Notes under the pieces: model-generated
The model's input: only the letters and a program-made list of their open reading frames with translations
Told to the model about the DNA's origin: nothing
The model's database searches: none
Source: Mesorhizobium sp. 65-26
GTDB taxonomy: Bacteria > Pseudomonadota > Alphaproteobacteria > Rhizobiales > Rhizobiaceae
NCBI GenBank assembly: GCA_001899205.1
Contig: MKVL01000012.1
Location: 62,001-126,000 of the forward strand
DNA length: 64,000 bases
Direction of reading: 5' to 3'
Made by a program: the position numbers and the translations under genes
In this document: one piece after another, positions 1 to 64,000 of the stretch
Layout of the letters: every line of letters starts with the position of its first letter
Position numbering within the stretch: position 1 is the first letter of the stretch

Positions 1-80
1 GAACAGTCGCCTTTTATTTGCCGCCGGCTTTGTGTAAACCGGGCGCCAGCAATCCCCAGTCAGAAGTCGGGCAAGGAACC

Positions 81-686
81 ATGGACAAATTCACCAAGCT
101 CACCGGCGTCGCCGCGCCCATGCCGATCGTCAACATCGACACCGACATGATCATCCCGAAGGATTATCTGAAGACGATCAAGCGCACCGGGCTCGGCAAG
201 GGGCTCTTCGCCGAGATGCGCTTCAAGGATGACGGCTCGGAGAATCCGGATTTCGTGCTCAACAAGCCGGCCTACCGCAACGCCCAGATCCTGGTCGCCG
301 GCGACAATTTCGGCTGCGGCTCGAGCCGCGAGCACGCGCCGTGGGCGCTGCTCGACTTCGGCATTCGCTGCGTCATCTCGACCTCGTTCGCCGACATCTT
401 CTACAACAACTGCTTCAAGAACGGCGTGCTGCCGATCACCGTCAGCCCGGAAGACCTGGATAAGCTGATGGACGACGCCTCGCGCGGTTCCAACGCGACG
501 CTCTCCGTCGATCTCGAGACCAAGGAAATCCGTGGGCCCGACGGTGGCGTGGTCAAGTTCGACCTCGACGATTTCAAGCGGCATTGCCTGCTCAACGGGC
601 TCGACGACATCGGCCTGACCATGGAGAAGGCCGGCGCCATCGCTTCCTTCGAGAAGCGCAACGCCGAGCAACGCCCCTGGGCCTGA
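81..686 (+). CDS. leuD: 3-isopropylmalate dehydratase small subunit
   Basis: Small subunit of isopropylmalate isomerase, which with LeuC converts 2-isopropylmalate to 3-isopropylmalate in cytosolic leucine synthesis. The protein is 201 aa, the usual length for LeuD. It begins MDKFTKLTG, carries the early [10 protein letters not shown] segment, and has the family signature [15 protein letters not shown] at about residues 73-87. The frame is open upstream to base 18, but the ATG at 81 has an AAGGA five bases before it and gives the family N-terminus. LeuC is not in the window and presumably lies further left; leuB follows about 3 kb downstream with unrelated genes between. Confidence 0.97.
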
Positions 687-758
687 GCGGCTGAAAGCAT
701 ATCGATAGACCTGGCCGTCAGCGGCCGGGTTCGTGGCGGCTGAACGGGAGGGACAGTC

Positions 759-1691
759 ATGACACGTTCGCTTCTTGCCGGCGCCTGCGTGCTGACGTGG
801 CTGCTCGTGCCGGTGGCCGGCGCGCATGCTCAGACCGACCAGGTGCTGGTGCCGGCCGCAGATACGTCCGGCGGGACCGTCAACCAGGACCCATCGAGCA
901 CCTCGAACGCGGCGCTGGGCGAGGCCGACAACCAGGCGCCGATCCCGTTCGAGGGCGGCCAGCTCACCATCACGCAGCCGGAGCAGGACGGCGAGAAGGT
1001 GCTGTCCTATGACGGCAAGAAACTCGCCAGCAACTACGACGTCTATTTCGACAAGATCGTCAAGATCGGCGACGTCAACGTGGCGCTGGTCGATGTCGGC
1101 GACGGCGGCAACCAGTGCGGACCGGCCAAGGTCATCGTCTGGAAGAAGGATGGCGAGATCCAGACGACGACGGTCGAGCAGGACGAATGCGGCGCGCCGC
1201 CGACCGCGATCTCCGAAAGCGCCATCTATTTCGTGCCCTACCTGCTGCCGGGTGATTCCAAGCCGGCGCTGCAATGGTCGCCCACGTCGGGGCTGACCAT
1301 ATCGGGAAACCTCACCTACATGCCGGAGCCCGGCACCGACTGGAAGGACATCGACCCGTCGAAATACGACAACATCATCGATGCCTTCCACAACGAGGCG
1401 GTCTACAAGGCGGGCGCGGCGCTGCTCGGCAAGGACATGCCCGACATGGCGACCAGCCTGCTGGTCGGCGGCGGCACCGAAAAGACGGCGTCGGGCGCCT
1501 TCTACGCCACCGGCTGCGTGCCGCATGACTGCGGCGGCAATGACGGCTTCATGGCCATCGACCCGGTAAAGCATCAGGTCTATTTCGCCCGCCGTGGCGA
1601 CAATGGCGAGCCGCAGGCCTGGCCCGACGTGAAGACCTGGCCGGCCGACATCAAGGAAGCGCTGGACAAGGCACAGGGGTCGGGGAATTAG
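759..1691 (+). CDS. secreted hypothetical protein
   Basis: 310 aa with a clear signal peptide: basic MTR, a hydrophobic core, and a probable cleavage after AHAQ near residue 25. The mature part is acidic and lacks further membrane segments, so it is probably periplasmic. It contains four cysteines in small clusters (GGNQCGPAK, EQDECGAPP, and TGCVPHDCGGNDG near residues 247-257), which could form disulfides. A strong GGGAGGGAC ribosome site precedes the ATG. It lies 72 bp after leuD on the same strand and may be read through from it. I do not recognise a named domain. Confidence 0.85.
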   Translation: MTRSLLAGACVLTWLLVPVAGAHAQTDQVLVPAADTSGGTVNQDPSSTSNAALGEADNQAPIPFEGGQLTITQPEQDGEKVLSYDGKKLASNYDVYFDKIVKIGDVNVALVDVGDGGNQCGPAKVIVWKKDGEIQTTTVEQDECGAPPTAISESAIYFVPYLLPGDSKPALQWSPTSGLTISGNLTYMPEPGTDWKDIDPSKYDNIIDAFHNEAVYKAGAALLGKDMPDMATSLLVGGGTEKTASGAFYATGCVPHDCGGNDGFMAIDPVKHQVYFARRGDNGEPQAWPDVKTWPADIKEALDKAQGSGN

Positions 1692-1711
1692 GCTTCCGTT
1701 TCAAGGCCGGC

Positions 1712-2368
1712 CTATCGCGTTCCCTGGATGGTGAGTGAGAATGCCGGCGGCCTGGGCTTGGCCGGCGGCGGATTGACCGCCCATGCGAACAGGCCAAAGC
1801 CGACGATCGCGATCGGCGTGCCGACAGCCAATGCCAGTCTCAGGCTAAGGAAGCGGTTGCGAACGACGGTGAACCCGGCATTGGCATTGAAGACTGCAAA
1901 GTCGCTCGCGGCCTTGGCGACGAGCGCCTTGTCCTTGTCGTCATTACCGCCCTTCTTCAAGCGCCCATGTGCCGCGTCGACGCTGCTCAGATAGTCCTTG
2001 AAGGATGCGATGCCTTCCGGAAACCAGCTTTTGTAACGTTCGAGCAGGGTCTCTCGTGCCTGCTCGAATTCCTTCTCGGCATTGCCGACGAATTCCCGGA
2101 ACGTCCTCGTCTCGACAGTGAGAACGCGAAAAGCCCAGACCACAACGATAGCGAGGCCGCCGAAGCCGACCAGAAGGCCAATCAGCGCCAGCGCCAATCT
2201 TCCCCGGTCCGCCGCCGGGTCGAGCGATCCCAGCGAGGTCAGGGAGCTGCCGGCAAAGACCCCGGCAGCCGTTCCGACCACTCCGCCGACCATCCATTTG
2301 GCGGTGTCCCTCAGCGACTGCGTCGCCGCGGACATGGCCGAAACGACCGGTGAAGGCGCGTCGCTCAT
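1712..2368 (-). CDS. hypothetical membrane protein, second gene of a coupled pair
   Basis: 218 aa with about three hydrophobic segments: residues 26-46 (weak, Gly/Ala rich), about 60-82, and about 175-198 near the C-terminus. Between the second and third lies a roughly 85-residue charged helical stretch (FREFVGNAEKEFEQARETLL onward) that probably sits in the cytoplasm. Its ATG overlaps the stop of the upstream minus-strand gene by four bases (ATGA), so the two are translationally coupled. I do not recognise the family; the layout of paired helices around a soluble helical region resembles several small membrane-effector families, but that is only a resemblance. Confidence 0.75.
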   Translation of the reverse strand: MSDAPSPVVSAMSAATQSLRDTAKWMVGGVVGTAAGVFAGSSLTSLGSLDPAADRGRLALALIGLLVGFGGLAIVVVWAFRVLTVETRTFREFVGNAEKEFEQARETLLERYKSWFPEGIASFKDYLSSVDAAHGRLKKGGNDDKDKALVAKAASDFAVFNANAGFTVVRNRFLSLRLALAVGTPIAIVGFGLFAWAVNPPPAKPRPPAFSLTIQGTR

Positions 2369-2766
2369 TTCTTCGAAGAGCCCGGATCGCCGAAATCGAT
2401 CACCAGGGGAAGATTGTCCGCGATCTTGCCGATCTGCTTACCCATCTGGCTCAGCTCGTGGAGGTCAGGCTGCCGGGCCTGCAGCAAGACCATCCGCGGA
2501 CGGGATTTGGTCGGATCGGACCACGGGTGGCGAAGGTCCTGGAGAAGTTGCTCCACGTCGAGCTTGCCGTCCGCCGTCACCGACACCCTGAGATACGTGC
2601 CGGGCACGTCTCCCGGATTTGGCGGCACCGCACCGGGGCCTGGGTTCGTCGATCCACCGCCAGAGGCGGGCTTGGCACCCGGAATCTCGATTTCGATGAT
2701 GTCGCCGCCGCACGCAATCCGGATGACGCCGTCGGCATCCGGAATTCCGATCACCCGCGTAACCAT
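2365..2766 (-). CDS. hypothetical soluble protein, first gene of a coupled pair
   Basis: 133 aa. The start is the ATG at 2766, which has GGAGG about seven bases upstream and gives MVTRVIGIPDADG; the frame is open further upstream without a better site. The N-terminal 40 residues look like a small beta-rich domain, followed by a Gly/Pro linker (about residues 40-60) and a C-terminal part containing YLRVSVTADGKLDVEQLLQD and LHELSQMGKQIGKIADNL. There is no signal peptide or membrane helix. Its TGA overlaps the ATG of the membrane gene at 2368. Function unknown; the coupling suggests the two proteins act together. Confidence 0.7.
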   Translation of the reverse strand: MVTRVIGIPDADGVIRIACGGDIIEIEIPGAKPASGGGSTNPGPGAVPPNPGDVPGTYLRVSVTADGKLDVEQLLQDLRHPWSDPTKSRPRMVLLQARQPDLHELSQMGKQIGKIADNLPLVIDFGDPGSSKK

Positions 2767-2919
2767 GGCCACCCTCCGGAAACGCTTGCACTGGAAGAAT
2801 GTCACAGTCAGGGAGCAAAGGACAGTGCATCAAACGAGGCAACGCTTGGTTCCGTCTGGCCTATGGCAATGGCATGGGCATCGCCGCAAGATTGGCTGAA
2901 GACATAGCGGAGGCCCCTC

Positions 2920-3303
2920 ATGCGCAAGCTAATCTCCACTGGTTCGCCTTTCGAGAAGACCGCCGGCTATTCGCGCGCGGTGGTGCAGGGCGACTGGTGC
3001 TTCGTGTCGGGAACGACCGGTTACGACTATGCCACCATGACCATGCCCGAGACGGTCGAGGCGCAGACGCGCAACTGCCTGCTGACCATCGCCAAGGCGC
3101 TGAACGATGGCGGCTTCGAGATGGCCGACGTGGTGCGCGCGCATTACTACATCGCCGACCAGGCTTATGCCGACATCGTCTTCCCGATCCTCGGCGAGGC
3201 GTTCGGCGAGATCCGCCCGGCGGCGACGATGATCACCTGCCAGCTCAACAAGCCGGAGATGAAGATCGAGATCGAGGTCACCGCGCTGCGGCGGACGCTG
3301 TGA
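2920..3303 (+). CDS. RidA/YjgF/UK114-family protein
   Basis: 127 aa, the usual length for this family of small trimeric proteins that hydrolyse reactive enamine/imine intermediates. Recognisable parts are the N-terminal GSPFEKTAGYSRAVVQGD, the FVSGTTGYD strand, the QTRNCLLTIAKALNDGGF helix, and the C-terminal IRPAATMITCQL followed by IEIEVTAL. The position equivalent to the substrate-binding Arg of RidA is the Arg of IRPA. Its stop overlaps a possible GTG start of the downstream VOC gene, so the two are likely co-translated. Exact substrate cannot be told from sequence. Confidence 0.9.
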   Translation: MRKLISTGSPFEKTAGYSRAVVQGDWCFVSGTTGYDYATMTMPETVEAQTRNCLLTIAKALNDGGFEMADVVRAHYYIADQAYADIVFPILGEAFGEIRPAATMITCQLNKPEMKIEIEVTALRRTL

Positions 3304-3311
3304 GCCGACGG

Positions 3312-3662
3312 ATGGTAGTCCGCCGCATCGTCGCCAACATCGCCACGCCAGACCCGCAGGCGGCGCGGCGCTTCTATCACGACGTGCTCGGTCTCGACCT
3401 GATCATGGATCAGGGCTGGATCGCCACCTATGGCTGCGGGGAAGCGACGCGGCCGCAGGTCAGCTTCATGGCGCAAGGCGGCTCGGGAACGCCGGTGCCG
3501 GACCTGTCGATCGAGGTCGACGACGTCGAGGCGGCGCTGGAGGGCATGACGCGCGCGGGCTTCGCCGTGGAATACGGCCCGGCCGACGAACCCTGGGGCG
3601 TGCGGCGCTTCTATGTGCGCGATCCGTTCGGCCGGCTGGTGAATATCCTCGAGCACCGGTGA
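3312..3662 (+). CDS. VOC family protein (glyoxalase/bleomycin-resistance fold)
   Basis: 116 aa from the ATG at 3312 (MVVRRIVANIATPD); a GTG at 3300, which would overlap the ridA-like stop by four bases, is an equally possible start adding four residues. The sequence shows the paired beta-alpha-beta-beta-beta modules of the vicinal oxygen chelate fold: ANIATPDPQAARRFYHDVLGLD at the start, LSIEVDDVEAALEGMTRAG in the middle, and the closing FYVRDPFGRLVNILEHR. Such proteins include dioxygenases, glyoxalases and antibiotic-binding proteins; the substrate is not predictable here. Confidence 0.85.
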   Translation: MVVRRIVANIATPDPQAARRFYHDVLGLDLIMDQGWIATYGCGEATRPQVSFMAQGGSGTPVPDLSIEVDDVEAALEGMTRAGFAVEYGPADEPWGVRRFYVRDPFGRLVNILEHR

Positions 3663-3843
3663 GGGCTTGCAGCCGCCTGCCCTGAGCATCGCGGCGCCGT
3701 TCTGGCCAACTCCGAGCCGCCGCTTCGGGCCGGCGCATGAAACAACTGCGACAGATCGGCGCCACCGCGGCCCTCATCCCCTTGCGCCGCAAGCGTCTGG
3801 CGTTTAGCAAGGCGCCGGTTCAATTCTTTCCGGACGGTTCTCC

Positions 3844-4947
3844 ATGGCTTCAAAGCATCTCTTCCTGCTCCCCGGCGACGGCATCGGCCCAGAGGCCATG
3901 GCCGAGGTGAAGAAGCTCATCGGCGTCATGAACGAAAAGCTGGGCAGCGGTTTCGTCACCGACGAGGGGCTGGTCGGCGGTTGCGCCTACGACGCGCATG
4001 GCGCGGCGATCTCGGACGCCGACATGGCCAAGGCGATGACGGCGGACGCGGTGCTGTTCGGCGCCGTCGGCGGCCCGAAGTGGGATGCCGTGCCCTACGA
4101 GGTGCGCCCCGAGGCCGGTCTGCTCAGGTTGCGCAAGGACATGGAGCTGTTCGCCAACCTGCGTCCGGCGATCTGCTATCCGGCGCTTGCCGCCTCCTCT
4201 TCGCTCAAGCAGGAAGTGGTCGAGGGTCTCGACATCCTGATCGTGCGCGAGCTCACTGGCGGCGTCTATTTCGGCGAGCCGAAGCAGATCATCGATCTCG
4301 GCAACGGCCAGAAGCGCGGCATCGACACGCAGGTCTACGATACGTTCGAGATCGAGCGCATCTCGGGCGTCGCCTTCGAACTGGCGCGGACCCGCAAGAA
4401 CCACGTCACCTCGATGGAAAAGCGCAACGTCATGAAGTCGGGCGTGCTGTGGAACGAGGTGGTCACCCAGACCCACAAGGCCCGCTACAGCGACGTCAAG
4501 CTCGACCACATGCTGGCCGATGCCGGCGGCATGCAGCTGGTGCGCTGGCCCAAGCAGTTCGACGTCATCGTCACCGACAATCTGTTCGGCGACATGCTCT
4601 CCGACATCGCGGCCATGCTCACCGGCTCGATCGGCATGCTGCCCTCGGCCTCGCTCGGCGCGCCCGACGCCAAGACCGGCAAGCGCAAGGCGCTCTACGA
4701 GCCGGTGCACGGCTCGGCGCCCGACATTGCCGGCAAGGGCATCGCCAACCCGATCGCCATGATCGCGTCGTTCGCCATGTGCCTGCGCTATTCCTTCGGC
4801 ATGGTCGCCGAGGCCGACCGCGTGGAAGCGGCAATCGCCGCCGTGCTCGAGGACGGCCTGCGCACCAAGGACATTCTGTCGCCCGGCATGACCGAGGTCG
4901 GCACGGTGGCGATGGGCGACGCTATCATCGCCAAGTTCCTCGGGTGA
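3844..4947 (+). CDS. leuB: 3-isopropylmalate dehydrogenase
   Basis: NAD-dependent oxidative decarboxylation of 3-isopropylmalate, the third step of leucine synthesis, as a cytosolic homodimer. 367 aa, normal for LeuB. Visible features are the N-terminal [10 protein letters not shown], the Arg-rich substrate region around [15 protein letters not shown], the catalytic Tyr in [12 protein letters not shown] (about residue 141), the metal/substrate aspartates in [15 protein letters not shown], and the NAD-binding [18 protein letters not shown]. The gene stands alone about 180 bp after the VOC gene; I saw no leader-peptide attenuator with a Leu run in front of it. Confidence 0.97.
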
Positions 4948-4969
4948 AATCCGAAAGCGCCGTGAAGCC

Positions 4970-5473
4970 ATGACGGTCGACGTCCGCTGGGCGACGGCCG
5001 AGGATGCCGAAGCGCTCGCCATCGTGCTTTGCGAGATGGCGACGCACTACCGCCAGCCGCCGCTCGATCCGGACCGGGCGCTGGCGGCGGCGCGGAAATG
5101 GCTCGGCGAGGAAAGCCCGGCCTATCCGCATTTCGCGCTCGCCTTCAGGAGCGGCGCTGTCGCGGGGCTGGCGTCGGTGGCGATCGCCCATCCCGGCATC
5201 GATCTCGAACGGCTGATGTTCCTGAAGGATTTGTTCGTGCGTGATGGCGTGCGCAACGCCGGCATCGGCCGCGCGCTGGTCGGCTTTCTCGCCGATCATT
5301 GCCGGCGCTCCGGCATTGGCCGCATCGACTTGACGACCGAGGACTGGAACGAGGGCGCGCTGCGCTTCTACGGCAGGCTCGGCGCCGAACGGCACGGCCA
5401 GAAGGTCTTCCTGCGGCTGTCGGGACCGGCATTCGAGGCACTAGCCGGCGGTTTTCGCGACAAAAGCGCGTAG
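4970..5473 (+). CDS. GNAT family N-acetyltransferase
   Basis: 167 aa. It starts MTVDVRWATAEDAEALAIVL, the usual first strand and helix of GNAT enzymes, and has the acetyl-CoA binding loop in the form FVRDGVRNAGIGRALVGFLA (about residues 89-108), followed by LTTEDWNEGALRFYGRLGAE, the strand-helix that closes the fold. It lies 22 bp after leuB on the same strand. The acceptor substrate is unknown. Confidence 0.85.
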   Translation: MTVDVRWATAEDAEALAIVLCEMATHYRQPPLDPDRALAAARKWLGEESPAYPHFALAFRSGAVAGLASVAIAHPGIDLERLMFLKDLFVRDGVRNAGIGRALVGFLADHCRRSGIGRIDLTTEDWNEGALRFYGRLGAERHGQKVFLRLSGPAFEALAGGFRDKSA

Positions 5474-5528
5474 CAATCTCATGGCGCCGGCTGGCCGCGC
5501 CTCCGGCTCTGTCTGAACTCATCCGGCT

Positions 5529-6266
5529 CTAGCCATCGACGCCGGCCGGCGCGGGTCCCCACCTGTTGGCGCCGGCCTGTGTCGGGATCAGCCCGAAGAC
5601 CACGGTGACAAGCCATCCCAACGAGGGGATGAAGCAGAGTATGGCGAGCCAGCCTGTCATGCCGATATCGTGCAGGCGCCGCGCCAGCAGCGCGATCCAC
5701 GGCAGGATCGTCAGCACCGTGAAGAGGACGACGAGGCTGAGCATGACGAACGGCTCGCCATTGCTGGCGAGATCGCTCACCCCGAGGTCGACGACAAGGC
5801 CGGCGACGGCAAGGACAATAAAGCCGATCGTCCAGAACAGGCAGAAGCCCCAGAATTCCTTGCGGCGGGCCCGGCCCGAGAAGTTCAGGTAATCCTCGCG
5901 CAGCGCACGCCAGAAATACCCCCACAGGCCCGTGGGCTCCGTGGCGACGTTCCCGGCGTCGCGGCCGAAATGCGTCGTCGCGGCCGGGGCGCTGTCCGCC
6001 GAGGCGCGCATGGCGGCTGGCCGTGGCGCCATCGGCCGGGCTGCCATGGGCGCTGGAGCAGGGCCGCTCGCGGGATCGGCCGGCTGGCCGTCGACCGGAA
6101 GGATGTTGCTTGCCCGGTCGCCGTTCGGCTGGAACTCGACCCTGGCGCCCTTGGCGACCATGTCGCGGCGCAGGTCTTCGTAGCGGAACGAATAGCCGTT
6201 GCCGTCGGCTCCGGTGATGAAGCCAAAACCCTGTTCCTCGTCATAGTGAAGAACTTCGCCGCGCAT
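5529..6266 (-). CDS. cold-shock-like domain fused to DUF805 membrane domain
   Basis: 245 aa. Residues 1-60 look like a cold-shock/OB-fold nucleic-acid-binding domain: MRGEVLHYDEEQGFGFITGA contains the RNP1-like GFGFI, and GARVEFQPN follows. An Ala/Pro-rich linker (about 60-108) leads to a DUF805 domain: GLWGYFWRALREDYLNFSGRARRKEFWGF followed by about four membrane helices, with the conserved LARRLHDIGMTGW motif near residue 195. DUF805 proteins are small inner-membrane proteins of unknown role. The fusion would tether a putative RNA-binding domain to the membrane. Start chosen at the ATG giving MRGEVLHYDE, the natural edge of the domain. Confidence 0.85.
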   Translation of the reverse strand: MRGEVLHYDEEQGFGFITGADGNGYSFRYEDLRRDMVAKGARVEFQPNGDRASNILPVDGQPADPASGPAPAPMAARPMAPRPAAMRASADSAPAATTHFGRDAGNVATEPTGLWGYFWRALREDYLNFSGRARRKEFWGFCLFWTIGFIVLAVAGLVVDLGVSDLASNGEPFVMLSLVVLFTVLTILPWIALLARRLHDIGMTGWLAILCFIPSLGWLVTVVFGLIPTQAGANRWGPAPAGVDG

Positions 6267-6410
6267 GATGTCCCCCCCGCGGCCAGAGTGTTCAAATTTC
6301 CCGCCCTTCGCAAGGGCGGCCTCCAGAACCCGCCGCCGAGCGAAACGGCTCCGCTCATGCCTTCATTATCGTCAAAGGTGCCCTTGCGCTCTGGTCTTGG
6401 TTTATTGAAT

Positions 6411-6424
6411 ATGGTATACAGTAT
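6411..6424. promoter_or_regulatory. possible GntR-type operator
   Basis: The short segment ATGGTATACAGTAT holds a GTATAC core resembling half-sites bound by GntR/FCD-class repressors. It is about 110 bp before the ABC binding-protein gene and just before a perfect hairpin, so it may be the operator of that transport operon. No GntR gene lies nearby in the window; the call is tentative. Confidence 0.3.
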
Positions 6425-6432
6425 GCGTTAAC

Positions 6433-6470
6433 GCCCGTTCTGCCAGGCATGGGCGCCTGGCAGAACGGGC
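6433..6470. repeat. perfect 16-bp inverted repeat in the leader of the ABC operon
   Basis: The arms GCCCGTTCTGCCAGGC (6433-6448) and GCCTGGCAGAACGGGC (6455-6470) are exact complements around a 6-base loop. There is no T tract after it on either strand, so it is not a classic terminator for the plus-strand gene. It could be an RNA hairpin in the 5' leader or a protein-binding palindrome. Confidence 0.7.
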
Positions 6471-6531
6471 AATCCATGTTGGCATCGGTTCGCATCGAGG
6501 CGGCTGAAAAAGGGAATAGGGGAAGTAAAAA

Positions 6532-7389
6532 ATGAGGATGTCCATTGCGGCCGTCGCGCTGCTGGTCGGATTTGGCGTGAGCGCCGCCAAGGCGCAGGAA
6601 TTCCAGCATGAAGCATCGCCGCTGTTCGAGAATTGCGGCGACGCGTCCTACGAGACGGCCAAGGCCAACGGGATCACGGTCGGCATTTCGCCGTCCCCGC
6701 CCTTCACCTCGCTCAATCCGGACACACAGAAGGCCGAAGGCCTCGAGGTCGAGATCGACGAGGCCGCGATCAAATGGGCCGGCATCGACAAGATCAAGTA
6801 CGAGGTGATGCCGTTCGGCCAGCTCATCCCGGCGCTGCTGTCCAAGCGCATCGACATGGTCGCCGCCCTTCACATCACGCCCGATCGCAAGAAGGTCATC
6901 TCCTTCGGCGGTCCGGCCTACTGGTATGGCCCCGGCATCCTGGTGAAGACGGGCAATCCGGACGGCATCAAGTCGTTCGACGACCTGAAGGGCAAGCAGA
7001 TCGGCGCCATCGCCGGCTCGGCCGCCGACGAATATCTGCGCAAGATCGGCGCCGACGTCGTGCCGTTCCAGACCGACGCGGAGCAGTTCAGCGCCGTGTC
7101 GACGGGCCGCGTCAGCGCGATCGTCGATGACGACACCAAGATCAGCCTGTTCCTGGGCTCCACCAAGGACGGGGCGATGGAACTCCTCAAGGGCATCGCG
7201 GTGCCGCAGGAGCTGATCTTCACCTATGGCTACGGCTATGTCCGTCCGGGCCTGCGCAAGGAAGACTGCTCGCTGCGCGCGGCGATCAGCCAGGGCCTGT
7301 CCGAGGCCCGCGGCAACGGCAACGTGCTGGCGCTGCTGAAGAAGTACGGCTTCTCGGAAGCCAATCTGTTCTTCTTCCCGCTGAAGTGA
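6532..7389 (+). CDS. ABC transporter substrate-binding protein, polar amino acid type
   Basis: Periplasmic binding protein of the SBP_bac_3 family, 285 aa. A signal peptide spans about residues 1-22 (cleavage near AKAQEF). The mature part has the two-lobe pattern: ITVGISPSPPFTSLNPDT, then GLEVEIDEAAIKWAGID, LLSKRIDMVAALHITPDRKK, and DDLKGKQIGAIAGSAADEYL beginning the second lobe. The family usually binds amino acids, ectoines or similar small polar solutes; the ligand is not clear here. A permease gene follows after a 216-bp spacer with two hairpins. No ATPase gene is nearby. Confidence 0.9.
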   Translation: MRMSIAAVALLVGFGVSAAKAQEFQHEASPLFENCGDASYETAKANGITVGISPSPPFTSLNPDTQKAEGLEVEIDEAAIKWAGIDKIKYEVMPFGQLIPALLSKRIDMVAALHITPDRKKVISFGGPAYWYGPGILVKTGNPDGIKSFDDLKGKQIGAIAGSAADEYLRKIGADVVPFQTDAEQFSAVSTGRVSAIVDDDTKISLFLGSTKDGAMELLKGIAVPQELIFTYGYGYVRPGLRKEDCSLRAAISQGLSEARGNGNVLALLKKYGFSEANLFFFPLK

Positions 7390-7403
7390 TCCGGGCTTCG
7401 GCT

Positions 7404-7479
7404 GCCAGGCCGCGAGGCCTGGCGGCGTATTAATCCACAAATGCCAGGGAAACAGGGCGCGCGGCCGGTCCGGCCGCGC
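7404..7479 (+). promoter_or_regulatory. two consecutive hairpins between binding-protein and permease genes
   Basis: GCCAGGCC/GGCCTGGC (7404-7411 and 7416-7423) forms an 8-bp stem with a 4-base loop, and GCGCGGCCGG/CCGGCCGCGC (7459-7468 and 7470-7479) is an almost continuous 10-bp palindrome. Such hairpins after a binding-protein gene commonly protect the upstream mRNA and lower expression of the permease. The first is followed by an AT-rich patch but no true T run. Confidence 0.5.
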
Positions 7480-7605
7480 TCTCCGTTGCGGCAACCGCGA
7501 CAACAGCGCGGGAAACGGCGTAGTCGGTGAGCCCGCAGGGCGGACCGGATCGACGATCCGGGCCTGGCTGGTCGCGCCGAGGTGAGTTCAGGAGCCCCAA
7601 TCGTC

Positions 7606-8289
7606 ATGGAACTTTTCAACGTCGATGTCGTCGCCCAGTACTGGCACGTGTTCCTCAAGGGCCTTGGGCTGACGGTGTTCCTCACCGCCGTCTCCATGGT
7701 GCTGGCGACCGCGCTGGCGATTCCGCTGGCGCTCGGACGCCTCTCGCCTGTGCGCCTGCTGCGCTGGCCGGCCAACGTCTTCGTTGAGTTCATGCGGGCA
7801 ACCCCGCTGATCCTGCAACTGATCTACATCTACTACGTGCTGCCGGCCGCCGGCATCCGGCTGGAGCCGATCACGGCGGTGATCATAGGCCTGTCGCTGC
7901 ACTATTCAGCCTATCTCAGCGAAGTGTTCCGGGGCGGCATCCAGTCCATTCCGAAGGGGCAGACCGAGGCCGCCTTCAGCCTCGGCCTCTCGCGCTGGCT
8001 GGCGTTTCGCAAGATCGTCCTGCCGCAGGCGACGCGCACGGTGCTGCCGACGCTCGGCAACTACCTGATATCGCTGTTCAAGGACACGTCGCTGGCGTCG
8101 GTCGTGACCGTGCAGGAGCTGATGTTCTCCGGACAGATCATATCGGCCAGGAACTTCCAGTATTTCACGGTCTACACCATCACCGCGATACTCTACTTCG
8201 CGGTCTGCTATCCGTCCGGCCTCGCCGTCAGAGCGCTCGAGGACTATACCCGCAAGGGCTGGGTGGCGATGGACAAGAAGAAGGCCTAG
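7606..8289 (+). CDS. amino acid-type ABC transporter permease
   Basis: 227 aa integral membrane protein of the HisM/GlnP type, with about five hydrophobic helices. It carries the family sequences VEFMRATPLILQLIYIYYVL near residue 60, the EAA-loop version EAAFSLGLSRWLAFRKIVLPQA (about residues 123-144) that contacts the ATPase, and LISLFKDTSLASVV. The ATG at 7606 is preferred over an in-frame GTG at 7582 because it follows an AGGAG and gives a normal permease N-terminus. It pairs with the binding protein upstream; the operon lacks an ATPase and a second permease. Confidence 0.92.
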   Translation: MELFNVDVVAQYWHVFLKGLGLTVFLTAVSMVLATALAIPLALGRLSPVRLLRWPANVFVEFMRATPLILQLIYIYYVLPAAGIRLEPITAVIIGLSLHYSAYLSEVFRGGIQSIPKGQTEAAFSLGLSRWLAFRKIVLPQATRTVLPTLGNYLISLFKDTSLASVVTVQELMFSGQIISARNFQYFTVYTITAILYFAVCYPSGLAVRALEDYTRKGWVAMDKKKA

Positions 8290-8325
8290 AGCCGCCCGGC
8301 ATTTCATTGAAGCGCCGAACGGCTC

Positions 8326-8373
8326 CATTTTTGCGACGCCAAATGTTTCCCATTTGGCCGCAAAATGCTCTAG
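8326..8373. repeat. dispersed palindromic repeat, family A copy 1
   Basis: The segment contains TGCGACGCC, then the stem GCCAAATG/CATTTGGC, and ends GCAAAATGCTCTAG. A clear relative lies at 43826-43872 with the same order of parts. It sits between the convergent permease and helicase genes, and the helicase stop codon (TAG on the minus strand at 8372-8370) is the CTAG end of the element. Confidence 0.75.
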
Positions 8374-10238
8374 CGCGGAGGCGTCTTCTTCGGCTTGCGG
8401 GGCGCGTCGGCGCCTGCCTTCGGCGATTTCGGCTTGTCCTTCTTTCCGGCCCGCTTCCTGTCGTCGCGCGGTGCCCAGGGATTGGCATCCGCGGCCTTGT
8501 TCCTGGGCGCGTTCCTGTCGAATGAGCCCTTCTCGAAGGAGCCCTTTTCGAACGAGCCCTTGCCGCGATGCGGCTTCTTCTGCTTCGGCGATTGGTAGCC
8601 GGCGCGCGACAGGTCGGGCGTACCGTCGATCCGCCTTACCTTGATGTTGTCCTGAAGCTTGCGGTGCGGGCCCGTGGCCTCGAAGAAGCGATCGGCCCAG
8701 TCCGCGGCGATCTGGACGAAGGTCTCTTCCGGCTGCATCTTGATGGCGCCGATCTCGCGCTTGCTGATGCCCGTGGTGCGGCACAGCATCGGGATCAGCC
8801 AGCGCGGCTCGGCGTTCTGCCGGCGTCCGACGGACAGCGAGAACCAGACGCTGTCACCGAAATCGTCGCGGCGGCCCGGCGCCTCGTCCCTGCGGGCGGG
8901 CCTGTCGTTTGAAGGCGAGAACGGCGCGATGTCGATCAGTTCCTCGGGCGCCGAGCGGCTGCCGCGGCACAGGCGCACGAAAGCGGCCGCCACCTGCTCG
9001 GCGCCATGCCGTTCGAGCAGCGTCGCGACGAAATCGCGCTCGTCCTCGTTCACCGCCTCGTCGAAGGATGGATCGGCCAGGATGCGCTCGTCGTCGCGGC
9101 GCAGCACATCGTCGGCCGAGGGCGGGCTTGCCCAGGTCGCCTTGAGCCCGGCGTTCTGGAGCAGCCTCTCGGCTCGCCTGCGGGCGCTGTTGGGTACGAT
9201 CAGCGCGCTGACGCCCTTGCGCCCGGCGCGGCCGGTGCGGCCGCTGCGATGTAGCAGCGTTTCCGGATTGGTCGGCAGATCGGCATGCACCACCAGTTCG
9301 AGATTGGGCAGGTCGATGCCGCGCGCCGCGACGTCGGTGGCGATGCAGACCCTGGCGCGTCCGTCTCGCATGGCCTGCAGCGCGTGGCTGCGCTCGTTCT
9401 GGCTGAGCTCGCCGGAAAGCGCCACGACGGAGAAGTTGCGGTTGTTGAAGCGCGCGGTCAGGTGGTTGACGGCGGCGCGCGTGTTGCAGAACACCAGCGC
9501 GTTCTTCGCCTCATAGTAGCGCAGCACGTTGATGATGGCGTTCTCGCGGTCCGCCTGGGCGACGTTCAGCGCCCGGTACTCGATGTCGAGATGCTGCCTT
9601 TCCTCGCCCGGCGCCGAGATGCGCATGGCGTCGCGCTGGTAACTCTTCGCCAGGGTCGCTATGGCCTGCGGAACCGTGGCCGAGAACATCAGCGTGCGGC
9701 GCTCGGCCGGCGCCGCCTGGAGGATGAATTCGAGATCCTCGCGGAAGCCGAGATCGAGCATCTCGTCGGCCTCGTCCAGCACCACCGCCTTCAGCGTCGA
9801 CATGTCGAGCGAGCCGCGAGTGATGTGGTCACGCAGGCGGCCGGGCGTGCCGACGACGATATGGGCGCCACGCTCCAGCGCGCGCCGCTCCGAACGCATG
9901 TCCATGCCGCCGACGCAGGACGCCACCGTCGCGCCGGTCGGCTCATAGAGCCATTCCAGTTCGCGCCGCACCTGCAGGGCCAGCTCCCGCGTCGGCGCCA
10001 CCGCCAGCGCGACCGGCGTCGCGGCCGCCGCGAAGCGCTCCTCGCCCTCCAGCAGGGTCGGCGCCAGCGCCAGGCCGAAGGCCACCGTCTTGCCCGATCC
10101 GGTCTGGGCCGAGACCAGCGCGTCGGCGCCGGCAAGCTCGGGAGCCAGCACGGCACGTTGCACCGGGGTCAATGCGGTGAAACCGCGCTTTTCCAACGCC
10201 ACTGCCAGCGCAGGAACGATACCTTCGAAATTGGACAT
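8370..10238 (-). CDS. DEAD-box ATP-dependent RNA helicase, DbpA-like
   Basis: 622 aa cytosolic RNA helicase. Motifs in order: Q-motif FTALTPVQRAVLAPEL, Walker A AQTGSGKT, PTRELALQVRREL, TPGRLRDH, DEAD in VVLDEADEMLDLGF, SAT in LMFSATVP, then the second RecA domain with VFCNTRAAV, TDVAARGIDLPNL and HRSGRTGRAGRKG. After about residue 440 a linker leads to a DbpA-type RNA-binding domain (FSLSVGRRQNAEPRWLIPML) and a very basic tail with three KGSFE/KGSFD repeats. The DbpA-like domain suggests a role in 50S ribosome assembly or cold adaptation. The start at 10238 (MSNFEGIVPAL) has a GAG-type ribosome site; the upstream open frame is not coding-like. Confidence 0.93.
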   Translation of the reverse strand: MSNFEGIVPALAVALEKRGFTALTPVQRAVLAPELAGADALVSAQTGSGKTVAFGLALAPTLLEGEERFAAAATPVALAVAPTRELALQVRRELEWLYEPTGATVASCVGGMDMRSERRALERGAHIVVGTPGRLRDHITRGSLDMSTLKAVVLDEADEMLDLGFREDLEFILQAAPAERRTLMFSATVPQAIATLAKSYQRDAMRISAPGEERQHLDIEYRALNVAQADRENAIINVLRYYEAKNALVFCNTRAAVNHLTARFNNRNFSVVALSGELSQNERSHALQAMRDGRARVCIATDVAARGIDLPNLELVVHADLPTNPETLLHRSGRTGRAGRKGVSALIVPNSARRRAERLLQNAGLKATWASPPSADDVLRRDDERILADPSFDEAVNEDERDFVATLLERHGAEQVAAAFVRLCRGSRSAPEELIDIAPFSPSNDRPARRDEAPGRRDDFGDSVWFSLSVGRRQNAEPRWLIPMLCRTTGISKREIGAIKMQPEETFVQIAADWADRFFEATGPHRKLQDNIKVRRIDGTPDLSRAGYQSPKQKKPHRGKGSFEKGSFEKGSFDRNAPRNKAADANPWAPRDDRKRAGKKDKPKSPKAGADAPRKPKKTPPR

Positions 10239-10477
10239 CTTGCTCTTTCGGAATTCAGGGTTCGTGCTCGCCATGGAGCACATGCCGGGGCCGGTCTGGC
10301 GCCGCACGTATGATTTAGCCGTTCGTACTGCGTGCGGCGGCCATTGTACAGTGCGCGTCGAGCGCACGGGGCTCCGGCGGAGCGTCGGCCTCATTTCAGA
10401 GTCTTGGCCAGGCGGGATTGAAAATTGGCTTTTTGGGTAATACCTTTGTAGAAGATGGTATTGCCCAGGAGCAATGC

Positions 10478-10711
10478 ATGGCCACCACGGTTACGGCCAA
10501 GGGACAAGTGACCATCCCGAAGCCGGTTCGCGATTTTCTTGGAATTGTCCCGGGGAGCAAGGTTGATTTCCACCGCGCCGCCGATGGCAGCGTCGTGCTT
10601 GCCCGCGCCGACAAAAAGCAACCCGCAAGCCGTTTCGCCAAGCTGCGCGGTCATGCCGGCAGCGGGCTCGACACCGAGGCGATCATGGCGCTGACGCGCG
10701 GTGAAACGTGA
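10478..10711 (+). CDS. AbrB/MazE-type antitoxin
   Basis: 77 aa. Residues 1-45 are a swapped-hairpin AbrB domain: MATTVTAKGQVTIPKPVRDFLGIVPGSKVDF, a classic DNA-binding antitoxin N-terminus. The C-terminal 30 residues (SRFAKLRGHAGSGLDTEAIM) should wrap the toxin. The ATG at 10478 lies six bases after AGGAG. The stop overlaps the GTG start of the PIN-domain gene by four bases, so toxin translation is coupled to antitoxin. By analogy with VapB pairs, the complex probably represses its own promoter upstream. Confidence 0.92.
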   Translation: MATTVTAKGQVTIPKPVRDFLGIVPGSKVDFHRAADGSVVLARADKKQPASRFAKLRGHAGSGLDTEAIMALTRGET

Positions 10712-11112
10712 CGCTCGTCGATACCAACGTTCTCCTCGACCTTGTGACTGACGATCCGAAGTGGGCGGATTGGTCACTTTCCCAGCTTGAAGCGGCCAGC
10801 CTCGACGGGCCTTTGCTGATCAACGACGCGGTCTATGCCGAGCTTGCCGTCCGTTATGAACGCATCGAGCACCTCGAGGCATTCGTCGACAGGGCCGGGC
10901 TCGAAATGACTTCGATGCCGCGTGCCGCCCTTTTTCTGGCAGGCAAGGTCTTCACACAGTATCGAAAGGCCGGTGGATCGAGGACGGGTGTGCTGCCCGA
11001 TTTCTTCATTGGCGCGCATGCGGCCGTCGCCGGATTGCGGCTGCTGACGCGTGATGTCGGTCGCTATCGGACGTACTTCCCGTCATTGCAACTGATCGCA
11101 CCCGATGTGTGA
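10708..11112 (+). CDS. PIN-domain toxin, VapC-like ribonuclease
   Basis: 134 aa. It starts at GTG (TLVDTNVLLDLVTDD), giving the first conserved Asp of the PIN active site, followed by the second acidic position in NDAVYAELAVRYE and further acidic residues in GVLPDFFIGAHAA and LLTRDVGRYRTYFP at the C-terminus. PIN toxins cut RNA, typically tRNA or rRNA, using Mg ions held by these acids. All expected acidic positions are present, so the toxin looks intact. It is coupled to the AbrB-type antitoxin. Confidence 0.92.
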   Translation: MTLVDTNVLLDLVTDDPKWADWSLSQLEAASLDGPLLINDAVYAELAVRYERIEHLEAFVDRAGLEMTSMPRAALFLAGKVFTQYRKAGGSRTGVLPDFFIGAHAAVAGLRLLTRDVGRYRTYFPSLQLIAPDV

Positions 11113-11516
11113 GGGCAGCGTATAAGCACTCTGGTCGCGACGAACCGGCCAGGATTTCGGGGCGTCGATGAACAACACGCCAATCCGGCCCGCAGACCTG
11201 AGTTCGAAGCCTTGTTCCACCACGATTGACTCTTTGCGCAAAGCGCGTAAAAGCCGACGCCGAACAGGACAGCTCCGATGCGCGGCCTTCTCATGGCGCT
11301 CCATGCATTCGACTTCCCCGGCCATGGCAGCATGGTTCCCGGCGAGGCGAAGCGCGCTTTCCTGCGTTCAACCAAAATCACGGCCAAAACCACCACCAAA
11401 ACGGTGTGATTCCCTTGGCCTAACCACCCTCTCCCGGGTTCGGCCCGGGGGACGGAGCCCGCGATGGCCGGCGGGTTCTCTCCAACAAACCAAGCGGAGA
11501 GGGACAGGAGATTTCG
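11113..11516. other. 404-bp gap upstream of asd
   Basis: No confident gene. There are short competing ORFs on both strands (for example plus 11278-11409, 43 aa, and several minus-strand frames) with no family match I recognise and no convincing ribosome sites. The right-hand part is occupied by a CTCTCC/GGAGAG inverted-repeat element. Confidence 0.5.
11426..11506. repeat. dispersed inverted-repeat element, CTCTCCC/GGAGAGG family
   Basis: Begins CCCTCTCCCGGGTTCGGCCCGGG and ends AAGCGGAGAGGG, so that CCTCTCC pairs with GGAGAGG across the element, with an inner CCCGGG/CCCGGG stem. Related material occurs between ccmA and ccmB. It lies directly before the asd ribosome site. Confidence 0.5.
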
Positions 11517-12551
11517 ATGGGTTTCAAGGTTGCAGTCGTCGGCGCCACGGGCAATGTGGGCCGGGAAATGCTGAATATTCTGGACGAGCGCGGCTTCCCG
11601 GCCGACGAGGTGGTGGCTCTCGCCTCCCGCCGCAGCCAGGGCACGGAAGTGTCCTATGGCGACCGGACGCTGAAGGTCAGGGCGCTGGACACCTACGACT
11701 TTTCCGACACCGACATCTGCATCATGTCGGCCGGCGGCAACGTCTCGAAGGAATGGTCGCCCAAGATCGGCAAGCAGGGCTGCGTCGTCATCGATAATTC
11801 GTCGGCCTTCCGCTACGATCCGGACGTGCCGCTGATCGTGCCGGAAGTGAACCCCGACGCGATCGCCCAGTTCTCGCGCAAGAACATCATCGCCAATCCG
11901 AATTGCTCGACCGCCCAGATGGTCGTGGCGCTGAAGCCGCTGCATGACGCGGCCACCATCAAGCGCGTCGTCGTCGCCACCTATCAGTCGGTGTCGGGCG
12001 CCGGCAAGGAAGGCATGGACGAGCTGTTCACCCAGACGCGCGCCGTCTTCGTCGCCGACCAGGTCGACGTCAAGAAGTTCACCAAGCGCATCGCCTTCAA
12101 CGTTATTCCGCATATCGACGTCTTCCTCGACGACGGCTCGACCAAGGAAGAGTGGAAGATGGTGGCCGAGACCAAGAAGATGCTCGACCCCAAGATCAAG
12201 CTCACCGCCACCTGCGTGCGCGTGCCCGTCTTCATCGGCCATTCGGAAGCGGTCAACGTCGAGTTCGAGAAGCCGATCAGCGCCGACGAGGCTCGCGAAA
12301 TCCTGCGCGAGGCGCCGGGCTGCCTGGTCGTCGACAAGCGCGAGAACGGCGGCTACATCACGCCGCTGGAATCGGCCGGTGAGGACGCCACCTACATCTC
12401 GCGCATCCGCGAGGACTCCACCATCGACAACGGCCTGTCGATGTGGATCGTCTCCGACAATCTGCGCAAGGGCGCGGCCCTCAACGCGGTGCAGATCGCC
12501 GAACTGCTGATCGAGCGCGGCCTGATCCAGCCGAAGAAGAAGGCGGCCTGA
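11517..12551 (+). CDS. asd: aspartate-semialdehyde dehydrogenase
   Basis: NADPH-dependent reduction of aspartyl phosphate to aspartate semialdehyde, the branch point to lysine, diaminopimelate, threonine and methionine. 344 aa. The N-terminal Rossmann loop is VAVVGATGNVGREMLNIL; the catalytic cysteine is in IANPNCSTAQMVVALKPL (about residue 129); the substrate region includes TYQSVSGAGKEGMDEL and VRVPVFIGHSEAVNVEF with the catalytic His. Start ATG follows GACAGGAG. It stands alone on the plus strand. The other diaminopimelate gene in the window, dapF, is 48 kb away. Confidence 0.97.
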   Translation: MGFKVAVVGATGNVGREMLNILDERGFPADEVVALASRRSQGTEVSYGDRTLKVRALDTYDFSDTDICIMSAGGNVSKEWSPKIGKQGCVVIDNSSAFRYDPDVPLIVPEVNPDAIAQFSRKNIIANPNCSTAQMVVALKPLHDAATIKRVVVATYQSVSGAGKEGMDELFTQTRAVFVADQVDVKKFTKRIAFNVIPHIDVFLDDGSTKEEWKMVAETKKMLDPKIKLTATCVRVPVFIGHSEAVNVEFEKPISADEAREILREAPGCLVVDKRENGGYITPLESAGEDATYISRIREDSTIDNGLSMWIVSDNLRKGAALNAVQIAELLIERGLIQPKKKAA

Positions 12552-12692
12552 TTCTCGCTCACGGGTTTCGGCCCTTGGCCGATTCCGTTTTCGCTCACGG
12601 GCCGCATCGCCGCTGACGCGGCTGGCCCTGCGCGGGCGCGCCGGACGACCGGCGGCCCGCCGTCGCGGGCTCGGCCTTCAGCGTGGGAGTTT

Positions 12693-12748
12693 CCTTCTCC
12701 CCGTTCACGGGGAGAAGGTGCCCGAAGGGCGGATGAGGGGCGGCGCCA
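12693..12748. repeat. dispersed palindromic repeat, family C copy 1
   Basis: CCTTCTCCCCG (12693-12703) pairs exactly with CGGGGAGAAGG (12708-12718) around a 4-base loop, followed by a tail containing GGCGGATGAGGGGCGGCGCC. The same stem plus tail occurs inside ftsY at 57320-57377. Here it is intergenic, between asd and the PhnA-like gene. Confidence 0.8.
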
Positions 12749-12784
12749 GCTTTGGCCGATGCGCTCGCGGCCGCCGCGAACGGC

Positions 12785-13126
12785 CTATTCCGAGACTTTC
12801 TTGACGAACTGGGACTTCAGGCCGATCTGGCCAAATCCCGGAACCTTGCAGTCGATGTCGTGATCGCCGTCGACGAGGCGGATGCCGCGAACCTTGGTTC
12901 CGACCTTGATCACCGAGGATGATCCCTTCAGCTTCAGGTCCTTGATCACCGTCACGGTGTCGCCGTCCACGAGAATGTTGCCGACGCTGTCGCGAACCTG
13001 AAGCGTGTCGTCGGACGCGGCTCCCGGCGACCACTCGTGGCCGCATTCCGGGCAGTTGAGCAAGGCATCCACCTGATAGGTGTATGTGGAGGAGCACGCG
13101 GGGCAGGGAGGCAGGGCGTCGGTCAT
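12785..13126 (-). CDS. PhnA/YjdM-family zinc-ribbon protein
   Basis: 113 aa. The N-terminus has a zinc ribbon made of CPAC (PPCPACSSTY) and CPEC (LLNCPECGHEW), about residues 6-30, followed by the PhnA domain with VRDSVGNILVDGDTVTVIKDLKLKGSS and IKVGTKVRGIRLVDGDHDIDCKV. The family was once linked to phosphonate use but its real role is unsettled; no phosphonate genes are nearby. The start at 13126 (MTDALPPC) places the first Cys pair at the normal position; the frame is open 12 codons further. Confidence 0.93.
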   Translation of the reverse strand: MTDALPPCPACSSTYTYQVDALLNCPECGHEWSPGAASDDTLQVRDSVGNILVDGDTVTVIKDLKLKGSSSVIKVGTKVRGIRLVDGDHDIDCKVPGFGQIGLKSQFVKKVSE

Positions 13127-13188
13127 GGTTCGCCTATAGCCAAGTAATCGCCGCGTCGCCATCGAAAACCCGTCCGCCGTTCAGCGAT

Positions 13189-13596
13189 TCAGATGGCGGC
13201 CTCCGCCGCGAGCTCCAGTAGAATGGCGAGCGCCTCGTCGGCCCTTTCCGCCGGCACGAACAGATGGTCGTGGTAGAAGGCCGAAACCGGATTGACGCCC
13301 ATGCCCGCCGCGGCCAGCGGCGCGGTGATGGCGGCGAGGAAGCCGACCGCCTCCAGCGACGAATGGATGTCGAGCGTGATCATGCGGCTGCGGAACATTC
13401 CGGCAAGGCCGGCGGCCTTCGCGTGGGTTTCGGCCAGGATCAGCGTCGTGCCCTCACGCTCGACGAAGCGCATGACCGGCTCCGGGCCCGCCGGCAAGGC
13501 TGCGCCGGGCGGCAGCGTGGCGAAGACATAGACTTCCGGATAGAGCTGCGGCTTCATCGATGCCAGCAGCTGTTGCAGGTCCGTCTCGCCGCTCAT
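13189..13596 (-). CDS. ACT domain-containing protein (DUF2241-like)
   Basis: 135 aa. The sequence has two ACT-like halves: VYVFATLPPGAALPAGPEPVMRFVEREGTTLILAETHA and MITLDIHSSLEAVGFLAAITAPLAAAGMGVNPVSAFYHDHLFVP, the second being the typical small-ligand-binding ACT pattern. ACT domains sense amino acids, but here there is no attached enzyme. Single gene on the minus strand; ligand unknown. Confidence 0.85.
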   Translation of the reverse strand: MSGETDLQQLLASMKPQLYPEVYVFATLPPGAALPAGPEPVMRFVEREGTTLILAETHAKAAGLAGMFRSRMITLDIHSSLEAVGFLAAITAPLAAAGMGVNPVSAFYHDHLFVPAERADEALAILLELAAEAAI

Positions 13597-13753
13597 CTTT
13601 CATTCCCCTCGTCTGGCGCTCTGCGACGTTCTCAACAGTCCCGCTCGAAACGTCAACGGTCCGGCGCAAGGCCGACATGACGATGTCGCTGGCGGTTGAG
13701 CCGCAAAATCGTTATCGCCGTAGAGACATAACGGTTCGCAAAAGGTCCATCCG

Positions 13754-14659
13754 ATGATCATCCGCCCGCGCCCGCGCTTCCTGCAACTGTTCTTCATCAT
13801 GCGCGGGTCCGTGGTGCCGCGCATCCTGCCGCAGATCCTCGGTTTCGCACTCTATTCGGCGGTCATTCTGATCATAGCGCGCCAGTTCCACCTCGATCTC
13901 GGCGTCTTCACCATCGCCCCGTTCGGACTGGTGGGCGTGACCCTGTCGATCTACCTCTCGTTCCGCAACAACGCCGCCTACGACCGTTGGTGGGAGGCGC
14001 GCAAGCTCTGGGGCACGCTGGTCTTCGAGATACGCAACCTGTCGCGCGCCACCACCAGCCTGATCGCCGACCGGGCCGAGCAGCGCGCGCTTCTGATGGA
14101 GGCGCTCGCCTTCTGCCACTTCCTGCGCGGGCAGTTGCGCAAGACCGACAGCCGGCAGGATGCCCGCGCCTTCATCGGCGACGAGGCGGACGCGGCCGCC
14201 GCCTTCGCCAACCCCGCCGACGAAATGGTCCGCCGCATGGGCCGGCGCGCCAATGGCCGGCGTGTCGCGGGCGACGTCGACCCGATCGGCTTCCGCATCC
14301 TCGATGAGCGGCTCGCGTCGATCACCGCCATACAGGCCGGCTGCGAGCGGATCGCCGGCACGCCGCTGCCCTTCGCCTATACGCTCCTGGTGCATCGCAC
14401 GGCCTACATCGTGTGCCTGCTGCTGCCCATCGGGCTGATCTCGACCACCGGCTGGGCGACGCCGCTGTTCACGGCGTTGATCGCCTATACTTTCTTCGGC
14501 CTCGACGCGCTGTCGGAGGAGCTCGAGGACCCGTTCGGCAAGGAAGCCAACGACCTTGCCCTCGACGGGCTCTGCCGGGTCTGCGAGATCTCCGTCTTCG
14601 AGGCCCTCGGCGAGACGCCGCCCAAGATGCTGCCGGGCGAGAAGTTCTATTTCTCCTAG
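13754..14659 (+). CDS. bestrophin-family ion channel
   Basis: 301 aa inner-membrane protein of the bestrophin/UPF0187 family, whose bacterial members form pentameric ion channels. Recognisable parts: N-terminal IIRPRPRFLQLFFIMRGSVVPRILPQILGF with the first helix, TIAPFGLVGVTLSIYLSFRNNAAYDRWWEARKLWG (about residues 56-90), a soluble helical middle, PLPFAYTLLVHRTAYIVCLLLPIGLIS, and the conserved acidic DALSEELEDPFGKEANDLAL segment near residue 253. Start at ATG 13754. Confidence 0.93.
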   Translation: MIIRPRPRFLQLFFIMRGSVVPRILPQILGFALYSAVILIIARQFHLDLGVFTIAPFGLVGVTLSIYLSFRNNAAYDRWWEARKLWGTLVFEIRNLSRATTSLIADRAEQRALLMEALAFCHFLRGQLRKTDSRQDARAFIGDEADAAAAFANPADEMVRRMGRRANGRRVAGDVDPIGFRILDERLASITAIQAGCERIAGTPLPFAYTLLVHRTAYIVCLLLPIGLISTTGWATPLFTALIAYTFFGLDALSEELEDPFGKEANDLALDGLCRVCEISVFEALGETPPKMLPGEKFYFS

Positions 14660-14809
14660 GGCAGTTTCCGCTTTCATCGAACCGCGGAAACCCTCCGAGC
14701 GCCATCGGCGCCAAAAAGGACAAGGCCCCATGTAGGATCGCGGTCTGACTCCGCGTCCTTGGTCCAAAGCCGGCAATGAGCCGGGTTCGACCACCAGGAG
14801 GGAACACCA

Positions 14810-15220
14810 ATGACCATTTCCGAAACCGCGCCCGCTTCCAGGGGCGCCCTGTGGACCGGCCGCGTGCTGAGTGGCCTTATCGTGCTGTTCATGATCTTCG
14901 ACGGCGTCATCAAGCTGCCGCCGCTCGACGTCGTCACGCAAACCATGGCGCAGCTCGGCTGGCCGGCCGATGCCGGCACCGCGCGCCTGCTCGGCGTGAT
15001 CGGGCTGGTCTCGACCGCGCTCTACGTGCTGCCGCGCACCTCAGTGCTCGGTGCAATCCTGCTCACCGCCTATATGGGCGGCGCCATCTCCACCCATGTG
15101 CGCATCGGCAATCCGCTGTTTTCGCATACTTTGTTCGGCGTCTACCTGGCTGTCATACTGTGGGGCGGGCTCTACCTGCGCGACGCCAGGGTGCGGGCGC
15201 TGATCCCGTTCAGCCGATAA
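14810..15220 (+). CDS. DoxX-like membrane protein
   Basis: 136 aa with four hydrophobic helices and short loops, beginning with a polar 15-residue N-terminus and helix LSGLIVLFMIFDGVIKL. The sequence DGVIKLPPLDVVTQTMAQLGWPADAG is typical of the DoxX-like (DoxX_2/3) group. Role is unknown in this subgroup. A GGAGGG ribosome site precedes the ATG. The SRPBCC gene follows after 16 bp with its own AGGGGAG, so they are probably one operon; this DoxX-like plus SRPBCC pairing is common. Confidence 0.88.
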   Translation: MTISETAPASRGALWTGRVLSGLIVLFMIFDGVIKLPPLDVVTQTMAQLGWPADAGTARLLGVIGLVSTALYVLPRTSVLGAILLTAYMGGAISTHVRIGNPLFSHTLFGVYLAVILWGGLYLRDARVRALIPFSR

Positions 15221-15236
15221 GCAGGGGAGAAAAAAG

Positions 15237-15764
15237 ATGCTTGCCGCGATCCTCATTGTCCTCGTGATCCTCATCGCCGCCGTGCTCATCTTCGCCGCGA
15301 CCCGGCCCAATGACTTCGTTGTCAGCCGTTCGGCCACCATCAAGGCGCCGGCCGAGGCGATCTTTCCGCTGATCGGCGATTTCAGGCGCTGGCCCGAATG
15401 GTCGCCCTATGAAAAGCTCGATCCGGGGATGAAGCGTACGCTCTCGGGCGCCGACAACGGCAAGGGTGCGGCCTATGCCTGGGAAGGCAACGGCAAGGCC
15501 GGCACTGGCCGCATGGAAATCACCGATGCCGTCACGCCCTCGCGCGTGTCGCTGAAGCTCGACTTCGAGAAACCGTTCCGGGCCAACAACCTCGTCGACT
15601 TCACGCTGACCCCGGCCGGCGACGGCACCAGGGTGACCTGGGCGATGAGCGGCGCGCGTCCCTTCATCGCCAAGCTGATGGGGCTTTTCATGAATTTCGA
15701 TACGATGATCGGCAAGGATTTCGAGATCGGCCTGGCCAATCTCGAAAAGCTCGTTCAGCGCTAG
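15237..15764 (+). CDS. membrane-anchored SRPBCC (START-like) family protein
   Basis: 175 aa. Residues 3-20 are a hydrophobic anchor (LAAILIVLVILIAAVLIF), followed by a START/polyketide-cyclase fold: RSATIKAPAEAIFPLIGDFRRWPEWSPYEKLDPGMKRTL, then GRMEITDAVTPSRVSLKLDFEKPF, and the long C-terminal helix NFDTMIGKDFEIGLANLEKLV. The fold binds hydrophobic ligands; ligand unknown. Co-operonic with the DoxX-like gene. Confidence 0.92.
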   Translation: MLAAILIVLVILIAAVLIFAATRPNDFVVSRSATIKAPAEAIFPLIGDFRRWPEWSPYEKLDPGMKRTLSGADNGKGAAYAWEGNGKAGTGRMEITDAVTPSRVSLKLDFEKPFRANNLVDFTLTPAGDGTRVTWAMSGARPFIAKLMGLFMNFDTMIGKDFEIGLANLEKLVQR

Positions 15765-15880
15765 AAGACCGCCGGCAAAACTTGTCCGAAGCCCTTTGAA
15801 GCTTAGTTCGCATCGGTCGGGATCGTTTTTCTCACTTTCGCGTTGTCGCCATTGGGGCGGCGAAATCGAGAGGAACGACA

Positions 15881-16144
15881 ATGAAGAAGATGCTGGTTCT
15901 GGTGGCGTTGATGGCAACGCTCGGTGCGTGTTCGCGCACGGAACAGGGCGCGGCCGTCGGCGGCCTGGGCGGCGCGGCAATTGGCGCCGCGGTCGCGGGT
16001 GACCCAGTCCAGGGCGCCGTGGTCGGCGGCGCCGCCGGCGCGATCGCCGGCGCGCTTATCGGCCGAGCCACGGAAAGCGGCCAGTGCCGATATCGCGACC
16101 GCCACGGGCGTGTGTACGTCGCGCGCTGCCCGCGCGGCTACTAG
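15881..16144 (+). CDS. glycine-zipper lipoprotein
   Basis: 87 aa. Lipoprotein signal peptide MKKMLVLVALMATLGAC with a lipobox (LGAC) at residues 14-17. The middle is a glycine zipper, GGLGGAAIGAAVAGDPVQGA followed by VVGGAAGAIAGALIG, expected to insert in or pack at a membrane. The C-terminal RYRDRHGRVYVARCPRGY has two cysteines with the earlier SGQC. The TAG stop is also the first bases of a palindromic repeat at 16141-16191. Confidence 0.9.
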   Translation: MKKMLVLVALMATLGACSRTEQGAAVGGLGGAAIGAAVAGDPVQGAVVGGAAGAIAGALIGRATESGQCRYRDRHGRVYVARCPRGY

Positions 16145-16215
16145 CGCATGACCCCGAAAATCGGAATCGATTTTCGGAAAGGATCATGCGCCAAATCAAA
16201 GTGTTAGAGCGTCCT
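16141..16215. repeat. nested palindromic repeat at the end of rpsP, family D
   Basis: Outer arms GCGCATGA (16144-16151) and TCATGCGC (16184-16191) enclose an inner stem CCGAAAATCG/CGATTTTCGG with a 4-base centre. The left edge CTAG supplies the TAG stop of the plus-strand lipoprotein gene. To the right the flank (CAAAGTGTTAGAGCGTCC) encodes, on the minus strand, the last residues DALTL and the stop of rpsP. A shorter relative is the end of the phosphatase gene at 37184-37210. Confidence 0.8.
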
Positions 16216-16525
16216 TTGCGCGTTCCTGGGCCTTCTTGCCCGGCTCCGCCTTCTTCGGGTTCGAGCGGGCGTCGCGCTTGGCGATGCCGGCCTCGTCGAG
16301 GAAGCGCAGGACGCGGTCGGTCGGCTGGGCGCCATTGGCGAGCCAGTGCTTGACGCGATCGGCGTCGACCTTGACGCGTTCGCCGTCCTTCGGCAGCAGC
16401 GGGTTCCACGAGCCGATCGCCTCGATGAAACGGCCGTCGCGGGGCGAACGGGCGTCGGCGACGACGACGTGGTAGTAAGGACGCTTCTTCGAGCCCGCGC
16501 GGGCCAGTCTGATCTTCAGTGCCAT
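16196..16525 (-). CDS. rpsP: 30S ribosomal protein S16
   Basis: 109 aa component of the small ribosomal subunit, needed for 30S assembly. The core [43 protein letters not shown] is unmistakable, followed by [24 protein letters not shown]. After the conserved part a charged tail [13 protein letters not shown] leads into DALTL, which is encoded by the edge of a dispersed repeat; I believe relatives have a longer Lys/Ala-rich tail here, but could not align. In most bacteria rpsP is followed by rimM, trmD and rplS; here the plus-strand lipoprotein gene follows instead. Confidence 0.96.
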
Positions 16526-16595
16526 TGTTTTTCTCCTAAAAGCTCTGATGTCGTTGATTGATTAGGGCTGTGTCTCTGTCTTGAGCGACGCGCAC

Positions 16596-16922
16596 TCAGC
16601 CGGTTTTCGTCACGCCGTTGGCCGCGGCGATCTGTTCGTGGTGGCGGATCACTTCGCGGACGACGAAGTTGAGGAACTTCTCCGCGAAATCGGGATCCAG
16701 GTTGGCATCCTTCGCCAACTGGCGCAGGCGGGCGATCTGTTGCTGCTCGCGCGCCGGGTCGGCCGGCGGCAGGCCATGCTCGGCCTTCAGCACGCCCACC
16801 GCCTTGGTGCAGCGGAAGCGTTCGGCCAGCATGTGGATCAGGGCCGCGTCGATGTTGTCGATCGAGGCGCGGTAGCCGGACAGAATGGCGCGTGCGTCGA
16901 TCGCCTGCTTTTGCTCGCTCAT
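16596..16922 (-). CDS. chorismate mutase, AroQ type
   Basis: 108 aa, all-helical AroQ fold. It converts chorismate to prephenate for phenylalanine and tyrosine synthesis. Key parts: the first helix SGYRASIDNIDAALIHMLAERFRCTKAVGVLKAEHGLP with the active-site Arg of the first helix and the RxxxxKxVGVLK pattern, and the third helix KFLNFVVREVIRHHEQIA. The ATG at 16922 has GGAGG seven bases before it. It sits between ffh and rpsP, a conserved rhizobial arrangement, and is likely cotranscribed with both. Confidence 0.93.
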   Translation of the reverse strand: MSEQKQAIDARAILSGYRASIDNIDAALIHMLAERFRCTKAVGVLKAEHGLPPADPAREQQQIARLRQLAKDANLDPDFAEKFLNFVVREVIRHHEQIAAANGVTKTG

Positions 16923-16933
16923 GGCGTCCTCCC

Positions 16934-18532
16934 TCACTTCTTCTTGCCGAGGCCGGGCAGTCCGCCACCGCCCAGGCCCGGTAGCTTGAGGCCGCCGGGA
17001 AGGCCTGGCAGGCCGCCACCGGGAAGCCCGCCCGGGAGCCCGCCGGGCAAGCCGCCAGGGAGGCCCTTGCCGAGGCCGGCGGCCTGCGCCTGCTTCTGAA
17101 GGGCTTCGAGCTGCTTGGGATCCATCTTCGACAGGTCGGGCATGCCGCCCATTCCGCCGGGCATCATGCCGCCGAGGCCCATCTTCGAGGCGAGGCCGCC
17201 CATCATGCCGCGCATGAGGCCGCCGCCTTTGCCCTTGCCACCCATCGCCTTCATCATGTCGGCCATGCCGCGATGCATCTTGAGCAGCTTGTTGATCTCG
17301 GCCGCGTCGGTGCCGGAGCCGGCGGCGATGCGCTTCTTGCGCGAATGCTTGAGGAGGTCGGGGTTGGCGCGCTCGGCCCTGGTCATCGAGGAAATGATTG
17401 CAAGCTGGCGGGCGAACATCTTGTCGTCCAGGCCGGCGGCGGCCATCTGATCCTTGATCTTGCCCATGCCCGGCATCATGCCCATGATGCCGCCCATGCC
17501 ACCCATCTTCGACATCTGCTGAAGCTGCTGGGCCAGGTCGTTCAGGTCGAACTTGCCCGACTGCATCTTCTTGGCCATCGCCGCCGCCTGCTCGGCGTCG
17601 ATATTCTCGGCCGCCTTCTCGACGAGCGAGACGATGTCGCCCATGCCGAGGATGCGATCGGCGATGCGCTTGGGGTGGAATTCCTCCAGCCCGTCCATCT
17701 TTTCGCCGGTGCCGATCAGCTTGATCGGCTTGCCGGTGACGGCGCGCATCGAAAGCGCGGCGCCGCCGCGGCCGTCGCCGTCCATGCGGGTCAGCACAAG
17801 GCCGGTGATGCCGACGCGCTCGTCGAAGCTCTTCGCCAGGTTGACGGCGTCCTGACCGGTCAGCGAGTCGGCGACCAGCAGGATTTCATGCGGGCTCGAC
17901 ACCTTCTTGATGTCGGCCATCTCGACCATCAGCGGCTCGTCGATATGGGTGCGGCCGGCGGTATCGAGGATGACCACATCATGGCCGCCGAGCTTGGCCG
18001 CCTGCACGGCGCGCCTGGCGATGTCCACCGGGCTCTGTCCGGCGATAACAGGCAGCGTGGCGACCTTGGTCTGCTCGCCGAGCTGGCGCAACTGCTCCTG
18101 CGCGGCGGGACGCCGCGTGTCGAGCGAGGCCATCAGGACCTTCTTGTTCTGACGCTCCGTCAGGCGCTTGGCGATCTTGGCCGATGTGGTCGTCTTGCCG
18201 GAGCCCTGCAGGCCGACCATCATGACGACGACCGGGGCCGGCGCGTTGAGATCGATGGCGACGCCCTCGGCGCCCAGCATGTCGACCAGTTCGTCATGGA
18301 CGATCTTGACGACCATCTGGCCGGGCTTGATCGACTTCAGCACGGCGGCGCCGACCGCCTTCTCGCGCACCCTGTCGGTGAAGGAGCGCACCACTTCGAG
18401 CGCCACGTCCGCCTCGAGCAGCGCGCGGCGCACCTCGCGCAGCGCCGCCGAGACATCCGCCTCGGACAGCGCGCCGCGGCCGGTCAGGCCGTTCAGGATG
18501 GAGCCAAGACGCTCCTGAAGGGATTCAAACAT
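16934..18532 (-). CDS. ffh: signal recognition particle protein
   Basis: 532 aa GTPase that with 4.5S RNA delivers ribosome-nascent chains to FtsY. N domain from MFESLQERLGSILNGLTGRG; G domain with GLQGSGKTTTSAKIA (about residues 106-120), DTRRPAAQEQL, DTAGRTHIDEPLM and TRMDGDGRGG; M domain from about residue 320 with the Met-rich segment MSKMGGMGGIMGMMPGM and the RNA-binding SSMTRAERANPDLLKHSRKKRIAAGSG. After the M domain comes an unusual LPGG-repeat tail. The start at 18532 gives the standard N-terminus; the frame is open 27 codons upstream. The receptor FtsY is also in the window at 56-58 kb. Confidence 0.97.
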   Translation of the reverse strand: MFESLQERLGSILNGLTGRGALSEADVSAALREVRRALLEADVALEVVRSFTDRVREKAVGAAVLKSIKPGQMVVKIVHDELVDMLGAEGVAIDLNAPAPVVVMMVGLQGSGKTTTSAKIAKRLTERQNKKVLMASLDTRRPAAQEQLRQLGEQTKVATLPVIAGQSPVDIARRAVQAAKLGGHDVVILDTAGRTHIDEPLMVEMADIKKVSSPHEILLVADSLTGQDAVNLAKSFDERVGITGLVLTRMDGDGRGGAALSMRAVTGKPIKLIGTGEKMDGLEEFHPKRIADRILGMGDIVSLVEKAAENIDAEQAAAMAKKMQSGKFDLNDLAQQLQQMSKMGGMGGIMGMMPGMGKIKDQMAAAGLDDKMFARQLAIISSMTRAERANPDLLKHSRKKRIAAGSGTDAAEINKLLKMHRGMADMMKAMGGKGKGGGLMRGMMGGLASKMGLGGMMPGGMGGMPDLSKMDPKQLEALQKQAQAAGLGKGLPGGLPGGLPGGLPGGGLPGLPGGLKLPGLGGGGLPGLGKKK

Positions 18533-18826
18533 CTGTCTTCCTTCGATCTCGGTTCGGTTCGACCGAGAGGTAGTGCATTCGCGCCAAGCGTCCAAGCAAA
18601 AGCCCAAAACCAAAAAGCACCCGGGGGCGCATCGCGCTGCCGGGTGTTGGCCTCCAGGATCGTTTTACAGCACCCGCCTCCAAAGAGGCTTCGGCGTCCT
18701 GGTCAGCTTTCGCGGAGAAGGTCTCGTCGCGGAATTCGGGGCGTGTAGACAGGAAATCGGCGAAAGAGTCAAGGTCGGGCGCCGAGCGGCAATCGAGTCA
18801 GGCCGGCGCCGCCCACGTTTTCCGGG

Positions 18827-19792
18827 TCAGGACACCGTACCGGCCACCAGATCCGCGCGCTCGGGCGTCACCTTCAGCGGCGAGCGTGGATGCAGCAGCA
18901 TGAGGATCGTCAGCAGCGTGCAGCCGATGCCGATCAGCGCGACGATCGCGGCATCCGTGGTCGTCCAGCCCGGCCCTTCCAGCGGCTTGGCGATAAACAG
19001 GGCGAAGGCGTTGTAGCCTTCCTGGTGCGAGATCAGCAGGAAGCCGGTCAGGTTGTTACCGAGATGAGCGCCGAAGGCGGCGCCGAGATTGCCGGTGGTG
19101 TAGACCAGGAGCGTCAGCAGCAGGGCGAAGGCGGCGATCGAGACCATGACGCAGGCGTTGATGGCCAGGCTGGCGCCCGCGCTCCAGTGCAGCGAGGTGA
19201 ACAGCAGGCCGGGCAGCAACGCCCAGACGAGGGGGCTGGAGAAGCGGCTGGCCAGGCCGCGCAGCAGGTAGCCACGGAACAGCACCTCCTCGGACGATAT
19301 CTGCAGCAGCGTCAGCAGCACGATCGGGACCAGGAACAAAAGCCACAAGGACAGGGTGATGTCGCCACGCGCGATCTCGGGCTGCAGCCAGTAGAGCAGC
19401 ACCTCCGACAGAAGGGAGGTGAGCAGCACCGCGACCAGCCCCTTGAGGAAGCCCGATCGCGAGACGCGGCGGCTCACGCCCACCAGCGCCCAAAGGGGCT
19501 CGCCGTGCACCCAGCGCATGGCGGCCCACAGGCCGAGCCAGATGCCGATGAAGGAGATCAACGCGCTCAGGATGCCGGTTGGCGACGCCAGGAAGTCCTG
19601 CATGTAGCGCCCGGTTGAGGGACCGGGAAGGCGCCAGACGATGTAGGCATAGGTGCCGGCGAACAGCACCAGGGCTGTCATGGCCATCCAGAAGGCGATG
19701 ACGATCGCCGTTCCCAGGAAGAGGCGCGGCAAGGTGGTCTTTTCGTTGGGCGAGCGGCGGTAGCGCTCGAAGGCGGTATTTTCGATCGTCAC
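18827..19792 (-). CDS. CPBP family intramembrane metalloprotease
   Basis: 321 aa membrane protein of the CAAX/bacteriocin-processing family with about eight hydrophobic segments. The active-site signature is present: SSEEVLFRGYLLRGL (EExxxR) near residue 178, followed by the later His-containing segments LLFTSLHWSAG and GAAFGAHLGNNLTG. Substrate unknown; relatives process membrane anchors or sigma-factor regulators. The GTG at 19792 is chosen because AGGGGAG lies six bases upstream and the upstream in-frame stretch is not hydrophobic or conserved-looking. Confidence 0.9.
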   Translation of the reverse strand: MTIENTAFERYRRSPNEKTTLPRLFLGTAIVIAFWMAMTALVLFAGTYAYIVWRLPGPSTGRYMQDFLASPTGILSALISFIGIWLGLWAAMRWVHGEPLWALVGVSRRVSRSGFLKGLVAVLLTSLLSEVLLYWLQPEIARGDITLSLWLLFLVPIVLLTLLQISSEEVLFRGYLLRGLASRFSSPLVWALLPGLLFTSLHWSAGASLAINACVMVSIAAFALLLTLLVYTTGNLGAAFGAHLGNNLTGFLLISHQEGYNAFALFIAKPLEGPGWTTTDAAIVALIGIGCTLLTILMLLHPRSPLKVTPERADLVAGTVS

Positions 19793-19891
19793 GCGGCTCC
19801 CCTGCCGAAGGCTTTCGCCATATGGGTCTAGGAGATCGGCGGTTACCACGCAATTACCGGGCAAGCGGAGTTACCGCGAGCCGACATCAAA

Positions 19892-19917
19892 AACGGCCGC
19901 CAGTGCTGGCGGCCGTT
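19892..19917 (-). terminator. Rho-independent terminator of the SH3 gene
   Basis: A 12-bp stem AACGGCCGCCAG/CTGGCGGCCGTT with a 2-base loop. Read on the minus strand it runs into TTTTTGATG, fitting a terminator for the SH3-domain gene that ends at 19934. Confidence 0.8.
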
Positions 19918-19933
19918 CTTCTCGCAAGCCTGA

Positions 19934-20536
19934 TCAGCGTACCACGTAGACGATGCGCCGCGTCGCCGGATCGACCAGCGCCGGCTGGTTGTTCACATAG
20001 ACGTAGCGATAGTTGTAGTCCGGGATATCGCGCAGCTCGACCGTGTCGGGCAGCACCGCACCCGTCACCACCTCGCCGTCGAGATAGACCGGCTCGACCC
20101 GGTGGGTGGTCACATAGGTGCCGATTTCGGCCGGCGGCCGGGCGATCGGCTCCATCGGATCGCCTGCCACGATGGCGCCGGTGTAATTGTCGTCAGCGTA
20201 GAGATCGTCGGTCGGCGGCGCCACGACGGCGATGCCGGCATCGGCCGGGCGGCGCGTCAGGACGACCCTGTCACCGCCGAAATCGGCGGTGACATAGTCG
20301 GAATAGATCCAGCCTCTGCCGCCGGCTTCCGCGATCGTGCACCATTTGCTGTTTTCGATGCAGCCACTGAGCGTGGTCGACTGTCCGGCCGCCAGAACGC
20401 CGATGACCGGATATTGCGGCCCCGGACCGGCGCGGACGTTGAGATCCGCCACCGCCGAGACAGGCGTGTCGGCAAGGGCGGCGCCCGTCATGGCGAGCAG
20501 AGCACCGGCAAGCGCCGGCAACAATACGCGTTTCAT
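19934..20536 (-). CDS. SH3b and DUF1236 domain secreted protein
   Basis: 200 aa. Signal peptide MKRVLLPALAGALLAMTGAALA (cleavage near residue 22). Residues 25-85 form a bacterial SH3 domain: SAVADLNVRAGPGPQYPVIGVLAAGQSTTLSGC, ending KWCTIAEAGGRGWIYSDYV. The C-terminal third resembles DUF1236: IGTYVTTHRVEPVYLDGEVVTGAVLPDTVEL with PDYNYRYVYVNNQPALVDPATRRIVYVVR. Periplasmic or surface exposed, possibly cell-wall associated. A minus-strand terminator follows it. Confidence 0.92.
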   Translation of the reverse strand: MKRVLLPALAGALLAMTGAALADTPVSAVADLNVRAGPGPQYPVIGVLAAGQSTTLSGCIENSKWCTIAEAGGRGWIYSDYVTADFGGDRVVLTRRPADAGIAVVAPPTDDLYADDNYTGAIVAGDPMEPIARPPAEIGTYVTTHRVEPVYLDGEVVTGAVLPDTVELRDIPDYNYRYVYVNNQPALVDPATRRIVYVVR

Positions 20537-20944
20537 CGTTTTTCTCCGTTTTCAACGCTCCCTCGCGGTCGAAAACGAAACCCGCACCTATGCGTTCCGG
20601 CTAAAATGCCGTCCTGCCGGTCACGAATTGTTCCATGGTCTTTCGGCCGATCGCTCAAAAGATCGTGAGTGATCGGAGCGAGGTGCCAGACAAATCCGCT
20701 CCGGCCACCGGCTACGGAGGCCGAAGGCAAGATTTCCAACCGGTTGTTCCTCCCGAGGTAGGACCGTTCAGCAACGCGGCCAGGAAAACAGTCGCGACGG
20801 CTCGATCTCCGCCATAAGAAACGCTTGATCGCGGGCGATTTACCCGGCATTCGCCTGCCATTGGTTAGAAACGGTGACAAGCGGGCATTTCGCTGGCAAA
20901 TTCCGTTCCAAGGGACGTGATTCAGGCAATCTAGGAGAACAGGC
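20537..20944. other. 408-bp gap between divergent SH3 and transglycosylase genes
   Basis: No gene supported. It must hold the promoters of both flanking genes. A weak dyad GATCGCTCA/TGAGTGATC lies near 20649-20675. Several antisense frames cross it but have no ribosome sites or recognisable content. Confidence 0.5.
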
Positions 20945-21745
20945 ATGGCATTTTTTGCCAAGGGAAAGATGTTTGCGGCGGCCACGGTCGTGGCTTTGCT
21001 TGCGTTGGGGACGGGGGCGCAGGCGGCGGCCAGCTGTGGCAAGAGCAGCGCCGGCTTCGATGCCTGGAAGCAGGATTTTGCCGCGCAGGCAAAGTCCGAG
21101 GGTGTCGGCCCGAAGGGCCTGGCCGCTCTGGCGGGCGCCACCTACGCGACGAAGACGATCTCGGTGGATCGCGGCATCCACAAGGCCTTCAGCGGTTCGG
21201 TGGACGAGTTCATGAAGCGCCGGGGCGCCGCCGCGATCATCTCCAAGGGGCGTACGCTGAAGAAGTCGAACGCCGCGATGTTCGACAAGATCGAACAGAA
21301 CTACGGCGTTTCGCCGGGCGTGCTGCTGGCCATCTGGGGCATGGAGACCGGCTTCGGCTCTGCCATGGGCAATCAGAACACGGTGTCCGCCATCGTGACG
21401 CTCGCCTATGACTGCCGCCGCCCCGACTTCTTCCATCCGCATGCCATCGCAGCGCTGAAGCTGGTTGATCGCGGGGCGCTCAGCGCTTCGTCTGTCGGCG
21501 CGGCGCATGGCGAGATCGGCCATACGCAGTTCCTGCCCGGCAACGTGCTGAAATATGGCGTGGGCAGCGGAAACCTGCGCGACAAGGCCACCGCACTGGC
21601 TTCCACCGCCAACTTCCTGAAGGCGCATGGCTGGCGCGCTGGCGCGAGCGCGCAATCCAACCTCGGCGCGATTGCCGGCTGGAACGACGCGAACGTCTAT
21701 CAGCAGGCCATTGCCCGCATCGCCACGGCGATCGACGGCGACTGA
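20945..21745 (+). CDS. lytic murein transglycosylase, MltB-like
   Basis: 266 aa. Signal peptide about residues 1-28 (hydrophobic core AAATVVALLALGTGAQAAAS). The catalytic region follows the MltB pattern: SVDRGIHKAFSGSVDEFMKRRG, then VSPGVLLAIWGMETGFGSAMG with the catalytic Glu in METGFG (about residue 139), and GEIGHTQFLPGNVLKYGV. It cleaves the glycan strands of peptidoglycan in the periplasm. The usual C-terminal peptidoglycan-binding domain is absent, making it a short form. The gene ends at a strong bidirectional terminator. Confidence 0.92.
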   Translation: MAFFAKGKMFAAATVVALLALGTGAQAAASCGKSSAGFDAWKQDFAAQAKSEGVGPKGLAALAGATYATKTISVDRGIHKAFSGSVDEFMKRRGAAAIISKGRTLKKSNAAMFDKIEQNYGVSPGVLLAIWGMETGFGSAMGNQNTVSAIVTLAYDCRRPDFFHPHAIAALKLVDRGALSASSVGAAHGEIGHTQFLPGNVLKYGVGSGNLRDKATALASTANFLKAHGWRAGASAQSNLGAIAGWNDANVYQQAIARIATAIDGD

Positions 21746-21765
21746 TAGAATCTCCAGTTGACCGA

Positions 21766-21798
21766 AAAGGCCCGGTGGAAACGCCGGGCCTTTATTTT
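21766..21798. terminator. bidirectional terminator between convergent genes
   Basis: AAAGGCCCGG pairs with CCGGGCCTTT (21766-21775 and 21784-21793) around a short loop, followed on the plus strand by TATTTT. The stop codon of the convergent minus-strand gene at 21792 lies in the right arm. Confidence 0.85.
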
Positions 21799-22304
21799 AC
21801 GTCGATGGCGTAGGAACAGCCCGCGAGCACCTTGCCGGGGTGTGAATCGACCGTCGACACGTTGAGCGCGATACGCGTGGCGAAGGTGACGCCGTCGGCA
21901 ACCTCCGTCTCGTCGATGACGACTTTCTCGCCGAGGAACTTGTCCGGCGTCGAGATCGTGGCCGGTATGGCCAGCTTCCTTGCGAGTTCCGGCGCGGCAA
22001 CGCCATCGAGCACCGCCATCGGCCCGGTCGCTGTGAAGACGATGGCTGTCGTCTCAAGGCCGAAGACATGGAGGGGGACAGGCAGCCGATATTGCCGCAG
22101 GAAAGGATTTTCAGAGGGGATCTCTTTCCAGCCGAGTGTCCCAGTCGCGCAGGGTTCTCCGGCCAGCCAAAGGGCGAAGCCGTTATAGCCGGGCGCATCC
22201 GCCCTGCACTCGATCAAAGCGGCGAGATCGACCGAAGCGGGATCGAAATCCCCGGCAAAGGTTGCGGCTGGACAGAACAGCGCAAGCAGCGGCGCGAGCC
22301 GCAT
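21792..22304 (-). CDS. secreted hypothetical protein
   Basis: 170 aa with a signal peptide (MRLAPLLALFCPAATFAGDF, cleavage near residue 17-18). The mature protein begins FDPASVDLAALIECRADAPG and has three cysteines (IECRADAP, GEPCATGT, AGCSYAID), consistent with a periplasmic location. No domain recognised. The ATG at 22304 is the only start that gives a signal peptide. It follows the small secreted gene at 22346-22654 on the same strand with a 41-bp gap, so the two may form an operon. Confidence 0.8.
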   Translation of the reverse strand: MRLAPLLALFCPAATFAGDFDPASVDLAALIECRADAPGYNGFALWLAGEPCATGTLGWKEIPSENPFLRQYRLPVPLHVFGLETTAIVFTATGPMAVLDGVAAPELARKLAIPATISTPDKFLGEKVVIDETEVADGVTFATRIALNVSTVDSHPGKVLAGCSYAIDVK

Positions 22305-22345
22305 GCCGTGCTTCCATGCCGGCGACCTGCTCCGCTGCGCTGGGG

Positions 22346-22654
22346 TCACTTGCCCTTGATGACTTTCCAGAATTCGGTCCGCTGATCGAGCTGCAGTGCG
22401 TTCACGTCGGAATAGGTGATCCGGCCGCTGCGCATTCCTTCGGCCAGCCTTTGGCAAAACAGGGCCGGCATGCGCTCGCGCGAGACACCCATGAAACTGG
22501 CGATGTCCTGCTTCAGGGTGATGCTCCAAACCTGCACGGCTTCGATGCATCCGGATAGGTTCACCTTTCCGGCGGGTTTCTTCGCCGCCTCGGCGGGTTG
22601 GCACAGCATGACGGCAGCTGCTGCCGCCAGCAGAAGAGAAATCCTTATTTTCAC
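22346..22654 (-). CDS. small secreted hypothetical protein
   Basis: 102 aa from a GTG start at 22654 (VKIRISLLLAAAAAVMLCQPAEAA), chosen because GGGGGAT lies about eight bases before it; a TTG five codons upstream is less likely. The signal peptide is followed by a basic linker KKPAGKVN and a region SGCIEAVQVWSITLKQDIASFMGVSRERMPALFCQRLAEGMRSGRITYSDVNAL. Two cysteines in the mature part could pair. Function unknown; same orientation as the gene at 21792. Confidence 0.75.
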   Translation of the reverse strand: MKIRISLLLAAAAAVMLCQPAEAAKKPAGKVNLSGCIEAVQVWSITLKQDIASFMGVSRERMPALFCQRLAEGMRSGRITYSDVNALQLDQRTEFWKVIKGK

Positions 22655-22762
22655 TGTCAAATCCCCCAAAAACCCGGATGCAACCTAGATGAAGTGATCC
22701 ATGGGTCAAACAGAAACCGCTTAGGCCAGGCTCATTTCCAGATACATTAGAAAATGCAAATA

Positions 22763-22788
22763 AAAACCCGGCGTCGCCGCCGGGTTTT
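22763..22788 (-). terminator. terminator of argG
   Basis: A perfect 11-bp stem AAAACCCGGCG/CGCCGGGTTTT with a 4-base loop. On the minus strand it is followed by TTTTTATTT. It lies 46 bp after the argG stop. Confidence 0.85.
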
Positions 22789-22834
22789 CGATGGTTCAGC
22801 TTTGGCTGTATTTGGAAGAAGTCCGATACTCGTC

Positions 22835-24058
<1,224 letters not shown>

Positions 24059-24305
24059 GTGGTCTCCGTCGGATGTCTTGCCGGGCGATGCGCCCTGAAC
24101 CCTGCCCGCGCGCCCGGAAACGGCGTCGCGCATTGTCGGATGGCCTTTTAGCAGGAACGGCGGAGCGAGCAAGGCGTGGGGCTTCGCGCGAGCTGAATGG
24201 CTTCTCTCTACCGGATACAACCGAAAGATGTACTGAACAGGTGAAACTTAAGCAAGTCTTCACCCCTTGCCACTATCGGGAGCGCAAAGTCTGGGGTCGC
24301 TCTCG

Positions 24306-26363
24306 ATGCGCGTCATAACCTGTATCGCCACGGAACATAATCTGTGGCTCGTGCTGCTGGCGGCTGTCATGTGCGTCACCGGCTGCTGGGTGACGATGGG
24401 CCTGTTCGAGCGGGCCCGCAAGACGCTCGGGCTTCAGATGCGGGGCTGGCTGTTCCTGACGGCGGTCGCGGCCGGTTCCTCCGTCTGGTGCACGCATTTC
24501 ATCGCCATGCTGGCCTACCAGCCCGGCGTGCCGATCACCTTCGATCCTTTCATGACCATGCTGTCGCTGGTCTTCGCCATAACCGGCGCCGGCGCCGGCC
24601 TTGCGATGGCATCGAATGCAAACCACCGCTTCGCGCCGGAACTGGGCGGCGCCATGGTCGGGCTTGCCGTCGCGGCGATGCACTATACCGGCATGATGGC
24701 CTATCACGTGGCCGGCATCGTCGACTGGGACAGTGTCTATGTCGCGGCGTCCGTCGTGCTTTCGGTCGTCTTTTCCGCCGCAGCTCTGGGGCAGACCGTG
24801 CGACGGCCGCATCGCCTGTCCGAGCTGGCAGGCATCGCCCTGCTGGTGCTGGCGATCGTCAGCTTGCATTTCACGGCCATGGCGGCCGTGTCGGTCACGC
24901 CACTGTCGTTCGTCACCACCGGCACCAACCCCGACATCCTCGAGGCCATGGCGGTTGCCGTCGCCGTCGTCGGGCTCATCGTCGCCGCTACCGGCTTCGC
25001 CAGCTACATGATCGACGAGCGTGGCCGCATGGAGAGCTACGAGCGGCTGCAGCACCTGGCCCTCAACGACGCTCTCACGGGCCTCGCCAACCGCGTCAGC
25101 TTCAACGACCGCCTCGACCACGAGATCGAGCGGACGCGCGAGGAGGAGGGAACGATGACGGCCGTGATCGTCATCGATCTCGACCGCTTCAAGGAGATCA
25201 ACGACCTGCGCGGGCATGCCGCCGGCGATCAGGCGCTCAAGATCGTCGCCCGCAGGCTGACCAGGCTGGCCACCGATGGCGAGTTCGTCGCCAGGCTCGG
25301 CGGCGACGAATTTGCCGCCATCAAGCGCTTCAAGGACCAGAACGATCTGCTCGGCTTGGTATCGCGGCTGGAGAAGTCGCTCTTCGAGTCGCTGCGCCTC
25401 GACGATTTCGAGATCGCCGCCGGCGCCTCCATCGGCGTCGCCGTCTATCCGCGCGATGGCGCTGACCGGGAGAGGCTGGTCAGCAACGCCGATCTTGCCA
25501 TGTACCGGGCCAAGAACGACGTCACCCGCGCCGTCTGCTTCTACGAATCCGCCATGGACGAAACCGCGCGAGCGCGCCGGGCGCTCGCGACGGACCTGCG
25601 GCTGGCGGTCGAGCGCGGCGAGCTTTCCCTCCACTATCAGGTGCAGACGTCGGTCGCGACCGGCACGGTCTGCGGCTACGAGGCGCTGCTGCGCTGGACC
25701 CACCCGCAACGCGGCATGATCCCGCCCGCCGTCTTCATCCCGGTGGCCGAGGAAAACGGCTCCATCCTGGCGATCGGCGAATGGGTGCTGCGCACGGCCT
25801 GCCAGCAGGCCGCGTCCTGGGACAACGATCACAAGATCGCGGTCAATCTGTCACCCGTGCAGTTCGCCCATGCCGACCTTGCCAAGCTCATCCACCAGAT
25901 CCTGGTCGAGACCGGCCTGTCGCCGCGCCGGCTGGAGCTGGAGCTCACGGAATCGACCATCGTCGCAGACAAGGTCCGCACCCTGCACGTGCTGCGCCAG
26001 ATCAAGGCGCTGGGGGTGACGATCGCGATCGACGACTTCGGTACCGGCTATTCCTCGCTCGACACGCTGCGCTCCTTCCCCTTCGACAAGATCAAGCTCG
26101 ACCGCTCGTTCATGGCAGATGTCGAGCGCAGCCCGCAGGCCAAGGCGATCATCCGCGCGGTGCTGACGCTCGGGCGCAGCCTGGAGATCCCGGTGCTGGC
26201 CGAAGGTGTCGAGACGCATGTCCAGCTCTCGATCCTCCAGGTCGAAGGCTGCAACGAGGCACAGGGTTTCTTCCTTGGCCGGCCGAAGCCGATCGAACTG
26301 ATCCAGCAGCCGGGCCCGATGATCGAGCATGAGCCGGCCGAGCGGACCGCCATCTACGCCTAG
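24306..26363 (+). CDS. MHYT-GGDEF-EAL membrane c-di-GMP regulator
   Basis: 685 aa. Residues 1-240 are an MHYT sensor with about seven membrane helices; the name motif is intact in AAMHYTGMMAYH, with related CTHFIAML and SLHFTAMA in the other repeats, expected to bind metal or gas ligands. The GGDEF domain has ARLGGDEFAAIKRF (about residue 335) and looks catalytically complete; the EAL domain has GYEALLRWTHPQRGMI, the metal-binding LELTESTI, DDFGTGYSSLDTLR and AEGVETHVQLSIL. It may therefore both make and degrade c-di-GMP. Start at ATG 24306, giving MRVITCIATEHNLWL. Confidence 0.95.
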   Translation: MRVITCIATEHNLWLVLLAAVMCVTGCWVTMGLFERARKTLGLQMRGWLFLTAVAAGSSVWCTHFIAMLAYQPGVPITFDPFMTMLSLVFAITGAGAGLAMASNANHRFAPELGGAMVGLAVAAMHYTGMMAYHVAGIVDWDSVYVAASVVLSVVFSAAALGQTVRRPHRLSELAGIALLVLAIVSLHFTAMAAVSVTPLSFVTTGTNPDILEAMAVAVAVVGLIVAATGFASYMIDERGRMESYERLQHLALNDALTGLANRVSFNDRLDHEIERTREEEGTMTAVIVIDLDRFKEINDLRGHAAGDQALKIVARRLTRLATDGEFVARLGGDEFAAIKRFKDQNDLLGLVSRLEKSLFESLRLDDFEIAAGASIGVAVYPRDGADRERLVSNADLAMYRAKNDVTRAVCFYESAMDETARARRALATDLRLAVERGELSLHYQVQTSVATGTVCGYEALLRWTHPQRGMIPPAVFIPVAEENGSILAIGEWVLRTACQQAASWDNDHKIAVNLSPVQFAHADLAKLIHQILVETGLSPRRLELELTESTIVADKVRTLHVLRQIKALGVTIAIDDFGTGYSSLDTLRSFPFDKIKLDRSFMADVERSPQAKAIIRAVLTLGRSLEIPVLAEGVETHVQLSILQVEGCNEAQGFFLGRPKPIELIQQPGPMIEHEPAERTAIYA

Positions 26364-26422
26364 CGCGGATTCGGGGCTTGCTGTATAGGCTGAGCGGTCC
26401 CTCCCGCAGTCCTGCGCGCCCC

Positions 26423-27064
26423 ATGTCCTTCATCCCCGACACCACGACGCTGATCCAGTTCGCCATCGCCACGGTGATCCTGGCGATAACGCCGGGACCC
26501 GACATGACGCTGTTCGTGTCGCGCACGCTGAGTCAGGGGCGGGCCACGGGCTTTGCCTCGATGGCGGGCGCGCTGTGCGGCACCTTCGTCCACACCACGC
26601 TGGTGGTGGTCGGCATCTCGGCGCTGATCGTCGCGTCGCCGATGGCGTTCTTCGTGCTGAAGATGTTCGGCGCCGGCTATCTGGTGTTCCTCGCCTGGCA
26701 GGCGATCGCCCGGGGCTCGGCCTTCGCGCCGGAGAAGAAGGCCGGCCAGCGCGTGTCCTTGCTGCGCAGCTGGATGGCGGGCCTCGGCGTCAACCTGCTC
26801 AACCCGAAGGTCATCCTGTTCTTCATGACCTTCCTGCCGCAATTCGTGTCGGCGCACGATCCGCATGCGCCCGGCAAGCTGTTCTTCCTCGGCGGCATGT
26901 TCATCGTCTTCTCGATCATCGTGACGGCGCCGATGGTGCTGGCGGCGGAGAAGTTCGCGGCGGCGATGAACGCCAGTCCGCGCGTCACGCGGGTGGTCGA
27001 CTATCTCTTCGCCGGCGTATTCTCGGCCTTCGCGCTCAAGATCCTGACCGCCCAGGCGAAGTAG
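26423..27064 (+). CDS. LysE/RhtB-family exporter
   Basis: 213 aa with about six membrane helices. Family pattern: FAIATVILAITPGPDMTLFVSRTLSQGRATGFASMAGALCGTFVH near the N-terminus, containing the TPGPD motif at about residues 24-28, and LGVNLLNPKVILFFMTFLPQFV near residue 125. These proteins export amino acids such as lysine, homoserine or leucine. Its 3' end overlaps the convergent minus-strand gene at 27036 by 29 bp. Confidence 0.93.
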   Translation: MSFIPDTTTLIQFAIATVILAITPGPDMTLFVSRTLSQGRATGFASMAGALCGTFVHTTLVVVGISALIVASPMAFFVLKMFGAGYLVFLAWQAIARGSAFAPEKKAGQRVSLLRSWMAGLGVNLLNPKVILFFMTFLPQFVSAHDPHAPGKLFFLGGMFIVFSIIVTAPMVLAAEKFAAAMNASPRVTRVVDYLFAGVFSAFALKILTAQAK

Positions 27065-27524
27065 GCCGCTCGATATTCCCCGCCTGGCGCCAGCTTCCCG
27101 CCCAGCGGCCGCAGCTCAGCCAATAGAAGATGCCGCCGACAATGCCGCTGCCGACGACGGCCATCATGACGCTTGCGTCGGTCACCGCGAAATCGCTGTC
27201 GCCCGTTTCGCGGGCGACGACGATGAAGACCGCCGCCACCACGGCGCCGGCCAGCGCGTAGAACAGCCAGTCGCGCCGGGCGAGCACTTCGGAGACGAGG
27301 ATGACGACGGCCGCCGGCAGGAAGGCGAAATAGGCGACGAACAGCGCCACGAAGGGGATCGAGAAATAGAGCGAGGTGACAGCCGCCGGCTCGAGATGGC
27401 CCGGCGCGTAGCCGAGCGCGCCGAGGAACAGGATGTTGAGGAAGGCGCTGGCCGCCAGCGAGGCAACGACATAGCCGAACAGGATGACGGCAAATCGGAC
27501 GATGTATGCGACGAGGCGGTTCAT
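27036..27524 (-). CDS. hypothetical membrane protein coupled to rlmN cluster
   Basis: 162 aa with four hydrophobic segments (about residues 9-33, 47-75, 85-105, 120-138) and a polar C-terminus. No named domain recognised. Its ATG overlaps the stop of the preceding membrane gene by four bases (ATGA), and that gene overlaps rlmN in the same way. The two membrane proteins share layout and the ending [20 protein letters not shown], so they are probably paralogous. The 3' end overlaps the convergent LysE-family gene. Confidence 0.78.
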   Translation of the reverse strand: MNRLVAYIVRFAVILFGYVVASLAASAFLNILFLGALGYAPGHLEPAAVTSLYFSIPFVALFVAYFAFLPAAVVILVSEVLARRDWLFYALAGAVVAAVFIVVARETGDSDFAVTDASVMMAVVGSGIVGGIFYWLSCGRWAGSWRQAGNIERPTSPGRSGS

Positions 27525-27967
27525 GCCGGGTTACGCTCCCTGAGATGGCCGGAGTGGCGCCCGGCCAGAAGCCAATAGATCGAACCCGAGGCAACGCCCA
27601 GCATCGCCGCGAAAATGAAATGGACCGGTGCAAGGCCGGACCCGTCGATTGAAGTCGTGAGAGAGCCGTCGATGACGATGGCGGCGATCATTCCCATGAC
27701 AGCGAAGTAAAACCATCGGCGAAGCGACAGCCGCTCGGCGGCGAAGATCGCCGGGGCGGCGACCATCAAGGCGCTTGCCGACAGGGCGAGCGTCCAGACC
27801 GGAAGCGACAGCCAGTCGACGGCGGCGAGCAGCGACCAGTCTCTCTCGCCAAGGCCTTCCGACAGAGTGACGAGAAGCATCGATATGAGGATCGAGGCGA
27901 GCACGGCGACAAGATAGCTCGCCGCGATGGCGCCAAGGCGCTTCAGCCAGGCGCGCAGGGAGCTCAA
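27521..27967 (-). CDS. hypothetical membrane protein coupled to rlmN
   Basis: 148 aa from a TTG start at 27967 whose TTGA overlaps the rlmN stop by four bases; the open frame continues upstream inside rlmN but that part is shadow. Four hydrophobic segments: about residues 9-35, 44-66, 72-92 and 110-132. No family recognised. The similar architecture and end motif SIYWLLAGR suggest that it and the next gene arose by duplication. Confidence 0.72.
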
Positions 27968-29199
27968 GCCTCGCCGTGCCCCGCGATCATCATGGCTTCC
28001 AGCGCCAAACGGTCCACTTTGCGCATCCGCTCCGATTCCGACTTCAACTGGCCGCAGGCGGCGAGGATGTCGCGGCCGCGCGGCGTGCGGATCGGCGAGG
28101 CGTAGCCGGCATTGTTGATGGTGTCGGCGAACTTCTCGATCGTCTCCCAGTCCGAGCACTGGTAGTTGGTGCCGGGCCAGGGGTTGAAGGGGATCAGGTT
28201 GATCTTGGCCGGAATGCCCTTGAGCAGCTTGACCAGCGCCTTGGCGTCCTCGAGGGAATCGTTGACGTCCTTCAGCATCACATATTCGAAGGTGATGCGG
28301 CGCGCGTTGGAGAGCCCGGGATAGGCGCGGCAGGCGGCGATCAGGTCCTTCAGCGGGAACTTCTTGTTGATCGGCACGAGCAGGTCGCGCAGGTCGTCAT
28401 TGGTTGCGTGCAGCGAGATCGCCAGCATGACGCCGATCTCCTCGCCGGTGCGGGCGATTTCCGGCACGACGCCCGAGGTCGACAGCGTGATGCGGCGCTT
28501 GGAGAGCGAAAGCCCGTCGCCGTCGGAAGCGATCAGCAGCGCCTTCTTCACCGCCTCGAAATTGTAGAGCGGCTCGCCCATGCCCATCATGACGATGTTG
28601 GAGACTTTCCTGCCCTCGGCCGGCACGATGGCGCCGTCCGGCGTGTCGCGGTCTGGGAAGTCGCCGAGACGGTCGCGCGCGGTGAGAAGCTGCGCGAGGA
28701 TTTCTTCCGTCGTCAGGTTGCGCACCAGCTTCTGCGTGCCGGTGTGGCAGAAGGAGCAGGTCAGCGTGCAGCCGACCTGCGATGAGATGCACAGCGTGCC
28801 GCGGCCCTCCTCGGGAATGTAGACGGTCTCGATCTCGACCGGCCGGCCGGCGCCGCGCGGCGGGAAGCGGAACAGCCATTTGCGCGTGCCGTCGGAGGAG
28901 ACCTGCTCCTCGACGATTTCCGGCCGCGCGACGGTGAAATGCTCGTCGAGCTCGGCGCGCAGGTCCTTGGAGATGTTGAACATGTGGGCGAAATCGGAGA
29001 CGCCGCGCACATACATCCAGTGCCAGAGCTGCTGGACGCGCATCTTCGCCTGGCGCTCCGGCACGACGCCCGATGCGACCAGCGCCTCGGCCAGCTCGGC
29101 GCGGGTCAGGCCGATCAGCGAGGGTTTCTCGGCGGAAGCGGAGCGCGCGCGCAATGCGTCGCGCGCGCCTTCGGCGGTTAAATCAAGTGAGACAGTCAT
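27964..29199 (-). CDS. rlmN: 23S rRNA/tRNA (adenine-C2) methyltransferase
   Basis: 411 aa radical SAM enzyme that methylates A2503 of 23S rRNA and A37 of some tRNAs. The cluster-binding CxxxCxxC is in [18 protein letters not shown] (about residues 137-154). Also seen: [26 protein letters not shown], the SAM-binding [23 protein letters not shown], and the catalytic C-terminal Cys near [12 protein letters not shown]. Start ATG at 29199. Two membrane-protein genes follow with 4-bp overlaps. Confidence 0.97.
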
Positions 29200-29368
29200 G
29201 GTAGCGCCAATATAAGCGGTTTGCGGCCGATTTCAGCATCGTGCCTGAAATGAAGCGCGGCGCATAGCACAGCTTGCGGCCGGAGTCATGCGCCGCGCAG
29301 GGTTGGTAGTGCATCAGTTAGGCCGCGCGTAAGTTGTGTGAGAAGTGCAGTTATCCGGAGGAACGAAA

Positions 29369-29698
29369 GTGAGCGTCGTGAGTGGTGTGGTGCTTTGTGC
29401 ATCTATTGCTGAAGATTGTTCGGGCCCGAGCGGTCAGCTGGTTCTCTTTGAGCGCATACAGGAATGGCTGGTCGAGCACGCTGGTCCCTTCCAGCAACTT
29501 AACAGCGTCGAGGATAGCTTTGGCGGCAGCAAGCACCCGCAAATGTTTGTAGCGGGCGGTGGTTTCAACCATTTCCCTGAGGACGACTTTGCAGCTTTCG
29601 TGTTGTCCCTGCCCTGGCAGAATCCTGAAAACGTTGTGCTGGTCATCGATCCGGAAGAAGGAGCCACCCGCGTTTTCAGACCTGAGGTTTCAACGTAA
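29369..29698 (+). CDS. hypothetical protein, orphan
   Basis: 109 aa. A GTG at 29369 is chosen because GGAGGAACGAAA precedes it; the frame is open to 29345. The protein is soluble and acidic: VVLCASIAEDCSGPSGQLVL, then IQEWLVEHAGPFQQLNSVEDSFGGSKHPQMFVAGGG, and a C-terminal WQNPENVVLVIDPEEG. I recognise no family. Base composition is lower in GC than its neighbours, consistent with horizontal arrival. It lies between rlmN (divergent) and a convergent efflux gene. Confidence 0.65.
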   Translation: MSVVSGVVLCASIAEDCSGPSGQLVLFERIQEWLVEHAGPFQQLNSVEDSFGGSKHPQMFVAGGGFNHFPEDDFAAFVLSLPWQNPENVVLVIDPEEGATRVFRPEVST

Positions 29699-29713
29699 TG
29701 CAATACCGCACGG

Positions 29714-31156
29714 TCAAGGCGTGGCGTCGGCTGCAGCCTCCGCCTTGCGGCGGTGGCCGCTGACCTGGGCGCCGTCCTCTGCGCGCAGGAAGAAGAAGCC
29801 GGGAATTGAGATCAGCGGGACAACCGCCGTCAGCACGAAGACCCAATGGAACTGTTCCGGCGTTGGCGCATGGGCCTGGCCGGACACGAGGCCCAGCACC
29901 ATGGCGGCGATCGAGACGCCGAGCGAAACGCTGAGCTGCTGCAGGACGCCGCCGAGGCTGGTGGCGCGGCTGAGCTTCTCGCCCGGCAGGTCGGCATAGG
30001 AGAGCGTGTTGGAGGTCATGAACTGGGCCGAACGCACGATCCCGAACAGGAAGACGTAGAGACCGATCATCCAGTGCGGCGTGTCGGCCTGCATCAGGGC
30101 GAAGCCCGCCACGGTGGCCGAGCCGACAAGGGCGCTGCCCGTCAGCACCGACTTGAAGCCGAAGCGCCGCAACAGGCGCGACAGAAGCGGCCGCATCAGC
30201 AGGGCGCCGAAGCTGCCGACGAAGGTCAGCGAGCCCGAGGTGACCGGGCTCATGCCGAAGCCGACCTGCAGCATCAGCGGCAGCAGGAACGGCACGCCGT
30301 TGAGGCCGACGCGGCACAGGCCGCCGGCGAGCGTGCCGACCCAGAAGGAGCGAAAGCGAAACAGCGTCAGGTCGACGGCCGGTGCCGCGACGCGGCGCGC
30401 GTAGCGGCCGAAGGCAAGCAGCAGCAGCACCGACGCGACCAGCACCAGCGTCGTCGCCAGGGTCGGGATCGTCGGCCGGCCGATGTTCTCCAGGCCGAAC
30501 TGCAGGAGGGCCGCGCCGCTTCCCACCATGAGGAAGCCGGCGAAGTCGAAGCGCTGCACCGTTTCGCCGCGGAAATCGTCGACGAAGCGCAGCGCCGCCA
30601 GGATGCCGATGCAGCCGAAGGGCACGTTGACGTAGAAGATCCAGCGCCAGGAAGCGTAGGTGGTGAGGACGCCGCCGAGCAGCGGCCCGATTACCGGTCC
30701 CATGATGGCCGGCAGGGTCATGTAGGTCATGGCGGTGATCAGCCCGCTGCGCGGAAAGCTGCGCAGCAGGATGAGCCGCCCGACCGGTGTCATCATGGCG
30801 CCGCCCAGCCCCTGCAGCGCGCGCATCGCCAGCAGCATGCCGACGCTGTCGGCCATCCCGCACAGTACCGAGCCCAATGTGAAGATGAACAGCGCCAGGG
30901 CAAAAATCCTGCGCGCTCCGAACCGGTCGGCGAACCAGCCGCTGACGGGAATGAACACGGCGAGCGTCAGTATATAGGTGGTGATCGCCAGGTTGAGCCT
31001 TACGGGCGTCGTGTCCAGGCTTTCGGCGATCGCCGGAATAGCCGTGGTGATGATGGTGGAATCGAGCTGTTCCATCAGAAAGGCGATGGCGACGATGACC
31101 GGGATGATCAGCCTCAGTCTCGGGTCACGCTCTGTCGCGAAAAGGGGCTGTTCCAA
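29714..31156 (-). CDS. MFS transporter, DHA2 (EmrB/QacA-like) drug exporter
   Basis: 480 aa with about 14 membrane helices. The DHA2 markers are visible: helix 1 FLMEQLDSTIITTAIPAIAESL with the D-x-T-I-I-x-T-A-I-P motif, motif A-like GWFADRFGARRIFALALF (about residues 78-95), and GLGGAMMTPVGRLILLRSFPR. These proton-driven pumps export a range of drugs and often work with an EmrA-like fusion protein; none is adjacent. No regulator gene is adjacent either. Confidence 0.92.
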   Translation of the reverse strand: MEQPLFATERDPRLRLIIPVIVAIAFLMEQLDSTIITTAIPAIAESLDTTPVRLNLAITTYILTLAVFIPVSGWFADRFGARRIFALALFIFTLGSVLCGMADSVGMLLAMRALQGLGGAMMTPVGRLILLRSFPRSGLITAMTYMTLPAIMGPVIGPLLGGVLTTYASWRWIFYVNVPFGCIGILAALRFVDDFRGETVQRFDFAGFLMVGSGAALLQFGLENIGRPTIPTLATTLVLVASVLLLLAFGRYARRVAAPAVDLTLFRFRSFWVGTLAGGLCRVGLNGVPFLLPLMLQVGFGMSPVTSGSLTFVGSFGALLMRPLLSRLLRRFGFKSVLTGSALVGSATVAGFALMQADTPHWMIGLYVFLFGIVRSAQFMTSNTLSYADLPGEKLSRATSLGGVLQQLSVSLGVSIAAMVLGLVSGQAHAPTPEQFHWVFVLTAVVPLISIPGFFFLRAEDGAQVSGHRRKAEAAADATP

Positions 31157-31494
31157 TGTATAGGCCGTGAATTCCTAAATGCCGCTGGAATGGCTGGCGC
31201 CATTTCCGTCTACGAGCCGCCGCAACCTGGCCGCGCGGCACTGCTTATGTCCCGATCGGGATCGAACGATAGTCATTTCTACTGGGGACGCGGTCAACAA
31301 ATTTTGACCGTGGCCCGAAGAAAGCCGCACGCCGCCCAAGCGTTCCGAATCCGCTCAGCCGGCAGGCAAATAGCGCGGCGATGCCCTGGGGCGCGGCCAG
31401 GCCGATCACATCGTCGTGTTGGTGTAACGCTTCGCCGCCCGGCGGCGAAGCGGGAAAGGGGCGATCGTGCCCTGCAACCTGGGAGTGACCAGAA
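31157..31494. other. 338-bp gap with a perfect palindrome
   Basis: No gene seen. The stretch includes the promoter side of the divergent DHA2 exporter and of the Met-rich secreted gene. Its one clear structure is the palindrome at 31428-31452. Confidence 0.5.
31428..31452. repeat. perfect 12-bp palindrome
   Basis: CGCTTCGCCGCC and GGCGGCGAAGCG are exact complements separated by a single base. It lies 43 bp before the Met-rich secreted gene. The very small centre fits a protein-binding site or a cruciform better than an mRNA terminator. Confidence 0.6.
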
Positions 31495-31794
31495 ATGCCT
31501 TCTATCAAGCTTGTCGCAATCGCCGCCCTCGCCGCGCTGTCCGTCTCGCCTGCCCTTGCCGAGGATGCGATGGGAACCATGACGATGATGAAAGGCGGGC
31601 AAGTGACCGCGATCATGCCCGACGGCCACATGGGCACCATGACGCCCGACGCCAAGGCGAGCGCGGAAATGATGAAGATGGCCAAGCCCATCAAGCATTG
31701 CATGATGATGATGACCGACGCCAAGGGCAAAGCCTACATGATCGACACGTCGACCAAGGAGGCGCAGGCCAAGTGCGAGAAGATGGCAATGTAA
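31495..31794 (+). CDS. small Met-rich secreted protein
   Basis: 99 aa. Signal peptide MPSIKLVAIAALAALSVSPALA, cleavage near residue 22. The mature 77 residues hold about 17 methionines, including GTMTMMKGG, MPDGHMGTMTPD, EMMKMA and HCMMMMTD, plus two cysteines and two histidines. Such composition is usual for periplasmic copper or silver ligands and for methionine-sulfoxide buffers; no copper gene is adjacent, so this is inference. A GGGAG lies upstream of the ATG. Confidence 0.8.
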   Translation: MPSIKLVAIAALAALSVSPALAEDAMGTMTMMKGGQVTAIMPDGHMGTMTPDAKASAEMMKMAKPIKHCMMMMTDAKGKAYMIDTSTKEAQAKCEKMAM

Positions 31795-31975
31795 GCCTTT
31801 CGTCGCGCCTGCCGCGAGGTCGACCGGCAGGCTGAACGGTTTGTCGTGGGCCTCGCCGGCGGCGGTTCGGTTTCGATCGGTATTGTGATCGGCATGCGCG
31901 GAACCGGGCCAGCCTCACGGGGTATGATCGCCCGCATCGGTGTGGTAGGGGCGATCATGACCACGAGGGGCGCGG

Positions 31976-33328
31976 ATGGCCGGCGCATCACGAAAATATC
32001 CCATGCTGCGGCGCTCGCGCGCCATGTGGGCGTCGCGCAGGGTCTGGCAGCCGCGCCTGGTGTTCTGGGCCGGCGCGATCTGCATCGGCCTGATCAGCGT
32101 GCTCTTCGCGGTGCTGGCCGACCGCGCGCAGATCGCCTTCCATGCCCTGATCGGCCATGATGGCGGCTGGCGCGCCATGCTGCCGCTCATTGTCACGCCG
32201 GCGGGCTTCGCGCTGTGCGCCTGGCTTGCCCATGCCTATTTCCCCGGCTCGCAGGGCAGCGGCATTCCGCAGGCCATCGCCGCCAGGCATCTGCGCGACG
32301 AGTCGGACCGTACCCACCTGCTGTCGCTGCGCCTTGCCGGTGGCAAGATCGCGCTCACCGTCGTCGGGCTGTTCTGCGGCGCCTCGATCGGCCGCGAGGG
32401 ACCGACCGTACAGGTGGGGGCATCGCTGATGCTGCAGGCGGCGCGCTGGGGCGGCATGGCGCAGGCGCGCGGGCTTATCCTCGCCGGTTCGGCCGCCGGC
32501 ATAGCGGCCGCCTTCAACACGCCCCTCGCTGGCATCGTCTTCGCCATCGAGGAGATGGGCCGCACCTACGAGGCTCGCACCAACGGGCTGGTGCTGACGG
32601 CGGTGATCCTGGCCGGCCTCGCCTCGCTCGGGCTGCTCGGCAACTATACCTATTTCGGCATCGCCAGGGACACGGTCGCCTTCGCCAGCGACTGGCCGCT
32701 GGTGCTCGCCTGCGGCGTCATCGGCGGTGGGCTTGGAGCGCTGTTCTCGCTGCTGACGCTGAGGATCACGCGCCGCATCCGGCGCTGGAACCGGTTCCAG
32801 CCGCTGTGGCGCACCCTCATCGTGGCAACGGTTTGCGGGCTCCTGGTGGCGGTGATCGGCATCGCTTCCGGAGGCCTGACCTTCGGCACCGGCTACGCGC
32901 AGGCGCGTGGCGCGGTCGAGGGCGCGCCGCTGCCGTGGCTGTTCTTCGCCGAGAAGTTCGCCGCCGGCCTGCTGTCGACGGTCTCGGGCATTCCCGGCGG
33001 CATCTTCGCGCCGTCGCTCGCTGTCGGCGCGGGCATCGGCAGCACGCTCGGCCTCGTGCTCGGCGCCAATACGGGGATCGCCGCGCTGCTCGGCATGGCG
33101 GGTTACTTCGCCGGGGTGGTGCAGGCGCCGATGACGGCCTTCGTCATCATCCTGGAGATGACCGGCAACCATGACAACGTGATCGCGCTGATGCTCGCCT
33201 CGATGCTCGGCTACGGCACGGCGCGCATGATCTCGCGCGAACCGCTCTACCACGCTCTGTCGCGCGTCTTCATCGCCGACGCGATCCGACGCAGAAGGGC
33301 CGAGGAAACGAGTGAAGGCAACGCCTAA
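31976..33328 (+). CDS. ClC-family chloride channel/transporter
   Basis: 450 aa with about ten or more membrane helices. The three ClC selectivity motifs are present: GSQGSGIPQAI (GSGIP) near residue 91, GREGPTVQVGASL with the gating Glu near residue 142, and GIFAPSLAVGAGIG (GxFxP) near residue 342. These show a functional anion pathway; whether it is a Cl-/H+ exchanger or a channel depends on the proton-glutamate, which I could not place with certainty. No CBS domain follows. Confidence 0.95.
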   Translation: MAGASRKYPMLRRSRAMWASRRVWQPRLVFWAGAICIGLISVLFAVLADRAQIAFHALIGHDGGWRAMLPLIVTPAGFALCAWLAHAYFPGSQGSGIPQAIAARHLRDESDRTHLLSLRLAGGKIALTVVGLFCGASIGREGPTVQVGASLMLQAARWGGMAQARGLILAGSAAGIAAAFNTPLAGIVFAIEEMGRTYEARTNGLVLTAVILAGLASLGLLGNYTYFGIARDTVAFASDWPLVLACGVIGGGLGALFSLLTLRITRRIRRWNRFQPLWRTLIVATVCGLLVAVIGIASGGLTFGTGYAQARGAVEGAPLPWLFFAEKFAAGLLSTVSGIPGGIFAPSLAVGAGIGSTLGLVLGANTGIAALLGMAGYFAGVVQAPMTAFVIILEMTGNHDNVIALMLASMLGYGTARMISREPLYHALSRVFIADAIRRRRAEETSEGNA

Positions 33329-33372
33329 GGCGTTGTCGCGATCCGTCCGGTTCGCTCCGTGCGCTGGTACCT

Positions 33373-34602
33373 TCAGCCCAAACGCTTCACCGGACCGCCG
33401 AGACGGTTCGAGCCGCCGGCCGTTTTGACATCGGCGTCCGGCACGACAGGAGCTTGAGGCTCGAAGACGCATCGGTCGCGGCCCGTATCCTTGGCGCGAT
33501 ACAGACCGCGATCGGCGCGACCGAGCGCGATTGACAGGTCATCGTGCCGCGCAACCGGCGTTACTCCAACGCTGACGGTGACCTTCGCCAGCCGCATGAA
33601 GGTCAGTTGAGAAACCGCAAGACGGAGCTTCTCACAGGAGAGCCTGGCGAGGCTCTCGCCCTGCCATGGCATCAGCACGACAAATTCTTCTCCGCCGATC
33701 CTGGCGACCATCGCGTTGTCGGGGCGATTGTCGTCGAGACATCGGGCCACCGCACGAATGACGTCGTCGCCCTTGGCGTGCCCCCAGCGGTCGTTTATCT
33801 GCTTGAAATGGTCGATGTCGAAGATCGCGATGGCGGCGCTGACGGGGCCGCTCCTGCCGCTCGTTTGGCCGCTGATCTGGTCGAATGCGCTGTTCAAGGC
33901 GCGTCTGTTCGGCAAGCCGGTAAGGGCGTCCGAGGCGGCGTCGCTGCGGTCCTTCAGCACCACCATCTGCAACGAGTTGATCAGCACCAGCAATCCCGCC
34001 CCCAGCAGCAGGACGCCGGAACTGGCCTGGGATATCAACGCGTAGGTGCTGCTGACATAGGTGCTCGCCGTCGCTCCCGATCCGAAATAGACCGCCGCGA
34101 ACGGCTTGAGCAGGAAATGAGCGGCGATAATCGTGAAGAGCCCCGCCGTGGTCCGGTCCAGTGCCGTCGATCTTCCGTGCGCGAGCGTGGTCGCGGCGCA
34201 AAACAGCGCCGCGACGGCAAAGGGCGCCTGATAGGTCAGCTCGTACCAGAATTCGTTCCGCTGCCCATTCCAGATCAGCGACCTCAGACAAATACCTCCG
34301 ACGATGATCACGGTGGCAATTCTCCACGCCGGCCGTTGGCCATAGAGCCTGGAGAGAGCCGGCGCCATCAGCGTCATGCCAGCGAAGACGCCGGCATAGC
34401 TCATGATCATGAAGGGCACGGGCGACGGCGCGATGGGGAGGAGGAATTCGGCGAGCGGGGTCAGCATACCGACGGCATAGCTGGCGGCGAACCACCGGAT
34501 GTGGCCAAATCCCGGATTCAACTGCGCGATCGTGAGAAAACTCGCGACGAACATGCCGGCGACGAAGACATTCACGAGAATTGGCAGTGTCGCAGCAGGC
34601 AT
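33373..34602 (-). CDS. membrane-bound diguanylate cyclase
   Basis: 409 aa. Residues 1-195 hold about six hydrophobic helices (starting MPAATLPILVNVFVAGMFVASFL), then a linker and a GGDEF domain from about residue 240: DALTGLPNRRALNSAF, IFDIDHFKQINDRWGHAKGDDVI, and the active-site ARIGGEEFVVLMP. It should make c-di-GMP from GTP. An inhibitory RxxD site is not obvious. The start at 34602 matches the usual N-terminal edge of such sensors; a longer form from 34701 is open but adds an unlikely polar segment. Confidence 0.92.
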   Translation of the reverse strand: MPAATLPILVNVFVAGMFVASFLTIAQLNPGFGHIRWFAASYAVGMLTPLAEFLLPIAPSPVPFMIMSYAGVFAGMTLMAPALSRLYGQRPAWRIATVIIVGGICLRSLIWNGQRNEFWYELTYQAPFAVAALFCAATTLAHGRSTALDRTTAGLFTIIAAHFLLKPFAAVYFGSGATASTYVSSTYALISQASSGVLLLGAGLLVLINSLQMVVLKDRSDAASDALTGLPNRRALNSAFDQISGQTSGRSGPVSAAIAIFDIDHFKQINDRWGHAKGDDVIRAVARCLDDNRPDNAMVARIGGEEFVVLMPWQGESLARLSCEKLRLAVSQLTFMRLAKVTVSVGVTPVARHDDLSIALGRADRGLYRAKDTGRDRCVFEPQAPVVPDADVKTAGGSNRLGGPVKRLG

Positions 34603-34806
34603 CCGGTATCCGTCCGTGATGCCCAAGGTCCAGCCATCGGCAACCGGCAACCACGTAAATCCGGTGGCCTTCGACGCGCATGCGTGGCCACCCTCCAGCA
34701 TTCGCCGCCCGAGGCTATTTCCAACTGCTTAAGGTTCGGTTTCGCTTGGTCATGCTGTTCGACGACAGCGCGCCAGGAGCATCGGCCCTATAGCTCATCT
34801 GCAATG

Positions 34807-34838
34807 AAAAAGGCCGGACATCGCTGCCCGGCCTTTTT
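34807..34838 (-). terminator. terminator of the IalB-family gene
   Basis: AAAAAGGCCGG pairs with CCGGCCTTTTTT around a loop of about nine bases. It lies just after the stop at 34859 read on the minus strand and is also T-rich on the plus strand, so it works in both directions. Confidence 0.85.
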
Positions 34839-34858
34839 TCGGATAAATCAGCCGGCGG

Positions 34859-35362
34859 CTATTTGCACTTGGCGATCGAGGCGAGCGCGGCCGAAATGCC
34901 TTTCAGCGAGAAGACATAGGTGGTGGGGTTGCCGCGCCCGGACTTGGCCGAAACCTTCATGTCGGTGCCGGTCTTCATGGCGGCGATCAGCACTGGTTCC
35001 TCGGCGGCGTTCTCGACCCAGGCCGACTTGCCGCGCGTGAACATCGAGAAGGTCTTCTTGTCGATGGTGACGGTGGCCTTGGAGCCTTCCTGGAAATTGT
35101 AGCCGGCGATGAACTGCGGCTCGTAGGAGACCTGCTGGCCCGGCCGCTGGCTGACGAAGAAGAACATGTCGCCATGGTCGAGGGTCGGCGGCTGCTTGTC
35201 GGTCGGCACCGTCAGCACGTAGCAGACCTTGCCGCCGGAGGCCTGGTAGCTGTAGGTGCCCCAGGCATTGTGCTGCCCGATCTTGGTCGCCGACTGCGCC
35301 AGCGCCGGCGCTGTCAAGGCCACCAGGACCAGACTGGAAACTGTAGCAATCAATCCGCGCAT
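34859..35362 (-). CDS. invasion-associated locus B (IalB) family protein
   Basis: 167 aa secreted protein. Signal peptide MRGLIATVSSLVLVALTAPALAQS, cleavage near residue 23. The mature part has the IalB pattern: WGTYSYQASGGKVCYVLTVPTDKQPPT, DMFFFVSQRPGQQVSYEPQF, GYNFQEGSKATVTIDKKTFSMF and a terminal Cys-containing LASIAKCK. The two cysteines probably form a disulfide. The family is widespread in free-living Rhizobiales, so the name does not imply pathogenicity. Start 34 codons... the ATG at 35362 gives the signal peptide directly; the frame is open 21 codons further. Confidence 0.92.
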   Translation of the reverse strand: MRGLIATVSSLVLVALTAPALAQSATKIGQHNAWGTYSYQASGGKVCYVLTVPTDKQPPTLDHGDMFFFVSQRPGQQVSYEPQFIAGYNFQEGSKATVTIDKKTFSMFTRGKSAWVENAAEEPVLIAAMKTGTDMKVSAKSGRGNPTTYVFSLKGISAALASIAKCK

Positions 35363-35744
35363 CGTCTTTCCCGTATTCCAAATGGAGCGGAGGCTGGTCC
35401 GCGTCGCGTCCTGCCGTTGCTTCATTTTGATTTAATCTGGGTTACCAAACGGTGAATTCTCCCAAGAAAGGAACGTCACCCAAGGAAACCGCCGCCTTCC
35501 GCGCGCCGACGCCGATGCATGACCGCGGCAAATCGATATCGATTCGCCTGAAGTCATACACCGATCGGGATGCCGCGGCCCGCAAGAATATGCGGTGCCG
35601 CGAAAACCGGCCGGCGCTCAGTCCCGGTCGCGACTTGGAGGCCACGAAAACGGCAAGAGTTTGACTTAAATCCGGGCCGCCGCGCGCGTGCGCAACCGCA
35701 TGCCGCATCCCTGCGAAAACCGGTTCCGGTTTTTGGGCCGCGAG
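35363..35744. other. 382-bp gap between IalB and YkvA-like genes
   Basis: I see no gene I can defend; a plus-strand 70-codon ORF from a GTG at 35452 is hydrophilic and unconserved in look. Near 35716-35733 a palindrome AAAACCGG/CCGGTTTT lies in a setting (GCGAAAACCGGTTCCGG) reminiscent of the family D repeats. The gap should contain the IalB promoter. Confidence 0.5.
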
Positions 35745-36107
35745 TCAGCCCTTGTCGGCGATTGCCTGCTTGGCGGCCAGCCGATGCGCCGGCGTGATGT
35801 GGGTGCGGACGGCGGTGATGGCGGCGGTCAGCACAGCGATGTCGTCGGTGAAGCCGAAGCCGACGATGAAGTCGGGGATGAGATCCACCGGCAGCACGAA
35901 ATAGCCGAGCGCGGCCAGCAATATGCCTTTCACGCGCAACGGGGTTTCCTTGTCGAGCGCGCAATAATAGGCCGCGACCACGTCTTCCATGAACGGGATC
36001 TGCCGCGCGGCTTTCTTCGCGGTGCGCCAGAATTTCGCGCGCACCTCGCTCTCGCCGCCCAGCTTGTCGCCGAAGCCGAAGTAGTCAAAACCCGATTCTC
36101 GCACCAT
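35745..36107 (-). CDS. YkvA/DUF1232 family protein
   Basis: 120 aa. Core DUF1232 sequence LGYFVLPVDLIPDFIVGFGFTDDIAVLTAAITAVR (about residues 67-101), preceded by EDVVAAYYCALDKETPLRVKGILLAAL, with one or two membrane segments. The LPVDLIPD motif is diagnostic. Role unknown. The ATG at 36107 has AAGGAGA six bases upstream. Confidence 0.93.
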   Translation of the reverse strand: MVRESGFDYFGFGDKLGGESEVRAKFWRTAKKAARQIPFMEDVVAAYYCALDKETPLRVKGILLAALGYFVLPVDLIPDFIVGFGFTDDIAVLTAAITAVRTHITPAHRLAAKQAIADKG

Positions 36108-36247
36108 CCGTTTCTCCTTGGCGGCCGAGCCCGTCATCGGGCCCGGCCTGCCGCCGGGAAATGTGGTGAAAGCATCACCCCGCTACAAGAGTTGCGATCC
36201 TCCAGGGTCTGAAAAACCGAATCGCGCTGGCGGGCGACTGAGACGTC

Positions 36248-36541
36248 TCAGTGGAAATAGCGGTTCATCCGCTTCGCCAGTTCGATGTCGAGCGCCGTCA
36301 CGCCGCCGGCGTCATGCGTGTTCAGCGTCACGTCGACGGTCTTGTAGACATTTGACCAGTCGGGGTGGTGGTCCATCTTCTCCGCCGCGAGCGCGACGCG
36401 CGTCATGAAGGCGAAGGCCTCGGAGAAGTTCTTGAAGTCGAAGCGGCGCCGGATCGAGGCATTGTCGTCGGCCAGGGCCCAGCCTTCGAGCTCGGCCAGC
36501 GCGGCGGAGACGGCTTCCTTGCTCAGTTTCTCTCTCGTCAT
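36248..36541 (-). CDS. 4a-hydroxytetrahydrobiopterin dehydratase
   Basis: 97 aa pterin-4a-carbinolamine dehydratase that regenerates the oxidised pterin cofactor. The active-site motif [28 protein letters not shown] (about residues 54-81) contains the catalytic His-His-Pro and the later His of NTHDAGG. N-terminal helix region [26 protein letters not shown] fits the family. The start at 36541 ([11 protein letters not shown]) gives normal size; no phenylalanine hydroxylase gene is in the window. Confidence 0.95.
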
Positions 36542-36715
36542 GTCGAAATCCCGTGCTATTCGCAAAATGGACTCCACCGTAGTGCATGTCTTGCGAAAGT
36601 GCGCGGCGGTTTTTGATCGGAGCGCGTGGGCGCGACAGGAAAAGTTCGTGTCGCCCGAAGACGCCGAGGCTGGTGCGACGAAATGCGTGAAAACGAGGGT
36701 TCAGGTGCCGCATCG

Positions 36716-37219
36716 ATGAACGGGAATCCGGTAAGTTCCGTCCTGTTCGTCTGCCTCGGCAACATCTGCCGCTCGCCGCTGGCCGAGGGCGTCTTCCGCG
36801 CCGTGCTGGAGGAGCGCGGATTTACTGGCATGACGGTCGATTCGGCAGGTACCGGCGGCTGGCATGCCGGCGAGCAGCCGGACCGTCGCTCCATCGCCAT
36901 TGCCGCGCACCATGGCGTCGACATTTCCGGGCAGAGGGCGCGTAAGGTCATCGTGGAGGATTTCTCCCGCTTCGACCTCATCCTCGGCATGGACCGGTCG
37001 AACGTGGCCGACCTGAAGGCGCTGGCGCCGGCCGAGGGGCGCGGCAAGGTGCATCGTTTCCTGGAGTTCGCGCGGCAGGGCGCGCGCGATGTGCCGGACC
37101 CCTACTATGACGGGCCGGATGCCGCCGCCGTCTACCGCATGGTCCGCGAAGCGTCGGAGGCGCTGGCGGCGCGCCTCGTACGGGATCCCGAAAACCGCAA
37201 TCGTTTCCGGCTCGACTGA
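36716..37219 (+). CDS. low-molecular-weight protein-tyrosine phosphatase
   Basis: 167 aa. The phosphate loop VLFVCLGNICRSPLAEGVFR carries CxxxxxR (C-LGNIC-R) near residue 12, and the general-acid loop is DVPDPYYDGPDAA near residue 128. Central motifs DSAGTGGWHAGEQPDRRS and DLILGMDRSNVADL are typical. The C-terminus, DPENRNRF plus four residues, is encoded by a fragment resembling the family D repeat at 16141-16191. ATG 36716 gives the usual start; an ATG at 36683 would add 11 residues. Confidence 0.94.
   Translation: MNGNPVSSVLFVCLGNICRSPLAEGVFRAVLEERGFTGMTVDSAGTGGWHAGEQPDRRSIAIAAHHGVDISGQRARKVIVEDFSRFDLILGMDRSNVADLKALAPAEGRGKVHRFLEFARQGARDVPDPYYDGPDAAAVYRMVREASEALAARLVRDPENRNRFRLD
37184..37210. 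repeat. family D repeat fragment inside the phosphatase 3' end
   Basis: The bases GATCCCGAAAACCGCAATCG followed by TTTCCGG parallel the plus-strand reading of the repeat at 16141-16191 (GACCCCGAAAATCGGAATCG then ATTTTCGG). Translated, both give DPENRNRF. Here the copy is coding and ends a few codons before the stop. Confidence 0.55.
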
Positions 37220-37285
37220 TCCTGCCCGGAAGAGCTGAAAGTCTCTCGAAAGTGGGGACCTGGCCTCCGAGGCCAGGCCGCGCGC

Positions 37286-37870
37286 TCAGAGCGTTCCCTG
37301 TGCGCCCAGGCGTGGTGTCGCGGCAGCCCGGTCCGCGCCCGAAAGCGACCAGGCCTCCTCGACGATATAGGGGCCGCCGCCAACGGAATCGCGCGACGAC
37401 ATCAGAACGAAGCGGCCGACGCGGAACGGCAGCGTCGAGAAATTGCCGCGCGCGGACAGGTATTGCGCGACATCAAGCGGGCTGGAATTGCGCAGCCGCG
37501 CCAGCGTCACATGCGGCGTGAACTTGCGCGGATCGGCGGGAACGCCGAGGCGCTGGCAGATGCGGTCGATCTCGCCCTGCAGCCCCGTCAGGTCGGGCGA
37601 GGCCGAAACCCCCGCCCACACCGCGTGCGGCTTCTTGCCGCCGAAGGCGCCGACGCCCGTCAGCGACAGGGAGAAGGAGGGCCGGTGTACCCGGTCGAGC
37701 GCGTCGACGATCTCGTCGGCCAGATGGCCTTCGATGTCGCCGATGAAGCGCAATGTCAGATGGTAGTTCTCGACATCGATCCAGCGGGCTCCGGGCAGGC
37801 CGCCCCGGAGCAGGGACAGCGAGAGGGCAGCGTCACGCGGAATTTCGAGGGCGGTGAAAAGACGCGGCAT
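37286..37870 (-). CDS. thpR: RNA 2',3'-cyclic phosphodiesterase (2H family)
   Basis: 194 aa. The two catalytic HxTx motifs of the 2H phosphoesterase family are present: NYHLTLRFIGD (about residue 40) and TPHVTLARLRN (about residue 126). N-terminus MPRLFTALEIPRDAALSLSLL is typical of ThpR/LigT, which opens 2',3'-cyclic phosphates on RNA. Cytosolic; single gene on the minus strand. Confidence 0.93.
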   Translation of the reverse strand: MPRLFTALEIPRDAALSLSLLRGGLPGARWIDVENYHLTLRFIGDIEGHLADEIVDALDRVHRPSFSLSLTGVGAFGGKKPHAVWAGVSASPDLTGLQGEIDRICQRLGVPADPRKFTPHVTLARLRNSSPLDVAQYLSARGNFSTLPFRVGRFVLMSSRDSVGGGPYIVEEAWSLSGADRAAATPRLGAQGTL

Positions 37871-37993
37871 GAAGAGCCTCCTGTCCTCGAATCGAAATGC
37901 ACCCCTAGCGAATCATCGATAGGCGAGCGGGGCAAGCTGTTTGTTGGCAACAGTCCGGCTGGCGCCTTTCCCCAACGTAAATTGCTCTCGCGC

Positions 37994-38635
37994 TCACGAC
38001 CTGCCCTGCGCCGCGATGGCCTTCTCGACCGTCGGCAGGATGCGCTCGACCATCTGGTCGACACCCTTGGGATTCGGATGCATGCCGTCCTCGAGCTGCA
38101 GCGCCGGCTGGCCGGCGACGCCGTCAAGAAAGAACGGATAGAGCGGAACGCCGTATTTCTCGGCGAGCCTGGGGAAGATGGGGTCGAATGCCGCCTGGTA
38201 GTCGGGGCCGAGATTGGGCGCGGCGCGCATGCCGACCAGGAGCACCGCGATGTGGCGCTCCTTCAGCTTCGCCAGCATGGCGTCGAGGTTCTTTTCGGTG
38301 ATGTCGGGCGCGAGGCCACGCAGCATGTCGTTGGCGCCGAGCTCGAGAATGACGAGCTGGGTGCCGTCAGGCACCGACCAGTCGAGCCGCGACAGTCCGC
38401 CGCTTGATGTATCGCCGGAGACGCCGGCATTGGCGATCACCACATCGTGCCCCTGCGCCTTCAAGGCGGCGGCCAGCCTGTCGGTGAACCCCTGATCGGG
38501 CCCCAGGCCGTAGCCCGCCATCAGGCTGTCACCCAAACCGACGATCTGGAAGGGAGCGGCGGCGGCCGACGAATTGGCGCCGCAAATGGCGAGGAAAAGC
38601 AGAAAGGCTGTGGCAACGCCGTGTTTGAAAGCCAT
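37994..38635 (-). CDS. periplasmic GDSL arylesterase/acyl-CoA thioesterase, TesA-like
   Basis: 213 aa SGNH hydrolase. Signal peptide MAFKHGVATAFLLFLAICGANSSAAAA. Catalytic blocks: block I FQIVGLGDSLMAGYGLG with the nucleophilic Ser, block II NAGVSGDTSSGGLSRL with the Gly, block III LELGANDMLRG with the Asn, and block V LEDGMHPNPKG with Asp and His. It hydrolyses esters or thioesters in the periplasm. It diverges from the ABC genes at 38721, the same arrangement as tesA-ybbA-ybbP in Escherichia coli. ATG 38662 is an alternative start. Confidence 0.93.
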   Translation of the reverse strand: MAFKHGVATAFLLFLAICGANSSAAAAPFQIVGLGDSLMAGYGLGPDQGFTDRLAAALKAQGHDVVIANAGVSGDTSSGGLSRLDWSVPDGTQLVILELGANDMLRGLAPDITEKNLDAMLAKLKERHIAVLLVGMRAAPNLGPDYQAAFDPIFPRLAEKYGVPLYPFFLDGVAGQPALQLEDGMHPNPKGVDQMVERILPTVEKAIAAQGRS

Positions 38636-38720
38636 GCGGCAGGCCCCATATAGCGAGAACATCTCTTGGCGGTGGCGGTCGTCTGTCGGGCGATCACCTT
38701 CGCTTCCCATATAGGACGAT

Positions 38721-39422
38721 TTGGATTTGACAGAAGCCGTCATCGCGCTGAGGGACGTATCGCTGACACTGGGGAGCGGCGCCTCGGCCGTGCATGTGCT
38801 GAAAGGCATCAGCCTTGATGTCGCGTCGGGAGAAGCCACCGGCATCGTCGGTCCCTCCGGTTCTGGCAAGTCGACGCTGCTGATGGTGCTGGCCGGGCTT
38901 GAGCGCGTGGATTCGGGCACGGTGCGCATCGCCGGCGAGCTGCTCAACGACAGAAGCGAGGATCAGATCGCATCGTTTCGAGGGCGAAACGTCGGCATCG
39001 TGTTCCAGTCTTTCCATCTCATCCCGAACATGACCGCGCTGGAGAATGTCGCCGTGCCGCTGGAACTTGCCGGCCACGCCGATCCGTTCGCGGTCGCGGC
39101 GCGGGAGCTGGCGGCGGTGGGGCTAAGCGAGCGCGTCACCCATTATCCGGGCGAGCTGTCGGGCGGCGAGCAGCAGCGCGTGGCGATCGCGCGGGCGCTG
39201 GCGCCGTCGCCGCGCATCCTGATCGCCGACGAGCCGACCGGCAATCTCGACCAGGCGACGGGCAGACAGGTGGCGGACCTGCTGTTCGCCAAGGCGGCAG
39301 AGCGTGGCATGACACTGGTACTGGTCACGCACGATCCGGCGCTGGCGGCGCGTTGCACGAGACAGGTCTCGATGCGTTCGGGGCGGATCGAGGATCCTGT
39401 GCCGGTGGAAGTGACGGGGTAG
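38721..39422 (+). CDS. ABC transporter ATP-binding protein, LolD/YbbA-like
   Basis: 233 aa from a TTG start (a second TTG at 38727 is possible; AGGA lies just upstream). Walker A GPSGSGKSTLLMVLAG (about residues 45-60), Q-loop FQSFHLIPNMTALENV, signature ELSGGEQQRVAIARAL, Walker B ILIADEPTGNLDQ, and switch His in LVTHDPALA. The MacB/LolD-type ATPase pairs with the FtsX-like permease that begins 4 bp after its stop. By analogy with YbbA-YbbP, the pair moves lipids or releases envelope factors rather than importing nutrients. Confidence 0.94.
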   Translation: MDLTEAVIALRDVSLTLGSGASAVHVLKGISLDVASGEATGIVGPSGSGKSTLLMVLAGLERVDSGTVRIAGELLNDRSEDQIASFRGRNVGIVFQSFHLIPNMTALENVAVPLELAGHADPFAVAARELAAVGLSERVTHYPGELSGGEQQRVAIARALAPSPRILIADEPTGNLDQATGRQVADLLFAKAAERGMTLVLVTHDPALAARCTRQVSMRSGRIEDPVPVEVTG

Positions 39423-39426
39423 CCGC

Positions 39427-42057
39427 ATGACGGACACGCCCTCATCCCGGAGCCAGCCCTTTCTCCCCGCCGGGCAAAAGGCGGCCGCCGAGCGGCCCGT
39501 CGAAGGAATTTCCCTGTTTCGAACCATAAGGCTTGCACTGCGCTTCTCGCTGCGCGAGATGCGCGGCGGGCTGTCTGGCTTCCTGATCTTCCTCGCCTGC
39601 ATCGCGCTCGGCGTGGCGGCGATCGGCGGCGTCAACTCGGTGGCGCGGGCGATTTCCGCCAGTGTCGCCGACCAGGGGCAGACGCTGCTCGGCGGCGACC
39701 TGCGCTTCCAGATCAACCAGCGCGAGGCAACGACGGCCGAGCGTGCTTTTCTCGATAGTCTGGGCACGGTCTCCGAAAACACCGGCATGCGCTCGATGGC
39801 GCGGCTGGTCGACGGCTCCGACCAGGCGCTGGTCGAGGCCAAGGCGGTGGACGACGCCTATCCGCTCTACGGCACGATCGAGACGGAACCGGCGCTGTCC
39901 CGGCAGGATCTGCTCGGCGAACGCTCCGGGGTGTTCGGCGCCGTGGCTCCGGATCTTCTGTTCGACAGGCTGCACCTTTCGGTGGGCAGCCGCATCAAGC
40001 TTGGCGGGGCCATTTTCGAGTTGCGGGCAAGGCTGGTCAACGAGCCGGATGCGATATCCGACGGTTTCGGCTTCGCCCCGCGCCTGATGATCTCGAGGGA
40101 AGGGCTTGCGGCCTCGGGCCTGGTCCAGCCGGGCAGCCTGACCGAGAACGCCTACAAGGTGCGCCTGCCCGCCGGATCGGACGACGCGCGCGTCAAGGCG
40201 ATCCAGCAGCAGGCGGCGAAAGACTTTCCCGAATCGGGCTGGTCGATCCGCACGCGCGGCAATGCGGCGCCGGCGTTGTCGTCCAACATCGAGCGCTTCT
40301 CGCAGTTCCTGACCCTGGTCGGCCTGACGGCCCTGGTGGTCGGCGGCGTCGGCGTCGCCAATGCGGTGCGCGCCTATCTCGACGGCAAGCGCGGCGTCAT
40401 CGCCACCTTCAAGAGCCTCGGTGCTTCAGGCGGCTTCGTCTTTGCCGTCTATCTCACGCAGATCCTGATGATCGCCGCGCTCGGCATCGTGGCCGGGCTG
40501 GCGCTGGGCGCGCTGATGCCATTCGCGGCGAGCGCGGCCCTGCAATCTGTCATTCCGGTGCCGGCCGAAGGCGGTTTCTATCCCGGCGCGCTTGCCATGG
40601 CGGCGCTGTTCGGCGTGCTGGTCACGCTGGCCTTCGCGCTGCTGCCGCTCGGGCGGGCACGCGACGTGCCGGCGACGGCGCTGTTTCGCGAAATGGGCTT
40701 CGAGGGCCGCGGCCGTCCGCGCCTCGTCTATGTCGCGACCGCGCTCGGCATCGCGGCGCTGCTGGCCGCGCTGGCCATCCAATTCTCCGGCGACCGGCGC
40801 ATCGCCGCGATCTTCGTCGGCGCCACCCTGTTCGCCTTCCTGGTGCTGCGCCTTGTCGGCGCCCTGGTGCAGTGGCTGGCGCGCAAGAGCCCTCGCGTGC
40901 GTTCCACGGCGCTGAGGCTGGCCATCGGCAACATCCACCGGCCGGGCGCGCTGACGCCTTCGGTGGTGCTTTCGCTCGGACTCGGGCTGACGCTGCTGGT
41001 GACGCTGGCGCTGATCGACGGCAATCTCCGGCGGCAGATCGAGGGCAACCTGTCGGAGCGAGCGCCCAACTTCTTCTTCGTCGACATCCAGGCCAGCGAC
41101 GTCGACGCCTTCGCCACGCTGGTCGGCCGGGAGGCGCCGCAGGGAACGCTGGCCAAGGTGCCGATGCTGCGCGGCCGCGTGATGGCGCTGAGCGGCGTTC
41201 CCGTCGACAAGGTCAAGGTGCCGGCGGCGGGCGCGTGGGTGCTGCGAGGCGATCGCGGCCTGACCTACGACGCCAGGCAGCCGGAAAACACGACGCTGAC
41301 CGAAGGCGCGTGGTGGCCGGACAATTATGCCGGCGAGCCGCTGGTCTCGTTCTCGGCCCAGGAAGCCAAGGAAATCGGGTTGAAGCTCAGCGATACCGTC
41401 ACCGTCAACGTGCTCGGCCGCAACGTGACGGCCAGGATCGCCAATTTCCGCCAGGTCGAGTGGGAGAGCATGGGCATCAACTTCGTCATGGTGTTCTCGC
41501 CCAACACATTCGCCGGGGCGCCGCATGGCTGGATGGCGACGCTGACGGAAAAGAACGCCACCACGGCGGACGATGCCCGTGTCCTCAACGCGGTGACGCG
41601 GGCCTTCCCGGCGGTGACGACGGTGCGCGTCAAGGACGCTCTCGACATCGTCAACCGGCTGGTCGGGCAGTTGGGCACGGCGATCCGGTCGGCGGCGGGC
41701 GTGGCGCTGATCTCGTCGGTGCTGGTGCTGGCCGGCGCGCTCGCCGCGGGCAATCGGGCGCGCGTCCACGACGCGGTGGTGCTGAAGACGCTTGGCGCGA
41801 CGCGCAGGACGCTGATCCTGGCCTTCTCGCTGGAATATATGCTGATCGGCCTGGCCACCGCCCTGTTCGCCCTGGCGGCGGGCAGCGTCGCGGCGTGGTT
41901 TGTTGTCGCACGCATCATGATGCTGCCGTCGCACTTCATGCCCGAGGTGGCGCTGGCGACAGTGGTTCTGTCGCTGGTGGTGACGGTCGGCATCGGGCTT
42001 GCCGGAACGTGGAGGGTGCTGGGCCACAAGGCGGCGCCGGTGCTGCGCGAACTCTAG
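39427..42057 (+). CDS. large FtsX-like ABC permease, YbbP-like
   Basis: 876 aa with about ten membrane helices in two FtsX repeats. An N-terminal helix near residue 50 (SGFLIFLACIALGVAAIGGVNSVARAI) is followed by a large periplasmic domain; helices cluster at about 290-430 (including LVGLTALVVGGVGVANAVRAYLDGKRGVIATFKSLGA) and 740-870 (VALISSVLVLAGALAAGNRARVHDAVVLKTLGATRRTLI). The two near-identical cytoplasmic loops after helix pairs (K-S-L-G-A and K-T-L-G-A) are the ATPase contacts of the family. Works with the ATPase just upstream; substrate unknown. Confidence 0.95.
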   Translation: MTDTPSSRSQPFLPAGQKAAAERPVEGISLFRTIRLALRFSLREMRGGLSGFLIFLACIALGVAAIGGVNSVARAISASVADQGQTLLGGDLRFQINQREATTAERAFLDSLGTVSENTGMRSMARLVDGSDQALVEAKAVDDAYPLYGTIETEPALSRQDLLGERSGVFGAVAPDLLFDRLHLSVGSRIKLGGAIFELRARLVNEPDAISDGFGFAPRLMISREGLAASGLVQPGSLTENAYKVRLPAGSDDARVKAIQQQAAKDFPESGWSIRTRGNAAPALSSNIERFSQFLTLVGLTALVVGGVGVANAVRAYLDGKRGVIATFKSLGASGGFVFAVYLTQILMIAALGIVAGLALGALMPFAASAALQSVIPVPAEGGFYPGALAMAALFGVLVTLAFALLPLGRARDVPATALFREMGFEGRGRPRLVYVATALGIAALLAALAIQFSGDRRIAAIFVGATLFAFLVLRLVGALVQWLARKSPRVRSTALRLAIGNIHRPGALTPSVVLSLGLGLTLLVTLALIDGNLRRQIEGNLSERAPNFFFVDIQASDVDAFATLVGREAPQGTLAKVPMLRGRVMALSGVPVDKVKVPAAGAWVLRGDRGLTYDARQPENTTLTEGAWWPDNYAGEPLVSFSAQEAKEIGLKLSDTVTVNVLGRNVTARIANFRQVEWESMGINFVMVFSPNTFAGAPHGWMATLTEKNATTADDARVLNAVTRAFPAVTTVRVKDALDIVNRLVGQLGTAIRSAAGVALISSVLVLAGALAAGNRARVHDAVVLKTLGATRRTLILAFSLEYMLIGLATALFALAAGSVAAWFVVARIMMLPSHFMPEVALATVVLSLVVTVGIGLAGTWRVLGHKAAPVLREL

Positions 42058-42289
42058 GCGGCCGCGGCGAAAGACAGCCGCGCGGCGTTAAATTCGCTTA
42101 ATCTTTCGACCGCGCGAGCCGGGGAAACCGGGCTTCTTCGTGTTCACGATGCATTACATCCGGTTACGGTCTTGTTCTTGACGCGAAGAACCATCATATT
42201 TGCCGCAGGCATGCTGGAGCCTCGCCAGCGGCGCCTGGGTATTCGAAAGGACCCGACACCGGACGGGGCAGAAGCAACAGAGGATTCTC

Positions 42290-43069
42290 ATGGCTGAACC
42301 CCTTCGCAACTATCAGACGCGCACCGTGCCCGGTGCCCGCGTCGATGCCGACATCGATCAGGGCCTGCGCGTCTATATGATCAAGGTCTACAATCTGATG
42401 GGGCTTGGCCTCCTCATCACCGGCCTTGCCGCGGTCGGTACGATCATGCTGGCCACCACGACGAATCCGGCCGCCGCCGTCGCGACGCTGCCGAGCGGCG
42501 AAATGCTCACCTCCTTCGGCTACGCCATCTTCGCGTCGCCGCTGAAGTGGGTCGTGATGCTCGCGCCGCTGGCCGCGGTGTTCTTCCTGTCGTTCCGCGT
42601 GCAGTCGATGAGCGTGTCGGCCGCGCAGACGACGTTCTGGATCTATGCGGGCCTGGTCGGCCTGTCGCTGTCGTCGATCTTCCTGGTCTACACGACCGCC
42701 AGCATCTCGCAGACGTTCTTCGCCACCGCCGCCGCCTTTGGCGCGCTGTCGCTGTTCGGCTACACCACCAAGCGTGACCTGACGGCGATGGGCTCGTTCC
42801 TGATCATGGGCGTGTTCGGCATCATCATCGCGTCCGTGATCAACATCTTCCTGCAGTCGTCGGCGCTTTCCTTCGCCGTCTCGGCGATCGGCGTGCTGGT
42901 CTTCGCCGGCCTCACCGCCTACGACACGCAGAAGATCAAGGAGATGTATTTCGAGGGCGACCAGTACGAAGTCGCCGGCCGCAAGGCCATCATGGGCGCG
43001 CTGACGCTCTACCTCGACTTCATCAACCTGTTCATGTTCCTGCTGCAGTTCATGGGCGACCGCCGCTAA
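42290..43069 (+). CDS. Bax inhibitor-1/YccA family membrane protein
   Basis: 259 aa with seven membrane helices. N-terminus MAEPLRNYQTRTVPGARVDADIDQGLRVYMIKVYNLMGLGLLITGLAA, later FGYTTKRDLTAMGSFLIMGVFGIIIASVIN, and the signature region GVLVFAGLTAYDTQKIKEMYFEGD near residue 210 with the conserved Asp pair of the pH-gated calcium leak. Start ATG 42290 follows AGAGGA. Strong terminator 37 bp after the stop. The family is broadly conserved in rhizobia. Confidence 0.95.
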   Translation: MAEPLRNYQTRTVPGARVDADIDQGLRVYMIKVYNLMGLGLLITGLAAVGTIMLATTTNPAAAVATLPSGEMLTSFGYAIFASPLKWVVMLAPLAAVFFLSFRVQSMSVSAAQTTFWIYAGLVGLSLSSIFLVYTTASISQTFFATAAAFGALSLFGYTTKRDLTAMGSFLIMGVFGIIIASVINIFLQSSALSFAVSAIGVLVFAGLTAYDTQKIKEMYFEGDQYEVAGRKAIMGALTLYLDFINLFMFLLQFMGDRR

Positions 43070-43105
43070 GGCAACCGCCCGGCTGGGCTGGACCAGCGAG
43101 TCAGG

Positions 43106-43138
43106 AAAGGGCGGCCCAATGGGCCGCCCTTTTCTTTT
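43106..43138 (+). terminator. terminator of the YccA-family gene
   Basis: A 12-bp stem AAAGGGCGGCCC/GGGCCGCCCTTT with a 3-base loop, followed by TCTTTT. Confidence 0.9.
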
Positions 43139-43187
43139 GCCCGGCGCTCTGCTGTTATTGAAGGCGGATGATTGGACTGCATAAATT

Positions 43188-43754
43188 ATGAGCACCATTA
43201 CCATACGGCCGGCGATCTCGGCCGATCTGGAGCGGATCACCGATATCTACGCCGACGCGGTGCTGCATGGTACGGCCACATACGAGCTGGAGCCGCCGGG
43301 CCTGGCCGAGATGACCGTCCGGTTCGCCAACCTGATGGCGGGCGAATTTCCTTACCTTGTGGCTGAAAAGGGCGGCCTCGTGCTCGGCTACGCCTATGCC
43401 GGCCCGTTCCGGCCCCGGCCAGCCTATCGCTTCATCGTCGAGGATTCGGTCTATATCGCGCCGGAAGCCAAGGGCCAGGGCGTCGGGTCGCTGCTGATGC
43501 AGGCGCTGATCGAGGCATCGCGGTCGGCCGGCTTCCGCCAGATCATCGCCGTCATCGGCGACGGCCATTCTGACAGTGCCTCGGTGCGGCTGCACGAGAA
43601 GCTCGGCTTCCGTCACGCCGGCCGGCTGGAAGGCTCCGGCTACAAGCACGGACGCTGGCTCGACACGGTGTTCATGCAGCTCGAAATGAATGGCGGCGCC
43701 GGGCTGCCGCCCGATCCGAACTCGCTGCCGGAGCGGAATTTCCGGCAGAAATAG
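43188..43754 (+). CDS. GNAT acetyltransferase, phosphinothricin/methionine-sulfoximine type
   Basis: 188 aa. It matches the PAT/MddA-like subgroup: IRPAISADLERITDIYADAVLHGTATYELEPP at the N-terminus, then LVLGYAYAGPFRPRPAYRF, the acetyl-CoA loop VYIAPEAKGQGVGSLLMQALIEASRSAGF (about residues 87-115), and SASVRLHEKLGFRHAGRLEGSGYKHGRWLDTVFMQ. Such enzymes N-acetylate glutamine-synthetase inhibitors or methionine derivatives. In-house substrate unknown. Confidence 0.93.
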   Translation: MSTITIRPAISADLERITDIYADAVLHGTATYELEPPGLAEMTVRFANLMAGEFPYLVAEKGGLVLGYAYAGPFRPRPAYRFIVEDSVYIAPEAKGQGVGSLLMQALIEASRSAGFRQIIAVIGDGHSDSASVRLHEKLGFRHAGRLEGSGYKHGRWLDTVFMQLEMNGGAGLPPDPNSLPERNFRQK

Positions 43755-43825
43755 CCACACGCCGAGAGCGTTACGCAAAACCGCCGCGCGCTTGCCGGAA
43801 CCGTTCTATCCATTTGTTTTTGCCG

Positions 43826-43872
43826 CATTTGTGCGACGCCAGACGTTTCCATCTGGCTGCAAAATGCTCTAG
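43826..43872. repeat. dispersed palindromic repeat, family A copy 2
   Basis: Same order as the copy at 8326-8373: GTGCGACGCC, a GCCAGA/TCTGGC stem, then GCAAAATGCTCTAG. The CTAG end is again the stop codon of a minus-strand gene, here DUF2794 (TAG at 43871-43869). Confidence 0.75.
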
Positions 43873-44249
43873 ACCAGCTTGAGCTGCCGGTCGAAGATAC
43901 CGAGCACCCGGCCGAGTTCGGCGCCGCGCTTGAGGATGCGCCCGCCGGCCGCGACGACCGAGAACGCGCCCTGCCGGCGCGCCAGCTTCGGGTCCTTGAC
44001 GATCTGGAACAGCGGCACCTCGCTGGTGCGGCGGAAGACGGAAAAGACGGCCCGGTCGGAGAGATGGTCGATCGCGTAGTCGCGCCATTCGTTGGCGGCG
44101 ACCATACGGCCGTAGACCCTGAGGATCTGGTCCAGTTCGCGACGGTCGAAGCGTACCGGCTGATCGAGACGTTCGCGTCGCGCCTCGTGCAGCGGGATCA
44201 ATATTGCGGATGCGTCCCCATCCTCCGTGCCGCTGCCGCGATCGGTCAT
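43869..44249 (-). CDS. DUF2794 domain-containing protein
   Basis: 126 aa. Family sequence: VRFDRRELDQILRVYGRMVAANEWRDYAIDHLSDRAVFSVFRRTSEVPLFQIVKDPKLARRQGAFSVV (about residues 28-95), then GRILKRGAELGRVLGIFDRQL. This is a small soluble protein conserved in alphaproteobacteria, function unknown. The ATG at 44249 has GAGGGA about six bases upstream; the longer open frame (to 44516) crosses the intergenic region and is spurious. The stop codon belongs to a family A repeat. Confidence 0.9.
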   Translation of the reverse strand: MTDRGSGTEDGDASAILIPLHEARRERLDQPVRFDRRELDQILRVYGRMVAANEWRDYAIDHLSDRAVFSVFRRTSEVPLFQIVKDPKLARRQGAFSVVAAGGRILKRGAELGRVLGIFDRQLKLV

Positions 44250-44449
44250 GCTCAATCCCTCGAAGTGAGTCTTCGCAACACCAAGGTTTGCGCTTTCCCC
44301 GCCCAATTGCAATACCCGGCTAAGCAGCGGCGGGCGGGCGGCGCTCTCGTGGCGGACACTCACATTTGTAAAACGTGATGTTGGAATTGGTGATGCTTCG
44401 CCACAATCCCGCCGTTTTTTATCCGCGCTCATGCCCCAATGTCCGACGA

Positions 44450-44624
44450 ATTTACTCGCGTTGCCTGAGACGGTTCGGTCCGGCACCGGCTCGTAAACCC
44501 CAAGCCCCCCGCCCACGGGTCTGCGTCGGATCGAACCAACCTCGGTTTTTCCTTGGAAGAATCGGGTGCGACGATCCCAAAACTAAATGACCGGCGTCAG
44601 AAGCAAGCTGACGTCGGTTTTTTA
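44450..44624 (+). ncRNA. candidate small RNA with its own terminator
   Basis: A long imperfect hairpin pairs GGTTCGGTCCGGC (44472-44484) with GTCGGATCGAACC (44525-44537), allowing G-U pairs, across a C-rich loop. About 55 bases later comes a separate terminator stem with six Ts. No plausible protein is encoded (the 71-codon frame has no ribosome site). The 5' end is a guess. I could not match it to 6S, tmRNA, SRP or RNase P RNA by eye. Confidence 0.3.
44591..44624 (+). terminator. Rho-independent terminator with no upstream plus-strand gene
   Basis: CCGGCGTCAG (44591-44600) pairs with CTGACGTCGG (44608-44617), one G-U pair, loop of seven bases, followed by TTTTTTATT. The nearest plus-strand gene ends 840 bp upstream, so it must serve an unannotated transcript. 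Confidence 0.75.
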
Positions 44625-44625
44625 T

Positions 44626-44695
44626 TGCTCAGCGCTCGTTGTCCCTGGGGCGGAGCGACGCAAAGCGGCGCGCAGACCCCGGGATGACGACGCGC
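44626..44695. repeat. fragment of the CCTAGG dispersed repeat, family E
   Basis: Contains CCCTGGGGCGGAGCGACGC and GCGCAGACCCCGGGATGACGA, matching parts of the copies at 51943-52170 and 53815-53975. Confidence 0.55.
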
Positions 44696-44708
44696 TAAAG
44701 GCCAAAGC

Positions 44709-45461
44709 TCATGGCTTGCGGATGAAGGCGGCACCGAGAATGGGGCCGGGCAGGCCGTCCTTGCCGACGGATTGCAGCAGCACCGCGCTGCCGGCGCCGC
44801 GCTTGGAGATTTCGCTCATCGGCAGTTCGTAGCGCTGTGCCTTGCCGTGCCACATGCCGGCGGTCTGGATACCGGTCACCGCGTTCCAATAGGTCATCCG
44901 GCGGCCGCTGTTCTCGCCTTTGCCGATCTTGATCGCCTGCGGCGCATCGAAATAGACGATGATGACGTGGGCGTCGCCGGTCATGTCGCCGGCATCGCCG
45001 GCATCGATCATCACCCGGTCGCTGGTGCGGCTGACGGTGATGGGGACACGCAGGCCGTCGCCGAGCTTCTGCAGGCGGCCGAGCGTGCCGTTGACCTCGC
45101 CCCGGTTGGCGCCGTTGACGTGGGTGCGCCCGTTGATCACCGCCTGAGGCGTGTAGACAGAGCGGCCACCGAAAGCGCGCATGTAGTCATACTGCCGCTC
45201 GGTGTTCTCCTTGCGGCTCAGCGTGTCCTTCCAGCCAAGATAGTCCCAGTAGTCGACATGATAGGAGAGCGCGACGACGTCGTCACGGCCGGCCAATTCG
45301 GCGAAGAACTCATCTGCCGCCGGACAGGAATTGCAGCCCTGGCTGGTGAACAATTCGACCACACCCAAGGGTTTTTCAGTCTGACCGGCAAGTCCTGCGC
45401 GGGGTAACATCAAAACGGCCAGCGCAAATGCCGCCAGCCGCAACAATTTTCGAAATGCCAT
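44709..45461 (-). CDS. DUF1223 secreted thioredoxin-fold protein
   Basis: 250 aa. Signal peptide about residues 1-25 (LLRLAAFALAVLMLPRAGLAGQ). The thioredoxin-like core begins VVELFTSQGCNSCPAADEFFAEL with a CNSC (CxxC) near residue 43, then YHVDYWDYLGWKDTLSRKENTERQYDYMRAF and YTPQAVINGRTHVNGANR. DUF1223 proteins are thought to be periplasmic redox proteins of unknown partner. Single gene on the minus strand. Confidence 0.93.
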   Translation of the reverse strand: MAFRKLLRLAAFALAVLMLPRAGLAGQTEKPLGVVELFTSQGCNSCPAADEFFAELAGRDDVVALSYHVDYWDYLGWKDTLSRKENTERQYDYMRAFGGRSVYTPQAVINGRTHVNGANRGEVNGTLGRLQKLGDGLRVPITVSRTSDRVMIDAGDAGDMTGDAHVIIVYFDAPQAIKIGKGENSGRRMTYWNAVTGIQTAGMWHGKAQRYELPMSEISKRGAGSAVLLQSVGKDGLPGPILGAAFIRKP

Positions 45462-45791
45462 GGCCGTCCAATTCCCGCCGGTGGCGCCGGCTTTATTCTG
45501 GTTGGTTTTTTTGTGGCAGAAGCAACACTCAACGGGAAGTCACGTTGCGGTGAAATTTTTACTGCTGTCACCTCCCGGAGACAGCGCACGGGACGGGGAG
45601 AGCGGGAGCGATGTCCAACTGAATGGATTGGCGCGAGTTCCTCGGGATTCCGGAGGTCGGTTCCGGCTGCGAAAGAGTGCCGTCTGGCGAACAAATTTTA
45701 TGCCACGCCAGGCCGCGATCCTTGAATGTCGGTTGACCCTGGGTGAGAGACTGCACTTCAGGGTAGCAATCGATTCGGGACGGCAATCAGC
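45462..45791. other. 330-bp gap between divergent DUF1223 and ceramidase-like genes
   Basis: Nothing clearly coding. It holds the promoters of both divergent genes. Frames that cross it are antisense shadows. A short GGAGACAGCGCACGGGACGG stretch looks like a worn piece of the CTCTCC-type repeats but is too degraded to call. Confidence 0.45.
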
Positions 45792-46463
45792 ATGTGGCAA
45801 ACGTTTCTCACGCCTGTCGATCTGTATTGCGAGCGAACCGGGCCCGGTCTGTGGGCCGAGCCGGTCAATGCGCTGACCAACCTTGCCTTCATCGCGGCCG
45901 GCCTGTGGGGCGTGCGCGAGGTCCGCAGGCTGGGCACGGGAACCTTCGCCGAGGTGCTCGCCTGGTGGGTCGTGGCCATCGGCATCGGATCGACGATATT
46001 CCACACCTTCGCCACCAAGGGCACGGTCTGGGCCGACGTTCTGCCGATCGCCGGCTTCACGCTCGCCTACACGCTGTTCAACCTGCGCCGTTTCCTCGGC
46101 ATGACGTGGGGCAAGGCGATCGCGGTGTTCGTGATCTTCTATGTGGTGGCAGGCGCGATAACATTCGCCGTGCCGGACTGGCTGCGCCAGGCATCCAACG
46201 GCACGACCGGCTACCTGCCGCCGTTCCTGGCGCTGGCCTTCTTCGGCGCCTGGGTGGCGGCCAGCGGCAACCGCGCCGGCTGGTACAATCTCACGGGGTC
46301 GGCGATTTTCGTCGTCTCGGTGATCTGCCGCATGATCGACCCGCTGGTGTGCGCGAGCTTTCCGCTCGGCACGCATTTCCTCTGGCACGTCTTCAACGGC
46401 GTGATGCTGGGCGTGCTGCTGGCGGCGACGGCGCGGTTCGGGGCGCCGAAGGTCAGACAGTAG
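45792..46463 (+). CDS. alkaline ceramidase-family membrane hydrolase
   Basis: 223 aa with about seven membrane helices. The ceramidase-superfamily (CREST) zinc-site pattern appears: the early acidic DLYCERTGPGLWAEPVNALTNLAF, Ser-His in IGSTIFHTFATKGTVWADVLPI, and the C-terminal HxxxH in SFPLGTHFLWHVFNGVMLG. The bacterial members' natural substrate is unknown. Start ATG 45792. Its stop codon lies in the left arm of an inverted repeat shared with convergent acnA. Confidence 0.88.
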   Translation: MWQTFLTPVDLYCERTGPGLWAEPVNALTNLAFIAAGLWGVREVRRLGTGTFAEVLAWWVVAIGIGSTIFHTFATKGTVWADVLPIAGFTLAYTLFNLRRFLGMTWGKAIAVFVIFYVVAGAITFAVPDWLRQASNGTTGYLPPFLALAFFGAWVAASGNRAGWYNLTGSAIFVVSVICRMIDPLVCASFPLGTHFLWHVFNGVMLGVLLAATARFGAPKVRQ

Positions 46464-46528
46464 TGAGTAGGGGGTAGTGAGTAGAGGCGCTCTTTCCCCT
46501 ACTCGCCAATTCCTACTCACTACTCACT
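46459..46528. repeat. inverted and tandem AGTGAGTAG repeats between convergent genes
   Basis: AGTAGTGAGTAGG (46459-46471) is the exact complement of CCTACTCACTACT (46512-46524). The 9-mer AGTGAGTAG occurs twice on the plus strand (46462, 46476) and its complement twice (46513, 46520). The TAG stop of the ceramidase-like gene is in the left arm; the acnA stop is directly beyond the right side. It may act as a terminator for both. Confidence 0.75.
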
Positions 46529-46530
46529 TT

Positions 46531-49221
<2,691 letters not shown>

Positions 49222-49423
49222 GTGCGATCCGTCCTTGTCTGTTCAGCCTGAAAGGGAACGGACGCCGATGGCATGCAATCACGCGCAAAGGTGCGGGTAC
49301 GGCCATTTCCGCTGTCCGCTCCCAAGCAACCCGAGCCGTTCAAGGCGGCACGTGCGCTGGTTCGGCGCTAATTCTGTTCCCGCGCCGACCGCTGGCACGG
49401 ATGACCCGCATATAGAGAATTTC

Positions 49424-49440
49424 CTGGAATAGTTCTAGAC
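49424..49440. promoter_or_regulatory. possible Irr iron-control element
   Basis: CTGGAATAGTTCTAG is a dyad (CT-GAA-n3-TTC-AG) that resembles the ICE box TTAGAA-n3-TTCTAA bound by Irr in rhizobia. It lies between divergent acnA and ccmA, both of which depend on iron or heme. Two positions differ from the consensus as I remember it, so the call is weak. Confidence 0.3.
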
Positions 49441-49504
49441 AGTTGCAGAGCAAATTTGTGCGATGCGGCGAGAGCCGCGAAATGACGTTTCGGGGCGGAC
49501 TGGA

Positions 49505-50146
49505 ATGCGGCTGATCGCCGAAAATCTGGGCGGCGAGCGCGGCGGCGAACCGGTTTTCTCCGGTATAGGCTTTACCCTCGACAAGGGTGAAGCACTGGTG
49601 GTGACCGGCCCGAACGGCGTCGGCAAGTCGACGCTGCTCCGGGTTGTCGCCGGGCTCTTGCCGGCAAGGCCGGGCCGTGTCCTGGTCGAGGGCGGCGGCG
49701 AGGATTTTCCCACGGTCGCCTCGGCCTGCCACTACCTCGGCCATCTCAATGCGATGAAGACGGCGCTGAGCGTGGCGGAAAACCTGCGGTTCTGGCGGAG
49801 TTTCCAGGGCGATTCGGGGCAGGCCAATTCGGCGGGAGAGGGCACGCCGGCGCCGGGCGTCGAGGATGCCCTGAAGACCGTCGGCCTCGGCGGTATCGGC
49901 CATCTGCCGTTCGGCTATCTGTCGACGGGGCAGAAGCGGCGGGTGTCGATCGCCAAGCTCCTGATCAGCCACAGGCCGGTGTGGTTGCTCGACGAACCGA
50001 CGGCCGGGCTGGACAAGGCGTCCGAAGGGCGATTCGCCGGGCTGATGCGCGCGCATCTCGAAAGCGGAGGGATACTGATCGCCGCCACGCACCTGCCACT
50101 GGGGCTTGAGGGTGTGAAGACGTTGAGGATGGGGGAAGCAGACTGA
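49505..50146 (+). CDS. ccmA: cytochrome c biogenesis ATP-binding export protein
   Basis: 213 aa ATPase of the CcmABCD complex that releases holo-CcmE for heme delivery to periplasmic cytochromes c. Walker A VTGPNGVGKSTLLRVVAGLLPARPG (about residues 33-57), the CcmA-typical CHYLGHLNAMKTALSVAENLRFW, signature LSTGQKRRVSIAKLL and Walker B VWLLDEPTAGLDKASE. Start ATG 49505 (MRLIAENLGG); the upstream in-frame ATG at 49463 is less likely. A repeat separates it from ccmB by 253 bp, unlike the usual tight spacing. Confidence 0.95.
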   Translation: MRLIAENLGGERGGEPVFSGIGFTLDKGEALVVTGPNGVGKSTLLRVVAGLLPARPGRVLVEGGGEDFPTVASACHYLGHLNAMKTALSVAENLRFWRSFQGDSGQANSAGEGTPAPGVEDALKTVGLGGIGHLPFGYLSTGQKRRVSIAKLLISHRPVWLLDEPTAGLDKASEGRFAGLMRAHLESGGILIAATHLPLGLEGVKTLRMGEAD

Positions 50147-50182
50147 TGTCGGCACTATGCATCGGCTTGTGCGGCCGCCTCT

Positions 50183-50312
50183 TTTCCTCGCCCCACGGAA
50201 GTGGGGAGAGGTGGCTCGGGCAAAGCCCGGGACGGAGAGTGGAGCGTCCTATGAAATCCCCCTCTCCGGCCGCTTCGCGGCCACCTCTCCCCCACTTCGT
50301 GGGGGCGAGGAA
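50183..50312. repeat. MITE-like element between ccmA and ccmB, family B
   Basis: About 130 bp bounded by TTCCTCGCCCCAC on the left and GTGGGGGCGAGGAA on the right, near-perfect terminal inverted repeats. Inside, GTGGGGAGAGGTGGC on the left mirrors GCCACCTCTCCCCCAC on the right, so most of the element can fold on itself. No ORF. It interrupts a normally compact operon. Confidence 0.75.
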
Positions 50313-50399
50313 CCGGCGTTCTGCTGGACTCGTCAGCCCTCCGAGGCAGCTACGCGAAGAATGGGCAAGGGGGGTGCCCGGGTACAGGCATCTCGGATC

Positions 50400-51068
50400 A
50401 TGCTAGCCCTCTTCCTTCGCGATATCCGCCTTTCGATCCGCGCCGGCGGCGGCGCCCTGACGGGCGTCATCTTCTTCCTGGCGGTGATCGCCACCATTCC
50501 GTTCGGCGTCGGGCCGGACCTGAACCTTTTGTCGCGCATCGGCCCGGCGATCCTTTGGATCGGCGCCTTGCTCGCCTGCCTGCTCGGCCTCGACCGCCTG
50601 TTCCAGGCCGATCGGGAGGACGGCTCGCTCGACCTCCTCGTGCTGGCCAACGAGCGTCATATGCTGGCGCTCACCGTGTTCGTCAAATGCCTGGCGCACT
50701 GGGCCGGCAGCGTGCTGCCGCTGGTGGTCGCAGCACCCCTGCTCGGCCTGTTCATGAACATGGACCCGTCGGGCATCGGCGCCACCGCACTGACGCTGCT
50801 CGTCGGCACGCCGGCCATCACCTTCATCGGCGCCGTGGGCGCGGCGGTGGCGGTGGCGCTGCCGCGCGGCGGGTTGCTGATCTCGGTGCTGGTGCTGCCG
50901 CTGACCATCCCCATCCTCATCTTCGGCGTGTCGGCGAGCTACGGCGCCTCGTCGGTCGGCCAGGGCACGTTCACCCAGCCCTTCCTCATTCTCGCCGCGC
51001 TGACGCTGTTTCTTGCCGTCATCGGCTCGGTCGCGGCGGCGCTGGCACTGCGCCACGGCACGGACTGA
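50400..51068 (+). CDS. ccmB: heme exporter protein B
   Basis: 222 aa membrane component of the CcmABCD complex with six helices. Begins MLALFLRDIRLSIRAGGGALTGVIFFLAVIATIPFGVGPDL, then WIGALLACLLGLDRLFQADREDGSLDLL (the CcmB signature) and HWAGSVLPLVVAAPLLGLFMNM. The length is normal. The ATG at 50400 is the family start; the long upstream open frame runs through the inserted repeat. The usual downstream partner ccmC is absent. Confidence 0.96.
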   Translation: MLALFLRDIRLSIRAGGGALTGVIFFLAVIATIPFGVGPDLNLLSRIGPAILWIGALLACLLGLDRLFQADREDGSLDLLVLANERHMLALTVFVKCLAHWAGSVLPLVVAAPLLGLFMNMDPSGIGATALTLLVGTPAITFIGAVGAAVAVALPRGGLLISVLVLPLTIPILIFGVSASYGASSVGQGTFTQPFLILAALTLFLAVIGSVAAALALRHGTD

Positions 51069-51147
51069 TGTCGCTGCTTGGGAGCGCGCATCCGATCCGC
51101 AAATCTGCCGCATGTGGCGTTCATTGCGACAGGCGGCCGGCACGATT

Positions 51148-51183
51148 ATGAAAACGGCTGACAGGATCTGGACCCGGACATGA
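51148..51183 (+). pseudogene. possible ccmC deletion scar (11-codon ORF)
   Basis: Only 111 bp separate ccmB from ccmD, where a ccmC of about 250 codons is expected. The gap ends with an 11-residue ORF, MKTADRIWTRT, whose TGA overlaps the ccmD ATG by four bases exactly as an intact ccmC would. The simplest reading is an internal in-frame deletion that left the first few and last few codons. No CcmC WWD-type heme motif occurs in any frame offered by the window. The identity of the remnant codons is inference. Confidence 0.35.
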
Positions 51184-51350
51184 GCGCGCACGCCCTTTAC
51201 GTCACCGCCGCATATGCCATCACGGCGATCGTGCTCGCCGGATTGGTCGGCTGGGTGCTGCTCGATCAGCGGGCGCGCCGGCGCGACCTCGCTGAACTGG
51301 AGGCCGCCGGCGTGCGCAGGCGTTCCGAGAGATCGGGCAAAGCGTCATGA
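51180..51350 (+). CDS. ccmD: heme exporter protein D
   Basis: 56 aa small membrane protein that holds CcmE to the CcmABC complex. Sequence starts MSAHALYVTAAYAITAIVLAGLVGWVLLDQRARRRDLAELEAAG: one membrane helix (about residues 8-28) followed by a basic and charged cytoplasmic tail, exactly the CcmD layout. The ATG overlaps the TGA of the 11-codon ORF, and its own TGA overlaps the ATG of ccmG (ATGA), so translation is coupled on both sides. Confidence 0.9.
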   Translation: MSAHALYVTAAYAITAIVLAGLVGWVLLDQRARRRDLAELEAAGVRRRSERSGKAS

Positions 51351-51928
51351 GCATGGACACGCGAACGCCGTCACCGGCCCGCCGCCGTCTGCTGGTGGTG
51401 CTGCCGCTGCTGGTCTTCATCGGACTGGCCGGGCTGTTCCTGTCGCAGCTCGTGTCGGGTCGCGACGTTTCGGAAATCCCCTCGGCGCTGATCGGGCTGC
51501 AGGCGCCGCGGACCGACCTGCCGCCGCTCGACGGCACCGATCTGCCGGGCCTCGATTCGAAATCCTTCGCCGGCAAGGTGACGCTGGTGAATGTCTTCGC
51601 CTCCTGGTGCGCGCCCTGCCGCGAGGAGCACCCGGTGCTGCTAGCGCTGTCGCAGGACAGGCGTTTCGTGATGGCGGCGCTGAACTACAAGGACAAGCCG
51701 GAGAATGCCCGGCGGTTCCTTGGCGAGCTCGGCAATCCGTTCCAGGCGATCGGCGTGGACCAGGCCGGCCGTACCGCGATCGACTGGGGCGTCTACGGCG
51801 TGCCGGAAACCTTCGTCATCGGCAAGGACGGCAAGATCGCCTACAAGCATGTCGGTCCGCTGACGCCGGACTCCGCGAAGGCGTTGCTGCTGCCGCAGAT
51901 AGAGAAGGCGCTGGCGGCGCCGGGCTGA
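51347..51928 (+). CDS. ccmG: cytochrome c biogenesis thiol:disulfide interchange protein
   Basis: 193 aa membrane-anchored thioredoxin-fold protein (CcmG/DsbE/CycY) that reduces apocytochrome c heme-binding cysteines. N-terminal anchor RRLLVVLPLLVFIGLAGLFL (about residues 13-33), active site NVFASWCAPCREEHPVL with WCAPC near residue 88, and cis-Pro loop GVYGVPETFVIGKDGKI near residue 148. The start overlaps the ccmD stop; a second ATG two codons on is possible. Last gene of the ccm cluster. Confidence 0.96.
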   Translation: MSMDTRTPSPARRRLLVVLPLLVFIGLAGLFLSQLVSGRDVSEIPSALIGLQAPRTDLPPLDGTDLPGLDSKSFAGKVTLVNVFASWCAPCREEHPVLLALSQDRRFVMAALNYKDKPENARRFLGELGNPFQAIGVDQAGRTAIDWGVYGVPETFVIGKDGKIAYKHVGPLTPDSAKALLLPQIEKALAAPG

Positions 51929-51942
51929 CATTGCCTTTCACT

Positions 51943-52170
51943 TCGTCATTCCAGGGCGAAGTAAGGAGCAAAGCGACGCACGCAGACCCTGGAATCCATG
52001 CCGTGGCATTGACCGAAGGACACGACGGTCCAGAATAGACGCATTGATGGCGCTGGAAATCACGGACCGTCGCGGACAAAAAACCTGCACTGCCGCGACG
52101 CTCGCGCGTTACGGCATGGATCCTTGGGTCTTCGCTCCGCTTCGCGAAGCTACGCCCAAGGATGACGAGC
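51943..52170. repeat. dispersed CCTAGG/GGATCC-type inverted element, family E copy 1
   Basis: Left half TCGTCATTCCAGGGC ... GACCCTGGAATCCATGCCGT; right half ACGGCATGGATCCTTGGGTC ... CGCCCAAGGATGACGA. The two halves are inverted relative to each other and each contains its own hairpin. Closely related to 53815-53975. It fills the space after ccmG. Confidence 0.75.
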
Positions 52171-52202
52171 GCGAGAGGCCGCGGCGGGCGGCCAAGTAGG
52201 GA

Positions 52203-52370
52203 TCAGCCGTAAATCTGCTTGTGGACCTGGTACAGCATTTCGCTGCGGTCGGCGCGCATGTCGGCAAGGTCGCGGCTGGAGAAGCTGTCGATCTCGGCGA
52301 CGAGGCGGTTGTACTGCCTGCGCTTGGCGATGCTGTCGCGGGCGCGGGTGATGAGGCTGTCGAGGATCAT
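52203..52370 (-). CDS. DUF1127-family small protein
   Basis: 55 aa: starts MILDSLITRARDSIAKRRQY and continues NRLVAEIDSFSSRDLADMRADRSEML, ending VHKQIYG. The Arg-rich helix followed by a (S/T)-x-R-D-L-x-D-(M/L)-x-x-x-R-x-(E/D) motif is the DUF1127 pattern of small regulatory proteins, some of which affect RNA turnover and phosphate or C1 metabolism in alphaproteobacteria. GGGAA lies before the ATG. Single gene. Confidence 0.82.
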   Translation of the reverse strand: MILDSLITRARDSIAKRRQYNRLVAEIDSFSSRDLADMRADRSEMLYQVHKQIYG

Positions 52371-52579
52371 GGCGAGTTCCCTTCTATGCCGCCCTTCGGC
52401 GGCTGGTTGTTCCTCCCTGATCGATACGGATCATGACATAGGCATGGTGCATTGCAAAAAGAAGATGTTGCAATGCACCATTGCGCTGCGCGCATAGCGG
52501 GTTAACGAAGCATGGCCCTTGCCATGTTCGCGGCGTGCTGGCTTGATCGCGCCCGACGCCGAATGGGGAGGGAGAGACC

Positions 52580-53497
52580 ATGGCCGCCGCCGACTACGAA
52601 GTCCTGGATCCGCGCTTCGCGCGCCTTTTCAACAGCACCGCCTCCGTGGAGCGGCTTTTCACCGGTTGCCGCTGGGCGGAAGGCCCGGCCTGGTTCGCCG
52701 CAGGCCGTTACCTCGTCTGGTCGGACATCCCCAACAACCGCATGCTGCGCTACGACGAGACCGACGGCAGCGTCAGCACCTTCCGCCAGCCGTCGGGCAA
52801 CTCCAACGGCAACACCGTCGACCGCCAGGGTCGGCTGGTCACCTGCGAGCATTCCGGTCGGCGCGTCAGCCGCACCGAACATGACGGCAGGATCGTCACC
52901 ATAGCCGACAAATGGCGCGGCAAGCGGCTGAACTCCCCCAACGACGTCGTCGTAAGGTCGGATGGCTCGATCTGGTTCACCGATCCGTCCTACGGCATCG
53001 ACAGCGACTACGAGGGCGACAAGGCCGAGAGCGAGATCGGCGCGTGCAATGTCTACCGTGTCGATCCGGGCACCGGCGAGGTGGATGCCGTCATCACCGA
53101 CATGGTCAGGCCCAACGGGCTCGCCTTCTCGCTCGACGAAAGCAAGCTCTACGTCGTCGACACCGGCCGCACGCATGGCGCCGAGAATCCGGCGCATATG
53201 CGCGTGTTCAATGTCGGCAAGGGCGGCAGGAAGATCTCCGGCGGCAAGGTCTTCGCCGACTGCACGGCCGGCCTGTTCGACGGCTTCCGCCTCGACGATG
53301 CCGGGCGCATCTGGTCCAGCGCCGAGGACGGCATCCATTGCTACGATCCCGACGGCACGCTGATCGGCAAGGTCAAGGTGCCGGAGATCACCGCCAATTG
53401 CGTTTTCGGCGGCGAGAAGATGAACTGCCTCTACATCGCCGGCACGACCTCGCTCTACGCGGTGCGGCTGATGGTCAACGGCGCCAGGACCTATTGA
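52580..53497 (+). CDS. SMP-30/gluconolactonase-family lactonase
   Basis: 305 aa six-bladed beta-propeller hydrolase. Landmarks: FTGCRWAEGPAWFAAGRYLVWSDIPNNRMLRYDE with the metal-binding Glu of WAEGP (about residue 34), QGRLVTCEHSGRRVSRTEHDG, KRLNSPNDVVVRSDGSIWFTDPSYGID with the metal-binding Asn of SPND, and MVRPNGLAFSLDESKLYVVDTG. The family opens sugar lactones with Ca or Zn. A tautomerase gene follows 43 bp later, suggesting a small catabolic operon. Confidence 0.95.
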   Translation: MAAADYEVLDPRFARLFNSTASVERLFTGCRWAEGPAWFAAGRYLVWSDIPNNRMLRYDETDGSVSTFRQPSGNSNGNTVDRQGRLVTCEHSGRRVSRTEHDGRIVTIADKWRGKRLNSPNDVVVRSDGSIWFTDPSYGIDSDYEGDKAESEIGACNVYRVDPGTGEVDAVITDMVRPNGLAFSLDESKLYVVDTGRTHGAENPAHMRVFNVGKGGRKISGGKVFADCTAGLFDGFRLDDAGRIWSSAEDGIHCYDPDGTLIGKVKVPEITANCVFGGEKMNCLYIAGTTSLYAVRLMVNGARTY

Positions 53498-53540
53498 GGC
53501 GAGGGGCTCGGTAGCCCATGCAACCGAAGGGAAGGACGTC

Positions 53541-53747
53541 ATGCCGTTCGTCAACATTCGCATCGTCAAGGAAGTGATCGCCGACGATCCGGCGAGCAAG
53601 AAGGCCGACATCGCAAGGAAAGTGACCTCGGCCATCGTCGATGCCACCGGGCTCGGCAATGACGATGTCTGGGTGGTCTTCGAGGAGGTCAACGCCCGCG
53701 ACTGGTATGTCGGCAAGACCGATGTCGAGACGTTGAGGAAGGGGTAG
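53541..53747 (+). CDS. 4-oxalocrotonate tautomerase-family enzyme
   Basis: 68 aa. After removal of the initiator Met the N-terminal catalytic Pro is exposed (PFVNIRIVKEV), as required by this superfamily. It continues SKKADIARKVTSAIVDATGLGNDDVWVVFEEVNARDWYVG, with the beta-alpha-beta arrangement of 4-OT monomers. Probably tautomerises an unsaturated keto acid produced in the pathway of the lactonase upstream; the substrate is unknown. Confidence 0.92.
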   Translation: MPFVNIRIVKEVIADDPASKKADIARKVTSAIVDATGLGNDDVWVVFEEVNARDWYVGKTDVETLRKG

Positions 53748-53814
53748 AGGGCCACACATTCGGGTTCGCGCGCCTTCCTTTTCGGCGATGGCGGTAGGGC
53801 GCTCCCCCTCGCGT

Positions 53815-53975
53815 CCGTCATCCTCGGGCTTGACCCGAGGATCCATGCCGTGACCTCTGACGTGGATGCAGCGGCGCAGAATTCTGTAACCGTTGCAATG
53901 CTTTAGCGTAACGGCATGGATCCTAGGGTCTGCGCCGCGTCGCTTCGCTCCTTGCTCCGCCCTAGGATGACGAGG
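53815..53975. repeat. dispersed CCTAGG/GGATCC-type inverted element, family E copy 2
   Basis: Left half CCGTCATCCTCGGGCTTGACCCGAGGATCCATGCCGT; right half ACGGCATGGATCCTAGGGTC ... CGCCCTAGGATGACGAGG. The right end is coding: read on the minus strand it gives the last residues ASSS and the TAG stop of the flavin reductase gene. Confidence 0.8.
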
Positions 53976-54543
53976 CTATGTTTGCGCGTATAAACCCCGC
54001 AAAAGCCTGCACCGCGTCACGCATGGCCCGCCGGTTCGCGTCTTCGCTCAGAACCGCCGCCATCTCCGGCGGCTTCCTGCCAAGCAGGGCGATTTCCAGT
54101 GGCGCCGCCTCGAACATCGCAAACGACATCGTGCGCATGATCTCGGCGAGGGCGGCGCGGGCATAGAGCGAGCGCGGCGAGGCGTGCGCCAGCATGGCCG
54201 GCTTGCCGACGGCGGCATCGCGCGACACCAGCCAGTCGAGCGCGTTCTTCATGCCGCCGGGCACGCCATGGGCATATTCCGGACAGCAGACGATGACACC
54301 ATCGGCCCTCGTCACCGCGTCGATCAGCGCCGCTGCCGGCCCCGGCGTGCGGTCGCCCTCGTCGTCTGGATTGAAGATCGGCAGGTCGCCCAGTCCGCGA
54401 TAGACCGCCACGGCGCAGTCCGGCGGCGCGTTGGCGGCCAGCGCCTCGACCAGGGCCGTGTTTGTGGAAGCGGCGCGCAGGCTGCCGGAAATGGCGAGAA
54501 AGCTGGGCAAGACGGGAAACCTCGGCGAATCGCGCTTGAGCAT
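53962..54543 (-). CDS. NADPH-dependent FMN reductase-family protein
   Basis: 193 aa flavodoxin-like fold. FMN phosphate loop AISGSLRAASTNTALVEAL (about residues 17-35) and the second flavin loop VIVCCPEYAHGVPGGMKNALDWLVS (about residues 84-108). Members reduce quinones, chromate or azo dyes. The last four residues and stop come from a family E repeat. A pyridoxamine-oxidase-like flavoprotein gene lies 42 bp upstream on the same strand. Confidence 0.92.
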   Translation of the reverse strand: MLKRDSPRFPVLPSFLAISGSLRAASTNTALVEALAANAPPDCAVAVYRGLGDLPIFNPDDEGDRTPGPAAALIDAVTRADGVIVCCPEYAHGVPGGMKNALDWLVSRDAAVGKPAMLAHASPRSLYARAALAEIMRTMSFAMFEAAPLEIALLGRKPPEMAAVLSEDANRRAMRDAVQAFAGFIRANIASSS

Positions 54544-54585
54544 TTCACCATTTCACGCAAACGTCGAACCGCTCCGGCAGGCGCC

Positions 54586-55206
54586 CTACCACATGGTCTG
54601 CTTGTAGCTGTCGTCCAGCCAACGGTCGGTCGCCTCGGCCGAATCGGCGAGCGCCAGCTGGTCACGCAGGATCTGGCCGAGCGTCGGCAGGGTCGAGCGG
54701 TCGTACCAGGTCTCGGGCTTCCAGAGATCGGAGCGCATGAAGGCCTTGGCGCAATGCATGTAGGCGGCCTTGACCGACACGACGATGACGCTGAGCGGTT
54801 CCTTGCCGTCGACGGCCAGCCGCTCGCGCAGGCCGCCATCGACGGTGATGCGGGCGTCGCCGTTGACGCGCAGCGTTTCGTTCATGCCCGGAATGAGGAA
54901 GAGCAGGCCGACCGACGGATTGCGGATGATGTTTTCCAGCGTGTCGAGCCGGTTGTTGCCGGGTCGGTCCGGAATGGCCACCGTCCTGTCGTCGAGAATG
55001 GCGGCGAAGCCCGGTCTGTCGCCCTTCGGCGTGACATCGGCGTTGCCGGCCCCGTCGGAGGACCCGATCAGCACGAACGGGCTCTTGCCGATGAAGGAGC
55101 GGCAATGGCCGTCCAGCGCCTTGAGCTCCTTGCGGATCGAACCGTCGGTCGGCCGCGGCGTCTTGTAGATCGTCCTCAGTTCGTCGTGCGTGGCGAGGAA
55201 TTCCAT
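54586..55206 (-). CDS. pyridoxamine 5'-phosphate oxidase-like FMN-binding protein
   Basis: 206 aa split-barrel flavoprotein (MSMEG_1061-like group). Landmarks: GHCRSFIGKSPFVLIGSSDGAGNADVTPKGDRPGFAAILDDRTVAIPDRPGNNRLDTLENIIRNPSVGLLFLIPG (about residues 34-108), the typical FMN/F420 barrel, then NETLRVNGDARI and VKAAYMHCAKAFMRS near residue 152. Not a canonical PdxH; probably a flavin reductase-like enzyme. It may be cotranscribed with the FMN reductase gene that follows. Confidence 0.9.
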   Translation of the reverse strand: MEFLATHDELRTIYKTPRPTDGSIRKELKALDGHCRSFIGKSPFVLIGSSDGAGNADVTPKGDRPGFAAILDDRTVAIPDRPGNNRLDTLENIIRNPSVGLLFLIPGMNETLRVNGDARITVDGGLRERLAVDGKEPLSVIVVSVKAAYMHCAKAFMRSDLWKPETWYDRSTLPTLGQILRDQLALADSAEATDRWLDDSYKQTMW

Positions 55207-55258
55207 GCCGTCCCCCTGTGTCTCCCGGGGAAGGCGCCGCGCGCCCTTCCCTGGCTGC

Positions 55259-55927
55259 CTATTTGCCGGCTTTCTCGCCGGTCTTGTCCTCCAGCGAATG
55301 GCGCATGATAAGCGGCATCTGGCTGATGGTGAACACCAGCGTGATCGGCATGATGCCCCAGACCTTGAAGGTGACCCAGGCGTCGGTCGAAAAATGCCGC
55401 CACACCACCTCGTTGACCACGGCCAGGAAGAGGAAGAACAGGCCCCAGCGGAAGGTCAGCTTGCGCCAGCCCTCGGCATCGAGGCTGAAGGCGGAATCGA
55501 AGACGTAGCCCAGCAGCGACTTGCCGAAGAAGAGACCGCCGAGCAGGACGCCGCCGAACAGCGTGTTGACGATGGTGGGCTTCATCTTGATGAAGACGTC
55601 GTCCTGCAGGTAGAGCGTCAGCGCGCCGAAGACGAGAACGACGATGCCCGACACCAGCGGCATGATCGGCAAGGTGCGGGTGAGCAGCCAGGACACGAGC
55701 AGCGCGATGGCCGTCGCGGCCATGAACAGGCCAGTGGCGACGAAGATCGGCCCGCCGAATTCGGCCAGGACGGGGAACTTCTGCGTCAGCCAGGCGCCGC
55801 GCGCATTGGCGAAGAAGAACACCAGAAGCGGGCCCAGTTCGAGCGCCAGCTTGAGCAGCGGGTTCAGCCCTTCCTTCCTGCCCTTCTGCGGATCGGACGG
55901 ATCGCGTTCGAGGATTGGCGGGTTCAT
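55259..55927 (-). CDS. yciB: inner membrane-spanning protein YciB / septation protein A
   Basis: 222 aa with about six membrane helices. Characteristic parts: [20 protein letters not shown] at the N-terminus, [39 protein letters not shown] in the centre (about residues 103-143), and [54 protein letters not shown]. It affects envelope integrity and cell division. It follows ftsY on the minus strand after 97 bp and is likely the last gene of the dapF-mtaB-ftsY-yciB run. Confidence 0.95.
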
Positions 55928-56024
55928 GTCGTCCTTCCGTCTTCGTTCCTGGGCGCCTTTGGCCTGGGGGCGTTGCCGGGCGTTCGGCCTCATTGTGCTT
56001 TTGTCGCCCGTGCAGTGATATGCT

Positions 56025-57992
56025 CTAGGATACGCCAGCGATCGCCCTGGCGAATTCATTTGCCGAAAAAGGCTCGAGGTCGTCGACCTGTTCGCCGACA
56101 CCGATGAAATAGACCGGCAGCTTGTGCTTCGCGGCGATCGCCACAAGAATACCGCCGCGCGCGGTGCCGTCCAGCTTGGTCATCACCAGGCCGTTGACGC
56201 CGGCGACGTTGCGGAAGATCTCGACCTGGTTCAGCGCGTTCTGGCCGGTGGTGGCGTCGACCGTCTGCAGCACGGTGTGCGGCGCTTCCGGGTCGAGCTT
56301 GCCCAGCACGCGCACGATCTTCTCCAGCTCGGCCATCAGTTCGGCCTTGTTCTGCAGGCGACCGGCCGTATCGATGATCAGCACGTCGGAGCCGGCCTCC
56401 TTCGCCTTCTCGAAGGCGTCGTAGGCGAGACCCGCCGCATCGGCGCCGAGCTTGGAGGCGACGACCGGGGAGCCGGTGCGCTCCCCCCAGATCTTGAGCT
56501 GCTCGATCGCGGCGGCGCGGAATGTGTCGCCGGCCGCCAGCATCACCGACAGGCCGCCGGCGGTCAGCTTGGCCGCCAGCTTGCCGATGGTGGTGGTCTT
56601 GCCGGTGCCGTTGACGCCGACGACGAGCACCACATGCGGCTTGTGGCTGAGGTCCAGCTCCAGCGGCATGGCCACGGGCGTCAGCACTTTCTCGACCTCG
56701 GTCGCCATGATCGCGCGGACTTCGCTGTCCGAGACGTCCTTGCCATAGCGGCTGGCGGCGAGTGCATCGGTGACCCGCAGCGCCGTCTCCATGCCGAGAT
56801 CGGCGCGGATCAGCACGTCTTCCAGGTCCTGCAGCGTGTCCTCGTCCAGCTTGCGCTTGGTGAACACGCCGGCGATGCTGCCGGTGAGCTCGCGCGACGA
56901 CCGCGCCAGCCCGTCCTTCATGCGCTGGAACCAGGACCGCTTCGGCGCGGGCTCCGGTGCCTTTTGCGGCTCGGCCTTCTGCTCGACCTTCTTCGCCACC
57001 GTCACCTTGCCGGCGGAGGGCGCCGGTTTCGGTTGCTGCGTCGGTGGCGGAGCTGGCTGCGATTCGGGCTGCGGCGCGACCTCTACCTTCGCCTCGACGG
57101 GGACGGTCTCGGGCGCAGCTCGGGGGTGACTGGCATCAACGTCGGCGCTGTCACCCCGCCCCGCCACTTCGTGGCGACCCTCCCCATCGAGGGGAGGGTG
57201 GGGTGGTGGCATGGCACCAGGCGGCGGAGCCGAATCCTCGGCAGTCTGGCGCTGTCCGTCACCTTTATCCTCTCCTCGTGAAGGGGAGGGAGTGGAGGAC
57301 GCCGGCGCCGGAGCTTCTTCCTTCTCCCCGTCACTATACGGGGAGAAGGTGCCGGCAGGCGGATGAGGGGCGGCGCCGACCTCCAGGGTTGGCTCAGCCG
57401 AAGGCTCTTCCGCCGGCGGAACCTCAAGGGGCACAGGCGTCTCGACCGGAATCTCGCTTGGCCGGGCCGGCACTTCGACGGGAGCCGGCTCGGGCAGCGG
57501 CTCCGGCCGTGCCGGCTCGATTTCCGGTTCGGCCGGCGCGGGGGCAGGCACCTCCGGCGGCGAGGGCTCGGGCGTCGGTTCCGGCTTCGCGGGTTCAGGC
57601 TCCGGCTCGGGGAGCGCAGGCGGCACTTCCTCGGGTGCCGGGGGCTCGGGCTGCTCAGGCGCGGGCCGCGGTTCCTGGTCCGGCTCGGGTTGCGGAAGCG
57701 GCTCCGGCTCGGCGGGAACCGCCGGTTCCGGTGGCTGAGGGATGGAAGGCGCCGGCGCGGGTGGCGGCTCCTCGGATATCGGTTGCGGCGCGGCCTCTAC
57801 CATTGCATCGAGGGGAGACGCCGGCTGCGGCTCGTCGCGCTTGAGGAATTCCGGCACGGGCTGCTCGGCCGCCGGCTTCAGCGCGTCGAGCTGGTCCCAT
57901 TTGATCGGCGGCAGCGGGGCGGTCTCGTCGACGCGTTCCTCGACGACCTCTTTCTTGCCGAACGAAAATATCTTCTTGAAAAAACCAGCCAT
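56025..57992 (-). CDS. ftsY: signal recognition particle receptor FtsY
   Basis: 655 aa, long for FtsY. The N-terminus [20 protein letters not shown] is a basic membrane-targeting helix. Residues about 25-345 are a Pro/Glu/Ala-rich disordered region; within it about residues 206-290 are encoded by intergenic-type palindromic repeats. The NG domain runs from about residue 349 ([20 protein letters not shown]) with [43 protein letters not shown] and [10 protein letters not shown], all intact. It binds Ffh (also in the window) at the membrane. The TAG stop lies in a CTAGAGCAT motif. Confidence 0.96.
57120..57377. repeat. palindromic repeats read in frame inside ftsY, family C and relatives
   Basis: Three hairpins in a row: GCCACTTCGTGGC with CCCTCCCC/GGGGAGGG near 57164-57205, CTCTCCTCGTGAAGGGGAGGG near 57271-57291, and CCTTCTCCCCG/CGGGGAGAAGG at 57320-57330 and 57339-57349. 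The last, with its GGCGGATGAGGGGCGGCGCC tail, matches the intergenic copy at 12693-12748. The minus-strand ftsY frame stays open through all of them. Confidence 0.8.
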
Positions 57993-58004
57993 GCTCTGCG
58001 TTTC

Positions 58005-59315
58005 TCAGGCCGCGCGGGCGGCAAGGGGGGCGGCGATCAGCCTGGCGCCGTCGTGGCCCGATATGTCGGCCTCGACGATTTCGCCCGGCTTGCCAGCGTC
58101 GAGCGCGGCAAGCGTGAAACCTTCGGTACGGCCAAGGCCGTCGCGCTCGATCAGGATCGACTGGCGGGTGCCGGCGAGCGAGGACAGGTGGCGCTGATAG
58201 GCGGCCTCGCCGGCGGCGCGCAAGCGGGCGGCGCGCTGCTTGACCAGCTCGCGGCGGACCTGCGGCATGCGCGCGGCGGGCGTGCCCTCGCGGGGGCTGA
58301 AGGGGAAGACGTGGAGATGCGTCAGCCCGCATTCCTCGACGATATCAAGCGAATTCTCGAACATCGCCTCGGTCTCGGTCGGGAAGCCGGCGATGATGTC
58401 GGCGCCGAAGACGATGCCGGGGCGCAGCTTGCGCACGTCCTCGCAGAAGCGGATCGACTGGTCGCGTAGATGGCGTCGCTTCATGCGCTTCAGGATCATG
58501 TCGTCGCCCGATTGCAGCGACAGATGCAGGTGCGGCATCAGGCGGGATTCGTTGGCGATGGCGTCGAGCAGCTCGTCGTCCGCCTCGATGGAATCGATGG
58601 AGGAGAGCCGCAGGCGCTTCACGTCAGGCACCTGGCGCAGGATGGTCCTGACCAGCCGGCCGAGCCTCGGGCTGCCGGGAAGATCGGCGCCGAAGCTGGT
58701 CATGTCGACGCCGGTCAGCACGATCTCGGCATAGCCGTTGCCGGCCAGCCGCTTGACCTGCTCGACCACGGCGCCCATCGGCACCGAGCGCGAATTGCCG
58801 CGCCCGTAAGGGATGATACAGAAGGTGCAGCGATGGTCGCAGCCGTTCTGGACCTGCACGAAGGCGCGTGCCCGGCCCTCGATGGCGTCGACCATGTGGC
58901 TTGCCGTCTCGCGCACCGAGAAGATGTCGTTGACGCGCGCCTTTTCGGTGTCGTTGACGCCGAAGTCGGGCAGCGCGCGATAGGAGTTCGCCTTCAGCTT
59001 CTCCTCGTTGCCGAGAACGAGGTCGACCTCGTCCATTTCGACGAAGTTGGCGGGCTCGGTCTGCGCGGCGCAGCCGGTGACGATGATGCGGGCGTTGGGG
59101 TTTTCGCGGCGCGCCTTGCGGATCGACTGCTTGGCCTGGCGCACCGCCTCGGCGGTCACCGCGCAGGTGTTGAAGATGATGGCGCCGTCCTTCAGAGCGC
59201 CCAGCCCGGCGCTTTCGGCTTCGCGGCGCATCACCTCGGATTCGTAGGTGTTCAACCGGCAGCCGAAGGTGACGACCTCGACGCCCCCGGATACGCCCTT
59301 GGGCAGCGCGGACAT
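58005..59315 (-). CDS. mtaB: tRNA t6A37 methylthiotransferase
   Basis: 436 aa radical SAM enzyme converting t6A37 to ms2t6A37 in tRNA. N-terminal UPF0004 domain with the first cluster ligands (VVTFGCRLNTYESEVM, FNTCAVTAEAVRQAKQSI, VTGCAAQTEP); radical SAM cluster in GCDHRCTFCIIPYGRGNSRS (about residues 157-176); C-terminal TRAM-like part TRQSILIERDGLGRTEGFT. The start at 59315 overlaps the dapF stop by one base (TGATG). Followed by ftsY after 12 bp. Confidence 0.95.
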   Translation of the reverse strand: MSALPKGVSGGVEVVTFGCRLNTYESEVMRREAESAGLGALKDGAIIFNTCAVTAEAVRQAKQSIRKARRENPNARIIVTGCAAQTEPANFVEMDEVDLVLGNEEKLKANSYRALPDFGVNDTEKARVNDIFSVRETASHMVDAIEGRARAFVQVQNGCDHRCTFCIIPYGRGNSRSVPMGAVVEQVKRLAGNGYAEIVLTGVDMTSFGADLPGSPRLGRLVRTILRQVPDVKRLRLSSIDSIEADDELLDAIANESRLMPHLHLSLQSGDDMILKRMKRRHLRDQSIRFCEDVRKLRPGIVFGADIIAGFPTETEAMFENSLDIVEECGLTHLHVFPFSPREGTPAARMPQVRRELVKQRAARLRAAGEAAYQRHLSSLAGTRQSILIERDGLGRTEGFTLAALDAGKPGEIVEADISGHDGARLIAAPLAARAA

Positions 59316-60199
59316 CAGGCGGCGCTCTCGGTGTCGCGCAGCCAGGCGCCCGTCACCGGATCGAAAGTGCCCGAGAACTCCCATTCGGCGGCGCCCGTCA
59401 GGATGACGTGGTCGTCCGCGCGCCACTCGACCTTGAGCAGCCCGCCGCCGGGCGTCAGCAGCTCCACCGTCCGGCCGGTGCGGCCGGTGCGGGCAGCCGC
59501 CACGGCGGCCGCGCAGGCGGCGGAGCCGCAGGCCTTGGTCAGGCCGGCGCCGCGCTCCCAGGTGCGGATCACCATGGTGCCGGGCGACGTCACCTGGGCG
59601 ATGGTGATGTTGGCGCGCTCGGGGAAGATCGGATGGTTTTCGAGCAGCGGGCCGAAGCGGTCGAGCTCATAGGACCAGACGTCGCGGTCGACCCAGAAGA
59701 TGGCGTGCGGATTGCCCATCGAAACCGCCGAGGGCGAATGCAGCACCGGCGCGTCGATCGGGCCGATCTGCAGCTCGATCATGCGGGTGTCGCGGAACTC
59801 CTCGGCCAGCGGAATGTCCTGCCAGCCGAAGCGGGGCCTGCCCATGTCGACCGAGATCAGCCCGTCGGCATGCTCCTCGGCGTTGAGGATGCCGGCAACA
59901 GTCTCCAGCACGAAGGTCTTCTGGCCGGTTTCGGCGGCGAGAGCCTGGACCACGCAGCGCGTGCCGTTGCCGCAGGCCTGCGCGCCGCTGCCATCGGAGT
60001 TCACGATGTCGATGAAATAGGCGGTGCCGGGCGTGCGCGCGTCATGGATGGCCATGATCTGGTCGAAGCGGGTGGCCGGATCGGCGTTGAGCGCGATCGC
60101 CGCTGCCGGCGTCACGCGGTCGGCACGCCCCCGCATGTCGGCGACGATGATCTCGTTGCCGATGCCATTCATCTTGGCGAAGGGGGCAGTGCCTGCCAT
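59315..60199 (-). CDS. dapF: diaminopimelate epimerase
   Basis: 294 aa. Converts LL- to meso-diaminopimelate for peptidoglycan and lysine. Both catalytic cysteines are present, in [17 protein letters not shown] (about residue 86) and [18 protein letters not shown] (about residue 229). N-terminus begins [25 protein letters not shown], with the FAKMNGxGN family motif. First gene of the minus-strand dapF-mtaB-ftsY run, an arrangement widely conserved in Rhizobiales. Confidence 0.97.
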
Positions 60200-60318
60200 T
60201 CGTTCCGGTCTTTTCCTGTCCGTTTGGCGCTATATGGCGGAAATGGGCAGGAATTACCAGTGCGGCGCGTCTCCGGTCATGGCTAAGATGCCTTGGTACG
60301 ACGCAAGCGTCGTTAGGC

Positions 60319-60480
60319 TCAGGTGATCGCGAAGACGCCGAGCACGATCAGCAGGAAAATGACCAGGACGATGCCGATGAGCACGCGCGCGCCGGTGGCG
60401 GCGGCTCCGGCCAGCGCCGGCATGCCGAGCAGGCTGGCGGCGGCGGCGACGATGAGCAGGATGATGATCCATTTGATCAT
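60319..60480 (-). CDS. DUF1328/UPF0391 small membrane protein
   Basis: 53 aa: starts MIKWIIILLIVAAAASLLGM, continues PALAGAAATGARVLIGIVLVIFL and ends LIVLGVFAIT. Two membrane helices separated by a small Gly/Ala loop, the layout of YtjA-type proteins. GGAG lies six bases before the ATG. Function unknown; such proteins are often stress-induced. Confidence 0.85.
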   Translation of the reverse strand: MIKWIIILLIVAAAASLLGMPALAGAAATGARVLIGIVLVIFLLIVLGVFAIT

Positions 60481-60543
60481 GAAAGGCTCCCAGGCGAAAT
60501 TGCGTTGCCAGACAAACGCTTGCTGGCCGCTTGGGTTCCTTGA

Positions 60544-61554
60544 TCAGTTCGCCGGAACGTCCCATACCTCGCCGGGACGCATCGCGCGAAAACGCTCTTC
60601 CGCGACGTCCTCGGCGGCCAGGGCGGCGGCAAGTTTCTGCGCCGGTTCTTCGAGGGGTTCGTCGGTCAGTTGGAAGGTGCCCCAGTGGCAGCCGGCGGCA
60701 TGGGCGGCATTGCACAGCTTCATGCCCTGAACGGCTTCCTCGGGGTTCTGGTGCTGCGGGGCCATGAACCAGCGCGGCTCGTAGGCGCCGATCGGCAGGA
60801 TGGCGAGGCGGAAGCCGCCATGTTTCTCGGCCATCAGCCGGTAGTTGACGCCGCCGTGGAAGCCGGTGTCGCCGGCGAAGTAGATGTTGCCGCTCGCGGT
60901 TTCGATGACGAATCCGGCCCAAAGCGCCATGCGCCTGTCGCGCGCCCCGCGCGCCGACCAGTGATGCGCGGGCTCGACATGAATCGTCGCGCCATTGCCG
61001 GGATCGAGCCGTTCGCCCCAGTCGTGCGCGGCGATGCGCATGCCGGACACGGCCGCGCGGATGATGGCATCGTTGCCGACCGGCGTCACGACCAGCGGGT
61101 CATGGCCCTGCTTCAGCCGCTTCAGCGTCGCGAGGTCGAGGTGGTCGTAGTGATTGTGGCTGACCAGCACCACGTCGATCGGAGGCAGGTCGGCGAAGGC
61201 GATGCCCGGCTCGTTGACCCGCTTCGGCCCGGCGAAGGCGAATGGCGAGGCGCGGTCCGACCACACCGGATCGGTCAGGATGTTCAGCCCGGACGCCTGG
61301 ATCAGCAGCGAGGCGTGGCCGACCATGGTGAGCCGCAGCGAATTGCCCCCCACCCGCCCGATGGGCCTGGCGCTGGGATGGGGACTGGGCCATGCCGCCG
61401 GCCATTTCGCGCGACCGCCGCCGAACTGCCACTTGAGGAGATCGGTGAACCGGCCGGGCGGCTTGCCGTCGGGATTGAAAAACAGCGTGCCGTCGAAATG
61501 ATCGCTGGGCGGGCCGCTGTAGTAGCGGTTGGCGGCTTTCTTTCCGACGATCAA
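60544..61554 (-). CDS. MBL-fold metallo-hydrolase, UlaG/NAPE-PLD-like
   Basis: 336 aa. Metal ligands in VVLVSHNHYDHLDLATLKRL (HxHxDH type) near residue 137, HVEPAHHWSARG near residue 196, and IYFAGDTGFHGGVNY near residue 226, with a last ligand in GCHWGTFQL near residue 292. N-terminal FDGTLFFNPDG and NSLRLTMVGHASLLIQASGLNILTDPVWSDRASP are typical of the NAPE-PLD-like group, which act on phospholipid-type phosphodiesters or lactones. Soluble, no signal peptide. Confidence 0.92.
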   Translation of the reverse strand: MIVGKKAANRYYSGPPSDHFDGTLFFNPDGKPPGRFTDLLKWQFGGGRAKWPAAWPSPHPSARPIGRVGGNSLRLTMVGHASLLIQASGLNILTDPVWSDRASPFAFAGPKRVNEPGIAFADLPPIDVVLVSHNHYDHLDLATLKRLKQGHDPLVVTPVGNDAIIRAAVSGMRIAAHDWGERLDPGNGATIHVEPAHHWSARGARDRRMALWAGFVIETASGNIYFAGDTGFHGGVNYRLMAEKHGGFRLAILPIGAYEPRWFMAPQHQNPEEAVQGMKLCNAAHAAGCHWGTFQLTDEPLEEPAQKLAAALAAEDVAEERFRAMRPGEVWDVPAN

Positions 61555-61736
61555 GATTTTGCTCCGGATAAAACAATTCCCAGAACTTAGGCTTTGTGTT
61601 GGCCAGTGCTAGCGTTTGCCGACCGATGCCGAGGGAAACTAGAGCCGGTGGCACCTTCGGATGTGGCGAGGGAGTTCGCTGGTGTCGGTCCACAAGTTTC
61701 AATGTAGGGTCGCCTGTCGAAGCGGAGAGGGGCGCT

Positions 61737-63188
61737 ATGCGTTGGCTGAGAATTCTTGTGGTCTTTGGGATCGTATCTATTTCGCCGGTGGCTGCCGCGC
61801 AGCAAGATAAGCCCAAAACTTGCAGCTACGCGCCAACTATCCTGGCAGCAACTGATTTTCTCCTTGCCGAACCGGCAACATTCCCGAATTTCTGGCGAGA
61901 TCGTGTCGGTGACGACGCCGCCTACCTGAAAATCCGATACGGTGACCTGAGCTACGTCGAAGGCTCAGCGCTTCTGGCAAGGCTTGAAAAGCGCAGTCAT
62001 CCACCGCTGCGAATTGTCGAACTCAGACTTGCCTATGCGACAAGGCCCGACCGAGCGGCCATGATCGCAAACATGCAACCGCTTCCCAACACCAAATCGA
62101 TTGTGTCTCAGCTTGGCGAATCGGCATGGCTTGCGCTGGTGATCGAGGACGGCGGCGACTGGCTACTGAACGAGCTTGCGCGCTGGCAGACATCCGATCC
62201 CTATAATGCATCGTTGGCTGCGACCGCGATTGCGAAGGCACTGGCTGATCTCGACGATGAAGCAAAGTTCAACCTGGCCAAGCGAGCGGAAGACGCGGGC
62301 GCCACGTCACTGGCGCTTCAGTTGTTGGCTCTCAAGGATAATCTCACGGACTTTGTGTCCTACCTCGACCGACTTTCCGCTGCTCCTCGGCCACCAGGAG
62401 GTTCCAACCAAAAGGCCTGGCGAGAGCAAACGATCCGTGAAGCGCTGTATGAGGAAAATTTTCGTCCCTCCTTCGACATTTCAGCACAGCCTGAGGAGGT
62501 GCAGGCGCTGGATCGAAAGACCGCTTGGGGAAAAGCGGGATGGGGTGAAGCTTGGCGGGCGATCGGGCACTTGGTGAAATATTCGCCCGTACCCGAAATA
62601 CTGATGACGTCGATGTACCTGAGTGGCGACCGGCGGGTCGGCACCGTGGTTGCCGCAGAGCTCAATGCACAGATTTCAGCGAAGCGGCTGGATCCAATAG
62701 ATGACCCCGATGCCTTGGTTGCCTCCATGGCTTACCGGCTCGACGATACTTTCGGGCGCCGTGGCCGTGATGGCGTTCTCGGGCGCTTTGGCGTTTCCGA
62801 AATGCAGGGTGAAACTGCAGAGGAATTCGTCGACCGAGCTTTGGCGCGACTGGCGCTCGCACCCTTCGTGGAGGGTAAGGTGGCCGGACCGCCTCCGCGC
62901 CCTGGGGGGCTTACGACATCATTTCCCTGGGAAAAGTGGGTTGATCTGGCGCGCGCGCTGAAGGGAGGCAAGGCAATCTCTCCGGAGGATCGCCTTGCGG
63001 CCGCGGATATCCTCATCTCAGCCGGTCGCCCAGCGGATGCCTTGACTCTGTTGAAAACTGCCAGCGACTGGAAAACCGCGTTGTTGAGGACCCATGCACT
63101 GGCGCGCGCGCTGGATCGCCGTTGCGCTGGTCTCCTGGGTCGTGCGATGCCGTTCTCGCAACCGCTCTATCGCTTCGAGCCGCGTTGA
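61737..63188 (+). CDS. large secreted hypothetical protein
   Basis: 483 aa. Signal peptide MRWLRILVVFGIVSISPVAAAQQ (cleavage near residue 21). The rest is mainly helical with alternating short helices that could form repeats (for example YNASLAATAIAKALADLDDE, TSLALQLLALKDNLTDFVSY, DRLAAADILISAGRPADALTLL), like TPR or HEAT solenoids, but no motif is clean. Codon use is visibly less GC-biased than neighbours (many AAA, GAA, CAA). ATG 61737 follows GGAGAGGGG. Likely a horizontally acquired periplasmic or outer-membrane protein; function unknown. Confidence 0.8.
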   Translation: MRWLRILVVFGIVSISPVAAAQQDKPKTCSYAPTILAATDFLLAEPATFPNFWRDRVGDDAAYLKIRYGDLSYVEGSALLARLEKRSHPPLRIVELRLAYATRPDRAAMIANMQPLPNTKSIVSQLGESAWLALVIEDGGDWLLNELARWQTSDPYNASLAATAIAKALADLDDEAKFNLAKRAEDAGATSLALQLLALKDNLTDFVSYLDRLSAAPRPPGGSNQKAWREQTIREALYEENFRPSFDISAQPEEVQALDRKTAWGKAGWGEAWRAIGHLVKYSPVPEILMTSMYLSGDRRVGTVVAAELNAQISAKRLDPIDDPDALVASMAYRLDDTFGRRGRDGVLGRFGVSEMQGETAEEFVDRALARLALAPFVEGKVAGPPPRPGGLTTSFPWEKWVDLARALKGGKAISPEDRLAAADILISAGRPADALTLLKTASDWKTALLRTHALARALDRRCAGLLGRAMPFSQPLYRFEPR

Positions 63189-63231
63189 GACATTTCCCCA
63201 GAGGCAGGCATGATCCAAAGGAGATGCTCTT

Positions 63232-63672
63232 GTGAAGAAGCGGACGAAGACACCCTGGATGAAGGCGGATGATTTCGGCCGTTCCCTGCCGCGCGGGCTG
63301 GGCGTCAACCTGCTGGTTTCCGATATGGCGGCGATGGAAGCGTTCTGCAGCGAGGTGCTGGGCGCCAGGACCGTCTACGCCGACGAGGATTTCGCCGCGG
63401 TGGAACTGCTGGGTTCGGTGTTCATGCTGCATGCCGACCATAGTTATCTCGACAATCCGATGAGCGGCGTCATCGCCGGCGCCGACACGCGCGGCGCTGG
63501 CGTCGAGTTGCGCCTCTACGGCGCCGATCCCGATGCCGTCGAGGAACGGGCGCGCCGGTCCGGGCACATCGTGCTTGCCGGCTCCATCGATAAGCCGCAC
63601 GGCCTGCGCGAATGCCATGTCGTCGGACCGGACGGCTACGTGTTCGTGCCGAGCGCGGCGCTGGCGGGATGA
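63232..63672 (+). CDS. VOC family protein (glyoxalase-like)
   Basis: 146 aa from a GTG start. The fold pattern is GVNLLVSDMAAMEAFCSEVLGARTVYADEDFAAVELLGSVFMLHADH followed by GVELRLYGADPDAVEERARRSGHIVLAGSIDKPHGLRECHVVGPDGYVFVPS, the two VOC modules, with metal-type positions His (LHADH) and Glu (LRECH) retained. It lies 43 bp after the large secreted gene on the same strand. Substrate unknown. Confidence 0.9.
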   Translation: MKKRTKTPWMKADDFGRSLPRGLGVNLLVSDMAAMEAFCSEVLGARTVYADEDFAAVELLGSVFMLHADHSYLDNPMSGVIAGADTRGAGVELRLYGADPDAVEERARRSGHIVLAGSIDKPHGLRECHVVGPDGYVFVPSAALAG

Positions 63673-63806
63673 TTGCGATAAATTTGCAACAAATCTCGCC
63701 GCAAACCGTATTTTAACCATATCGGGTTGAAATTTTGCCACCTTGTCCTTTTTGGTGGGGCGAGATTGCGCGGACGGCGGATGGGCCCGCTCCGACGGAG
63801 GTTGGA

Positions 63807-64000
63807 ATGAAGTTTTCGAAAGGCGGCCTGCTGGCCGTGTCCCTGGCCGCCATGGTCGCGAGCGGTTGCACGACCTCTCGGTTCTCGTCGATGGATAACC
63901 AGCAGCCGGCGCCGCTCGCGCCGGCACCGTCCGGCACGGTGACGCAGAACCAATTGCCGCCGCCGGCTTCGCCCGGCACCACGGATCCCTCGCAGTTCCC
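63807..64000 (+). CDS. Omp19-like lipoprotein / protease inhibitor, 5' part
   Basis: Runs off the window after 64 codons. It begins MKFSKGGLLAVSLAAMVASGC, a lipoprotein signal peptide with lipobox ASGC, then TTSRFSSMDNQQPAPLAPAP and a Pro-rich stretch TQNQLPPPASPGTTDPSQFP. This matches the start of the Brucella Omp19/AprI (Inh-family protease inhibitor) lipoproteins of Rhizobiales, whose inhibitor domain would lie beyond base 64000. GGAGGTTGGA precedes the ATG. Confidence 0.75.
   Translation, partial: MKFSKGGLLAVSLAAMVASGCTTSRFSSMDNQQPAPLAPAPSGTVTQNQLPPPASPGTTDPSQF

Follow-up and report, generated by a model that had tools for sequence, protein, structure and literature searches.

In rhizobia, System I of cytochrome c maturation is encoded by an operon with the gene order ccmABCDG, the closest described system to the locus analyzed here. 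Our locus has the same order of ccmA, ccmB, ccmD, and ccmG in a genome that also encodes CcmC, CcmE, and CcmF; unlike in the described operon, ccmC is here a separate gene 3' of ndvA. Translational coupling through overlapping stop and start codons (ATGA) is a known mechanism, and the mini-ORFs that we find between ccmB and ccmD in type I gaps (defined below) likewise end in a TGA overlapping the start of ccmD; they differ in that the upstream ORF of the genus has 7–25 codons, is free in its peptide, and stands on the site of a former full gene. Imm50 immunity proteins (PF15594) offer a further comparison, since proteins encoded in the gaps of genus-mates pass the cut-off of that family and our locus keeps about ten codons of such a gene. 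Leaderless transcripts are also described in alphaproteobacteria, with 171 leaderless transcript starts mapped in Sinorhizobium meliloti (PMC3616915). The 24 training sites of our promoter model, at which a -10-like box ends 6–8 nt before the ccmC ATG, resemble this arrangement, with the differences that the element in our gap no longer precedes ccmC and that the ccmC start is predicted from sequence alone.

The ccm Operon Is without ccmC

We call "the window" the whole stretch of DNA that was analyzed: 64,000 nucleotides of Mesorhizobium sp. 65-26 (contig MKVL01000012.1, positions 62,001–126,000). Profile searches identify CcmA, CcmB, CcmD, and CcmG in the usual order of the rhizobial operon (Table 1), with CcmA scoring 212.6 bits against a cut-off of 131.6 for NCBIfam TIGR01189 (scored on 49505–50146); the thioredoxin-like protein we take to be CcmG from its position in the rhizobial gene order. 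The original prediction, that ccmC is absent from its place between ccmB and ccmD, is borne out: the gap (51069–51179) is only 111 bp long and therefore has no room for CcmC. A long inverted repeat with arms of 23–25 nt lies between ccmA and ccmB (50184–50312). The 4.5 kb surrounding the gap match 31 plasmid records, none of them with 80% coverage; the best 5 of these 31 match in pieces only, and the annotated ones among the pieces are aconitase.

Table 1. Features of the ccm locus (window coordinates unless a relative's locus is named)
Feature	Position	Strand	Remarks
ccmA, heme exporter ATPase	49463..50146	+	longest ORF; real start possibly ATG at 49505
ccmB	50400..51068	+	ATG at 50400; Pfam CcmB PF03379, E 4e-66
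Imm50-like 5' remnant, about ten codons	51068..51097	+	ATG overlapped the ccmB stop
Spacer after the Imm50-like stop codon in relatives	51098..51119	+	seen when the eight type II gaps are aligned
Promoter-like element, putative ccmC promoter relic	51124..51152	+	match to relatives' ccmC promoters
11-codon ORF MKTADRIWTRT	51148..51183	+	ATG inside -10 box 51147-51152
ccmD	51180..51350	+	Pfam CcmD PF04995, E 1.6e-13
ccmG, thioredoxin-like	51347..51928	+	Pfam Redoxin PF08534, E 1.3e-17
Imm50-like gene between ccmB and ccmD in relatives	L134 107-484		also L019, L045, L057, L126, L151, L152

A Complete ccmC Lies Downstream of ndvA

We find a complete CcmC of 252 aa on another contig of the same genome (C1:56453–57208), directly downstream of the glucan-exporter gene chvA/ndvA, so that the option that ccmC has moved elsewhere, one of several raised in the original prediction, proves to be the correct one. 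The protein scores 267 bits against a cut-off of 186 for TIGR01191 (ccmC) and matches PF01578 with an E value of 6.4e-39, its sequence contains the tryptophan-rich motif WGTWWVWD, and the neighboring ndvA is identified by TIGR01192 (702.7 bits, cut-off 585.4). A Pfam search with PF01578 retrieves two members in the window's genome, this CcmC and a CcmF on contig C25 that also matches PF16327; CcmE (PF03100, E 6.2e-35, with HDENY) is encoded side by side with CcmF. With CcmC complete elsewhere and CcmE and CcmF encoded, the puzzle of a missing function is gone, and with it the alarm over a missing essential gene: as far as tested, System I is present in the components examined, CcmA to CcmG, and nothing essential to it appears to be missing from the window's genome. 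At locus L001, a TPR-like-looking ORF stands 5' of ccmE, and at L002 an inverted repeat is found between ndvA and ccmC too (1309–1408).

The Arrangement Is Shared by the Sampled Genus

The sampled genus was taken as Mesorhizobium from named relatives: of the 80 named loci whose CcmB is closest, the majority belong to Mesorhizobium. Among the 99 genomes of this sample, ccmC is matched in 96 and ccmB in 98, and ccmB is followed by ccmD without ccmC in all 97 distinct gaps that could be read (L047, with no ccmD at the locus, was excluded). Relatives with the same 111-bp gap had been named as a sign of an ancestral state; a gap of the same kind is indeed present in these relatives, and one of identical length is seldom seen. 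The ccmC locus was retrieved from 24 of the 96 genus genomes that have a match, and ndvA lies directly 5' of ccmC in every one of these 24. In three genus genomes, G216, G260, and G261, ccmC was not matched. The latter two look like assembly gaps, because the contig breaks off beside ndvA, where ccmC would be expected; G216, with 8% contamination, has no ndvA above 44% identity among the matches listed.

The arrangement of ndvA followed by ccmC is common to 12 genomes from nine other genera. A free quick tree of CcmB plus CcmC from 57 genomes has three changes for the ndvA type, and when the ndvA types are forced into one clade, the best tree has a log-likelihood 8.77 above that of the free quick tree (p-AU 0.673). 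A single relocation of ccmC is thus the simplest reading, one that the tree test does not reject and does not prove. The relocation itself is real, is shared by the sampled genus, and has left a readable scar between ccmB and ccmD.

A Promoter-Like Element in the Gap

The 97 genus gaps are of two types: type II comprises eight gaps, including the window's, that share TTCATTGCG, and the remaining 89 are type I. In the window's gap, what remains of ccmC is a promoter-like element made up of TTGCGA (51124–51129), 17 nt, and TATGAA (51147–51152), with a predicted transcription start near 51159. The element was compared with 26 ccmC upstream regions from relatives outside the ndvA type. In 20 of these regions ccmC is adjacent to ccmB, in three the two genes are separated by about 0.5 kb, and in the other three (L070, L072, and L074) ccmC is either split from ccmB or located 4.4 kb further along. 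A pattern of TTG-N-TA is placed 6–8 nt 5' of the ccmC ATG in 24 of the 26, a distance that was restricted by the search, and from these 24 sites we built a two-block promoter model that was compared with 60 shuffles of each gap. The window's gap scores 14.4, against 0.8 ± 3.2 in its shuffled versions, none of which (0/60) reaches this score. All 60 shuffles are likewise beaten by 7/8 type II gaps, 71/89 type I gaps, and 9/12 gaps from other genera; 18 type I gaps and three from other genera fail to do so. Since the sites were picked by TTG...TA at a set distance and the model favors a 17-nt spacer, spacing and distance do not count as independent evidence.

At the ndvA locus, 33 of 36 sequences have a similar pattern 5' of ccmC, the other three being those of the genus-mates L104, L105, and L106, in which the sequence before ccmC differs and the motif is absent. 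A scan of 50950–51400 with a generic sigma-70 consensus gives no site; in S. meliloti, the -10 region of sigma-70 promoters is described as poorly conserved (PMC3616915). The element in the window looks like a relic of the old ccmC promoter, and if active it may help to transcribe ccmDG. In most type I gaps, the -10 box has drifted to TAAGGG or similar, so that there the element is possibly no longer a promoter.

Imm50-Like Genes in Type II Gaps

Seven of the eight type II gaps contain an Imm50-like gene that starts at the stop codon of ccmB. Its ORF is open over 125–127 codons in six of them and is broken after 66 codons in L126, and the two genus-mate proteins from the gap that were scanned match Imm50, with 55.5 and 65.8 bits against a cut-off of 27.1. 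The eighth gap, that of the window, has a remnant of the 5' end, which is identical in 19–22 of 30 bases to the 5' ends of the seven genus genes, and 22 identities are reached by none of 2,000 shuffles (0/2000). The Imm50 profile has no match in the window's genome.

Imm50 is rare across the family, occurring in 4 of 151 genomes, in three of them over the cut-off. Genomes G145 and G127, from two other genera of the ndvA type, have an Imm50 gene over the cut-off at the same spot (loci L087 and L089), and tblastn found no Imm50 in those retrieved operons that have a long spacer between ccmB and ccmC. On the short genus tree, the type II alleles are scattered, with eight changes for eight alleles. 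In addition, nine type I gaps open with ATGTGGC, like the start of the Imm50 gene, which hints at repeated loss of the Imm50-like gene.

Mini-ORFs Overlapping ccmD in Type I Gaps

We searched the 89 type I gaps for the first ATG, in any frame, that closely follows the old -10 box. All 89 have one, about where ccmC began; the search pattern was composed after viewing the sequences and then widened by a few variants. The frame of the TGA overlapping ccmD is held in 87 of the 89, at 11 different lengths; all but one of these 87 mini-ORFs (86/87) reach the overlapping TGA, the exception, L121, stopping one codon sooner. The two gaps that do not hold the frame are L154 and L173. On a genus tree made from 253–480 bases per row, the mini-ORF has at least 24 length changes and two frame changes, against 55 length changes and 34 frame changes for the upstream part of the same gaps, which served as the control and whose lengths modulo 3 are even (34/28/27). 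A mini-ORF ATG is also present in 8/12 gaps from other genera, and all eight are in frame.

Differences between mini-ORFs are spread equally over codon positions 1, 2, and 3; hence the peptide is not conserved, and we reject a functional mini-ORF peptide. Shine-Dalgarno-like cores are found 5' of the mini-ORF in 78/89 type I gaps and 5' of ccmD in 76/89, so that ccmD need not rely on coupling. The mini-ORF of L176 matches the start of its own ccmC in 26 of 45 bases, a value reached in one of 5,000 shuffles (1/5000), which is suggestive of a resemblance to the CcmC N terminus, in one of six genomes compared. Local alignments of two mini-ORF gaps, L176 included, with the start of CcmC did not exceed their shuffles.

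The retained frame suggests that the type I mini-ORF acts in cis as a translational coupler, built from the shell that the departed ccmC left behind. In its full form, this reading would be that an ORF of 4–25 codons with a free peptide is kept in frame solely for ccmD coupling in type I Mesorhizobium and some neighboring genera, with the -10 box of the departed promoter as its Shine-Dalgarno sequence, and that type II alleles keep the promoter instead; we give it an even chance. If it is true, two alternative repairs of one gene loss coexist within one genus.

Proposed History of the Locus and Its Alternatives

From these comparisons, we infer an order of events that we consider probable as a whole. 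In an ancestor of Mesorhizobium and neighboring genera, ccmC would have been placed, with its own promoter, directly 3' of ndvA, and the ccmABCDG operon would have lost the coding part of ccmC. Between ccmB and ccmD, the operon would have retained the promoter-like element, closely followed in most species by a start codon. An Imm50-like gene would then have been inserted into the gap in some lineages and, in the window's genome, lost again with its first ten codons left behind. In most other genus-mates, the leftover start would open a short translated ORF whose sole role is to hand ribosomes on to ccmD; in the window, the corresponding ORF would be accidental. With CcmC supplied from the ndvA locus, cytochrome c maturation is expected to be normal.

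A different origin of the scar, which we regard as unlikely, is that ccmC was excised in place and that the 11-codon ORF of the window is its remainder, kept for coupling to ccmD. The ORF was correctly read: an ATG (51148–51150) and ten codons lead to a TGA (51181–51183) that overlaps the ccmD ATG (51180–51182), as an intact ccmC can overlap ccmD, and the mini-ORFs that hold this frame in 87 of the 89 type I relatives lie near the ccmC start. The window's ATG, however, sits in the -10 box and not at the position of the ccmC start. Moreover, of the eight type II alleles, three (the window's among them) have this ATG in the overlapping frame, four have it in other frames, and one lacks it; a retention of three in eight is about chance level. 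Because the TGA lies within ccmD's own start, ATGAGC, any ORF in the overlapping frame that meets no stop before this TGA must end at it, and the 11-codon ORF of the window is probably a chance product without function. The proposal of a tidy internal deletion stands as regards a deletion scar, and fails as regards the gene concerned, as the deletion that can be read took the Imm50-like gene and not ccmC.

It is also conceivable, and in our judgment quite improbable, that the gap element is an ancestral promoter of ccmD unrelated to ccmC. It does stand 5' of ccmD in all eight type II alleles; however, in relatives with ccmC after ccmB, the element is 6–8 nt before the ccmC ATG, with ccmC lying between it and ccmD, and an element of this type is found 5' of ccmC in the 33 of 36 ndvA-locus sequences noted above. 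An assembly collapse that deleted ccmC from the contig would explain a short gap taken by itself, but it is extremely unlikely given that the distinct gaps of the genus, 97 in number, are likewise without ccmC and that ccmC is far from ccmB in single-contig genomes such as G003, G004, G009, and G011. The remaining options of the original prediction, a strain that has lost c-type cytochromes or an operon that works in a new way independent of CcmC, find no support and are rejected as having next to no probability, since CcmC, CcmE, and CcmF are all encoded.

The relocation of ccmC suggests a way in which a gene that carries its own promoter can exit an operon without breaking it. Mini-ORFs that keep their frame and are free in their peptide make it possible to test for selection that acts on translational coupling only, with the type II alleles as a natural comparison group within the same genus. 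The literature searched on ccmC in Mesorhizobium and on ccm operon gene order holds, by title, no account of the relocation, and searches on translational coupling of ccmD and on Mesorhizobium cytochrome c biogenesis with ccmB found nothing. For gene relocation with a relic promoter, the titles retrieved contain a chloroplast case only, and ccmC is absent among the matches listed from the literature on leaderless starts in S. meliloti. The lists of processes given in PMC5929573 name both ccmC and ndvA, unlinked there.

Other Arrangements in the Family

The 151 sampled genomes of the family include 101 in which ccmB and ccmC are adjacent (less than 300 bp apart) and 22 in which 0.4–5.1 kb separates them on the same strand. 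In another 26, the two genes are more distant from each other, differ in strand, or lie on separate contigs; the remaining genomes are G152, with ccmC not among the matches listed, and G104, with neither gene. Fourteen of the 26 split genomes have ccmC beside ndvA, namely the window's genome, its genus-mate G012, and the 12 from other genera. In nine more, ccmD and ccmG come after ccmC at a site other than that of ccmB (G082 was counted here from its ccmC locus alone), and the last three, G103, G125, and G191, may reflect contig breaks. This second split of the operon, which separates ccmC, ccmD, and ccmG from ccmA and ccmB, can be seen at loci L070, L072, L073, L074, and L095, as well as at L097, L099, L116, L118, and L119. 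Genome G187 has two CcmC matches, one inside the operon and the other on a different contig (L178 and L179).
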